Counted from the stretch's first letter, positions 1 to 42,431 are shown. The stretch: DNA of 42,431 nt from Holophagae bacterium (GCA_012516935.1 JAAYVZ010000022.1:1-42431), one strand, 5' to 3'. Notes: generated by a model from the sequence alone, not told the origin. Numbers and translations: made by a program.

Positions 1-8
1 GACCAACC

Positions 9-44
9 CGAGCCGGGCGTCCCAACGCCCGGCTCGTTGTCTTG
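9..44 (+). terminator. Rho-independent-like terminator hairpin
   Basis: A perfect 12-bp inverted repeat (9-20 with 25-36) encloses the four-base loop CCCA and is followed by a T-rich stretch, GTTGTCTT. It probably ends a gene lying left of the window, reading rightward. No coding sequence precedes it here. Confidence 0.7.
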
Positions 45-177
45 GTGCGGCGGCTTGCGAGACACGCCCCAGAACGCACCGAAGCACGGCTGCGGCGAAT
101 ATCGGCCGAGTTGCGGTCTCGCCCGCCGGCGGTATCGCGCGCTGTACCTGCGCCGCCTCCTCCAGAACCATGCGCAC

Positions 178-3164
178 ATGACCGGATACGGCGGTGCGCG
201 GCGAGATGAGGTCGGGCGGGTTTTCAGGGTCGGGTACGCCCGCGTGGTGGAGGTGCGACGTGTCGCACCGGGGATGGTGAGCAAGGGTGTTCGGGCGCGG
301 GAAGTCCTCGACCCGGGCGCAATCGCGCTGCTCGGAACGTGGCTCGGGGAAGCCGGCGGCCAGCTCGGGGCGGGCTACCAAGCGCCGCTTTGTGTTCCGT
401 TCGGCCTCGCCGCTACGGCGGCGTACGCGGTTGCCGGGCCAGGGCAGCCGGCCGGTGCCTTCTGGACCGGCCGCGACGTGGTGGTGGAGTGGGAAGGTGA
501 GGCGGCGGTCGGAGACACGCTCGAGGCGGAGGCCGAGATCCTCGATATCGACGAGGGGATTGCGCTGCTTCGTCTCGCGGCGTCTACGACCTCGGGGGGG
601 CTGCTGCTCATGAGCACGCTGCGGCTGTCGGCGGTGCGCGACGGGAAGGCGCTACCCTCGCGTCTGAGGCCACCGCCGCGGTCCGCGCCGCCGTGCCGGC
701 CAAAGGTGCCGCGGCAAGGCTCTCGTTTCGTTGCGGTTGTCGACCCTGTACCGACGTTGTGGCCCGGGGAGAGCGCGGAGCTGGCGCTCACGCTCGTCAA
801 CACCGACGACGAGGCTCGGGAGGTCGAGCTGCGAGCCGTGGTGCCGGCCGGGCACGGGCTATGGCTGCCGACCGGTGACCGGCGGCTTGCGCCACTCGGC
901 CCATGGTCCGAGACACGGGTCAGCTTCTCGGTGCGGGCCGACCGCCCGCATGAGGTCAACCTCGAGAAGTCCTGGCCGCTACGGGTCATAGTGACCGGGG
1001 GCGGCGTCGAGGAGGTGCTCGAGGTAGCGGTCGCCGTGGAGGACCCGGAGCCGGGGAGGCTGCTGTACGTCCTCACCGAGGACTGTGAGACCTCGACGGC
1101 GGGCCACGTACGGGCAACTACGGCGAGCGTGCGGAGCTCGGCAACCGTAACGATTTCATGGACCCCGAGGACGACCGGCTGCAGATGATCGAGAAGCCGC
1201 ACCGGATGAACGAGGTCGCTGAGAAGTACGGGGCGCGATGGACGCACTTTTTCACCGCCACACAGCGCTTTGCTGCGGCATGGGCGGCGGAGCAGTCGTC
1301 GAGTGGGGCTTGGCCGCGTCTGATCGCCGACCTCGACGAGTCGGTACGCCGCGGCGCGGTGCGGCACGAGTACGCACCGCACATCCACTTCGACTACGAG
1401 CCCGGAAGCCAGCTCCCGCCGCAGCCGCGCCTCGTCTACAACCCCGCGACCGACGGTATCCTGCCCAACGACTACTACGATCCCGTCACCAACCCGGAGC
1501 ATCGCCACCATGACTGGGACGGCGCCGCCCGCGGCGGACCGGGGGTCAAAGCACTCGGGGACCTTCGCACGCTCGACAGCAAGACCGGCTCACTTTACCG
1601 GAGCCTGCGCTATCTCGCCCGGCTGTGAGCCGGCCAGCGCCTGCCCCGAGTGGCGCGGATCGGCAGCTTCGACTTCGGCGCCCAAGCGGAGGATCAGCGT
1701 ATCTCGACCGCGGCGTTCGAGGCGTGTGGTCTAGTTGCCAGCTCCGACGCCTTCATGGCTTGGCTGCCGCCGCGGCAAGGGGGCCAGCTCTCCTGGTGCC
1801 GCGAGGAGGATCGGAAGGCGGTCGTCGAGGACCTTGGCCGGGTTCACCTTGCCCAGCTCGCGGTGTGCCACGATACCGACTTCGGCGACCTGGGCAAGGA
1901 CCGCGCCTGGTTCGAGCAGGCCGTGCGGCGGCCCGGGGACCCGGGGTCAGGGTCATCATGAGCCTGACGCATGCGATGGTCATGCGCGGCGAGCCAGACC
2001 CGTTCCGCAGCCTCGAGGGAGGGAGCTTCGACAAGCTCGACGCCTTCCTTGCCTGGGCGCGGGAGCGTTTCCCCGAGGTGCGGTTCGCCACCGCCAGCGA
2101 GGCGCTGATCGAGTTCCTGGACTACTACACGCCCGAGCTGCGCGCCCTCGTCGAGCCGGCGCCGTGCGCCGCGGTACCTGCGGACGGGCTCTACGAGCTC
2201 CCGGTTCGGCTCCTGGGTCGGGGGATCACGGTCTCGGCCGAGGCACCAGCCCGGGTCCGCGTCGTCGTGCCGCCGTGGATCGAACCTGGCGAGATCGCCT
2301 CGGTGCAGGTATGCGACGGCGAGCAGGTGCTGGCGCAGGCAGACCGCTTCGACGCGGATCGCCAGCCCGGGCTGGAGATCGAGCTGACCACACGACCGCA
2401 GGCGCTCCGGTTGTGCCTGCAGCTCACACCGGAAGCGGCGCCGGCGCTTGCGGAGTGCTTCGCGGCCTTGACCGGACCGCGGTTCGTCGAGCCGATCGAA
2501 GAGGTGCGAGCGCCGCTGCTGCGGCTCGCGTCGCCGCACAACGGCGTCTACTCGACGGACCTCCTACGCCTGCTCATGAGCCCGGTCGGCGGGCACGCTG
2601 AGCCGCTGGGACGGCGCCTGCACCCGCTGGGTGTGCTGGCGATGGGGGATCTGCATGACCGAGGCGCTGGTCGCGGCAGGTGAGCCCGCGCCGAGCCGTC
2701 CATGTCGGCTGCGGGTACGGCGCCTGGCGCTGCGCTGGCGTAAGGCGATCCCGTTGGAGGCGACGCTTCTGGCAAGCCATGCTCCGGCTGCGGGTGGGCA
2801 CTGCGCGGTGTGCGTTCGCGACCAGCTCGGCGACATCATCTGCGATGCCGAGGTATGGGTCGACCAGCGGGTGGAAGCGCCGTTGGCGGCAACGGTGGCC
2901 CCAGGCGAGCGCGAGACTGGCGAGGAGACTGCCGACGCGCTGCGTGCGGCGGTCCGCCGCTACGCCGCTGCCAACGACGAGGCGCTGCGCGTCTACCGCT
3001 CGCTGCGGGGCTGGCGGCTGATGCTCTTCGTGCAGAAGGGGTACTCGCTGCTGCGCACCGGGTTCCGGCCCTGGTGCGGCTGGCTGTGGCGGGCACTGCG
3101 CGGCTGCGCGGAGCTCGACACACACGAGCTGCAGCTCCCGTACATCGACGACTACGTGAAGTGA
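178..3164 (+). pseudogene. Broken polysaccharide-deacetylase-like gene with N-terminal hotdog-like part
   Basis: One long protein of nearly 1000 codons can be followed through three reading frames. The first part (to about 1090) has a hotdog-like segment (GDTLEAEAEI then LLRLAAS) and an Ig-like beta-sandwich segment, then LLYVLTEDCET. A missing T at about 1093 moves the frame; restoring it gives ETFDGGPRTGNYGERAELG. An in-frame TGA lies at 1626-1628, with good coding on both sides (RYLARL then AGQRLPRVARIGSFDFG). A base is missing within about 1927-1940 before RGPGVRVIMSLTHAM. An extra G in the GGG at 2591-2593 moves the frame again; removing it gives SPVGGTLSRWDGACTRW and continues to the stop at 3164. 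The middle resembles WalW-type polysaccharide deacetylases (VLTEDCE, HIHFDYEPG), which would fit the glycan cluster that follows. The start is unsure (ATG 178 or ATG 274). If only the last piece is expressed, ATG 2655 to 3164 encodes 169 residues. True decay or local sequence error are both possible. Confidence 0.7.
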
Positions 3165-3173
3165 AGGCGCTGG

Positions 3174-3202
3174 TTGTGTAGCTGGGCGAGCGTGGCTATC
3201 CT
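3174..3202 (+). promoter_or_regulatory. Sigma70-like promoter, possibly leaderless
   Basis: TTGTGT (3174-3179), a 17-bp spacer and TATCCT (3197-3202). The ATG at 3209 follows six bases later, so transcription would begin at or next to the start codon. There is no Shine-Dalgarno sequence in front of this ATG. Confidence 0.45.
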
Positions 3203-3208
3203 CACGCG

Positions 3209-4225
3209 ATGACGAGCGGGGACCGCTCCACCACGCTGGCAGCGAAGCCACGAGTGCTGCTGTTCGGCAACATCTTTCAGCCGCCGTTTGTGAACAACCT
3301 CATCGGGCCGCTGCGGGCGTTCGAGCGGGTCTGCACCCTCAAGCTCGTCGAGCCGCGCCTGCTGGACGGGTTCGTGAGCACCGCCAGCGCCGCCCCGGCA
3401 CCACTGCCTTTTGCGTCGGCGGTCGAGGCGGTGATGGGGTTCGAGCCGGAGATCGTGATCTGTCTGGCCGGCGCGATTTTCGTGCCGGAGGAGCTCAAGT
3501 GCGTGCTGCCTTCGTCGGCGGTGTACGTCGGGCTGGCGCTTTCGGACCCGCTCGGGCTGCCGTCGTCGCTGGCGATCGCCCCGTCGTTCGACCTCTTTTA
3601 CAGCCAGGATCCGTCGACCTTCGCCGCCTACCGGGCGGCCGGGATCGCCGTCCGTGAGTGCGCCCCGGCCATCGATGGCGAGCTGTTCGCGCCACTCGAC
3701 GTGCCCAAGCAGTGGGACGTGTTTTTCGCTGGGAAGTGGACCGCGTACCGCCAGGAGGCGATCGCGGCGCTGGCGCGCGTGTGCCGGTTGCGCTTGCACG
3801 GGCATGCCTCCGAGAGTCGCTGGGATCCCCCGGCGCTGCCGGCGCTCGCCTCACCGGAAGAGCTGCGGGCGGGGATCGCCTCGGCCTACTTGGCACTCGA
3901 GTTCGCGGTCATCGACGATTATCCGCCGCCGGTATACGGCACCTGGAGGCTTACCAACCGGCCGCAGCTCGCGGCGGCCGGCGGAGTCGCCTCGCTCATC
4001 GAGGATAGCCCGTTTATCGGGCGCTATTTTGAGCCGGAACAAGAGATTATACCGTATCAATCGATCTCGCATTTGGTAGAGCGCGTGACACGATTGGTTG
4101 CCGAACCGGCACGATGCGCGGAGCTCGGCCGGCGGGCGCGGGCACGGGTGCTGCGCGAGCACCTCTGGGACCACCGCGTGGCGGGGATCCTGCGCGACGT
4201 CGCTGCGTTTCTCGGCAGTCGGTAG
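3209..4225 (+). CDS. CgeB-like glycosyltransferase
   Basis: A 338-residue cytoplasmic protein without a signal peptide. It begins a Rossmann-like strand (PRVLLFGNIFQPPFVNNL), carries a mid segment typical of CgeB-type GT-B proteins (YSQDPSTFAAYRAAG, then APAIDGELFAPL and WDVFFAGKWTAYR), and ends with a nucleotide-sugar-binding-like C-terminal half (RLTNRPQLAAAGG, IPYQSISHLVERV, RARARVLREHLWDHR). It probably transfers a sugar during assembly of the polysaccharide exported by the neighbouring Wzm/Wzt pair; donor and acceptor cannot be read from sequence. Codons 268-292 or so are unusually AT-rich compared with the rest of the gene. Its stop codon abuts the stop codon of the convergent acetyltransferase gene, forming TAGCTA. 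Confidence 0.75.
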   Translation: MTSGDRSTTLAAKPRVLLFGNIFQPPFVNNLIGPLRAFERVCTLKLVEPRLLDGFVSTASAAPAPLPFASAVEAVMGFEPEIVICLAGAIFVPEELKCVLPSSAVYVGLALSDPLGLPSSLAIAPSFDLFYSQDPSTFAAYRAAGIAVRECAPAIDGELFAPLDVPKQWDVFFAGKWTAYRQEAIAALARVCRLRLHGHASESRWDPPALPALASPEELRAGIASAYLALEFAVIDDYPPPVYGTWRLTNRPQLAAAGGVASLIEDSPFIGRYFEPEQEIIPYQSISHLVERVTRLVAEPARCAELGRRARARVLREHLWDHRVAGILRDVAAFLGSR

Positions 4226-4735
4226 CTACGTTCGAGGGGGAGCGAAGGTCATGCGGACGAAGCGCCCGTCGTCGGCCTCCAGGGTGTAACCGGCGGCGGT
4301 GAATGAGGCTCGAGAGGCCGAGTTTTCCCGCAGAATAGCGCAATAGATCAGGCGGATCCCCCAGGCCGCTGCGGCGTGGGCGGTGCAGGCTCGGATGGCG
4401 TCCTTCGCGAACCCCTTGCCGCGGGCCGCCGGATCGCCGACCAGGAGGCGACCGCACTCGGCCTGGCTGCCCGTCCAGTCGATGTCGTAAATCGAGACCT
4501 GCCCAATGGGACGGGCCTGTTCGATCGGCTCGATCACCCACACGAAGTCGTCGTCCCGCTCGAGGTAGCGGGAGAACCAAGCCAGGTGTTGCTCCCAGGC
4601 GATCGGTGCGGAGCTGATGAACCACCGCCGGTTGCAGTCGGCGTTGCGCCACGCCAGGGTGAGCGGGAGGTCCTCCTCACGAAGCAGCCGCAGCCTTACC
4701 CGCTCCCCGATGATCGGCGGGACGAGGCGTTTCAC
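4226..4735 (-). CDS. GNAT-family N-acetyltransferase (RimJ/RimL type)
   Basis: A 169-residue single-domain acetyltransferase. The N-terminal GERVRLRLLREEDLPLTLAWRN and the acyl-CoA loop LLVGDPAARGKGFAKDAIRA (R/Q-x-x-G-x-G/A-like) mark the RimJ/RimL-type GNAT fold; the end has the usual NSASRASFTAAGY beta-bulge helix. It starts at GTG 4735, whose GTGA overlaps the stop of the upstream aminotransferase gene by four bases, so the two are probably translated together. In such pairs (WecE/WecD, PseC/PseH type) the acetyltransferase acylates the amino sugar made by the aminotransferase. I infer that role from context; an independent protein N-acetyltransferase role is not excluded. Confidence 0.8.
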   Translation of the reverse strand: MKRLVPPIIGERVRLRLLREEDLPLTLAWRNADCNRRWFISSAPIAWEQHLAWFSRYLERDDDFVWVIEPIEQARPIGQVSIYDIDWTGSQAECGRLLVGDPAARGKGFAKDAIRACTAHAAAAWGIRLIYCAILRENSASRASFTAAGYTLEADDGRFVRMTFAPPRT

Positions 4736-5886
4736 TGCCGCCCTCCGCCCAGCGAGGCGACAACCGCACGCAGGTGGTGCGCGATGTCGCGCACATCGGC
4801 CTCGCCCAAGCCGATGTGGAGCGGCAGGGAGATGACAGAACGGCTGGCGCGTTCGACGTTCGGGCAGGCGCCGGGCCGATCCGCGTACATGCGATAGCTT
4901 CGGTTGTCGCGGTAGTGGACGCCGGGGTAGATCTCACGCTGGTTGAGCCCGACCATGACGCGATCGCGCTCGGGGACGAGGACCTGGTAAAGGTGGCGTG
5001 AGCTCTCACAGTCCGCAGGGGTAGGCACGGTCGTCACGCCGGGGGCGCCAGCGAGCGCCTGGTCGTACCACGCTGCGAGGCGGCGGCGGTGGAGGTTGTC
5101 CTCGTCGAGGTAGCGGAGCCCGACCAGCGCGATCGCGGCCATGATCGAGTTGCCGTGGTACTTGAAGCCGACGTGCTCGACGTCGTAGAGCCAGCGGTAG
5201 GAGCCGTCGGCATGGGTGCGCGTATACGTGTCCTTGTTGATCCCGAGCCAGGTCCATTTGCGGCACTCGGCGTCGAGCTCGGCGTCCGCGAAGCAGACCA
5301 TGCCGGAGTCGGCGGTGGGGAGGTTCTTCACCGCCTGGAAGCTGAATACCGCAACGTCGGCCTCACCGCCCACGTGGCGGCCGCCGAGGCGCGTGCCGGC
5401 CATGTGCGAAGCGTCCAAGATGAGGCGCAGGCCGCGCTCGCGGCACATCGACGCGACCTCTGGGAGACGTCCGGTGGAGCCGCCGAGGCCAACGAACACC
5501 ACCGCTCGTGTGCGCGGAGTCAGTCGCTCGCGGATCGAGGCCGGGTCGAGGCACAGGTACTCATCGATGTCGGCGAACACCGGCTGGAGGCGCTCATACA
5601 AAAGTGCGTGGTTGGTCGAGACGAAGGTGAACGGCGTCGAGATCACTTCGTCACCATCTTGCCAGCCGTGGCGCTCGCGCAGCAGCCGGACGGCGAGGTG
5701 CAGGCCGGCAGTGGCCGAGTTCAAGAAGTGGGCGTGCGGCAGCGCCGTGTACTCGCACCACGCCTCCTCCAGCTCGACGGTCTTGTAGCCGAGGCCGGTC
5801 CACCCGCACTCGAGGCACTCGCGGATCGCCGCCAGCGCCTCCTCGACACGGAACGAAGGTCTGAACAGGTGAATCGGTCCGCTCAC
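4732..5886 (-). CDS. DegT/DnrJ/EryC1-type PLP sugar aminotransferase
   Basis: A 384-residue enzyme that would transfer an amino group, normally from glutamate, to a keto-sugar nucleotide. The PLP lysine is K187 in FSFQAVKNLPTADSG and the acidic partner of the PLP ring nitrogen is D158 in ILDASHMAG. The early GWTGLGYKTVELEEAW and the HFLNSATAGLHLAV segment are standard for the family. I chose GTG 5886 because GGGAGG lies just upstream and the protein then begins SGPIHLFRP, as relatives do; the frame stays open much further upstream but without family similarity. The gene lies head to head with the exporter permease and is coupled to the GNAT gene, so it probably makes an amino sugar for the same surface glycan. 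The exact sugar is unknown. Confidence 0.88.
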   Translation of the reverse strand: MSGPIHLFRPSFRVEEALAAIRECLECGWTGLGYKTVELEEAWCEYTALPHAHFLNSATAGLHLAVRLLRERHGWQDGDEVISTPFTFVSTNHALLYERLQPVFADIDEYLCLDPASIRERLTPRTRAVVFVGLGGSTGRLPEVASMCRERGLRLILDASHMAGTRLGGRHVGGEADVAVFSFQAVKNLPTADSGMVCFADAELDAECRKWTWLGINKDTYTRTHADGSYRWLYDVEHVGFKYHGNSIMAAIALVGLRYLDEDNLHRRRLAAWYDQALAGAPGVTTVPTPADCESSRHLYQVLVPERDRVMVGLNQREIYPGVHYRDNRSYRMYADRPGACPNVERASRSVISLPLHIGLGEADVRDIAHHLRAVVASLGGGRQ

Positions 5887-6161
5887 CGGCCCTCCCGACA
5901 CCGCCGCAGAGGATAGCGCACGACGGTCGAGCCTGCTCGAGCTGCGTGCGGGCGACGAGCGAGAAGCGTCCACGGCAGTGCCTGGTTCGATCTCGATCGC
6001 GGCTTGGTGGGCGGGGTCTCCCACTCGGCGTGAAGGCGGTGGAGCAGACGCTGGGAGCCGACGGCTCGCTCGCCCGCCTCGGTGAGGCGGGGTTTGTCGA
6101 GGTCGAGACCGTTGAACCCAGGGTAGGCGAGCCAGGCCCTGGCGGGTCGCTGCTGGGTCAT
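5883..6161 (-). CDS. Possible small gene of unknown function
   Basis: An open frame of 92 codons from ATG 6161 ends in a TGA that overlaps the aminotransferase GTG as GTGA, the same arrangement seen at true junctions in this cluster. The first half has GC-rich third positions and ordinary composition (MTQQRPARAWLAYPGFNG). The second half is Arg-rich and looks less like a protein. I recognise no family, and no Shine-Dalgarno sequence is obvious. It could be a decayed gene or chance. Confidence 0.2.
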   Translation of the reverse strand: MTQQRPARAWLAYPGFNGLDLDKPRLTEAGERAVGSQRLLHRLHAEWETPPTKPRSRSNQALPWTLLARRPHAARAGSTVVRYPLRRCREGR

Positions 6162-6258
6162 CGCTAGTGGCTTGCTCGGGGCGGCGGGGTACGGCACGGC
6201 TGTCAACCCAGGCAGCGAGATGGAGGCACCGGTGCGCGACGACTGTAGAATAGGCGGG
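5887..6258. other. Divergent intergenic region
   Basis: This 372-base stretch separates the leftward aminotransferase from the rightward exporter permease and should hold promoters for both. The only clear element is TAGAAT at 6246-6251, seven bases before the permease ATG. The possible small gene at 5883-6161 would occupy most of it. I see no repeat or RNA structure that stands out. Confidence 0.5.
6246..6251 (+). promoter_or_regulatory. Minus-10 element TAGAAT, leaderless spacing
   Basis: TAGAAT is followed seven bases later by ATG 6259, the spacing expected if the transcript starts at the start codon. No convincing minus-35 element is found 16-18 bases upstream. Confidence 0.35.
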
Positions 6259-7083
6259 ATGGTCGTCGCCGAGGTCTGTCGGAACGTCGCCGGGAAGCGC
6301 CCCACTCCTTGGGAGGACGTGCGGGATGTGGCGTCCTACTGGCACCTGCTGGCCAACCTCGTGCACCGTGACCTCACGGTCCGCTACAAGCGCTCGATCC
6401 TCGGGTTTTTCTGGACGCTGCTCAACCCCCTTTTGATGATGGTCATCCTGACCGTCGTTTTCTCGCATTTCTTCCGTTTCGCGATTCTCCATTACGAGAT
6501 CTATTTTCTGTCCGAGTTCCTGGTCTGGATGTTCTTCGCCCAGACGACCGCCAACTCGATGGCGTCGCTGGCGTGGAACGGTCCGCTGATGAAGCGCGTG
6601 CGGCTGCCCAAGACGATCTTCGCCCTGGCCGGAACGGTGGCCGGGATGATCAACCTGCTGCTGTCGTGTGGGCCGCTCATCGCCATCATGCTGGTGGTGG
6701 GCGCACCGGTGCGGCCGGCGCTGCTCGTGCTGCCGCTGAGCTTCCTCGTCATCGCCGTGTTTACCCTCGGCGTCAGCCTCGGGCTCTCGGCGCTCGCCGT
6801 CTACTTCGACGACGTCGCGCAGATGTACCAGGTCGGCATCATGGGGTTGATGTATCTGACGCCGATCATGTATCCACTCGACATTCTGCCCGACCGCTTC
6901 CGCTGGCTGGTCGAGTTCAACCCCCTCACCAAGCTGTTCGAGCTGGCGCGCTACCCGATCTACCACGGTCAGCTCCCGCCGCTCGCCGTTTTTGGCGTCG
7001 GCGTGGCCTTGGCCCTTGGCGCGCTGGTTCTCGGCTGGACCGTTTTCCGCCGCCTGGCCGGCGGGTTCTACCTCCACTTGTGA
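6259..7083 (+). CDS. wzm: O-antigen/polysaccharide ABC exporter permease (Wzm-like)
   Basis: A 274-residue inner-membrane protein with about six transmembrane helices. The N-terminal cytoplasmic segment DVASYWHLLANLVHRDLTVRYKRS followed by ILGFFWTLLNPLLMM is the hallmark of ABC-2 polysaccharide export permeases, as is YLTPIMYPLDILPDRFRWL near the end. It would form the channel that moves lipid-linked glycan across the inner membrane with the adjoining ATPase. The ATG at 6259 is preferred because the TAGAAT element lies just before it; an earlier ATG at 6220 is in frame. Its TGA overlaps the ATG of the ATPase gene (TGATG), so the two subunits are co-translated. Confidence 0.9.
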   Translation: MVVAEVCRNVAGKRPTPWEDVRDVASYWHLLANLVHRDLTVRYKRSILGFFWTLLNPLLMMVILTVVFSHFFRFAILHYEIYFLSEFLVWMFFAQTTANSMASLAWNGPLMKRVRLPKTIFALAGTVAGMINLLLSCGPLIAIMLVVGAPVRPALLVLPLSFLVIAVFTLGVSLGLSALAVYFDDVAQMYQVGIMGLMYLTPIMYPLDILPDRFRWLVEFNPLTKLFELARYPIYHGQLPPLAVFGVGVALALGALVLGWTVFRRLAGGFYLHL

Positions 7084-7865
7084 TGCTCGCTCTGTCCTCT
7101 GCCGCGGCCATCGCCATGCACGACGTCTCGGTGCGGTTTCGGGTGCCGACCCGCCGCATTCCGACCCTCAAGGAGTGGGCGATTCGCCGTCTGACGAGTC
7201 GGTTCCAGTACGAGGACTTCCGCGGCCTGGACGGGGTATCGCTCGAGCTCGGCATCGGCCGCTCCCTCGGCATCATCGGCGCCAACGGGGCGGGGAAATC
7301 GACGCTCCTGCGCGTCATCGCCGGCATCCTCGCGCCGACCTCGGGCGCGGTGGCGGTGCGCGGGCGCGTAGCGCCGATCATCGAGCTCGGTACCGGCTTC
7401 GACCAGGAGCTGTCGGGCCGGGAAAACGTTTTCTTCAACGGCGCGCTGCTGGGTCGCTCACGGACCGAGATGCGGAAACGCTTCGCCGGGATCGTAGCGT
7501 TCGCCGAGCTCGAGGACTTCATCGATGCGCCGCTCCGGACCTACTCCACCGGCATGGCCGCCCGGCTCGCGTTCTCGGTCGCGACCACCGTCGACGCCGA
7601 CGTGCTGCTGCTGGACGAGATCCTCTCGGTCGGCGACGGCGCTTTCGTCGCCCGCTGCAAGGAGCGGATCGCCTCGTTCCGCCGTGCCGGCGTGACGATC
7701 CTCTTCGTCTCCCACAATATGAACGCCGTGCGGTGGCTCTGTGACGAGGCGATCTGGTTGCGGGACGGGCGGATCGCTGCGCACGGCCCGGCGAAGGATG
7801 TGACGGCCGAGTACTCGCAGTGGCTCAAGACGGACAAGTCCTCGGCCCGCCGCCGACACGGATAG
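7083..7865 (+). CDS. wzt: O-antigen/polysaccharide ABC exporter ATPase (Wzt-like, NBD only)
   Basis: A 260-residue nucleotide-binding subunit. Walker A is GANGAGKST at residues 66-74, the signature is YSTGM rather than LSGGQ (usual for KpsT/Wzt proteins), Walker B is VLLLDE and the switch histidine is in LFVSHNM. It starts at ATG 7083, overlapping the permease stop. The protein ends soon after the ATPase fold (VTAEYSQWLK), so it lacks the C-terminal carbohydrate-binding domain that Wzt proteins use to recognise capped O-antigen; this places it with the KpsT/TagH-like short type. It powers export of the glycan made by the cluster. Confidence 0.92.
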   Translation: MLALSSAAAIAMHDVSVRFRVPTRRIPTLKEWAIRRLTSRFQYEDFRGLDGVSLELGIGRSLGIIGANGAGKSTLLRVIAGILAPTSGAVAVRGRVAPIIELGTGFDQELSGRENVFFNGALLGRSRTEMRKRFAGIVAFAELEDFIDAPLRTYSTGMAARLAFSVATTVDADVLLLDEILSVGDGAFVARCKERIASFRRAGVTILFVSHNMNAVRWLCDEAIWLRDGRIAAHGPAKDVTAEYSQWLKTDKSSARRRHG

Positions 7866-7869
7866 TACG

Positions 7870-8892
7870 GTGGCGGACGGAACACCCCGGCAACCTTCGA
7901 CGGCGAGGCGCAGACCGCAAAGCGGTTGGTGCGACCGCCTGGGCCGCCTGCGACGGCGGCTCGCACACCCCATCGAGTCGGCTCGCGTTTTGGCGCCCAG
8001 CCTGCTTCCGGTCCGGCTGCGAGCCCGGCTGCTGGCCGCGTTTTCGGGGCGTGGGAGCGCTTTGCATGTGCCCGAGCAGCAAACGGAGCTGGCTGCACTC
8101 GTTGCCGGGTGGGAGTCGGTCGCGAAAACGCTCGGGCCGCAAGTGACGAGAGAGCTACCGCTCGTGTCGATTGTCGTCGTGACGTTCGGCAACCGCCGGC
8201 TCACCGAGCTCTGCCTCGCGAGCATTCGCTGCTTTACCGGTGACGTCGAGCACGAGATCATCGTCGTCGACAACGGCTCGACCGACGGCACGCCGGAGCT
8301 GCTCCAACATCTCGCAGCTATAAACGACAAGGTGCAGGTCGTCCTCAACGGCGAGAACCGCGGCTTCGCGGCAGCGACGAACCAGGGCGTGCGTGCCGCA
8401 CGCGGGCAGGTGCTTTGCCTGCTCAACAACGACACCGTCGTCACACCGGGGTGGCTGCAGACGCTGGCCGGGGCGGTCGGGGCGAATGAAGGGCTGGGCA
8501 TGGTGGGGCCGGTGACCAACGCGGTTGGCAACGAGGCACGCGTGCGCTGTGGGTACCGCGATCTTGGCGAGCTGCCCGCGTGGGCGGCGGCGCGCGCGAT
8601 CGGGCAGGCCGGGAAGACGTTCTCGATCCCGATGCTGGCGCTGTTCTGCGCGGTCCTGCGCCGCCAGGTGTGGGAGCGTGTCGGCCCACTCGACGAGCAG
8701 TTCGCGGCCGGGATGTTCGAGGACGACGACTACTCCCGGCGGGTGCGTGCGGCCGGCTACGACCTGTGCTGCCGCCAGGATGTCTTCGTGCATCACTGGC
8801 AAAGGGCCGGCTTCAAGCTCCTGGGCGAGGAGGCCTATCAACGGTTGTACGAGTCCAACCGCGCCCGCTTTCGAGCCAAGTGGAGCGGCTGA
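7870..8892 (+). CDS. Family 2 glycosyltransferase
   Basis: A 340-residue protein. After a basic N-terminal stretch of about 95 residues the GT-A fold begins with LPLVSIVVVTFGNRRLTELCL, followed by EIIVVDNGSTDGT, GENRGFAAATNQGV, the metal-binding LLNNDTVV, and GMFEDDDYSRRVRAAGYD. This pattern is typical of rhamnosyltransferase-like GT2 enzymes that elongate surface glycans. The first in-frame start is GTG 7870, four bases after the ATPase stop and without a clear ribosome site, so translation probably continues from the upstream gene. It completes the exporter operon. Donor and linkage are unknown. Confidence 0.88.
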   Translation: MADGTPRQPSTARRRPQSGWCDRLGRLRRRLAHPIESARVLAPSLLPVRLRARLLAAFSGRGSALHVPEQQTELAALVAGWESVAKTLGPQVTRELPLVSIVVVTFGNRRLTELCLASIRCFTGDVEHEIIVVDNGSTDGTPELLQHLAAINDKVQVVLNGENRGFAAATNQGVRAARGQVLCLLNNDTVVTPGWLQTLAGAVGANEGLGMVGPVTNAVGNEARVRCGYRDLGELPAWAAARAIGQAGKTFSIPMLALFCAVLRRQVWERVGPLDEQFAAGMFEDDDYSRRVRAAGYDLCCRQDVFVHHWQRAGFKLLGEEAYQRLYESNRARFRAKWSG

Positions 8893-8970
8893 CAAAGCAG
8901 CCGCCAGCCCACGGCCGCGTCCAGGTCCGACGACCAAGGGCGGGTCGCGGACCACGGGCCGCCGCCGACG

Positions 8971-8999
8971 TTCGAGTGGAGGCGTTGCGGTGCTATGCT
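8971..8999 (+). promoter_or_regulatory. Sigma70-like promoter for larC
   Basis: TTCGAG (8971-8976), a 17-bp spacer and TATGCT (8994-8999). The start would fall about 20 bases before the ATG at 9026, leaving room for the GGAGAGG ribosome site. Confidence 0.4.
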
Positions 9000-9025
9000 C
9001 GAACGAGCACGTGAGGAGAGGTGCC

Positions 9026-10219
9026 ATGGGCACGATCCTGTACATCGATCCGTTCGGCGGGGCGTCGGGGGATATGCTGCTCGGCGCGCTCGTAGACCTC
9101 GGCGTGGAGGTCGACAGCTTACGTGGGCTGCTCGACGGGCTCGATCTGCCCGGGTGGCGGTTGGAAGCGGAGCGCGACCGCCAACAGGGGTTCGCCGGCA
9201 CCCGAGTGCGCGTCGTGGTGAGCGAGGAGAGCTCTCCGGCCCGGCACCTTCGAGACGTGCAGCAGGTGTTGCGAGGCGCGCGTCTCCCGCAGGGGGTGCG
9301 CGAGCGAGCGATGGCGGCGTTCGAGTGTCTGTTCGAAGCCGAGGCCGAGGTGCATGGTGTTCCCCTGGAGCAGGCACACCTGCACGAGCTGGCGGCAGTG
9401 GATGCGGTGATCGACATCGTTGGCGTTTGTGCGGCAGTCGAGCTGCTGGGCGTGGATCGCCTGGCCTGCGGGCCAGTGCCGGTGGGCTCGGGTACGGTTG
9501 AGACCGCGCACGGATTGCTGCCAGTGCCGCCACCCGCGGTGAGCCGGCTCCTGCACGGGATTCCGATCGCCGGGTACGCGGCCCCCGGTGAGATGACCAC
9601 TCCGACGGGTGCCACCTTGCTACGGACGCTGGTGCGAGAGTTCGGACCTTTGCCCTCGGGCACCATCCAGCGGGTCGGGGTCGGGTTCGGAACGAGGAAG
9701 TTCCCGGGTGTTCCCAACTTGCTGCGTGCGTTCCTACTCGACGAGGCGGCGCCACGCGCGGCTGGCCGCTCGATGGTGATCGTCGAGACGACGATCGACG
9801 ACCAATCGGGAGAAGTGCTGGGTTGGCTCACCGAGCGGGTACGGCGAGCCGGGGCACTCGACGTCTGGTGCCTCGCTGGCGCCGGCCGCAAAGGTCGACC
9901 CGTGATCGAGCTCCGGGCGCTCGTCGAACCACCTTTCGTGGATGCAGTTGTCACAGCATTGTTCGAGGAGGGCGCAACCCTGGGCGTGCGGGTCTTGGGG
10001 TGCGTGCGGCCGGAGATCGAGCGCCACATCGTCGACGCACCGACTCGTTTCGGCGTCATCCCGGTGAAGATCGGCGTGTTCTGCGGCCGGGTCGTCTCGG
10101 TCAAGCCGGAGCTCGACGTCTGCGTGGCCGTCGCCTCCGCGCACGAGGTGAGCCTGGCGGCGGTTCGCGAGGAGGCACAGAGCGCTGTCCTGGGTATCGG
10201 TCAGCCGTGGGAGGGGTGA
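9026..10219 (+). CDS. larC: LarC-type nickel insertion protein (nickel-pincer cofactor synthesis)
   Basis: A 397-residue protein of the LarC/DUF111 family. In the known pathway LarC uses CTP to insert nickel into the pyridinium dithiocarboxylate mononucleotide made by LarB and LarE, giving the cofactor of lactate racemase and related enzymes. The start YIDPFGGASGDMLLGALVDLG is the family signature; later HLHELAAVDAVIDIVG (metal-rich HLHE), GEMTTPTGATLL, VETTIDDQSGE and the C-terminal EEGATLGVR are also typical. ATG 9026 follows GGAGAGG. Unlike lactobacilli, where larC1/larC2 need a frameshift, this is one uninterrupted frame. No larA, larB or larE lies in the window, so its partner enzyme must be elsewhere. 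Confidence 0.93.
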   Translation: MGTILYIDPFGGASGDMLLGALVDLGVEVDSLRGLLDGLDLPGWRLEAERDRQQGFAGTRVRVVVSEESSPARHLRDVQQVLRGARLPQGVRERAMAAFECLFEAEAEVHGVPLEQAHLHELAAVDAVIDIVGVCAAVELLGVDRLACGPVPVGSGTVETAHGLLPVPPPAVSRLLHGIPIAGYAAPGEMTTPTGATLLRTLVREFGPLPSGTIQRVGVGFGTRKFPGVPNLLRAFLLDEAAPRAAGRSMVIVETTIDDQSGEVLGWLTERVRRAGALDVWCLAGAGRKGRPVIELRALVEPPFVDAVVTALFEEGATLGVRVLGCVRPEIERHIVDAPTRFGVIPVKIGVFCGRVVSVKPELDVCVAVASAHEVSLAAVREEAQSAVLGIGQPWEG

Positions 10220-10319
10220 GTCCTGGCGACCGGCGTGGGCGAGAGTCGAGAGCTGGGGATCGTGACGCCGTCGGCTGGTGACGAGCCGCTCAGCTCTGGA
10301 CTCGCGATGCTCGAGGGAA

Positions 10320-10937
10320 TCAGAACAGCTCCAGCGCCGCCACGTCGCCCTTGCCGCGGCGTACGAGCAGGGGCTCGTCCTCGCTGAGGTCGACGACGGT
10401 CGACGGCTCGTTGACGAGCACGCCGCCACCCACCACGAGATCGACCTGCCCGGCGAGGGTGTCGGCGATCAGCACCGGATCGAGGAGGAACTCCTCGGCC
10501 GTGTTGCGCACCGAGGAGGAAAGAAGCGGCTCGCCGAGCTCGGCCAGCACCGCCTGGACGATGGCGTTGTCCGGTATCCGCAGCCCCACCGTGCGACGCT
10601 TGTGGAGCATGATCTTCGGTACCTCCTGGCTGGCCTGGAAGATGAACGTGTAGGGTCCGGGCAGCACCCGCTTCATGACTCGGAACAGGTGGTTGGTGAT
10701 GCCGCGGGTGAATCGACTCGCCGTGGCGATGTCGGGCACCAGGATCGACAACCGTTTGGTACCTGAGATCCCCTTGACGCCGTACAGGCGCTCGATCGCG
10801 CTGCGGCTCGATAGGGCGCAGGCGAAAGCGTAGACGGTATCGGTTGGAAGCACGACCACGCCGCTGCGCTTGAGCACCTGGACGACGCGAGCGACGAGCC
10901 ACGACTCGGGCTCGATGGGATCGATGTGGAGCGGCAT
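10320..10937 (-). CDS. Sua5/YciO/YrdC-family protein
   Basis: A 205-residue single-domain protein related to threonylcarbamoyl-AMP synthase. The family motifs are VVVLPTDTVYAFACAL, LYGVKGISGTKRLSILV, LPGPYTFIF and RIPDNAIVQAVL. Members bind threonine, bicarbonate and ATP for tRNA t6A synthesis; this size and the KRLSIL wording fit the YciO branch better than Sua5, so the true substrate is uncertain. ATG 10937 has GGGGAGG upstream. The 100 bases between its end and larC are convergent and hold no gene. The gene is divergent from the amidase. Confidence 0.82.
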   Translation of the reverse strand: MPLHIDPIEPESWLVARVVQVLKRSGVVVLPTDTVYAFACALSSRSAIERLYGVKGISGTKRLSILVPDIATASRFTRGITNHLFRVMKRVLPGPYTFIFQASQEVPKIMLHKRRTVGLRIPDNAIVQAVLAELGEPLLSSSVRNTAEEFLLDPVLIADTLAGQVDLVVGGGVLVNEPSTVVDLSEDEPLLVRRGKGDVAALELF

Positions 10938-10949
10938 CCAAACCTCCCC

Positions 10950-10963
10950 GGGCTTTCTAGCCC
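10950..10963 (-). promoter_or_regulatory. Small leader hairpin before the YciO-like gene
   Basis: GGGCT and AGCCC pair around four bases directly in front of the GGGGAGG ribosome site of the leftward gene. The minus-strand TAGAAA within it could instead be a minus-10 element. Either role is speculative. Confidence 0.25.
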
Positions 10964-11079
10964 GATTGAGGTGGACGCGTCAAGGTGCGCGTTGCGCCTT
11001 CCGGCACGCTGGCGGTTACGGGCCTGTGTTTTGCATTCCCCGTGCGGGCTGGCTTTCGCTGGGTGCCGGGGAGGTGCGC

Positions 11080-12789
11080 GTGGCATACGAGGGGTTGGGA
11101 CGGCTGGACAGGCGGGTGTTCATCGCCCGCATGACCGCTCTCGGCGTAGCGAGCGCAGTGGCGGAGCGGGTCTGGGCCGAGGCTGCAGCGCGTGGTCCGG
11201 TCACGCCGGCCGTGCTGGCCGAAGCCGCGAAGCTGGCGCGCGTCGACCTCTCGGAGGATGAGCGGGCGCTCATGGTCGCCGGCGTCGAGGAGGTGGGGAC
11301 CAGGATCGAGCAGCTCCGCTCAGTGCCGCTTGCCAACGCGCTGGCACCGGCGCTGCGGTTCAGCCCGCTGCTGCCCGGGATGACGGTGCCGTCGAAGCAT
11401 CGCGGGCTCAAGTTCAGCCGCGTCGAGGCAGTGACGCGCCCGACCGACCTCGAGCAGCTCGCTTTCGCTCCGATTCCCCTGCTCGCCGAGCTGTTGCGCA
11501 CCCGCCAGGTGCGCTCGATCGAGCTGACCGAGATGTACCTCGACCGCCTGAGGCGGTTCGATCCGCTGCTCGGCTGCGTCGTGACGCTGTGCGAGCGGCG
11601 GGCGCTCGAGCAGGCCAGGCGAGCCGACGACGCGATTGCGGCTGGACGCTACCGGGGGCCGCTGCACGGCATTCCGTGGGGCGCCAAGGATCTCCTGTCG
11701 GTGAAGGGCTACCCGACGACCTGGGGCGCTGCCCCGTTCGCTCGGCAGGTCATCGATGAGGACGCCACCGTGGTGCGTCGGCTCGACGAGGCCGGTGCGG
11801 TGCTGGTGGCCAAGCTGACGCTCGGCGAGCTCGCCACCGGCGATCTGTGGTTCGGGGGCCAAACCTGCAACCCGTGGGATCCGCGCGAGGGCTCGTCCGG
11901 CTCCTCGGCGGGGCCGGCGGCGGCGGTTGCCGCTGGGCTCGTGGGGTTTGCGATCGGCTCCGAGACTCGCGGGTCGATCCTCTCGCCGTGCACGCGCTGC
12001 GGCGCGACCGGACTGCGGCCGACGTTCGGCCTGGTCAGCCGGCACGGTGCGATGGCATTGGCCTGGAGCATGGACAAGCTGGGGCCGATTTGCCGGGCCG
12101 TGGAGGACTGTGCGCTGGTGCTGGCAGCGGTCGCCGGTCCCGACGGCCGCGACGAGACGGTGCTCGATGTGCCGTTCGCCTGGGACGCCACCCGCGACGT
12201 TCGGGCGCTGCGCGTGGGATACCTGCGGTCAGCGTTCGACCGTGACCCCGATGCCGTGGACCCGGAACGGTGGGTGCACGACCGGTCCACCCTCGAGGCC
12301 GTGCGCGAGCTCGGCGTGGAGCTCGTGCCGGTCGAGCTGCCCGACCTGCCTGTCGACGCCCTGTCGTTGATCCTCCACGCCGAGGCCGCTGCCGCGTTCG
12401 ACGAGCTCTCGCGCGGCTCCGGTGACGACCGGCTCATGCGCCAGGACGCCAACGGCTGGCCCACGCGGCTCCGCGTCGGGCGCACCGTGTCGGCCGTCGA
12501 CTACCTTCAAGCCAATCGCGTACGGCGCCTGGCGATGCAGGAGATGGCCCGCCTCCTGCACGGGCTCGACGCTTACCTCTCGCCCACCCTCGGCGGCAAC
12601 AACCTGCTACTGACCAACCTTACCGGCCACCCCGCGGTGGTGCTCCCCAACGGCTTCCGCCGCAACGGCACGCCGACCAGCGTGACCTTCATCGGCAACC
12701 TGTTCCACGACGCCGAGGCGATGCTGCTGGCCAAAGCGTATCAGGACGCCACCGGTTTCCATCTGCGGCGCCCGCCGCGCTTTGCATAG
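11080..12789 (+). CDS. Amidase-signature hydrolase (GatA-like)
   Basis: A 569-residue amidase-signature enzyme, hydrolysing an amide or acting like the glutaminase of GatCAB. The Ser-cisSer-Lys triad is visible: K203 in HGIPWGAKDLL, the serines of GSSGSSAG (residues 271-278), and S299 in GSETRGSILSP. GTG 11080 is preceded by GGGGAGG. The first 130 residues form an extra helical region and contain DRRVFIARMTALGVA, which resembles a weak twin-arginine signal but lacks a clear cleavage site. No gatB or gatC is nearby and the ETRGSILSP wording differs from GatA's TGGSIRIPA, so I read it as a stand-alone amidase rather than a tRNA amidotransferase subunit. Confidence 0.85.
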   Translation: MAYEGLGRLDRRVFIARMTALGVASAVAERVWAEAAARGPVTPAVLAEAAKLARVDLSEDERALMVAGVEEVGTRIEQLRSVPLANALAPALRFSPLLPGMTVPSKHRGLKFSRVEAVTRPTDLEQLAFAPIPLLAELLRTRQVRSIELTEMYLDRLRRFDPLLGCVVTLCERRALEQARRADDAIAAGRYRGPLHGIPWGAKDLLSVKGYPTTWGAAPFARQVIDEDATVVRRLDEAGAVLVAKLTLGELATGDLWFGGQTCNPWDPREGSSGSSAGPAAAVAAGLVGFAIGSETRGSILSPCTRCGATGLRPTFGLVSRHGAMALAWSMDKLGPICRAVEDCALVLAAVAGPDGRDETVLDVPFAWDATRDVRALRVGYLRSAFDRDPDAVDPERWVHDRSTLEAVRELGVELVPVELPDLPVDALSLILHAEAAAAFDELSRGSGDDRLMRQDANGWPTRLRVGRTVSAVDYLQANRVRRLAMQEMARLLHGLDAYLSPTLGGNNLLLTNLTGHPAVVLPNGFRRNGTPTSVTFIGNLFHDAEAMLLAKAYQDATGFHLRRPPRFA

Positions 12790-12976
12790 GCTTGCCGGAG
12801 GCAGCTCGGGGGTCTTCCGGAAGGGCGGCGATAAGCTGCGCCCCGGCCAGCGCGGCGGAGCCTCGCCGTAGAGGGCAGGTCGACCTTGGCGGGGTACGTG
12901 AGGAGCAGGCCGAGCGGGAGCCGGAACGAGCGGCGGCGCGGACAGAAAGCCGCAATCGGTTCGCGAGCCCCGGCCG
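12790..12976. other. Convergent intergenic region
   Basis: It lies between the ends of the amidase and the phosphorylase. It contains short inverted repeats (GCAGCT with AGCTGC, and the palindrome TTCCGGAA) but no hairpin with a T tract. I see no gene. Confidence 0.4.
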
Positions 12977-15514
12977 CTACCACCACGTCATGAGATTGGT
13001 GGCCAGTAGGTTCGGCGCGTCTGGGTTGACCGGGCGCACGCGCACCGTGTAGCCGATCATCCCCGAGCGATCACAGGGAATCGTCCCCGAAAAACGCGTG
13101 CGGCCACCGCCCAAGTCTTCCGCCGGTGACATGGCGACGGCTGCCGGTGCCGTGATGTCGCGCTCGGCATCGAGCGGCCCATAGTAGATCTCGACCGCGA
13201 CATCGGAGGTCGCGAGCGGACCGAGGTGGACGACGGCGTGGATGTCGAAACCGGTGGCGGCGCACTGGGCGTGTGGGCTGACCGCCTCGACCTCCTCGAT
13301 CTGGACCTCGCCCCAGGCGGCGCGAACCCGCTGCAACCAGATGGCGACCGCGCGGGTCTTCGCCATGCCGTCGGCGGCCAAGCGGGCGAAGTGGCGGGAG
13401 GCTGGAAGATAGTAGCGCTCGGCGTACTCCCAGATCATGCGGTTGGTCGAGAACGCGGGTGTCAGTAGCCGCATCGACTTTTTCATGCGGGCGATCCAGG
13501 CGCGAGGCAGGCCGTCGATGGCCCGCGCGTAGAACAGCGGGGTGATGTCGTCCTCGAGCAGCTTGTAGACGGCGTTCGACTCCACCTGGTCCTGATCACC
13601 GTAGTCCTCGTACTCCTCTCCCTGGCCGATCACCCAGCCGACCTCGGGCTGGTACGCCTCCTCCCACCAGCCGTCCGGGATCGAGAGGTTGAGGCCGCCG
13701 TTGGGCAGGACCTTCATGCCAGAGGTGCCGGAGGCTTCCATCGGACGGCGCGGGGTGTTGAGCCAGACGTCGACACCCTGTACGAGGTAGCGGGCGACCA
13801 CGAGGTCGTAATCCTCGAGGAACACGAGGTGTCGTCGCAGCTCCTCGTTCTGGCAGAAGCTCACGACCCGCTTGAGAACCTCCTTGCCCTCGTTGTCCTT
13901 GGGGTGGGCTTTGCCGGCGAAGATGATCTGAACCGGGCGTTCGGGGTTGAGGAGGATCTTCTTGAGCCGCTCGGGGTCGGTGAACAGGAGCGCTGCCCGC
14001 TTGTAGGTCGCGAAGCGACGGGCAAAACCGATCGTGAGGGTGCGGGTGTCGAGCACTCCGCGGGCCCGCTCGAGGTCGCGTCGGGAGGCGCCGCGCTGCT
14101 CCATCTGCCGCGAGAGGCGCTGACGGGAGAACGCCACCAGCCGCTCGCGACGGCGCTCGTGTGTCGCCCACAGCTCCTCGTCGGGGATCTGATCGACGCC
14201 GGCCCAGGTCTCGGCAAGCCCGGGGTGCCGCCACCAGTCGGGCCCGAGATAGCGGTCGAACAGCCCGCCCATCTCTTTGGAGACACAGGAGCGCGTGTGG
14301 GCACCGTTGGTGACGTGGCCGATCGGCACCTCGTGGACGGGGAGGTTCGGCATGAACCGGTGGAACAGCTCACGCGAGACCTCGCCGTGCAGTCGGCTCA
14401 CGCCGTTGGCGAACGCCGTCGTGCGCAGCGCCAGCACCGCCATGTTGAACCCGGCATCGCCGTCGCCACGGCCGAGGGCGAGGAGCTGCGCAGCGGTGAT
14501 CCCGACCTCGTGCACGTACTCGGCGAAGTAGCGCTCGACCATCTCGGGTGGGAAGATATCGAAACCGGCCGGGACCGGTGTGTGGGTCGTGAAGACGCTA
14601 CCCGCCCGCACCGCTTCCAGCGCCTCGGCGAACGACACCTGGTGCTCTCGCATCAACGTGCGGATGCGCTCGAGCGAGAGAAACGCCGAGTGACCCTCGT
14701 TCATGTGGCAGACGGCAGGGTCGAAGCCGGCGGCGCGCAACGCCCGCAGCCCGCCGATTCCGAGCACGTACTCCTGACGGATGCGGTCCTCCTGGTCGCC
14801 GCCGTAGAGCTGGTCCGTGATGTCCTGGAGATCGGGCCGGTTGTCCGGGATGTTGGTGTCGAGCAGCAGCAGCGGCACGCGGCCGACGTCGGCGCGCCAC
14901 ACCTTGACCTTCACGGTCTGACCGGCCAACCGCACCTCGACGAGGATCTCCCGTTCCTCTTGGTCACGCAGCGGGGTCACCGGCAGGTTGTAGAAGTCGT
15001 TGTCTTGGTAGCGCTCCTGCTGCCACCCATCGGCGGTGAGGTACTGCCGGAAGTAACCCTGTTGGTAGAGCAGGCCGACACCGACCAGCGGTACCCCGAG
15101 GTCGGAGGCGCTCTTGAGGTGGTGGCCGGCCAGCACGCCGAGGCCGCCGGAGTAGATCGGCAAGCATTCGGCCAAGCCGAACTCGGCCGAGAAATAGGCG
15201 ATGAGCGGCTTCTCCTTGTATCGCCGGTGCCACCATGAGGTTTCGCTCATGTAGCTTGTGAAGTGTGCGTACGTGCGATCGTAGTTGGCGAGGAAGCCTT
15301 CGTCCTCGGCCAGCTCGTCGAGCCGCTCCTGAGCGATCGTACCCAGCGTGAGCACTGGGTTCTGGTAGGTCCTCTCCCACAGCTCGCGGTCCAGACGCAC
15401 GAACAGCGCCCGCATCTCCTCGTTCCACGACCACATGAAGTTGAATGCCATGTCCCGCAGACCAGCCAGGCGTCTGGGTAGTCTCGGGATGACCTGGAAC
15501 GTGTTGATCCGCAT
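12977..15514 (-). CDS. glgP: Alpha-glucan (glycogen/maltodextrin) phosphorylase
   Basis: An 845-residue GT35 enzyme that releases glucose 1-phosphate from the non-reducing ends of alpha-1,4-glucan using phosphate and PLP. It belongs to the form with an N-terminal DUF3417-like region (RINTFQVIPRLPRRLAGL, AFNFMWSWNEEMRALF). Landmarks are YFSAEFGLAECLPIYSGGLG, CHMNEGHSAF, the sugar-phosphate region GFARRFATYKRA, and the PLP lysine K601 in EASGTSGMKVLPNGG. ATG 15514 has a near-perfect ribosome site GGAGGTGA. After residue 750 there is a beta-rich tail also found in this subtype. It would mobilise the glucan made by the glycogen synthase at 27069-28490; the two are 12 kb apart and not in one operon. 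Confidence 0.95.
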   Translation of the reverse strand: MRINTFQVIPRLPRRLAGLRDMAFNFMWSWNEEMRALFVRLDRELWERTYQNPVLTLGTIAQERLDELAEDEGFLANYDRTYAHFTSYMSETSWWHRRYKEKPLIAYFSAEFGLAECLPIYSGGLGVLAGHHLKSASDLGVPLVGVGLLYQQGYFRQYLTADGWQQERYQDNDFYNLPVTPLRDQEEREILVEVRLAGQTVKVKVWRADVGRVPLLLLDTNIPDNRPDLQDITDQLYGGDQEDRIRQEYVLGIGGLRALRAAGFDPAVCHMNEGHSAFLSLERIRTLMREHQVSFAEALEAVRAGSVFTTHTPVPAGFDIFPPEMVERYFAEYVHEVGITAAQLLALGRGDGDAGFNMAVLALRTTAFANGVSRLHGEVSRELFHRFMPNLPVHEVPIGHVTNGAHTRSCVSKEMGGLFDRYLGPDWWRHPGLAETWAGVDQIPDEELWATHERRRERLVAFSRQRLSRQMEQRGASRRDLERARGVLDTRTLTIGFARRFATYKRAALLFTDPERLKKILLNPERPVQIIFAGKAHPKDNEGKEVLKRVVSFCQNEELRRHLVFLEDYDLVVARYLVQGVDVWLNTPRRPMEASGTSGMKVLPNGGLNLSIPDGWWEEAYQPEVGWVIGQGEEYEDYGDQDQVESNAVYKLLEDDITPLFYARAIDGLPRAWIARMKKSMRLLTPAFSTNRMIWEYAERYYLPASRHFARLAADGMAKTRAVAIWLQRVRAAWGEVQIEEVEAVSPHAQCAATGFDIHAVVHLGPLATSDVAVEIYYGPLDAERDITAPAAVAMSPAEDLGGGRTRFSGTIPCDRSGMIGYTVRVRPVNPDAPNLLATNLMTWW

Positions 15515-15586
15515 CGCTCACCTCCGGCTTGCCGGACCGTGGCCACGAGAGCGCACCAGCGGCCGCGGACGTGTGACGCTCCAGCT

Positions 15587-15592
15587 AGTGTA
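15587..15592 (-). promoter_or_regulatory. Minus-10 element TACACT before glgP
   Basis: TACACT on the minus strand lies about 75 bases before the phosphorylase ATG. No good minus-35 match is seen at the right distance, so this is a weak call. Confidence 0.25.
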
Positions 15593-15700
15593 GCGCAGCG
15601 CCGAGAGGCGGCTTGCTGCTCGCAATTGCCGTCTCGCTGGAGCGCGCTCGATCGCCCGGGAGGCGCTCGTCGCGATCCAGCGCTGCTGGCGCCAGGGCCA

Positions 15701-15726
15701 CCGGAAGCCGACCTTCGGGCTACCGG
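15701..15726 (-). terminator. Hairpin overlapping the end of the TMTC-like gene
   Basis: An outer CCGG/CCGG pair and an inner AGCCGA / TCGGGCT pair form an imperfect stem around three bases, overlapping the TAG stop at 15720-15722. There is no T tract, so termination is only a possibility. Confidence 0.25.
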
Positions 15727-17645
15727 AAAGGCCTCCGCGGCGGGATGATGGGCTGGATCGCAGCGATGTCGACCCAGGCCTGGTCGCCGACCCGGTCGAG
15801 CCACTCGTCCCGGGTACGGTCCGCCGCCTCGCGCACGAGCCCGAGCCCCCGCTGACGGTCCCCGCAGCACAGCAGCAGGTTGCCGCTATGGGCGAGGACG
15901 TCGGCGGCACCAGGGGAGGCGGCGAGCGCCTGATCGACGAGCTCCGGCACGCCAGCGCAGCTCCCGAGCCCGACCGCGATGTGGCCGAGCACGAGGCTGT
16001 AGCCGGCTTTGAGGTCGCCACCGAGCTGGCTGAGGTCGGAGGCGGCCTGCTGCCACTCGCTGGCCATCGCCCGGTCACCGATCAGTAGCCCCACCTCGGC
16101 GAGCCGCAAGCGCGCCGGCTCGTTGACCGGCTGGAGGCGGAGCGTCTCGGCGTAGTACGCGGCCGCGGTCGGCAGGTCTTCGAGACGCAGGTGTGCCTCG
16201 CCGAGCAAGAACGATACGGGCGGCCAGCTCGCATCGATCGCGCCAGCGGTCGCGAGGTGACGGCGGGCATCTGCTGGCCGGCCCTCCAGCAGGTACGAAA
16301 AGCCGAGCATGAAGTGGCCTCCGAAGTCGACCTCGTTGTGGGCGACCAGGCTGACGGCAACCGATCGCGAGTTCTGCCACACCTCGGCTTGGCGCCGGTC
16401 GAGCCCGACCGCAGCGGTGAGCAGGAGGGCGAGGAGGACGACGGCGGTGCGAGAGTGCTGTAGCCGGGGCTTGGCCGCCGAAGCCACGGCTGCGACCGGT
16501 AGGAGCAGGGCGAGAAACAGGAACCGCGGGGCGAACATGTATCCGAGGTTGGCAACCACGAGGTTGCTGGTCGGGAGCTGGGCGACGTACCACCACAGAA
16601 GGCAGGCTGCGACGACGAGATGGCGCCGCCGGACGAGGGCGGCGACGACCGCTGCCGCGACCGCGAGGTGTGCCGTGACGGCGAGTCCGAGCGGCGCCCA
16701 CGAGGGCGCATCGGGCGGTAGGTAGCGCACGAGCTGCCCTACCGGCAGGACCGTCAGCCGCCACCCTTCGAGCCACAACCGGAGCTGCAGGCCGAGGCTC
16801 GCGATCCAGCTCCCACCCCACCAGGGGGGGGTCGGTACCGCCTCCACGATCGCGGAACGCCACAGCCAGAACCCCGCCGCCAGCATCCAGTACGGGGCGT
16901 GGCGGGCGACGGGCGGCACCCGGATCGTCTGCCGTCGGGCGAGGCGAAAAAGCTCCACGAGGCCGATCAGGACAGGCAGCAACAACCCATGCTCGTAGGC
17001 CAGCATGGCGCCGAGTCCGGCACCGAGGCTGGCGGCCAGATTCCACACTCGGCGCGAGTGGAGCCAACGCAGATGGAGATCGAGTGCCAGGGCCAGCAGC
17101 GCCACGCACATCAGGTTCCCCTGGGCCGCGAGGTAGAGGACGTTTTCGGCCAGTGCCGGGTGCAGCAGCCACACCGTTGCCGCGAGCCACGCGCCGCCGC
17201 CGAATAGCCGCCGGGTCAGGCGCCCCACGAGCCACGCCCCGCACGCGTGAAGCAGCATCGACACCAGGTGGTAGCCCCAGGCGTTGCCGCGGAAGACCGC
17301 GAACTGCAGCGCCCATCCGAGGGTGCGGAGCGGTCGGTACTGCGCCCCGGGTAGGGTACCGGTGGCATCCATCGTCCGAGGGTCGGTGAAGAAACGCCAC
17401 GGTGCCGCGAGCGAGCGCACTGCCGGGTTGGCCGAGAGCGCGATGGCGTCGTCCCAGGCGACGCTGGCGCGCAGCGAGGCGCCGAAGGCGAGGACGAGCA
17501 ACAACCCCAGCACCGCGACTCTGACGGGGACCGAGCCGGCGATCAGCGCCCAGGTCGGGTGGGCGCGCGCCGAGGCTCCCACCGCGGGCCCCGGTGCTGA
17601 GGCGTTGTCATGCTGCTTTCGCTCCGCTCGTCGTCGACGGCTCAC
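15720..17645 (-). CDS. TMTC-like GT-C membrane protein with C-terminal TPRs
   Basis: A 641-residue integral membrane protein. After a basic cytoplasmic start there are about ten transmembrane helices, then from about residue 440 several TPR-type helix pairs (FMLGFSYLLEGRPADARRHL, SFLLGEAHLRLEDLPTAAAYYAETLRLQP). The first external loop has W-D65-D66 in SVAWDDAIALSANPAV and then QYRPLRTLGWALQF and NAWGYHLVSMLLH. These are the features of the TMTC/O-mannosyltransferase-like GT-C family, which uses a lipid-linked sugar to glycosylate proteins outside the cytoplasm. GTG 17645 is the likely start; the minus-strand TAACGT lies eight bases before it. Whether this protein is an active transferase and what it modifies cannot be told from sequence. 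Confidence 0.75.
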   Translation of the reverse strand: MSRRRRAERKQHDNASAPGPAVGASARAHPTWALIAGSVPVRVAVLGLLLVLAFGASLRASVAWDDAIALSANPAVRSLAAPWRFFTDPRTMDATGTLPGAQYRPLRTLGWALQFAVFRGNAWGYHLVSMLLHACGAWLVGRLTRRLFGGGAWLAATVWLLHPALAENVLYLAAQGNLMCVALLALALDLHLRWLHSRRVWNLAASLGAGLGAMLAYEHGLLLPVLIGLVELFRLARRQTIRVPPVARHAPYWMLAAGFWLWRSAIVEAVPTPPWWGGSWIASLGLQLRLWLEGWRLTVLPVGQLVRYLPPDAPSWAPLGLAVTAHLAVAAAVVAALVRRRHLVVAACLLWWYVAQLPTSNLVVANLGYMFAPRFLFLALLLPVAAVASAAKPRLQHSRTAVVLLALLLTAAVGLDRRQAEVWQNSRSVAVSLVAHNEVDFGGHFMLGFSYLLEGRPADARRHLATAGAIDASWPPVSFLLGEAHLRLEDLPTAAAYYAETLRLQPVNEPARLRLAEVGLLIGDRAMASEWQQAASDLSQLGGDLKAGYSLVLGHIAVGLGSCAGVPELVDQALAASPGAADVLAHSGNLLLCCGDRQRGLGLVREAADRTRDEWLDRVGDQAWVDIAAIQPIIPPRRPFR

Positions 17646-17895
17646 GGTTGCCTACGTTATCAGAGAGCAGCCAGACGGGCGCCGACCGGTGCGATCTCGG
17701 GGAGGCCCACATCCGTCAACGGCAGCGACCCGGGCTCGATCCCATCGCCAGGCGGAGGGTGACCGGCGGGTGACAGAGGGGCTACCGGTGACAGCCGGAT
17801 GGATCGGTGGGAGAATGACAGGCGGAGCTCGAGGCACACGCAACCGGCAGGCCGGCTCGACTGGTGGTCGGGCCGCGGTGAGCAGGGGGAGAGGC

Positions 17896-18534
17896 ATGAG
17901 TTTGGGCATGATCATCGGCACGATCGTGATCTTCGTTGCCAGCCTCGCCGTGATGGTGGCCGGGATCGTGACGCTCGTGCTCGCCTTCCGGCAAAGCCTC
18001 GGGTGGGGCCTGCTGGTGCTCTTCGTGCCGTTCGCCAACCTCTACTTCCTCTTCAGGTTGTGGCCGGAGACGAAGCGCGTGGTGCAGGTCATGCTGGTCG
18101 GTCTGGGAGGGTTGCTGCTGGGCCTCGTGGTGCTCCTGACCTCGGCGGCGATCACCGGTAGCCGGCAGAAAGCCGGACAATCGGCGGCCGCTGGTGGGCG
18201 GTCTTCAACGCCGGAAGCGGTGTGGCCGCCTGTCGTCGCCCAACCAGCTCCGACGCCGACGCCGCTGCCGGAGCTGCCCATCGAACTTCCCGAGCCGACT
18301 CCGAAACCCACGCTGTCGCGGCCGCTTCCGCTGTCGCAGGCAGACGACTACCTGGGTCTCATGGTCGAGTTGGTGACGCGCGATGGCGCCACCTCGCGGG
18401 TCGTTCTTTCCGAGGTGACCGCCACCCACGTGCGGGTTGCCGAGCCGTATGGCGGTGGCGGGATCACCTACTCGATCCCACGCGAAAAGGTCGTGGGGTT
18501 CAGGCCGCTCCGCCCTCGCTCCCCGGCTCGCTGA
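17896..18534 (+). CDS. Three-helix membrane protein with C-terminal small beta-barrel
   Basis: A 212-residue protein of unknown function. It has three transmembrane segments (about residues 5-32, 36-55 and 62-84), a flexible Pro-rich linker at about 108-140 (PAPTPTPLPELPIELPEPTP) and a C-terminal domain of about 60 residues predicted as all-beta (LMVELVTRDGATSRVVLSEV, THVRVAEPY, GITYSIPREKVVGFRP). That last part resembles Sm-like or SH3-like small barrels by strand pattern only. ATG 17896 has a strong GGGGGAGAGG site. The open frame extends upstream but without a membrane or domain signal. It is divergent from the TMTC-like gene, so a joint role in the envelope is possible. Confidence 0.65.
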   Translation: MSLGMIIGTIVIFVASLAVMVAGIVTLVLAFRQSLGWGLLVLFVPFANLYFLFRLWPETKRVVQVMLVGLGGLLLGLVVLLTSAAITGSRQKAGQSAAAGGRSSTPEAVWPPVVAQPAPTPTPLPELPIELPEPTPKPTLSRPLPLSQADDYLGLMVELVTRDGATSRVVLSEVTATHVRVAEPYGGGGITYSIPREKVVGFRPLRPRSPAR

Positions 18535-18544
18535 GGGCGGGTGC

Positions 18545-18620
18545 CTCGATCGGGCCGACCGGCAGCGATCGAGCCTGATCGTGGCCCTGACCCGGATACT
18601 GGCCTCCCGACCCGGAGGCC
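18545..18620. terminator. Two perfect hairpins between convergent genes
   Basis: CTCGATCG (18545-18552) pairs with CGATCGAG (18566-18573), and GGCCTCC (18601-18607) pairs with GGAGGCC (18614-18620) around six bases. They lie just after the membrane protein gene and before the end of the leftward response regulator, and could stop transcription from both sides. No T tract is present. Confidence 0.45.
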
Positions 18621-18671
18621 TCTCGGTTATCGGCGATCTGGAGGGTGGGGGAGAGGCAAGCCCCTTCCCGC

Positions 18672-21059
18672 CTACTCCGCATCCTGCTCCAGCTCCGCAA
18701 TGCGCCGCCGCACCAGCATCTCGGCCATGTCGGGGAGGATCTCCCAGGCGATCCGCTCGATGATCGGTGTGGCGAGCTGGAGGACACGCTGAGCGACCTG
18801 CTCGAGCGCCGCCTCCGACAGCTCACCCGACGTGCTCGCCGGGGTCGGCTCAGCCGCGGGGAGGATGGCCTTGACACGCTCGAGAACCCGGGCGATCTCG
18901 CTCTCCGGTAGCACCGGTGGCGGAGGTTCCGGCAAGGCACCGAGGACGTGCCCGACGACGCGGTTGATCTCGCTGTCGGACAGCTCGACCGGTGGCGGGA
19001 CCGGCGCAGGCAACAGCTCGAGCGCCCGGTGGGCGACGTATTCGACCTCTTCCTCGGCGAGCTTCGGGGGTGGAGGGGGTGGCAGGACCTCCATGATCCT
19101 GGCCGCGACCCGCTGGATGTCGCCCTCCTCCAGCTCGTACGACAGCGGTGGGAGTTCGGGGGGCGGTGGCGGCGGGATGAGCAGCACGGCCCGCTCCGCC
19201 ACGGCGGTGATCTGCGCATCGGTCAGCTCGACGAAGGAGGTTTGCGGGATACGGGCCAGCACGCGATCTGCCACGAGCCCGATCAGCTCGTCGCTGACGG
19301 GTGTGGCGCCAGCGGTCGGCTCCGGCATCGCAGTTTCCGCCGTGGGCGGTGCCATCGCGAGAGTCGGTATGGCCTCGGGTACGGGCTCGCCCGCGGTCGC
19401 CGTGGGTGCGGGTTCTGCAATCGGTTCGGTCGCCGGCTCGGGGACCGGTACGGCTTCCAGCAAGGGCTCGGGCGCTGCCGCCAACGGCTCGGGCTCCGAT
19501 ACTGGCTGAGCCGGCGGCACCTCGGTGCCCGGCAACCAATCCTCGGCCGCTGGCTCCGGAAGGGCTGGCTCGGCGGTCTCCGCCGAGAACACCTCCAGCT
19601 CCGGCTGTGGTGTCTCCCCGGGCCCGATGGCCAGGGGCATCGACCCATCGACGACCTCCGGGATCGCTGCCTCGGGCGGCGCCGGGATTGGCTCGGGGGC
19701 CGCCACGGGCCGAGCTTCCTCGGGGGCCACGAGGTCGGCGATCGGTTCCGTAAGAGCCTCTTGTCTCAGCTCCGTGATCGGCGGCTGGGGCTCGGCTACG
19801 GGGGCCTGCTCGGTCGCTGTGGCCTCGCTCGTTCCGATGCCGACCTCAAACCCGGGTTCGGGATGCGTCTGGAATGCATCTTCCTCGGGGAGAAGCGGCG
19901 ATCCTCCCGCGAGCTCGGCCGCCTCGGCAGTGGCCGACCTGCTCACCTCCCACGCCGCCGCGATCGACTCGCGAGCCGGATTGAGCTGCGGAAGCTCCTG
20001 GACAGTCGCGGGCGGAGCCGGATCCGCTGGCCACGTCCCGATCACCGGCTCCTCGCGTGCCTCGGTCTCCTCCCAGGCGGGAGGCGGACCGAAGTCGGCG
20101 AGCGCGTGGGCGTCCTCCGGGGCTGGCAGTGCCCCTACCTCAGGTGCCACCTCCGTGGCGCCAACCGCGGGCGGCTGCTCGAAAGCCGCCGGCTCGGCCG
20201 AGGCATCGAACGGGGCCTCGACGGACCGCGCCTGGAGCTCGGCTGACTCTTCCCACGCTTGCAACAACGGAGGCGGCTCATCGTCGGTGACCGCAGCGGT
20301 TGGCTCCGGGGCGAGCTCCTCGGGCACGGGAACAGGGGCCTCGGATGACTCGAAGAAATCGCCATGCATCGAGCCGACCTCAGGCTTCTCGGCCTCGAGG
20401 CGTTTGATCCACGAGTCGTAGGTGGCGGCAGACGCCTCGCCCTCGACCGCTGGCGCTGCCTCGCTCGAGCCGCCGGGCTCGCAGCCGGGCTCCGCGCTGG
20501 GTGTGGGCTCGGAGGGCCGTTCGCCGACCCCCGTCATCTCGATGCCGTGATCGGGGATCTGCGGCTCAGCGGGAGCCTCGGGCACCATTTGGTCGAAGCC
20601 GGTGGTGGTGAACTCAATCCCCGGCACCCCGTCGGGGACCCCGAGGCCCGGGAAGAACGACGGCTCCGGCTCGGCGACCTGCGGAGCGCTGGCCCGCCGG
20701 ATGAGGTCCTCGACCACGGTCACCAGCTCTCGGCCTTCGAACGGTTTCGTGACGATGGCGTCGCACCCTGCAGCCAGGGCGCGATCACGATCGAACGGCT
20801 CGAACGTGCCGGTCAACAAAGCCACGGGGATGTGCAGTGTGGAGGGATCGGATTTCAGCGTCTGGCACACCTCGTAGCCGTTGAGGTCCGGCATCACGAC
20901 GTCGCACAGGACGACGTCGGGGCGCACCTCCGGCAGCCTTCGCAGCAGCTCGCGGCCGCTCGAGAGCGCTACGACCTGGTGGTCTGTCTCGCCAAAAGTG
21001 AGCTCCACGACCTTCTGGATCGTGATGCTGTCGTCCGCCAGCAAAATCGTGCCACCCAT
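18672..21059 (-). CDS. Response regulator with long Pro/Glu linker and C-terminal helical repeats
   Basis: A 795-residue protein in three parts. Residues 1-125 are a complete receiver: acidic pair D9/D10 (LLADDSITIQKVVELTF), phosphoacceptor D53 in VVLCDVVMPDLNGYEV, T in LLTGTFE and K in VTKPFEG. About residues 130-588 are a low-complexity Ala/Pro/Glu-rich stretch. Residues 589-795 contain about six copies of a 25-31 residue unit, roughly L-x-x-x-E-I-x-x-V-A-x-R-V-L-x-L-L followed by P-rich spacers such as PPPPPP, and end with TPIIERIAWEILPDMAEMLV. No DNA-binding or enzymatic output is visible, so it probably works by protein contacts. ATG 21059 is chosen because GAGGTG lies just upstream and the receiver begins MGGTILLADDS. 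It follows the phosphoesterase gene after two bases and should share its operon. Confidence 0.85.
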   Translation of the reverse strand: MGGTILLADDSITIQKVVELTFGETDHQVVALSSGRELLRRLPEVRPDVVLCDVVMPDLNGYEVCQTLKSDPSTLHIPVALLTGTFEPFDRDRALAAGCDAIVTKPFEGRELVTVVEDLIRRASAPQVAEPEPSFFPGLGVPDGVPGIEFTTTGFDQMVPEAPAEPQIPDHGIEMTGVGERPSEPTPSAEPGCEPGGSSEAAPAVEGEASAATYDSWIKRLEAEKPEVGSMHGDFFESSEAPVPVPEELAPEPTAAVTDDEPPPLLQAWEESAELQARSVEAPFDASAEPAAFEQPPAVGATEVAPEVGALPAPEDAHALADFGPPPAWEETEAREEPVIGTWPADPAPPATVQELPQLNPARESIAAAWEVSRSATAEAAELAGGSPLLPEEDAFQTHPEPGFEVGIGTSEATATEQAPVAEPQPPITELRQEALTEPIADLVAPEEARPVAAPEPIPAPPEAAIPEVVDGSMPLAIGPGETPQPELEVFSAETAEPALPEPAAEDWLPGTEVPPAQPVSEPEPLAAAPEPLLEAVPVPEPATEPIAEPAPTATAGEPVPEAIPTLAMAPPTAETAMPEPTAGATPVSDELIGLVADRVLARIPQTSFVELTDAQITAVAERAVLLIPPPPPPELPPLSYELEEGDIQRVAARIMEVLPPPPPPKLAEEEVEYVAHRALELLPAPVPPPVELSDSEINRVVGHVLGALPEPPPPVLPESEIARVLERVKAILPAAEPTPASTSGELSEAALEQVAQRVLQLATPIIERIAWEILPDMAEMLVRRRIAELEQDAE

Positions 21060-21061
21060 TT

Positions 21062-21841
21062 TCACCTCGCAGCGGTGTTGCTCTCCCGACCTTGGTACCA
21101 CGATCGGGATGCAGTGTCAACGAATTGGCCAACGTCATCGGGCTCGGCTCGGATCGCTCCGTCGGACCCCACCCAGGTCGTCGCCCGGGTCTCGAGCCAA
21201 GCCGGTAGCACGAGCGCCTCGCGTTGGCCGTCGACGAATCGCCAGGAGCGGTGGAAGTGGCCCCAGAGCACGACGTCGACTCCGGCTCTGAAGTGCCGCC
21301 TCGCCGCCTGCTCGAGCAGCACCTCGGGCAGCGCCCGTCGGTAGGAGAAGTTGGTCCGAGCGAGCTGCGCCTCGGTGCCATGGACGATGCGCTGTGCCAG
21401 CCGACGCGGCAACAGCCGGGCCCAGAGGCGGGCCGGTCGGCTCTTGGAGAGACGACGCCAGAACCGGTAGCGGCGATCGGCGCGGTTGATCGTATCCCCG
21501 TGCTCGCACAGGAAGCGGCGGCCGCCGGCCGAAAAGGAGTGGACCGGGCCGGCCCGGTCGCAGAACGGGGAGAGCTCGTCGGTATCGAGGAAGAAGTCGC
21601 GGTTGCCCTCCACCATCACGACTCGGATGCCAGAGGTGCGCAAGGCGGCGAGCTGTGCGAGCCCGCTCCGCACCGACTCGTCCCAGAAACGGGAGAAGCC
21701 CACGAGAGCCCTGAAGACGTCGCCGAGCAGCACGAGCTCCTCGGCCCCACGGTGCCGCACGGCCTCCAAAGCCTGCACGAACGCCGCGCTGTCGCCAGGG
21801 CGCTGTCCCAGATGGAGGTCGGCCAAGATGGCGCGCAGCAC
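21062..21841 (-). CDS. LpxH-like metallophosphoesterase
   Basis: A calcineurin-type phosphoesterase of 259 residues from GTG 21841 (264 from ATG 21856). Metal and phosphate motifs appear in order: ILADLHLG, LVLLGDVFRALVG, MVEGNRDFF, FLCEHGDTI and VVLWGHFHRSW. The GNRDFF and LPAWLETRATTW wording is close to UDP-2,3-diacylglucosamine pyrophosphatase LpxH/LpxI-type enzymes that cut the lipid A precursor. The usual GDxFD is GDVFR here, a change near the second metal that weakens a strict LpxH assignment. GTG 21841 is favoured because TAGCAT lies five bases ahead of it, giving a leaderless transcript. The end leaves only two bases before the response regulator ATG. Confidence 0.75.
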   Translation of the reverse strand: MLRAILADLHLGQRPGDSAAFVQALEAVRHRGAEELVLLGDVFRALVGFSRFWDESVRSGLAQLAALRTSGIRVVMVEGNRDFFLDTDELSPFCDRAGPVHSFSAGGRRFLCEHGDTINRADRRYRFWRRLSKSRPARLWARLLPRRLAQRIVHGTEAQLARTNFSYRRALPEVLLEQAARRHFRAGVDVVLWGHFHRSWRFVDGQREALVLPAWLETRATTWVGSDGAIRAEPDDVGQFVDTASRSWYQGRESNTAAR

Positions 21842-21846
21842 GGCCC

Positions 21847-21856
21847 ATGCTAGCAT
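21847..21856. promoter_or_regulatory. Palindromic shared minus-10 element
   Basis: ATGCTAGCAT is a perfect 10-bp palindrome and presents TAGCAT, a minus-10-like hexamer, on both strands. It sits 20 bases before the rightward epimerase start (GTG 21877) and five bases before the leftward phosphoesterase start (GTG 21841). No clear minus-35 element is seen on either side. Confidence 0.4.
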
Positions 21857-21876
21857 TCCGCGGGTCGGAGGGTGAG

Positions 21877-22869
21877 GTGGTACGGACCTCGCAGGCACGC
21901 AGGAAACGTCAGCCTGCAGCGGCACACAAGACCACGCTGCCAGCTCGGGCGCCGGTGCAGCGGGTGCTCGTGACCGGCGCGAGCGGTTTCGTGGGTCGGC
22001 GGGTGCTGGCTTCGTTGCGCGCCCAGGGGACCGAGGTCGTGGCGGTCTCGCGGCGGGCCCGCCGGGGGCAGGCCGCGCCCGGTATCATCCAGGTGGCGGC
22101 CGACATCGCCGGTGACGGCTGGATCGAGTGGGCCGCCGGTTGCACGGCGGCGATTCACCTGGTCGGGATCGTTCGCGAGGTCCCGCGGCAGGGCATGACC
22201 TTCGACGGTGTCCATCGCGTGTTGACGATGCGGGTCGTGGAGGCCTGCCACCGGCTCGGGATCCGGCGCCTCGTCCACGTGTCGGCGCTGGGTGCACGTT
22301 CTGACGGGACGACTGCCTATCAGCGCACCAAGTTCGTCGCCGAGGAGCTCGTCCGCTCGTCCGGCCTGCGATGGACGATCTTCAGACCGTCAATGATCTT
22401 CGGCCCGGGCGATGGGTTCGAGAGGTCGATCGTGCCGGTCATGCGCCGGCTTCGGGTGTTTCCCGTGTTCGGCGACGGGCAGACGAAGCTGCAGCCAGTG
22501 TCGGTCGAAGAGGTGGCGCGCTGCCTCGTCGCCGCGGTCGAGTGTGAGGCGTGCGAGAGCCAGATCTTCGACCTCGGCGGCCCCGAGGCGCTGAGCTACG
22601 ACGAGGTGCTGCGGCGAACGGCGCGGGCGCTCGGTCTCCGCCGGCGCTTCGTCCACCTTCCCGTGGGGCTGTCGAGAGTCCTGCTGGCGATCGCCGAACG
22701 GCTCGGTGCCGTGTCCGTGACGCGCGACCAGCTCACCATGCTCCTCGAAGGCGCGACCTGCGAGACCGGCCCCACGGAGCTCGCCTTCGGCGTGCCGCAG
22801 CAGCGCTATGAAGGGCCGGTTTGGCTGCGGTCTACCTGTACCGAGGGGGGACGGGTGGCCGGCACCTAA
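21877..22869 (+). CDS. NAD(P)-dependent epimerase-like atypical SDR (NDUFA9/YbjT-like)
   Basis: A 330-residue Rossmann protein. The dinucleotide motif is VLVTGASGFVGRRVL, followed by AAIHLVGIVRE, RLVHVSALGA and YQRTKFVAEELVRSSGLRWTIFRPSMIFGPGDGF. This is the pattern of atypical SDRs related to complex I subunit NDUFA9 and to sugar epimerase-like proteins; the catalytic tyrosine is partly conserved as Y-x-x-T-K, so it may bind NAD(P) without classic epimerase activity. GTG 21877 is preferred over ATG 21847 because GGAGG lies six bases upstream of it. The first 25 residues are basic and flexible. Substrate unknown. Confidence 0.8.
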   Translation: MVRTSQARRKRQPAAAHKTTLPARAPVQRVLVTGASGFVGRRVLASLRAQGTEVVAVSRRARRGQAAPGIIQVAADIAGDGWIEWAAGCTAAIHLVGIVREVPRQGMTFDGVHRVLTMRVVEACHRLGIRRLVHVSALGARSDGTTAYQRTKFVAEELVRSSGLRWTIFRPSMIFGPGDGFERSIVPVMRRLRVFPVFGDGQTKLQPVSVEEVARCLVAAVECEACESQIFDLGGPEALSYDEVLRRTARALGLRRRFVHLPVGLSRVLLAIAERLGAVSVTRDQLTMLLEGATCETGPTELAFGVPQQRYEGPVWLRSTCTEGGRVAGT

Positions 22870-22961
22870 CGATACGTGCGGTACGGCCTTCTGTCGCCTC
22901 GCTGACGCCGCTCGGCGGCGGGACCCGTAGGCGGGCGGGTCGGGGGAGCCGCGACGGCCGA

Positions 22962-22996
22962 GAGCCCGCGGCAACGCCGGGCTCGTCGTCGAGCCC
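22962..22996. terminator. Overlapping alternative hairpins between convergent genes
   Basis: GAGCCCG (22962-22968) can pair with CGGGCTC (22978-22984), and the same GGGCTC (22979-22984) can instead pair with GAGCCC (22991-22996). They lie between the epimerase-like gene and the diguanylate cyclase, which converge. Termination in both directions is plausible; no T tract follows. Confidence 0.4.
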
Positions 22997-23062
22997 GACC
23001 GATTCCAGAGCTGGTTCGGCCGCAGCCGGCTCAGGCAGCGGACCCCTGGTGCGAACCGAGTA

Positions 23063-24220
23063 TCAGTTGGAGCTCTCGGCCCGTCCGGCGCGCGGCTGCT
23101 CGCTCCAGGCCGTGACCGTACGGTTGCGGCTGCGCTGCTTGGCCAAGTACATGCAACCGTCAGCCTTGCGAAGCAGCTCGTTCTTTGCGGCGACGGGGTG
23201 GACGTCCCTTCCCAGAGTCGGCAGGACGTCGGACTGGAGGGTCGCGACGCCGATCGAGCAGGTGATCAAATCCTTGATCTGGAGCGCGGGGTAGTTCAAC
23301 GGGTCACGGCGGTCGGCTTCCCGCAGGAACACGAAGGTCTCGAGGTTCTTCCGGATCGTCTCAGCGACCCAGAACGACTCCTGCGGCGAGGCACCGGGAA
23401 GCACGATGATGAACTCGTCGCCGCCATAACGGGCACCGATCGCGTCTCCGGGCAGCACCTGCCGCAGCATGATCCCGACCTCGGAAAGCACCCGGCTACC
23501 CGCGAGGTGTCCGTGAACGTCATTGACGAGCTTGAACTTGTCGAGATCGAGAAAGAGCAGACCGACGTCCTGCCCGGTGGCCATGGCCTGCTCGATGATG
23601 ACCTCGAGGCTGTGGTGGAGAAACCGGTCGTTGTACAACCCGGTCAAGTCGTCGCGCTTGGAGATCTCCTTGGAGCGGTAGGCATCGATCGCGTTGGCCA
23701 ACGAGACCGAGATGGTTTGGGCGAAGATCTCGATCAGCATCAGGTCCCGCTGGTCGAACGAGCGTTCCCCCAGGCGGTTGATGAGTTCGATGGCACCGAT
23801 GACCTGTCCCTCGACGAACAACGGTGCACACACCAGCGACCGGGTGCGGAACCGTGAAGCCCCATCGAAGCCAGAGAAGAACAACGGATCGGCCTGTGGG
23901 TTGGCGGAGAGGTAGGAGCGGCCGGTTCCATAGACGTGGCCGACGATGCCGCGCGTGGCGGCAAGGCGCGAACCGACGAGCCGGTCCGACGCTTCCCCGA
24001 AGCAGGCGATGAGGACCAGCTCGACAAAGGGGCGTTCGACCTCGCGACCGGTCTGGTCGTCGATGAAGATGGAGCCCGCTTCGGACGGCACGAAATCGTT
24101 GGCGCGCGAGAGGAGGTTGCAGAAGATGCCGGAGAGGTCCAGCTCGTACGGCTCCTTGGACCGGGCTTCTCGTTTGAGGAAGGCCGCGATCTCCGGGTTC
24201 GAGATGCAGTGCGTTTTCAT
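23063..24220 (-). CDS. GAF-domain diguanylate cyclase
   Basis: A 385-residue soluble protein expected to make cyclic di-GMP from two GTP. A GAF sensor occupies about residues 25-175 (EAGSIFIDD, TRGIVGHVYGTG, SLVCAPLFVEGQVIGAIELIN). The GGDEF domain starts at SKRDDLTGLYNDRFL, has FLDLDKFKLVNDVHGH for metal and nucleotide binding, and the intact signature RYGGDEF with GGDEF at residues 266-270. The product-inhibition RxxD site is absent: the position before the signature reads VLPGDAIGAR. ATG 24220 is the only suitable start; the ribosome site is weak. The gene is monocistronic and divergent from the PDZ protein gene. Confidence 0.92.
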   Translation of the reverse strand: MKTHCISNPEIAAFLKREARSKEPYELDLSGIFCNLLSRANDFVPSEAGSIFIDDQTGREVERPFVELVLIACFGEASDRLVGSRLAATRGIVGHVYGTGRSYLSANPQADPLFFSGFDGASRFRTRSLVCAPLFVEGQVIGAIELINRLGERSFDQRDLMLIEIFAQTISVSLANAIDAYRSKEISKRDDLTGLYNDRFLHHSLEVIIEQAMATGQDVGLLFLDLDKFKLVNDVHGHLAGSRVLSEVGIMLRQVLPGDAIGARYGGDEFIIVLPGASPQESFWVAETIRKNLETFVFLREADRRDPLNYPALQIKDLITCSIGVATLQSDVLPTLGRDVHPVAAKNELLRKADGCMYLAKQRSRNRTVTAWSEQPRAGRAESSN

Positions 24221-24290
24221 CGCCCCAAACCCAAGGTAGGACTCCTTGCTCGATCACAAGCATAGCAGATGGCGGGGATTGCGTGTCGAG

Positions 24291-24319
24291 TTCCGGACGG
24301 CTCGGCACCTGACTATACT
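24291..24319 (+). promoter_or_regulatory. Sigma70-like promoter for the PDZ/kinase operon
   Basis: TTCCGG (24291-24296), a 17-bp spacer and TATACT (24314-24319), one of the best minus-10 matches in the window. The transcript would carry a leader of about 120 bases before ATG 24447. Confidence 0.45.
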
Positions 24320-24446
24320 AGCGGCAGTGGGAGCCCAGCCGGGAAGCGAGGTGGCCCGCAGTGCGGCATGTGCCTTGCATCGCGCAGCGACGCCATCGGG
24401 CTTCCGGGCGCTGTGCTGGGAGGCTCGGGAAAGAGGGAGGACGACG

Positions 24447-25394
24447 ATGACAGCTCACTCTCGATCACTGGCGACCACGCTCCTGATCTTCGTGGCGCTC
24501 GCCGCGGCCACGTCGGTCGAGGCGCTCGACCGCCTCCGGGTGTACTACAGGGGGGGCAGCTCGGTTTCCGTGCAGGTCATCCCGGACGGACGCTCGGCGC
24601 TGCAGTTCCGCTCCCTGGGCAGCGACCGCTACGAGCTCGTCGGCGACACCCGCGCACTGGTCGGCAAGAGCTATGCCCTCCGGGTCGAGAACCACGGGCG
24701 GCAGCGCCTGAAGGTGGTGGTCGCCATCGATGGCGTCAACGTCTTCTTCCGGCGACCGGTCGAAGGCTACGCTCGAGCTGACGTAGGTATGATTCTGGAC
24801 TCGCGTGAGATGCGCACCATCAGGGGGTTTCAGCTCGACGGGGACCAGGCGCAGCGCTTCGTCTTCAGCCCACCGGAGTTCAGCGAGGGCAGGCGCGCGG
24901 GTCGGGTGGGTGAGATCGAGATCCACGTCTACGAGGAATGGCGCCCCGAGCTCGGCAACCTGAAGCTTGAGGAGGAGCTGGCAGGACGGGCGCAGGCCAG
25001 CAAGCCCGGTCTCGGCACGACCACCGGCGACGACTTCGACAGCCAGGTGAGGCGGGTTCGCTTCGTCAGCGCCACGCCGGAGCCGGTGGCGCGGCTGCTG
25101 CTGCTCTACGGTCGGGAGGGGGAGGAGCGGGAGGACTTCTCTCCGCGCACCGGCAAGCTGGGCGTGGTGGTCGAGCGGCACCGCTCCGGCTGCCTGATCA
25201 CCAGCGTCGAGCCCGGCTCGCTCGCCGACGATGTCGGCCTCAGGCGGGGCGATGTCATCGTCAAGGTGGACTCCGAGGACGAGCCTTCTCCCCAGACGCT
25301 GCGCGAGGTGCTGCGTGACAAGGACCGTGGCGAGTACCTCTTCCTCGGGGTTGAGCGGGGCCGCCACGTCTTGACCTTCAAGATCCGTATGTGA
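24447..25394 (+). CDS. Exported PDZ-domain protein of unknown function
   Basis: A 315-residue protein with an N-terminal signal peptide (basic start, then TTLLIFVALAAATSVEA, cleavage likely after VEA). Residues about 25-180 form a beta-rich domain with YALRVENHGRQRLKVVVAID then GVNVFF and IRGFQLDGDQAQRFVF; I know this wording from uncharacterised bacterial exported proteins. Residues about 225-315 are a PDZ domain (KLGVVVERHRSGCLITSVEP, then LADDVGLRRGDVIVKVD). No protease domain is present, so it would bind other proteins or peptides in the periplasm. ATG 24447 has GGGAGGA upstream. The PAS histidine kinase follows after 27 bases, suggesting one operon. Confidence 0.75.
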   Translation: MTAHSRSLATTLLIFVALAAATSVEALDRLRVYYRGGSSVSVQVIPDGRSALQFRSLGSDRYELVGDTRALVGKSYALRVENHGRQRLKVVVAIDGVNVFFRRPVEGYARADVGMILDSREMRTIRGFQLDGDQAQRFVFSPPEFSEGRRAGRVGEIEIHVYEEWRPELGNLKLEEELAGRAQASKPGLGTTTGDDFDSQVRRVRFVSATPEPVARLLLLYGREGEEREDFSPRTGKLGVVVERHRSGCLITSVEPGSLADDVGLRRGDVIVKVDSEDEPSPQTLREVLRDKDRGEYLFLGVERGRHVLTFKIRM

Positions 25395-25395
25395 G

Positions 25396-25413
25396 GCCGA
25401 CCGAAAGGCCGGC
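25396..25413 (+). other. GNRA-loop hairpin within the PDZ/kinase operon
   Basis: GCCGACC pairs with GGCCGGC with one A-C mismatch around a GAAA loop. It fills the short gap between the PDZ gene and the kinase GTG. It could lower kinase translation or protect the upstream message; nothing in the sequence decides. Confidence 0.35.
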
Positions 25414-25421
25414 TACAAGCC

Positions 25422-26948
25422 GTGACCGAGGATCCTGGGCTCGTCGGAGGTGTCTCGACCCACCTCGCCGAGAGCGAGGAGCGCTACCGGCGCCTCCTCG
25501 CCTCGGTGACCGACTACGTCTACACGGTGACGGTGGAGGACGGGCGCCCCGTGGCTACGGTCCACGGGCCGGGCTGCGTCGCCGTGACCGGGTACACGCC
25601 CGAGGCCTATGCTCTCGATCCCTTCCTCTGGCATCGCATGGTGCACGACGACGACAAGGCGGCGGTCACGGCCCAGGCTGAAGCAGTGCTCGCAAGCGGT
25701 GCAGCGCCGCCGCTCGAGCACCGGATCGTCCATCGCGGTGGCTCGGTTCGGTGGGTCCGCAATACGCCGGTGCCGCGCTTCGACGAGCACGGGCGGCTGG
25801 TCGGCTACGACGGCCTGATCTCGGACATCACGTCGCGCAAGCAGGCCGAGCTGGCGCTGCGCGAGAGCGAGGAGAAGTACCGCTCGCTCGTCGAGGCCTC
25901 CACCGACGCCATCTTCCTGGAGAGCCTCGAAGGCTTGGTTCTCGACTGCAACCCCGCAGCGTGCAGGATGTTCGGCTACTCCAAGGAGGAGCTGGTGGGT
26001 CTCGCCGTCGCCGATCTGGTGCCGGACGAGGTGCGGCCCCAACTCGTGGGACTGGCGGATGCGCTGCGCTCGACCGGAGGTGCCTTCCTCGAGAGCTTCA
26101 ACGTCCGCAGAGGTGGCGAGGTGTTCCCCTGCGAGGTGAGCACGCAGGTCGTCTCGGTGGGAGGAGAAGCGAGAGTCATCGCCTTCGTGCGCGATCTCAC
26201 GGAGCCTCGCCGGCGCGACCGCGAGATCGTCAGCCTCGCGGCCGAGCTACAGCGGCGCAACGCCGAGCTCGAGCTAGCGAACAGCGAGCTGGAGGCTTTT
26301 GCCTGTATGGTCTCGCACGATCTGCGCTCGCCGCTGGTAGTGGTCGATGGTTTTCTGCGCGTGCTGCTGGAGGAGCCAGTGACCGAGCTGCCGGCCGAGG
26401 TCGTGCGGTCGCTCCGACACATGCAGCAGGCGAGCCAGCGCATGCAGGACCTCATCGACGCCCTCCTCGATTTCTCTCGTCTGGCCATGCAGCCACTCCG
26501 ACGCCGATCGGTCGACATCGCGGTGCTGGCACGCCAGGTATGGGAGGAGTTGGTGCCGGCCGAGCCGGGCCGGGAGCTGCGGCTCGAAGTGCGCGAGGTT
26601 CCCGCCTGCGAGGCCGGCCCCTTGCTCATGCGGCAGGTGCTCGTCAACCTGCTCAGCAACGCGCTCAAGTTCACGCGGACGAAGCCCGTGGGCGTGATCG
26701 AGGTGGGCGGTGTCGAGCGCACTGCCGAGCGCGTGTACTTCGTGCGGGACAACGGCATCGGCTTCGAGCCGGCAAGCGCCAGAGGTCTTTTCGACCTTTT
26801 CCGTCAGCTCGAGCGGGCCCAGGGGCTGGAGGGCTCGGGGGTCGGTCTGGCGATCGTCCGGCGCATCGTCGAGCGCCACGGCGGCCGTGTTTGGGCGGAG
26901 TCCCGGCCCGGCGAGGGGGCGACGTTTTTCTTCGCGATCCCGGAATGA
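25422..26948 (+). CDS. PAS-PAS sensor histidine kinase
   Basis: A 508-residue cytoplasmic kinase with no membrane segment. Two PAS domains (about 18-140 and 150-265; the first has a PAC-like GYDGLISDITSRKQAEL) precede a short coiled linker and the dimerisation helix with phosphoacceptor H299 in FACMVSHDLRSPL. The ATPase part shows the N box LVNLLSNALKFT, the G1 box VRDNGIGF and the G2 box GSGVGLAIVRRI. The loop FDLFRQLERAQGLEG is typical of phytochrome-like HisKA kinases. GTG 25422 is the first start after the PDZ gene, without a strong ribosome site. No response regulator gene adjoins it; the receiver protein at 18672-21059 is one candidate partner but that is guesswork. Confidence 0.92.
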   Translation: MTEDPGLVGGVSTHLAESEERYRRLLASVTDYVYTVTVEDGRPVATVHGPGCVAVTGYTPEAYALDPFLWHRMVHDDDKAAVTAQAEAVLASGAAPPLEHRIVHRGGSVRWVRNTPVPRFDEHGRLVGYDGLISDITSRKQAELALRESEEKYRSLVEASTDAIFLESLEGLVLDCNPAACRMFGYSKEELVGLAVADLVPDEVRPQLVGLADALRSTGGAFLESFNVRRGGEVFPCEVSTQVVSVGGEARVIAFVRDLTEPRRRDREIVSLAAELQRRNAELELANSELEAFACMVSHDLRSPLVVVDGFLRVLLEEPVTELPAEVVRSLRHMQQASQRMQDLIDALLDFSRLAMQPLRRRSVDIAVLARQVWEELVPAEPGRELRLEVREVPACEAGPLLMRQVLVNLLSNALKFTRTKPVGVIEVGGVERTAERVYFVRDNGIGFEPASARGLFDLFRQLERAQGLEGSGVGLAIVRRIVERHGGRVWAESRPGEGATFFFAIPE

Positions 26949-27068
26949 CCCGCGGCGGAGCTCGGGCGGGGACCAGGACAGCGCCAGGTCGAAAGCGCTT
27001 CAGAGCAGCGATCCGGGCGAGGAAACGGTCGAAGAGAGGGCGGCACACCAGCCGCCTGGCGGGCGAGG

Positions 27069-28490
27069 CTACTGGCGGGTGATCCGTTCGTACACACTCA
27101 GGTAGGTGCGGGCGGAGGCCGACCACGAGAAGTCACGCGTCATCGCGGTCCGCCGCATGCGTGCTAGCTCCTCCGGGCGGGCGAGCGCCGCTGCGGCGCG
27201 GGCCAACGCATCGACGAGGGCGCCCGGTGTGAGCTCCCGGAAGACGAAGCCGGTGGCGTCGTCGCGGCTCGAGTCGGCGACCGTGTCGGCCAGCCCGCCG
27301 GTGGCGTGGACCACCGGGAGAGTGCCGTAGCGCATGGCGATCATCTGCCCGAGACCGCACGGCTCGTAGTGGGAGGGCATCAGGAAGAGGTCGCTCGCGG
27401 CGTAGATCTGGTGGGCAAGCCGGTTGTCGAAGCGCGTCAGCACGCGCACGTGTGCGGGATGTGCCAGCTCCGCCGCGCGCATTGCCTCCTCGTATCGGCG
27501 CTCGCCGGTACCCAGCACCACGAGGTCGAAGCCCAGCGCCAGGATGTCCTCGAGGGCGGCGACCACGAGGTCGGCGCCCTTCTGCTCGGCGAGACGGGAG
27601 ACCATGCCGCAGAGCGCCCTCCCGCTTCCCGCGATCCCCAGCTCCGCGACCAGCGCCTCCCGGTTGGCGGCCTTGCCGCTGGCGGCGTCGGCGACCCCGT
27701 ACGGGCGAGCGACGAGGGTATCGGTGGAAGGGTCCCACTGCTGCTGATCGAGGCCGTTGAGGATACCGGTGATGAGGTGCTGGCGGCTGCGCAGCACCCC
27801 TTCGAGCTGGCAGCCAAAGGCGGGGGTGAGGATCTCGCGGGCGTAGGTCGGCGATACCGTGGTGATGGCGTCGGCCGCCACCAGTCCGGCCTTGAGGAAG
27901 TTGACCTGCCCGTAGAACTCGAGTCGACTCACCTGGAAATGCTCGCCACCGAGGCCGCAGGCAGCGAGCGTCCAGGGGGGGAACACGCCCTGGTATGCCA
28001 GGTTGTGGATGGTGAAAACCGTGCGCGCCAGCGGCAGCGTCTCCCGCCAACCCGGCTCGAAGGCGAGCAGGAACGGGGCCAGAGCCGCCTGCCAGTCGTG
28101 GGCATGGACGACATCGACGCCGCCGAGCTGGCCGAGGACGGTGAGGGCGGCCCTGGCGAAGAAGGCGAAGCGCACGTGGTTGTCGGGGAAGTCCGCGTCC
28201 GAAAGCCCGTACAGCGCCGGCCGCACGTACAGCACCGGGCAGTCGAGGAGGACGAACCGTACGCCGCGGTGCTCGACGAGGTGCGGCACGGCCCGTAGCC
28301 CGAGCGCCTGGACCTCGGCCAGGGGTTGCCCGGGAACCGGCTCCCGCAGGCTTTCGCGGTGGCCAGGGATGACGACCGTCACCTGGTGGCCGGACTCGGC
28401 CAGCGCCGGGGGTAGTGAGCCGGCGACGTCGGCGAGCCCGCCGGTCTTCGAGAACGGCTCGGCTTCGGAGGCGAGGTGAGCTATACGCAT
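27069..28490 (-). CDS. glgA: Glycogen synthase (GT5)
   Basis: A 473-residue enzyme, close to the usual length, that adds glucosyl units from ADP- or UDP-glucose to alpha-1,4-glucan. The N-terminal KTGGLADV motif has its lysine at residue 15; HAHDWQAALAPFLL, TIHNLAYQGVFP, ITTVSPTYAREI, the ILNGLDQQQWDP segment and the C-terminal HYEPCGLGQMIAMRYGTLPVV (active-site Glu) follow in the expected order. ATG 28490 is chosen because the protein then begins MRIAHLASEAEPFSKTGG; a GGGAGG lies about ten bases upstream. The gene lies 156 bases after galT and has a heptamer repeat array in its upstream region. No glgC or glgB is in the window. Confidence 0.95.
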   Translation of the reverse strand: MRIAHLASEAEPFSKTGGLADVAGSLPPALAESGHQVTVVIPGHRESLREPVPGQPLAEVQALGLRAVPHLVEHRGVRFVLLDCPVLYVRPALYGLSDADFPDNHVRFAFFARAALTVLGQLGGVDVVHAHDWQAALAPFLLAFEPGWRETLPLARTVFTIHNLAYQGVFPPWTLAACGLGGEHFQVSRLEFYGQVNFLKAGLVAADAITTVSPTYAREILTPAFGCQLEGVLRSRQHLITGILNGLDQQQWDPSTDTLVARPYGVADAASGKAANREALVAELGIAGSGRALCGMVSRLAEQKGADLVVAALEDILALGFDLVVLGTGERRYEEAMRAAELAHPAHVRVLTRFDNRLAHQIYAASDLFLMPSHYEPCGLGQMIAMRYGTLPVVHATGGLADTVADSSRDDATGFVFRELTPGALVDALARAAAALARPEELARMRRTAMTRDFSWSASARTYLSVYERITRQ

Positions 28491-28515
28491 CGGCGGACGC
28501 CCTCCCAGCGTGATA

Positions 28516-28550
28516 AGAGTCGAGAGTCGGAAGGCAAGAGTCAAGAGGTG
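28516..28550 (-). repeat. Heptamer repeat array upstream of glgA
   Basis: On the plus strand five seven-base units run in register: agagtcg, agagtcg, gaaggca, agagtca, agaggtg. Three carry AGAGT (GACTCT on the glgA coding strand). The array ends 26 bases before the glgA ATG and includes TTGACT on the minus strand, which could be a minus-35 element. It may be an operator. Confidence 0.45.
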
Positions 28551-28646
28551 CGCGCTGCCCCAAGCTACGGAGGGTGTGCAGCCTGGCTACGGATGGGGAG
28601 GCGGGAGAGCTTTCGGCATGTGAGCGGGTGAACGGGCGGTGGAGGG

Positions 28647-29678
28647 TTACGGCGCCTCGCGGAGGTAGCGAGCGGCCTCCTCCGGGGGGGTCGGGTTGAT
28701 CGAGTAGCCCGAACCCCACTCGAAGCCGGCGATATGGGTGATGCGGGGCACGAACTCGAGGTGCCAGTGATAGTCGAGCTCGATCGTGGTCCAGTACTCG
28801 GGCAGGCCGGCTCGGGGGTGAGGGCTCGGCGACGTGTGGAGGATGAGGTTGAAAGGTGGGTCGGAGAGCAGTGACCGTACCCGTCCGAGGAAGCTTCTGA
28901 GCACGGCGGCGAGGTCGGCGAGAGTCGGGTCCGACGCGGCCGCGAAGTCGTGCTGGTGGCGCCGAGGAAGCAGCCACGTCTCGAACGGGAAGGAAGCCGC
29001 GAATGGCTCCAGCAACATGAAGTGCTCGCTCTCCCATGCCACCCGCTCGCCCAGTGCCCGTTCCTGGAGGATGAGGTCGCAGAAGATGCAGCGCTCTTTC
29101 CGGCGCCAGTGATCACGCGCGATCTCCAGCTCGCCTTTGACCACGACCGGGACGATCGGCGTGGCGATGAGCTGCGAGTGGGGGTGGTACAGCGACGCGC
29201 CGGCCTCGCGCCCGTGGTTTTTGAAGATGAGGGCGTAGCGGATCCGCGGGTCGCGCCGCAGGTCGGCCAACCGTTCGCGCCACGCCCGCAGCACCAGCTC
29301 GATCTGGCCCACCTCCATGTCGGCCATCGGCCGCATATGCTCGGGGGTCTCGATGATCACCTCGTGGGCGCCGACGCCAGCTACCCGGTCGAAGATACCA
29401 ACGCCCTCGCGGGTGAGCTCGCCCTCCACGCGCAGCGCTGGAAACTTGTTGGCCACGACCCGCACCTGCCAGCCGGGGGCGTTGCGCGGGCGATCCGCCG
29501 GGCCGAAAGCGAGAATCTCCGGTGGGGTGGTTTCCTCGTTGCCCCACTCGAACGGGCAGGCCCCGAGCTCGCCGGGCTCGTCCGGTTCCCGCCGGCGGAA
29601 CTCGTGCGGGCGAAACCGTCGCTCGGTGGCGATGATCGTCCACCGCCTGCGGATCGGGTCGAACCGCAGCTCACTCAT
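28647..29678 (-). CDS. galT: Galactose-1-phosphate uridylyltransferase-like protein
   Basis: A 343-residue HIT-superfamily nucleotidyl transferase that would exchange UMP between UDP-glucose and galactose 1-phosphate. The catalytic HPHSQ occupies residues 165-169, with H167 as the nucleophile. Other landmarks are WTIIATERRFRPHEF, VVANKFPAL, HEVIIETPEHMR, FKNHGREAGASLYHPHSQL and ELDYHWHLEFVPR near the end. The first zinc-binding pair is altered: CPFE (C41, E44) where most relatives have CPFC, though RCIFCDLI later keeps two cysteines. ATG 29678 is the start; no clear ribosome site, but CATACT on the minus strand lies ten bases ahead. Its place between a sugar nucleotidyltransferase and glgA suggests feeding hexose phosphates toward glucan; an ADP/UDP-glucose-specific variant is possible. 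Confidence 0.88.
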   Translation of the reverse strand: MSELRFDPIRRRWTIIATERRFRPHEFRRREPDEPGELGACPFEWGNEETTPPEILAFGPADRPRNAPGWQVRVVANKFPALRVEGELTREGVGIFDRVAGVGAHEVIIETPEHMRPMADMEVGQIELVLRAWRERLADLRRDPRIRYALIFKNHGREAGASLYHPHSQLIATPIVPVVVKGELEIARDHWRRKERCIFCDLILQERALGERVAWESEHFMLLEPFAASFPFETWLLPRRHQHDFAAASDPTLADLAAVLRSFLGRVRSLLSDPPFNLILHTSPSPHPRAGLPEYWTTIELDYHWHLEFVPRITHIAGFEWGSGYSINPTPPEEAARYLREAP

Positions 29679-29786
29679 GCCGGCCCCGAGTATGGCAGTG
29701 GAGAATACGGGCGCCGGCAGCGCGGCGGCCCCCGCTCCCTGTCCTCGGTTCCGTGATCCCGAGTGCCTGGACGAGAGGGTGGGCGG

Positions 29787-32297
29787 TCATGAGCGGCGGA
29801 TGAGCTTGCCGAGCTCGGCTCGCCGCTGCTGCAGTACCGAACGGGCCGCTTGGACCGACTCGGCCTCGGCGTGCAGGTGGAGCACCGGCGCGACCCGGTC
29901 AGGGCGTAGCAGCACCCACCCATCGTCGCCTATCACCTTGATTCCCTCGAGGTACGAGATCCGTTGTCCCTGCACCGACTCGGCGAAACGCCGCATGACC
30001 TCGCCCTTGCGTTCGAGCGGGCAGGGCACGGTGGTGTGAGCGACAGGTACCGCCGGCGCGTGCGCCGCCACCTCGGTGAGCGGTCGTCCGCCGCGGACCA
30101 GCAGCTCGAGCAGTCGGGCCATGGCGAACATCGCGTCCGGTACGTGGTGGAGCGCCGGAAAGATGAAATCACCTTCACCCGAGGACGCGAAGACCACATC
30201 GCGTCCGCGTGAGGCCTCGGAGAGCGCACGGGGTGCCGACAGGACCTCTTGGATGCGGTGACCGGCGCCCTCGAGCGTCTGGCGGATGGTGGAGGGTGTA
30301 TAGGCCGGCATCACCACCTCGCCAGGTGGCTCACCCGCCGCCACCACGGCTCCCACCATGAGCGCGGCGAGGTCCATGTCGGCCCACACCCGTTTATCGC
30401 GGCTGACGACGATGAAGCGCTCGCCGGAGGGGTAGAGCCAAACTCCGAGATCGGCTTCGAGCGACGCGACGATCGTCGCCAGCCGTTTGGGCGCCAGGGC
30501 GAGGTCGGAGGCGAGCGGACCCTCCCGCATCCCCTCGGTGTGGGCGTTGAGCGTGATGACGTCGCATCCGAGCTCGGCCAACAGTCGCGGCAGCACGACC
30601 ACCGCCGGCGAATGGGCGTAGTCGACGACGAGGCGCAGCTTGCGGGCGCGGATGTCGGCCACCGGCAACACCCTCAAGAATGCTTCGGCGTAGAAATCGA
30701 CGATCCGCGGCTGCTCGAAGATCGAACCGATCTCCTGGTGCGAGGCGCGGCGGAACTCCTCGCGCATGAACACTCTCTCCACCGACTTGGAGAACGAGGT
30801 CGAGATGTCGAGGCCGTGCTCGTCGAAGAAGCGGATCGAGGTCATCCCCCGCACCAGCAGGACCTGCTGGAACGACACCCCGCCCAGCTCCCCGAACCCT
30901 TCGAGCTTGTGGCGCATCACCGGTGTCGGCAGCATTCCGAGGTCGACCATGTTGACGCCGGCCGAGCTGACGCCGCCGAAGAACGCCCGTCGCAGCATCC
31001 GCGAGGCAGGGTGGTCGTCGCGGGTGGAGAGCACCGTCGTGCCGGGCTGCAGCAACGTCGCGTAGGCGGCGCCGAGTCGCGCCGAGACCTCTGGTGTCAG
31101 CTCGAGGTTGGTGAGACCGGTGACCGCCCCCTCCTCGAACGTCGACGTACGCCAGCGCTCGGCGTACACCAGGTTGGAGTGAACCACCGCATGGTCCTCG
31201 ACGACCTTGGCGGGCCAGATCTTGACGTTCTCCTTGACCCGCACCTCCTGGCCGAGCACCGTATCGTCAGCGATGATGGCGCCGGGCTCGACGACGCAGC
31301 CCGCACCGATCTGCACGCGGGCGCCGAGGACGGCGTTCTCGACGCGGGCGCCCTCCTCGACCCGGACGTCCTCCCAGGCGACGGTGCGGCGCAGCTCGGC
31401 CCTGGGGCCAACGCGCGCCCGGGGGCCCAGCACCACGTCCTGCAGGCGGGCGCCGGGTCCGACCACGCACTCGGGCGCGACGACGACGGTTCCCCGCACC
31501 TCGACGCTCGGGTCGAGCTGCGAGTCGCCCTCGAGCCACAACGGCTTGCCGCCGACCTGCGAGAGCTGGCCCGGAGGCACGATGCGCAAGGTGCCGCCGA
31601 AGAAGTCCACGTGGCCGGCCAGGTACGACTCCGGATCGCCGATATCGCGCCAATAGCCGCGCGAGACGTGGCCGAACATCGGCTCGCCGGCCTCCAGCAA
31701 GCGGGGGAAGAGATCGCGCGAGAAGTCATAGCTCTCGGTTCGTGGCACCTGTGCCAGGACGCTGCCCTGGACGACGTAGATGCCGGTGTTGACGGTGTCG
31801 GAGAAGACCTCGCCCCAGGTCGGCTTCTCGAGGAAGCGCTTGACGCGGCCGTCGGTATCGATGATGACGATGCCGAACTGCAGCGGGTTGGGCACGCGCG
31901 TCAGGCCGATGGTCACGGCGGCGCGCTTGGCGCGGTGGAACTCGATGATCGCTCCGAGATCGAAGTCGCAGACGACATCGCCCGAGAGCACGAGGTACTC
32001 GGCGGCAGCCGCTCGGTCGCTGCCGTGGGCCACCGCGCCAGCGGTGCCGTAGTCCTGGTCGGCGTTGAAGTAGTGGAGGCGCATCCCGAGCTTCTCACCG
32101 TCACCGAAGTGGGCGCGGATCTTCTCGGGATCGTAGTAGGTCAAAAGGATGGCCTCGTCCATGCCGAAGCTGCGCAGGTGCACCAGCACGCGTTCGAGGA
32201 TCGGCCGGTTCACCACCGCCAGCATCGGCTTCGGACGGTTGGCGGAGAGCGGCCGGATGCGGGTTCCGAACCCGCCTGCCATGACGATCGGGATCAT
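29787..32297 (-). CDS. Mannose-1-P guanylyltransferase-like / phosphomannomutase-like fusion
   Basis: An 836-residue three-part protein. Residues 1-235 are a nucleotidyltransferase (MAGGFGTRIRPLSANRPKPM, LVLSGDVVCDFDL, FLEKPTWGEVFSDTVNTGIY), predicted to make an NDP-sugar, by analogy GDP-mannose. About residues 245-370 are left-handed beta-helix hexapeptide repeats (VVGPGARLQDVVLGPRARVG). The remaining 460 residues follow the alpha-phosphohexomutase fold (GLTNLELTPEVSARLGAAYA, FGGVSSAGVNMVDLGMLPTPVM, LRLVVDYAHSP). The mutase part has lost its catalytic serine motif: where TASHNP is expected the sequence is VSFQQVLLVRGMTSIRFFD, and the DGDADR metal loop reads LEADLGVWLYPSGER. It is therefore probably regulatory or structural. 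ATG 32297 overlaps the receiver gene stop (ATGA). A glucose-1-phosphate uridylyl/thymidylyl activity is an alternative. Confidence 0.85.
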   Translation of the reverse strand: MIPIVMAGGFGTRIRPLSANRPKPMLAVVNRPILERVLVHLRSFGMDEAILLTYYDPEKIRAHFGDGEKLGMRLHYFNADQDYGTAGAVAHGSDRAAAAEYLVLSGDVVCDFDLGAIIEFHRAKRAAVTIGLTRVPNPLQFGIVIIDTDGRVKRFLEKPTWGEVFSDTVNTGIYVVQGSVLAQVPRTESYDFSRDLFPRLLEAGEPMFGHVSRGYWRDIGDPESYLAGHVDFFGGTLRIVPPGQLSQVGGKPLWLEGDSQLDPSVEVRGTVVVAPECVVGPGARLQDVVLGPRARVGPRAELRRTVAWEDVRVEEGARVENAVLGARVQIGAGCVVEPGAIIADDTVLGQEVRVKENVKIWPAKVVEDHAVVHSNLVYAERWRTSTFEEGAVTGLTNLELTPEVSARLGAAYATLLQPGTTVLSTRDDHPASRMLRRAFFGGVSSAGVNMVDLGMLPTPVMRHKLEGFGELGGVSFQQVLLVRGMTSIRFFDEHGLDISTSFSKSVERVFMREEFRRASHQEIGSIFEQPRIVDFYAEAFLRVLPVADIRARKLRLVVDYAHSPAVVVLPRLLAELGCDVITLNAHTEGMREGPLASDLALAPKRLATIVASLEADLGVWLYPSGERFIVVSRDKRVWADMDLAALMVGAVVAAGEPPGEVVMPAYTPSTIRQTLEGAGHRIQEVLSAPRALSEASRGRDVVFASSGEGDFIFPALHHVPDAMFAMARLLELLVRGGRPLTEVAAHAPAVPVAHTTVPCPLERKGEVMRRFAESVQGQRISYLEGIKVIGDDGWVLLRPDRVAPVLHLHAEAESVQAARSVLQQRRAELGKLIRRS

Positions 32298-32659
32298 GCG
32301 GAGGCCTCCAAGCAGCGCTTGACGGCGAGCTTCAGGTCGGTGAGGTCGGACGACTTGACGACATAGGCGTCGGCCAGCCAGGAGGAGAAATCGTCCTGGT
32401 AGCGGGCGTACGCGGTACAGAGCACGATCGGCAGCTTGGGGTGAGCCGCCTTGACCTCGCGCAGGAGCTGCAGCCCGGAGGCCTCACCGAGGCGGATGTC
32501 GAGGACGATCACGTCGACCCCACCCTGGCCGAGGCGGGCTCGCGCGGAGTCGATACCGGTCGCCGTCGCGACGTCGTAGTCCAGGCGTGCGAACGCCGTG
32601 CGGTAGAGCTCGAGCAGGCCCTCCTCGTCGTCGATGAACAGCACGCACGGTTTCGTCAC
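32294..32659 (-). CDS. Stand-alone response regulator receiver
   Basis: A 121-residue receiver with no output domain. The acidic pair D10/D11 (VLFIDDEEGLLELY), phosphoacceptor D54 in VIVLDIRLGEASGLQLL, T in IVLCTAYA and K in AYVVKSSD are all present. I prefer GTG 32659 over GTG 32665 because GGAGG lies five bases before it and its GTGA overlaps the stop of the histidine kinase gene. Its own stop overlaps the start of the sugar-nucleotide fusion gene. It most likely takes phosphate from the kinase encoded upstream and acts by binding another protein, possibly the fusion protein; the latter is inference from gene order. Confidence 0.9.
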   Translation of the reverse strand: MTKPCVLFIDDEEGLLELYRTAFARLDYDVATATGIDSARARLGQGGVDVIVLDIRLGEASGLQLLREVKAAHPKLPIVLCTAYARYQDDFSSWLADAYVVKSSDLTDLKLAVKRCLEASA

Positions 32660-34056
32660 GACCACCTCCGCAGCAGCAAGGCGAAGCGCACCCAGGGGGC
32701 ATCGATCTGATCGTAGTCTACCTTGCCGCCCATCGCCTCAGCCAGCGCCCGCAGCGAGGCCAGCCCGAGCCCCGAGCTGGACCGCCGCATCGACATCTCG
32801 CCGGAGAACGGGTTACGGGCCAGCTCCGGCTCGAGAGGTGGGCCGTTGTCGGCGATCTGCAGCCTGGCCCACTCGCCCTCCTCGCTCACCGCCGCCTGCA
32901 CCTCACCCCGGTGACCCTGACAGGCGGTCAAGGCGTTGGCCAGCAGCGTCTCGACGCAGCGCTCGCCGATCTCCGGGTTGCCTCTCACCCGCACCTCGCG
33001 GGCCGGTCGGTAGCAGACCAGCCGTACCTGCCGCTTCACCGCCAGTGGCCGGAACCGTTCGACGACGCGCTCGGCCAGCGCTCCCAGGTCCATTTCGCAC
33101 GTGACGGTGCCGTTAGCGCGCCCGGCGAGCCCCTCCGCCAGGCGGGCCACGTGCTCCTCGATCCTCCCGATGGCCTCGGCGATGACCCCGAGCCGACGCA
33201 CCAGCGTCGACGGGTCAGCGGGCGGAGATGCGGCCAGCTCGCGCGCGGTACCGCCGGCGATCGACAAGGGGTTCACGAGCTCGTGCGTGAGCGATCGCGC
33301 GGTGGCGAGAAGGGTGGTGGCGTGCTCGGTCGCGACCCGCCGCTGCTCCTCCTCGCGCAGGCGGCGCAGCAGGCTGGTGCGCTCCACCGCGGCCCGCAGG
33401 ACGTGGGCGAGCGACTCGGCGGCCTCGAGGGTCCCCAGGTACACCGGCGCCGCGGTGACGAAGTTGTCGGCCAGGACGACTCCCCACGGGCCGTCGTCAG
33501 CGAGCAGCGGAATCACCACGAGGGCACGCGAGTCGAGAACCTCCACCCAGTGCCGGACGCACCGCTCGGGGTGGTTGGCGTGGGCGACGAAAGCGCGGCG
33601 CCAGCTGGGACAGGAGTGCGGCGAGGGGAGTGACAGCTCGACCAGCGTGCGCGCGTGACGCTGGCGCTCGACGCCGATCGCGGTGGCATCTGGCGTACCG
33701 ATGAGCGCGAGTGGGCGGACCTGGCGGTGGGAAAGCTCGGCCCAGACCTTGAACGCCTCCTCCCGCGAGCGTGGCCCGACGCCCAGATACCCCCGCAGCT
33801 CGCCGTCCTGAGCGAGCAAGAAGAAGGCGCGGTTGAAGCCCAACCCCTCGCCGGCCGTCAGGGCAGACAGCACGGTCCACGCCGCGACCTCGGGGTCGAC
33901 GGCGCGCTCGAGCGCCTCGCCGACCGCGACGAGGAGGTCCAGCAACCGGCTCGAGCGGTGGCGCCGCAACGGCAGCCCGGAGTCGAGCGCCGTCAGCGTG
34001 GCCCGCCCGCGCTGCGCCCTGCCCAGGCGTCTCGGCGGCGCGCCCTGGTGCGGCAC
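32656..34056 (-). CDS. GAF-like sensor histidine kinase
   Basis: A 466-residue soluble kinase. Residues about 35-225 form a GAF-like sensor (LLDLLVAVGEALE, NRAFFLLAQDGELRGYLGVG, ALVVIPLLADDGPWGVVLADN). The phosphoacceptor is H258 in SLTHELVNPLSIAGG, a variant of the HisKA H box with N-P conserved. The ATPase end has LLANALTACQGH, IADNGPPLEP and SSSGLGLASLRALAEAMGG. GTG 34056 is preceded by GGAGGTAGC. It has a Cys- and His-containing stretch, SPHSCPSWRRAFVAHANH then ERCVRHWVEVL, absent from most GAF kinases I know; a ligand or metal role is conceivable. Translation is coupled to the receiver gene by GTGA. Confidence 0.88.
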   Translation of the reverse strand: MPHQGAPPRRLGRAQRGRATLTALDSGLPLRRHRSSRLLDLLVAVGEALERAVDPEVAAWTVLSALTAGEGLGFNRAFFLLAQDGELRGYLGVGPRSREEAFKVWAELSHRQVRPLALIGTPDATAIGVERQRHARTLVELSLPSPHSCPSWRRAFVAHANHPERCVRHWVEVLDSRALVVIPLLADDGPWGVVLADNFVTAAPVYLGTLEAAESLAHVLRAAVERTSLLRRLREEEQRRVATEHATTLLATARSLTHELVNPLSIAGGTARELAASPPADPSTLVRRLGVIAEAIGRIEEHVARLAEGLAGRANGTVTCEMDLGALAERVVERFRPLAVKRQVRLVCYRPAREVRVRGNPEIGERCVETLLANALTACQGHRGEVQAAVSEEGEWARLQIADNGPPLEPELARNPFSGEMSMRRSSSGLGLASLRALAEAMGGKVDYDQIDAPWVRFALLLRRWS

Positions 34057-34108
34057 GCTACCTCCGGTGCCTCGTCACTGAGCCAACGACCAAGCGCCTC
34101 ATACCCGG

Positions 34109-34114
34109 ATTGTA
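34109..34114 (-). promoter_or_regulatory. Minus-10 element TACAAT before the kinase/receiver operon
   Basis: TACAAT on the minus strand is a near-consensus minus-10 hexamer and lies about 50 bases before GTG 34056. The minus-35 region (GGTGTC) is a poor match. It would start the kinase-receiver-fusion operon separately from the upstream PIG-L gene. Confidence 0.35.
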
Positions 34115-34182
34115 GCCCGCCACTGGCTGCCGACACCCACCCTCGACCGAGCTTCCGAAAACCAGCCGCTCGCAAGCCTCCA

Positions 34183-35223
34183 CTACACCTTCTTCCACCC
34201 CGCCTCGTCGAAAAACCCGAACGCGTGCTCGACCTTCGCGTACAAGGTCGAGCCAGCGGGTAGCAGGTCGCCGGGCATGACCAGTCGCCCGCGCCGGGTC
34301 GTGCCGTGCAGGCGGGCGGTGCCGAGCGTCAAACCGCTCGTGAGGTCGGAGACCGTCAGCGAGCCAAACGGTGGCCAAAGCCCGACCGAGAGACGAATGG
34401 CCCGGCGATCCCCCGTCTCGCCTGCGAGCAGCAGCGTGCTCGGTCCGAAGCTGCGGAGGCGGGAACGGGACGCCAGGACCACCTCCCACCCATCCTCGGC
34501 TGAGCGCAGGGTGCGGACAGGATGGTGCGTCTGGAGGGCTGGTGGCTCGGCTTCGAAAAACGCCTCCCCAACGTCGGCGAAGCCGCGCAGCCAGGTACCG
34601 CGCCAAAACTGCTGCGTGCGGTGGCAGTCGATCGCCGCCCGCTTGCGGCTGAGCTCGGCCTCGGTGAGGCCGAGGATCGTGGCCTCGGGTGACCAGCGCC
34701 TTTGCCCAGGGTCGTGGACGAAGAAGCGAAGATGCCGTGGAGCGTAATCGATTTCGTTCAAAACAAAAGCGATGCAGACGCCGAGAGCGCTGTGGTCCGG
34801 GTGCCGGTCGAGCATCGACGGGCTGACGAGCACGGTGGGCCGGAAGTCGGTAACCTCGCACCGCAGGTCGTCCAGGAGGTGCGTAGCGGCACGCATGAGG
34901 AGCGCGGTGAGCCCCTGGTCGGGGAACGCCAGAAACCTCGCGGCCTTGCCAGGCAGGCCGAGGGCGGCGAGAGCGGCGAGCACCTCGCCGCGTCGGATGG
35001 CGCCGAAGCGAGCTCGGTCGCGGGCCGTGATCCATAGGCTGCGCTCGCTGGCTCGCTGCGCCCAGGGGTTGTTGTCGCCGTCGGTTGCGAACAGGAGGCG
35101 GACGCCGGCACCTGCGGCCAGGGCGTGCTGGAGCAGCCCGGCGCAGGCCAGGCTCTCGTCGTCCGGGTGGGGCAAGACCACGAGCAGCCGGTCGCTGGGG
35201 TCGAGGTCGAGCATGCTCGTCAC
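34183..35223 (-). CDS. PIG-L/LmbE-family deacetylase with extra C-terminal domain
   Basis: A 346-residue protein. The N-terminal 230 residues are a PIG-L deacetylase: the zinc motif LLVVLPHPDDESLACAG, then ATDGDNN, FPDQGLT, and MLDRHPDHSALG, which supplies the third zinc ligand. Relatives remove acetyl groups from N-acetylglucosamine-containing lipids or thiols. The last 110 residues are beta-rich (WEVVLASRSRLRSFGPSTLL, LTVSDLTSGLTLGTARLHGT) and not recognised. GTG 35223 is chosen since its GTGA overlaps the stop of the Ser/Thr kinase gene; a GGAGG lies just three bases upstream. It may act on a surface-glycan intermediate; the substrate is unknown. Confidence 0.85.
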   Translation of the reverse strand: MTSMLDLDPSDRLLVVLPHPDDESLACAGLLQHALAAGAGVRLLFATDGDNNPWAQRASERSLWITARDRARFGAIRRGEVLAALAALGLPGKAARFLAFPDQGLTALLMRAATHLLDDLRCEVTDFRPTVLVSPSMLDRHPDHSALGVCIAFVLNEIDYAPRHLRFFVHDPGQRRWSPEATILGLTEAELSRKRAAIDCHRTQQFWRGTWLRGFADVGEAFFEAEPPALQTHHPVRTLRSAEDGWEVVLASRSRLRSFGPSTLLLAGETGDRRAIRLSVGLWPPFGSLTVSDLTSGLTLGTARLHGTTRRGRLVMPGDLLPAGSTLYAKVEHAFGFFDEAGWKKV

Positions 35224-36083
35224 CCACCTCCACCCGACCTTGGGTCCAGACGCTCACGCACACGCTCCAACTCGTCCTGCACCGCGAAGGCGGTCTGGAT
35301 GCGGGCTGCCGGGTCCTTGGCACAGAGCCCCGAGACCAGCCGCCAAACCTCGTCGGGGAGCGCCACCGGGAGCGTTTCGGGAGCGGGCAGTGGTTGCCGA
35401 GCATGCAGGAGTAGCAGCCGCACCGGCGACGGGTCGTCGAACGGTGGCTGGCCCTCCAGCATCTCGAACAGCATGATCCCGAGGGCGTAAAGGTCGGCGC
35501 GAGCGTCTACTGGGCCCACCGCGGCCTCGGGGGCGGCGTAGCGCGGGCTGCCAATGAACGTTCCGGCCGTGGTGAGGCCGCGCTCGCCGGCGATACGGGC
35601 GATCCCGAAGTCGAGCACCCGGACGCTCCCGTCACGGGAGAGCATCACGTTCTCTGGCTTGAGATCGCGGTGGATGATGCCCTGGGCATGGGCGTGGGCG
35701 AGCGCCGAAGCGACCTCACGGGCGATCCCGAGCCCAACCGGCAGCGGGAGCGGTGCCCGAGCCACCATCACACTCGCCAGGGTGCGGCCGTCGACCAACT
35801 CCATGGCGATGAACAGCCGCCCCTCGTCTTCGCCAGCCTCCAGCACCCGCACGATGGCGGGGTGATGCAGCCGAGCCCCGAGGGCGCCTTCTTGGAGGAA
35901 GCGGACGACGAACGTCGGGTCGGTGAGGCAACGCCGATACGGAACCTTGAGCGCCACCAGCCGACCGTCGGGCCCGGTGGCGCGGTAGGTCCACGCCATC
36001 GCCCCTCGTCCGAGCGGGTCGACGACCGTGTAGCGGCCGATCCGGAACCCGCACGGCAGCTCGCCCGGTGGTGGCTGTGCCAT
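35220..36083 (-). CDS. Single-domain Ser/Thr protein kinase (PknB type)
   Basis: A 287-residue Hanks-type kinase consisting of little more than the catalytic domain. The Gly loop is [12 protein letters not shown], the ATP lysine K46 in VALKVPYR, the alpha-C glutamate near E65, the catalytic loop [12 protein letters not shown] with D140, the metal loop LDFGIAR with D158, and the activation end [10 protein letters not shown]. There is no transmembrane segment or sensor region after residue 280. I favour ATG 36083 because minus-strand TACGAT lies seven bases ahead, a leaderless layout; ATG 36092 is also possible. The gene overlaps that of the PIG-L deacetylase by four bases, so the deacetylase or its pathway may be a target. 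Confidence 0.92.
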
Positions 36084-36090
36084 GTGCCGC

Positions 36091-36096
36091 ATCGTA
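36091..36096 (-). promoter_or_regulatory. Minus-10 element TACGAT, leaderless spacing
   Basis: Minus-strand TACGAT is followed seven bases later by ATG 36083. No ribosome site is seen between them and no convincing minus-35 hexamer upstream. Confidence 0.3.
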
Positions 36097-36127
36097 GCAG
36101 CCACAGCCCGACCTCTGGCCCGGGGGA

Positions 36128-37306
36128 CTACTCCGGGCCGGGTTCGAAAGCTCCGAAGCCGGTGAGGTGCTTGCCCAGCACCAGCGTGTGGATGTCGTGC
36201 GTGCCCTCGTAGGTGAACACCGACTCGAGGTTCATGAGGTGTCGCATGACGGGGTACTCGTTGACGATCCCGTTGGCGCCCAGGATCTCGCGCGCGAGCC
36301 TCGCACACTCACGCGCCATCCAGCACGAGTTGCGTTTGCCCAAGCTGACCTGGACGTGGGTGAGCGTGCCCTCGTCTTTTAGACGGCCGAGGCGCCAGAC
36401 CACGAGCTGCGCCTTCGTGATCTCGTTCGCCATCCAGACCAGCTTTTCCTGGACCATCTGGTGGGCGGCGATCGGCTTGCCACCGAACTGCACCCGGATC
36501 CTGGCGTAGTCGAGGGCGGTGCGAAATACGGCCATGGCGGCGCCGAGGGTGCCCCAGGCGATCCCGTAGCGGGCCTGCGTGAGGCAGGCCAGCGGGGCTT
36601 TGAGGCCGTGCGCCGCCGGCAGCCTTGCCGCGTCCGGCAGCTCCACGTCCTCGAGCACGAGCTGTGAGGTGACGGAGGCCCGGAGCGAGTACTTGCCCTT
36701 GTGCTCGACGACCGAGAAACCTGGAGTTCCACGTTCGACCAAAAAGCCGCGCACCTCGCCCTCGTCGTCCTTGGCCCACACCACCGCGAGGTCGGCCAGG
36801 TTGCCGTTGGTGATCCAGGCCTTCTCGCCGGACAGCACCCAGCCCTCACCGCGGCGGCGGGCGCGGGTGCGCATGCCGGCTGGGTTGGAGCCGAAGTCCG
36901 GCTCGGTGAGGCCGAAACAACCGATGGCGCGCCCCTCGGCGAGCGCGGGTATCCAACGATCTTTCTGCTCGGACGAGCCAAACCGCAGGATCGGGTACAT
37001 CACCAGCGCCGACTGCACGGAGACGAACGAGCGCAGCCCCGAATCGCCGCGCTCGAGCTCCTGCAACACCAGGCCGTAGGCAACCGACGACACGCCGGGG
37101 AGCCCGTAGTCGCTGTACGACGCTCCGAACAGCCCGAGCTCGGCCATCTCGGGGATGAGCTCGCGGGGGAAACGGCCCTCGTACGCCCATTGCTCGATCC
37201 CCGGCAGCACGCGCTCGTCCACCCACCGCCCGACCATGTCGCGCACCGTCTTCTCGTCCTCCGAAAGAAGCTCATCGAGCCGCAGCAGGTCCAGGTGCTC
37301 GGTCAT
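36128..37306 (-). CDS. gcdH: Acyl-CoA dehydrogenase, glutaryl-CoA dehydrogenase type
   Basis: A 392-residue flavoenzyme. FAD-binding motifs GCFGLTEPDFGSNPAGM and WITNGNLADLAVVWA, the substrate-site arginine R92 in GLRSFVSVQSALV, and the catalytic base E367 in FTYEGTHDIHTL match glutaryl-CoA dehydrogenases, which oxidise and decarboxylate glutaryl-CoA to crotonyl-CoA in lysine and tryptophan breakdown. The similarity is strong enough that I prefer this to a generic short-chain acyl-CoA dehydrogenase, but the specificity is inferred. ATG 37306 has GGAGGATGCG upstream. It is the first gene of the long leftward series, 44 bases before the kinase gene, with no obvious functional tie to it. Confidence 0.88.
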   Translation of the reverse strand: MTEHLDLLRLDELLSEDEKTVRDMVGRWVDERVLPGIEQWAYEGRFPRELIPEMAELGLFGASYSDYGLPGVSSVAYGLVLQELERGDSGLRSFVSVQSALVMYPILRFGSSEQKDRWIPALAEGRAIGCFGLTEPDFGSNPAGMRTRARRRGEGWVLSGEKAWITNGNLADLAVVWAKDDEGEVRGFLVERGTPGFSVVEHKGKYSLRASVTSQLVLEDVELPDAARLPAAHGLKAPLACLTQARYGIAWGTLGAAMAVFRTALDYARIRVQFGGKPIAAHQMVQEKLVWMANEITKAQLVVWRLGRLKDEGTLTHVQVSLGKRNSCWMARECARLAREILGANGIVNEYPVMRHLMNLESVFTYEGTHDIHTLVLGKHLTGFGAFEPGPE

Positions 37307-37339
37307 CGCATCCTCCGGCCGTCAGCCTACCACTCACCC

Positions 37340-37368
37340 TCGACCGGTGGCCCGTTGTGGGCTAGAGT
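37340..37368 (+). promoter_or_regulatory. Sigma70-like promoter for the 37398 operon
   Basis: TCGACC (37340-37345), a 17-bp spacer and TAGAGT (37363-37368). The start would lie about 20 bases before ATG 37398, which has a GGGGAGGG ribosome site. Confidence 0.45.
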
Positions 37369-37397
37369 TGTGCTGGTTCCAGGCCGGGGAGGGACAC

Positions 37398-37673
37398 ATG
37401 AGCCCGTTCATGGGTGGTTCGGCCGTGGCAATGGCGGGTCAGGTGGCGGACGGCTACACGCTGGTTACCGCGGTACAGCTCAAGCGCCTCACCGATCCGG
37501 AGATGGATCAGTTGCTGTTCGAGCTCGAAAGGATCCTCCGCGACCTGCGCGGAACCGTCATTCCCCTCGAGGACGTTGCGGCTATCCAGACCAAGAACCG
37601 CAAGCTGGCCCGGATCAACGGCGCGGTCCAACAGATCCAGGCGACGCGGGCACAACGGCGCCGCCGAATGTGA
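37398..37673 (+). CDS. Small helical protein of unknown function
   Basis: A 91-residue protein I do not recognise. A Gly/Ala-rich start (MSPFMGGSAVAMAGQVADGY) is followed by two predicted amphipathic helices (VTAVQLKRLTDPEMDQLLFE and a second from VAAIQTKNRKLARIN) and a strongly basic end (RAQRRRRM). No membrane segment or signal peptide is evident. ATG 37398 has GGGGAGGG in front and a promoter-like pair further up, so it is likely a real gene. Its stop overlaps the next start as GTGA, making it the first member of a coupled trio. It might be an adaptor or nucleic-acid-contacting protein, which is a guess from the basic tail. Confidence 0.7.
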   Translation: MSPFMGGSAVAMAGQVADGYTLVTAVQLKRLTDPEMDQLLFELERILRDLRGTVIPLEDVAAIQTKNRKLARINGAVQQIQATRAQRRRRM

Positions 37674-38629
37674 GCGCGCGGCCCGAGCCGTGGTGGCGAC
37701 ACCTCAAGGGTGACCCGCTGCCGTTTCTCCTCTCCGATCACGAGCCCGGCGTGGCCTGGCGTGCGCTCCAGGGGGTGTTGGGCCAGCCGGCCGATGCCCC
37801 GGCCGTTGCTCGGGCGCGCCTGGCGGCTCGCGAGCATGGCGCCGCGGCGGCGGTTCTCATCGGGCAGTCGGAGTTCGGCACCTGGGGATCGCCGACCTCG
37901 TACGCCGCACGCTGGGGCGGCGCTGCCTGGCGGATCATGGCGCTGGCGCCGCTCGGTGCCGATCCCGAGGACCCACGGGTCGCGCGCGGCGTCGAAGCGC
38001 TGCTCGAGATCCTCCATCCGCGGTCGGGAGGGTTCGCCACCACGAGGAAGACCGAGCCCTCGCCGTGCTTCTCGGCCCAGCTTTGCGCATCGTTGGTGCG
38101 CCTGGGGTACGCTCACCACCCCCGCGTGCGGGAAGCCATCGCCTGGGTGGCGAGCCTACCGGGGCCGGGGTGGCGCTGTGGCGAGGCGCGTCACGATCAC
38201 GGCGGGGGCTGTGTCGTCACCCCAGTGGCAGTGCTGCGTCTGGTGTCGGAGCATGTGCCGTCCGAACGGGCCCGTCTCGCCCCGCTGGCGGCTCGGGCGG
38301 GCAGCGTTCTGGTCGAGCGGGAGCTGTTCCTGCATGGCTCGGCACCGCGCGGCTGGTTCTCTTTTGCCCATCCGTGCCTGGACCGGGCAGACCTGCTGGA
38401 GGCGCTGGTACCGCTGGCGCGCCTCGGCTGGCCGCCGGAACCGGCGATCCTGGCCGGGCTGCTCGCCGTCCTGGCGCGCCAGGACGGGCAGGGGCGGTGG
38501 ACACAGCAGCTCGCGGCGCCGTTCGGTGAGCCTGCCGGCCAGCCCGGCCGCTGGGTGACGCTCAAGGCGCTGGTGGTACTCTCCGTTTTCGGCGCGGCGC
38601 TGGGCGCGGCGCGCGGAGGTGGTGGATGA
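37670..38629 (+). CDS. Alpha-alpha toroid protein (prenyltransferase/squalene cyclase-like fold)
   Basis: A 319-residue soluble helical protein. Repeated units of the form W-R/G-A-L-x-x-L and G-x-W (AWRALQGVLG, GTWGSPTSYAARWGGAAWRIMAL, GPGWRCGEARHDHGGGC, LGWPPEPAILAGLLAVLARQDGQGRW) resemble the helical toroid shared by terpene cyclases and protein prenyltransferases. The DxDD acid motif of squalene-hopene cyclases is missing. A Cys/His-rich stretch RCGEARHDHGGGCVV could bind a metal. GTG 37670 overlaps the stop of the small gene (GTGA), and the end overlaps the SDR start (ATGA), so all three are translated together. Function unknown; binding of a lipid or peptide substrate is a reasonable idea only. 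Confidence 0.7.
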   Translation: MSARPEPWWRHLKGDPLPFLLSDHEPGVAWRALQGVLGQPADAPAVARARLAAREHGAAAAVLIGQSEFGTWGSPTSYAARWGGAAWRIMALAPLGADPEDPRVARGVEALLEILHPRSGGFATTRKTEPSPCFSAQLCASLVRLGYAHHPRVREAIAWVASLPGPGWRCGEARHDHGGGCVVTPVAVLRLVSEHVPSERARLAPLAARAGSVLVERELFLHGSAPRGWFSFAHPCLDRADLLEALVPLARLGWPPEPAILAGLLAVLARQDGQGRWTQQLAAPFGEPAGQPGRWVTLKALVVLSVFGAALGAARGGGG

Positions 38630-39345
38630 GGAACGTCGTGGTGACGGGGGCGTCGAGCGGAATCGGCCTCGCCTGTGTGCAGCGGTTTTTGGCCGCGGGT
38701 GACCGGGTCGTGGCGCAGTTCAGAACCAACCGCGCCCCACTCGAGAAGCTGGAGGTGCCAGATCCCGGTCGGCTGTGCGTGGTGCAGGCCGACCTGGCCA
38801 CGGAGGAAGGGTGCATCGCCCTCATCGCGGCGGCGGGTGGGCCCGAGGTCGTGGTCCACTCGGCGGGGATCTGGAACGACGGAGCGATCCGCACCCTGAG
38901 CCGGCAGGTCCTGGAGGAGATGTTCCGTACCAACACGTTTTCGTCGTACTACCTCAGCCGCGAGGCGGCGAAGGTGATGGTCAAGGGCAGCATCGTCTAC
39001 ATCGGCTCGACCGCCGGCGAGCGTGGGGAACCGGGCCACAGCCACTACGCAGGCTCCAAGGCGGCGCTGTGGGGGCTCACACAGTCGTTGGCCCAGGAGC
39101 TGGCACCTGCGATCCGCGTCAACCTGGTATCGCCAGGGTGGGTCAACACGCCGTTGTCCGAGCCGGCGTTTGCCGTGCCGGGGCGGTTGCAGCGCATCGT
39201 CGGCTCGATCCCGCTGCAGCGGATCGCGGAGCCGGAGGACGTGGCGTCGGCCGTGTTCTTTCTCACCGCCGACGAGCAATGCCACCTCACCGGCGTCGAC
39301 TTGCCCGTGTCGGGCGGCGCGCTGCTGCCGATGCCCCGCGGGTAG
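38626..39345 (+). CDS. Short-chain dehydrogenase/reductase
   Basis: A 239-residue classical SDR. The cofactor motif TGASSGIG is at residues 7-14, the catalytic tetrad is N103, S128, Y141 and K145 (GSTAGERGEPGHSHYAGSK), and PGWVNTPLSEP follows as usual. It should reduce a carbonyl or oxidise an alcohol with NAD(P). It is FabG-like in wording but the late operon position makes a specific fatty acid role unlikely. ATG 38626 overlaps the stop of the toroid gene. The substrate might be what the toroid protein binds; that is inference. Confidence 0.9.
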   Translation: MRNVVVTGASSGIGLACVQRFLAAGDRVVAQFRTNRAPLEKLEVPDPGRLCVVQADLATEEGCIALIAAAGGPEVVVHSAGIWNDGAIRTLSRQVLEEMFRTNTFSSYYLSREAAKVMVKGSIVYIGSTAGERGEPGHSHYAGSKAALWGLTQSLAQELAPAIRVNLVSPGWVNTPLSEPAFAVPGRLQRIVGSIPLQRIAEPEDVASAVFFLTADEQCHLTGVDLPVSGGALLPMPRG

Positions 39346-39350
39346 CCGCT

Positions 39351-39404
39351 CCGCCCTCCCACCCGTCGGGGGTTGTCGGTCGAAGACCGGCCCGGGGTGG
39401 GCGG
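39351..39404 (+). terminator. Extended imperfect hairpin after the trio operon
   Basis: CCGCCC (39351-39356) can pair with GGGCGG (39399-39404), CCACCC with GGGTGG inside it, and CGGTC/GACCG (39377-39381 with 39385-39389) form a small inner stem with a GAA loop. It lies directly after the SDR gene. There is no T tract. Confidence 0.35.
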
Positions 39405-39449
39405 GGGACCCACCGACCGACGACTGCCAATCAACGACTGCTTCTACGC

Positions 39450-39455
39450 TAGAAT
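39450..39455 (+). promoter_or_regulatory. Minus-10 element TAGAAT before the half-ferritin gene
   Basis: TAGAAT lies 17 bases before ATG 39472, which has GGGGGA as a ribosome site. A minus-35 element is not evident. Confidence 0.35.
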
Positions 39456-39471
39456 GCGGCCCGGGGGAAAC

Positions 39472-39699
39472 ATGAGCGCCAAGCCCGATTTCGGCGTCAC
39501 GGAGCAGACCCGGCCCGAGGAGGCTGTCAAGCTGGCGATCGAGCGCGAGCGGACGGCGCAGGCGTTCTACCTGCGTTGCGCTGCCATCGTCAGGGATCCC
39601 GGAGTCAAGAAGATGTTCGAGTTCCTGGCGGCGGAGGAGGGCAAGCACCAGGGCCTGCTGGAGCGGGAGTACGACCGCTTCATTGCCGGAGAGAACTGA
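39472..39699 (+). CDS. Small rubrerythrin-like (half-ferritin) protein
   Basis: A 75-residue two-helix protein. The first helix has LAIERERTAQAFYLRCA and the second FEFLAAEEGKHQGLLEREYD, matching one half of the rubrerythrin diiron four-helix bundle, with carboxylates near E24/E26 and the E56-x-x-H59 pair. A full rubrerythrin domain has two such halves, so this protein would need to pair with itself or a partner to build an iron site. It lacks the rubredoxin tail. The length is shorter than the encapsulin cargo ferritins I know, and no encapsulin gene is near. The next gene begins one base after its stop. Confidence 0.75.
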   Translation: MSAKPDFGVTEQTRPEEAVKLAIERERTAQAFYLRCAAIVRDPGVKKMFEFLAAEEGKHQGLLEREYDRFIAGEN

Positions 39700-39700
39700 G

Positions 39701-40408
39701 GTGAGCCCCAGGATCGTCATTCAAGGTGAGCTCGTGGATCGCTACGAGGTGCAGCGCCTGCTTCAACAGGCGCACCCGGAAGCGGTGATCGAGACGGTCG
39801 GCTCGCCGTGGGAGCTGGTGGACCGCGCGCGCAGCGGCGAGTTCGCCGTTGCGCTCGTTCTCAAGGGACCGATCGCGCGGCACCACGAGCGGGTGCAGGC
39901 CGTGACCGCGCTCAGGGCCAACGGGTTCGCTGGCCGGGTGCTGTACGCCGGCAGCTTCCTGACCGAAAAGCAGGACGCCCTGCAGGCGGGTGCGCACTAC
40001 GCCTTCGACCCCGACGCCCAGCGCGCCGAAGAGATCGTCTGGACGGCGCTGTATCGGCCACGGGTCGCAGTCGACCACGCCTTTTTGCGCTACCTGTTCG
40101 TGGGCGAGTGGCTGGAGCTGGTCGAGTACGTGGACTCGCTGCCCGAGCCGGCCCCCGATGTCCTGCTGACCTCGACGTCGAAACACGCGGTCCCGGAGTT
40201 CTACGGTGCTTTGGCCGAGTACGCTCGCACCCACCTGGACACCCGCTGCGTGCTGGTCGAGGACGAAGCTACCGACGACGTGCGGGTGGAGGCGCTGGCC
40301 TCCGGCGTGCAGCCGTACATGGTGCTGCGCGAGGAGGGGTTGCTGGCGCTGGCGCGGCTGGTCGGCAACCTCGCCCAGGAGTGCTGGCTGGCCCGGTTTT
40401 CGGCATAA
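39701..40408 (+). CDS. Tandem pseudo-receiver-like protein
   Basis: A 235-residue protein of unknown function. Residues 1-115 show the alternating strand/helix pattern of a CheY-like domain (RIVIQGELVDRYEVQRLLQQ, FAVALVLKGPI, GRVLYAGSFLTEKQDALQAG), but the acidic pair and the phosphoacceptor aspartate are missing; ALVLKGPI stands where D would be. Residues about 155-235 repeat a shorter similar pattern (DVLLTST, TRCVLVEDEATDDVRVEALA, VQPYMVLREEGLLALARL). The region between is helical. GTG 39701 follows the half-ferritin stop by one base, with GGAGAG before it. It is likely a phosphorylation-independent binding protein. Confidence 0.6.
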   Translation: MSPRIVIQGELVDRYEVQRLLQQAHPEAVIETVGSPWELVDRARSGEFAVALVLKGPIARHHERVQAVTALRANGFAGRVLYAGSFLTEKQDALQAGAHYAFDPDAQRAEEIVWTALYRPRVAVDHAFLRYLFVGEWLELVEYVDSLPEPAPDVLLTSTSKHAVPEFYGALAEYARTHLDTRCVLVEDEATDDVRVEALASGVQPYMVLREEGLLALARLVGNLAQECWLARFSA

Positions 40409-40428
40409 GGGCCGGGGCGCGAGGCAGG

Positions 40429-41604
40429 GTGGATAAGGTCAGGACGGGGCTCGACCGGCTGGTCGCCGACCCGGTGTCGATCGCCGGACGCCGGATCGCG
40501 GTTTTGGCAAATCAGGCGTCGGTGACAGCCGGGCTCGTGCCCGCCTGGCGCGCCCTCAGCGAGTGCGGGGGAGAGGTCGTGCTCCTCTTGGCGCCCGAGC
40601 ACGGGCTGTGGGGCGTAGCCCAAGACATGGAGGCGGTGGCGGACGAGCGGGAGCCGACGCTCGGGGTGCCGGTTCGCTCGCTGTACGGCTCCTTTTCCGC
40701 CACCTTGGCGCCGCGCACCGAGTGGCTGGAGGGCCTCGACGCCCTGGTCGTCGACGTGCCCGATATCGGTACCCGTTACTACACCTACGCCGCGACGCTC
40801 GCGCATGCGATGGCCGCGTGCGCGAAGGCGGGCGTTGCGGTGCTCGTCCTCGACCGTCCCAACCCCATCGGTGGCGTGATGTTGGAGGGCGGGCCGGTGG
40901 AACCGGGGTGCCGGTCGTTCGTGGGTGAGATCGACGTCCCGGTCCGGCACGGCCTGACCGTCGGCGAGCTGGCGTTGCTCCTGCACGGCTCCCGCCATCC
41001 CGACCTGGCGCTCACCGTGCTGACGTGCGAAGGCTGGAGCCGGGAGCGTTGGTGGGACGAGACGGGTCTGCCGTGGGTCGCCCCCTCGCCGAACCTGCCG
41101 ACGCTCACCACGGCCGCCATTTACCCGGGGGCGTGCCTGGTCGAGGCCACGAGCCTTTCCGAGGGGCGCGGCACGACACGGCCGTTCGAGCTCGTCGGTG
41201 CGCCGTGGTTGGACGGCGAGGCGCTGGCACGAACGCTCGACGATCTACGGCTGCCAGGCGTTGCTTTCCGGGCGACGCGGTTCCGGCCGGAGTTCGGCAA
41301 GCACGCCGGGGCGGTGTGCGGTGGGGTGCAATGGCACGTCACGGATCGGCGATCGATGCGTCCCCTCGAGACCGGCGTGCATCTGCTCGCCGCGGTCCGC
41401 CGGCTCCATCCGGACCGCTTCGCTTGGCGGGCCGACGCCTATGAGTTCGTGGCCGACGTACCGGCGATCGACTTGCTCACCGGCTCGGCGGCGGCGCGGG
41501 CCGTCATCGAGGGGCGCGCCGATCGCGATGAGCTCTTTCAGGCCTGGCGCGCCCACTGCACGGCGTTCGCCGAGGCCCGCACGGGGTTCCTGCTCTACCC
41601 CTGA
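40429..41604 (+). CDS. NamZ/DUF1343-family exo-beta-N-acetylmuramidase-like protein
   Basis: A 391-residue protein of the DUF1343 family, in which NamZ releases terminal N-acetylmuramic acid from peptidoglycan fragments. Typical motifs are RIAVLANQASVTAGL, LLLAPEHGLWGVAQ (usually FSPEHGFRG), VVDVPDIGTRYYTYAATL, VLDRPNPIGG, VRHGLTVGELALLL, and SEGRGTTRPFELVGAPW. No signal peptide is present, so it would act in the cytoplasm on recovered wall pieces, or the true start lies elsewhere. GTG 40429 has GAGG just ahead, 20 bases after the pseudo-receiver gene. The F-to-L changes around PEHG are mild. Confidence 0.88.
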   Translation: MDKVRTGLDRLVADPVSIAGRRIAVLANQASVTAGLVPAWRALSECGGEVVLLLAPEHGLWGVAQDMEAVADEREPTLGVPVRSLYGSFSATLAPRTEWLEGLDALVVDVPDIGTRYYTYAATLAHAMAACAKAGVAVLVLDRPNPIGGVMLEGGPVEPGCRSFVGEIDVPVRHGLTVGELALLLHGSRHPDLALTVLTCEGWSRERWWDETGLPWVAPSPNLPTLTTAAIYPGACLVEATSLSEGRGTTRPFELVGAPWLDGEALARTLDDLRLPGVAFRATRFRPEFGKHAGAVCGGVQWHVTDRRSMRPLETGVHLLAAVRRLHPDRFAWRADAYEFVADVPAIDLLTGSAAARAVIEGRADRDELFQAWRAHCTAFAEARTGFLLYP

Positions 41605-41657
41605 TCACGCCCGCCACCCTTCCTTCCTCCCTCCGATCACGGACCGCCGACCACTGT

Positions 41658-42431
41658 TCACCGGGCAGGCGGTGGGAAGGCAAGCGCCCGCGCCGCGGAC
41701 ACGTCCACGCGGCTGCGCCACGCGTCGGGCTTGGGGATGAACTCGAGCCGTCCGTAGGGGCTCGCGGCGGCTGCGGCCGGCGGCCCGAGGCGGGCGCGGA
41801 AGCCGGCCACGGTCTCGGGCGGCAGCAGGTCTGGGTAGAGCAGCACCCCGGCGAAGTCGCCCAGCGCGACGAACCGCTCGAGGAACGCCCACTCGTCCGG
41901 AGTGAGGTCGCGCTGCTGGCGCCGGGCCTTGAAGGCGTTGGGGTCGTCGGGGACGAACATCCGCGGCCAGCCGGCGTCGAGGTAGGGGCGGACCTGGTCC
42001 GGGTGGAGCCGACCGAAGTACTTGCCGACGACCTTCTTGCCGTGGTGGGCCTGGAGCCAGGCGATGCCCGACTGCTGGCCGTAGTACCGGCAGAGCTGGT
42101 TGGTCGCCACACCGTTGCCGCCGGCGACGCAGAACGGCCAGTCGAGCACCGCCTCCCCCGGCGTGGCGCGGATCGTTCCCATGAGCGCCGTGAACGCCGC
42201 GTCCGGCCGATAGTGGTGCCAGTCCTTGACCAGGTAGGTGCGGTACGCGGTCGCCGCCTCGACGCCGAGCAGGGCGAGCAGGCCCGCGGCGGCGGCCCGG
42301 GTCAGCGGGGCTTCGGCAGCCTCGAGGCCGGCACGGGCTTCGGCGGTGCGGCCGAGGCCCTGAAGGCAGAGGGCACGCTCGAGGCGGCTCTCCCCGAGAG
42401 CGCTGGCGGCGTAAATGTCACCGGTTGCCGC
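41658..42431 (-). CDS. 3' part of a TPR-containing, probably membrane-anchored protein
   Basis: The frame is open to the right edge of the window, so the start lies outside it; 257 residues are visible. The first 45 form a TPR-like helix pair (ERALCLQGLGRTAEARAGLE). A moderately hydrophobic helix follows (AAAAGLLALLGVEAATAYRT), perhaps a last membrane segment. The C-terminal 170 residues (AVLDWPFCVAGGNGVATNQL, HHGKKVVGKYFGRLHPDQV, LLYPDLLPPETVAGFRARLG) resemble tails of uncharacterised membrane glycosyltransferase-like proteins, but I cannot name the family. It converges with the NamZ-like gene across 53 bases. No function is assigned. Confidence 0.6.
   Translation of the reverse strand, partial: AATGDIYAASALGESRLERALCLQGLGRTAEARAGLEAAEAPLTRAAAAGLLALLGVEAATAYRTYLVKDWHHYRPDAAFTALMGTIRATPGEAVLDWPFCVAGGNGVATNQLCRYYGQQSGIAWLQAHHGKKVVGKYFGRLHPDQVRPYLDAGWPRMFVPDDPNAFKARRQQRDLTPDEWAFLERFVALGDFAGVLLYPDLLPPETVAGFRARLGPPAAAAASPYGRLEFIPKPDAWRSRVDVSAARALAFPPPAR

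Follow-up and report, generated by a model that had tools for sequence, protein, structure and literature searches.

A receiver-only response regulator encoded beside pyrophosphorylase genes in several bacterial phyla: possible two-component control of alpha-glucan synthesis

Introduction

What does a response regulator without an output domain control when its gene overlaps that of a sugar-nucleotide enzyme? The question is raised by three overlapping genes of an acidobacterial genome, coding for a histidine kinase, a response regulator (RR) and a fusion enzyme (FUS), on a 42,431-nucleotide stretch of DNA that is referred to here, in its full length, as the window. The initial annotation of this DNA had proposed that the phosphorylated receiver might control the enzyme directly, through an inactive mutase domain, and that metabolism would be regulated in this way without transcription. 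CheY, DivK and Spo0F are receivers without output domain that act by protein contact, and Spo0F passes phosphate on in a relay. Single-domain receivers are abundant and, to our knowledge, few have known targets; ADP-glucose pyrophosphorylase (GlgC), on the other side of the question, is the textbook point at which bacteria control glycogen synthesis and is known for its metabolite allostery. As a class, single-domain receivers are described as poorly understood (PMC8995066).

Results

All genes discussed lie on the minus strand of the window. The histidine kinase (32656..34056), RR (32294..32659) and FUS (29787..32297) follow one another in this order, and their coordinates bore out the two overlaps claimed initially, a GTGA shared by the kinase stop and the RR start (32656..32659) and an ATGA shared by the RR stop and the FUS start (32294..32297), the latter being kept in other phyla as well. 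The RR frame has two GTG codons six bases apart, and it is the second that serves as the start giving the GTGA overlap; RR is 121 and FUS 836 amino acids long. The longest open frame of the kinase codes for 466 amino acids (34056-32656), and because homology to its relatives begins only near residue 25-30, its true start may be up to ∼90 nt downstream. Downstream of the three genes are a GalT-like uridylyltransferase of the alpha-glucan cluster (28647..29678) and, as the last cluster gene examined, the glycogen synthase GlgA (27069..28490, start codon approximate), which scored 524.7 bits against a TIGR02095 cut-off of 328.45. Upstream are a PIG-L/LmbE-type deacetylase (34183..35223) and a Ser/Thr kinase. 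These last two genes (34183-36308) share a 4-nt overlap and immediately precede the histidine kinase; of the two, only PIG-L is kept at this place across the family.

The histidine kinase has a GAF-like N-terminal part, an H-box (THELVNP) read off the sequence and a HATPase_c domain over cut-off (42.7 bits). Pfam HisKA remained below cut-off in the window kinase, while GAF, HisKA and HATPase_c were all above it in its relatives. As no clear transmembrane segment was found in the window kinase, it is taken to be soluble. An N-terminal cysteine-containing segment (CPF...CxxC) preceding the GAF-like domain, shared by a group of kinases (L217:6239-7864 and L231:6212-7924), is absent from it.

Analysis of RR upheld the description of a receiver without output domain. 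Response_reg (PF00072) was its sole Pfam match (67 bits, cut-off 30.2), the receiver spans nearly all of the 121 residues and the next gene overlaps the stop codon, leaving no room for an output domain, whereas the residues needed for phosphorylation are intact (acid pair D10/D11, D54, T82 and K102). An alignment of 104 related proteins with 40 other receivers defined a subfamily, for which we coined the name ‘TrrA-like’ in this analysis. Trp94 is invariant in the 104 members as compared with the 40 control receivers, Tyr19, Tyr84, Tyr87, Phe91 and Lys102-Ser103 are nearly so, and the Lys-Ser at 102-103 occupies the place where other receivers carry Lys-Pro. Twelve positions are conserved in the subfamily only; eight of them fall within residues 77-103, seven of these in alpha4-beta5, the usual output face of receivers and their phosphorylation-dependent contact surface. 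The structure model of the window RR was confident (pLDDT 94.5). In the phylogenetic tree, the subfamily formed one clade separate from the control receivers (support 100/99), and RR is, on the basis of these comparisons, a member of a distinct and widespread receiver-only subfamily. Within the clade, the FUS-neighbour label must have changed twice or more to fit the starred branches, indicating that the pairing changed more than once, gains and losses being indistinguishable.

The nearest solved sequence to RR was Thermotoga TrrA (135 bits vs 87 for the next), which carries the subfamily signature SSWAADEYVVKS in the alignment. TrrA is likewise receiver-only with a histidine kinase as partner; that partner, ThkA, is a PAS-linked kinase, unlike the GAF-type kinase of the window. 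The relevant Thermotoga maritima entries (PDB 3a0r, 3a10 and 3a0u) were identified as TrrA/ThkA, TrrA having been crystallised with its kinase ThkA (PMC4034769).

FUS is composed of an NTP_transferase domain (PF00483, 167 bits), a left-handed beta-helix and a degenerate phosphohexomutase-like part (PGM_PMM_I/II). Taking GGxGTRxxP, GD and EKP together with the catalytic motifs as the mark of a nucleotidyltransferase, FUS qualified with all its motifs intact (GGFGTRIRP, SGDVVCDFD, FLEKP and WRDIGDP). It failed as a phosphohexomutase (PGM/PMM), since TASHNP, DGDADR, the sugar loop and RASGTEP are all lost, and with them the catalytic serine and the metal, sugar and phosphate loops. The same losses were found in 23 of 23 aligned FUS proteins from about a dozen phyla, most of them without such an RR alongside. 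FUS remained below the cut-offs for both mannose-1-phosphate guanylyltransferase (NF052502, 266 vs 440 bits) and GlgC (TIGR02091, 121.6 vs 424.9 bits). It shares the NTP_transferase and beta-helix parts with GlgC, and differs from it in the additional mutase-like domain. In the FUS tree, the proteins of the window, of the sister family and of Caldifarciminota formed one clade. The GMPP/mutase-like fusions of Actinomycetota and other phyla have the same domain order and have likewise lost the mutase motifs, but branch more deeply and have no subfamily RR recognised alongside. In several actinomycetes (Streptosporangiaceae, L094-L116) FUS is preceded, at a distance of a few hundred bases, by longer receiver-containing open frames; these look unlike the TrrA-like subfamily. 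An AlphaFold single-chain model of FUS, built from 11 sequences, was poor (mean pLDDT 64.6) and was not used.

The distribution of FUS suggested its probable role. Among the complete genomes of the order, GlgC was found in 4 of 16 genomes with FUS and in 9 of 9 without it (Fisher p = 0.0005, relatedness not corrected), while the window genome has both. Since the two enzymes largely replace each other in the order, FUS is probably an NDP-glucose pyrophosphorylase feeding GlgA, that is, the putative pyrophosphorylase of the glycogen/alpha-glucan cluster, and the pattern suggests that a mutase-like fusion enzyme has replaced ADP-glucose pyrophosphorylase in this order.

The window's family belongs to Acidobacteriota, where its named relatives include Thermoanaerobaculia. 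FUS was present in 12 other genomes of the family (63-75% identity), and in 11 of them kinase and RR stand directly before it; in the twelfth (G318), FUS and RR each reach a contig end. The three-gene order, for which a conservation check had been suggested, is in this sense kept in the family. Kinase and RR are adjacent in every family genome that has them (14 besides the window), and FUS follows where the contig continues, except in G315; in G314 the contig stops inside RR. The order typical of the family is PIG-L, kinase, RR, FUS, GH57 glycosidase, GalT and GlgA, with GH57 missing between FUS and GalT in the window and in G316. Kinase, RR and FUS are all absent from G313 and G321. In the second family of the order, FUS, GH57, GalT and GlgA are present and kinase and RR are missing. 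In G315, kinase and RR are followed by GH57, GalT and GlgA with no pyrophosphorylase adjacent; GlgC is encoded elsewhere in this genome, and FUS was not found in its assembly, which is 82% complete.

A profile search with RR alone in 257 Acidobacteriota genomes yielded further single-domain receivers of the subfamily from many other families, and almost every one of them has a kinase gene upstream. Alpha-glucan genes (GlgC, GlgA, GalT or GH57) lay within 7 kb of 26 of the 27 Acidobacteriota RR loci, as against none of 20 control loci, taken from other receivers of the window's order (Fisher p = 2e-12, relatedness not corrected), a control set that ruled out chance adjacency. In these Acidobacteriota loci the gene directly after RR mostly coded for a nucleotidyltransferase, and all seven that were checked proved to be GlgC over NCBIfam cut-offs. 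Outside Acidobacteriota, 23 of the 147 Caldifarciminota genomes carry RR, as do 150 of 198 from the phylum to which a ‘Deltaproteobacteria’ MAG (G336) belongs; 53 loci from these two phyla had GlgC directly after RR in 26 cases and FUS in ∼10. Over all loci, GlgC directly followed RR in ∼41 and GalT in nine, and FUS or a GMPP-like enzyme did so in the window's family, in Caldifarciminota and in G352. The receiver was in fact commonly found without FUS, which counts in part against the initial coupling of receiver and fusion enzyme: in most phyla GlgC is found instead, and G315 kept kinase and RR and lost FUS.

In the G336 phylum, GlgC immediately follows RR in at least 32 of 198 genomes (coordinates compared by eye). 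For most RR-GlgC pairs there, no kinase was detected inside 1.5 kb, so it is the enzyme and not the kinase that RR stays with. This bears on the alternative that RR serves as a phosphate sink or as an intermediate of a phosphorelay, its phosphate passing by way of a histidine phosphotransfer protein to a remote DNA-binding regulator, with the gene order reflecting co-expression only. Single-domain receivers such as Spo0F work in this manner, and Spo0F is among the structural neighbours of RR; however, RR remains with the enzyme where no kinase is alongside, and neither a phosphotransfer gene nor one for a transcription factor was recognised next to the RR-enzyme pairs examined, whose neighbours were annotated in part. 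We consider a relay role unlikely.

Outside Acidobacteriota the association with alpha-glucan genes was weaker (5 of 13 loci in a mixed sample), and in Zixibacteria, some Caldifarciminota and Methylomirabilota RR adjoins other genes. These loci, together with G315, speak most strongly against a strict pair of RR and pyrophosphorylase. A second alternative leaves the two-component system in the service of the cluster and lets RR act on GalT, GH57, GlgA or the glycogen particle, the pyrophosphorylase being merely its commonest neighbour. RR does precede GH57 or GalT in G315 and in the GalT-type loci, one group of which has the order GlgC, kinase, RR, GalT, and GalT neighbours RR in Deltaproteobacteria, NC10 and Poribacteria too. 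On the other hand, GlgC or FUS directly adjoins RR, or the kinase-RR pair, in most loci, and many of the kinase-free pairs are RR-GlgC or RR-FUS, and this reading seems to us improbable.

Several other observations were made at these loci. In two Zixibacteria loci (L219:5395-5754 and L226:4714-5148) the gene after RR codes for a small protein that looks all-helical, has at most weak family matches and could be another partner, and in two NC10 (Methylomirabilota) loci (L220 and L224) RR lies near a glutamine synthetase gene. No natural RR-GlgC or RR-FUS fusion was recognised among the open frames of the G336-phylum comparison, which was not a systematic search. An 846-aa open frame (G646:C152:1628-2722) passed the glgC cut-off only together with its in-frame neighbour and is possibly a tandem GlgC fusion.

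The 4-nt overlap between RR and FUS, or a GMPP-like enzyme, was found in 18 measured loci, namely 10 of 10 relatives measured in the family, seven in Caldifarciminota, and G352, where the junction is that of RR with a GMPP-like enzyme. Four loci (L277, L278, L291 and L292) had no RR/FUS overlap, and 13 of 33 RR/GlgC junctions overlap or abut. The recurrence of the RR/FUS overlap in the family, Caldifarciminota and G352 indicates more than chance. It might seem to favour the docking of RR on FUS through the inactive mutase domain, as first proposed: the overlap is kept in two phyla, and the domain, being catalytically dead, would be free to act as a regulatory platform. We nevertheless rejected this as the favoured model and regard it as very improbable, because GlgC, the partner of the same RR subfamily, has no such domain, and because the domain is dead in all 23 FUS proteins checked and equally degenerate in those of Actinomycetota and other lineages without such an RR alongside.

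Discussion

The reading that we prefer is that the alpha-glucan cluster has a two-component system of its own, in which RR would regulate the pyrophosphorylase by phosphorylation-dependent protein contact and not via DNA; derived as it is from sequence comparisons, we give this reading an even chance of being correct. According to this scheme, the soluble GAF-type histidine kinase would sense an internal signal and presumably phosphorylate the receiver-only RR, which in its phosphorylated form would regulate, in one direction or the other, the committed step, the formation of NDP-glucose by FUS here and by GlgC in most relatives. Direct regulation is the simplest mechanism, given that RR has no output domain and is often found next to the enzyme with no adjacent kinase. 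As RR pairs with GlgC and FUS alike, the contact, if direct regulation is right, would be expected on the NTP_transferase/beta-helix part common to both and not on the dead mutase domain. Direct binding of RR to the pyrophosphorylase is a reading of gene order and conservation, and conserved adjacency of regulator and enzyme can also reflect co-expression instead of contact.

The constant pairing is that of RR with a pyrophosphorylase. That it recurs across several phyla, with either GlgC or FUS and often kinase-free, supports the general idea of the initial annotation, metabolic control without transcription, while the route through the mutase domain that it had envisaged did not stand. A more specific form of the preferred reading, in which the TrrA-like RRs, of which TrrA was the one solved relative found, would belong to the glycogen pyrophosphorylase as its own allosteric subunit, switched by phosphorylation and serving two enzymes (GlgC and FUS) in several phyla without transcription, is put forward tentatively, as a possibility that we hold to be somewhat more doubtful than probable.

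The targets of CheY, DivK and Spo0F are motor, kinase or relay proteins, in contrast to the biosynthetic enzyme proposed as the target of RR. A precedent may be found in HPr, which regulates E. coli glycogen phosphorylase by direct contact, as stated in a 2024 review on the enzymes of alpha-glucan metabolism (PMC11046441). Like the proposed RR, it is a small phosphorylatable protein in direct contact with a glycogen enzyme; it differs in being a PTS protein and not a two-component receiver, and in acting on a different enzyme, on the degradation side. The accessible part of the same review makes no mention of two-component systems, and no description of two-component control of glycogen enzymes, or of the present system, was found in the open-access literature searched.

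If the proposed regulation is true, a conserved two-component input at the pyrophosphorylase would add a new layer of control to glycogen synthesis, and a function would be assigned to a receiver type, that of TrrA, which is structurally solved and functionally obscure. Two-component signalling would then govern carbon storage in these bacteria without transcription.
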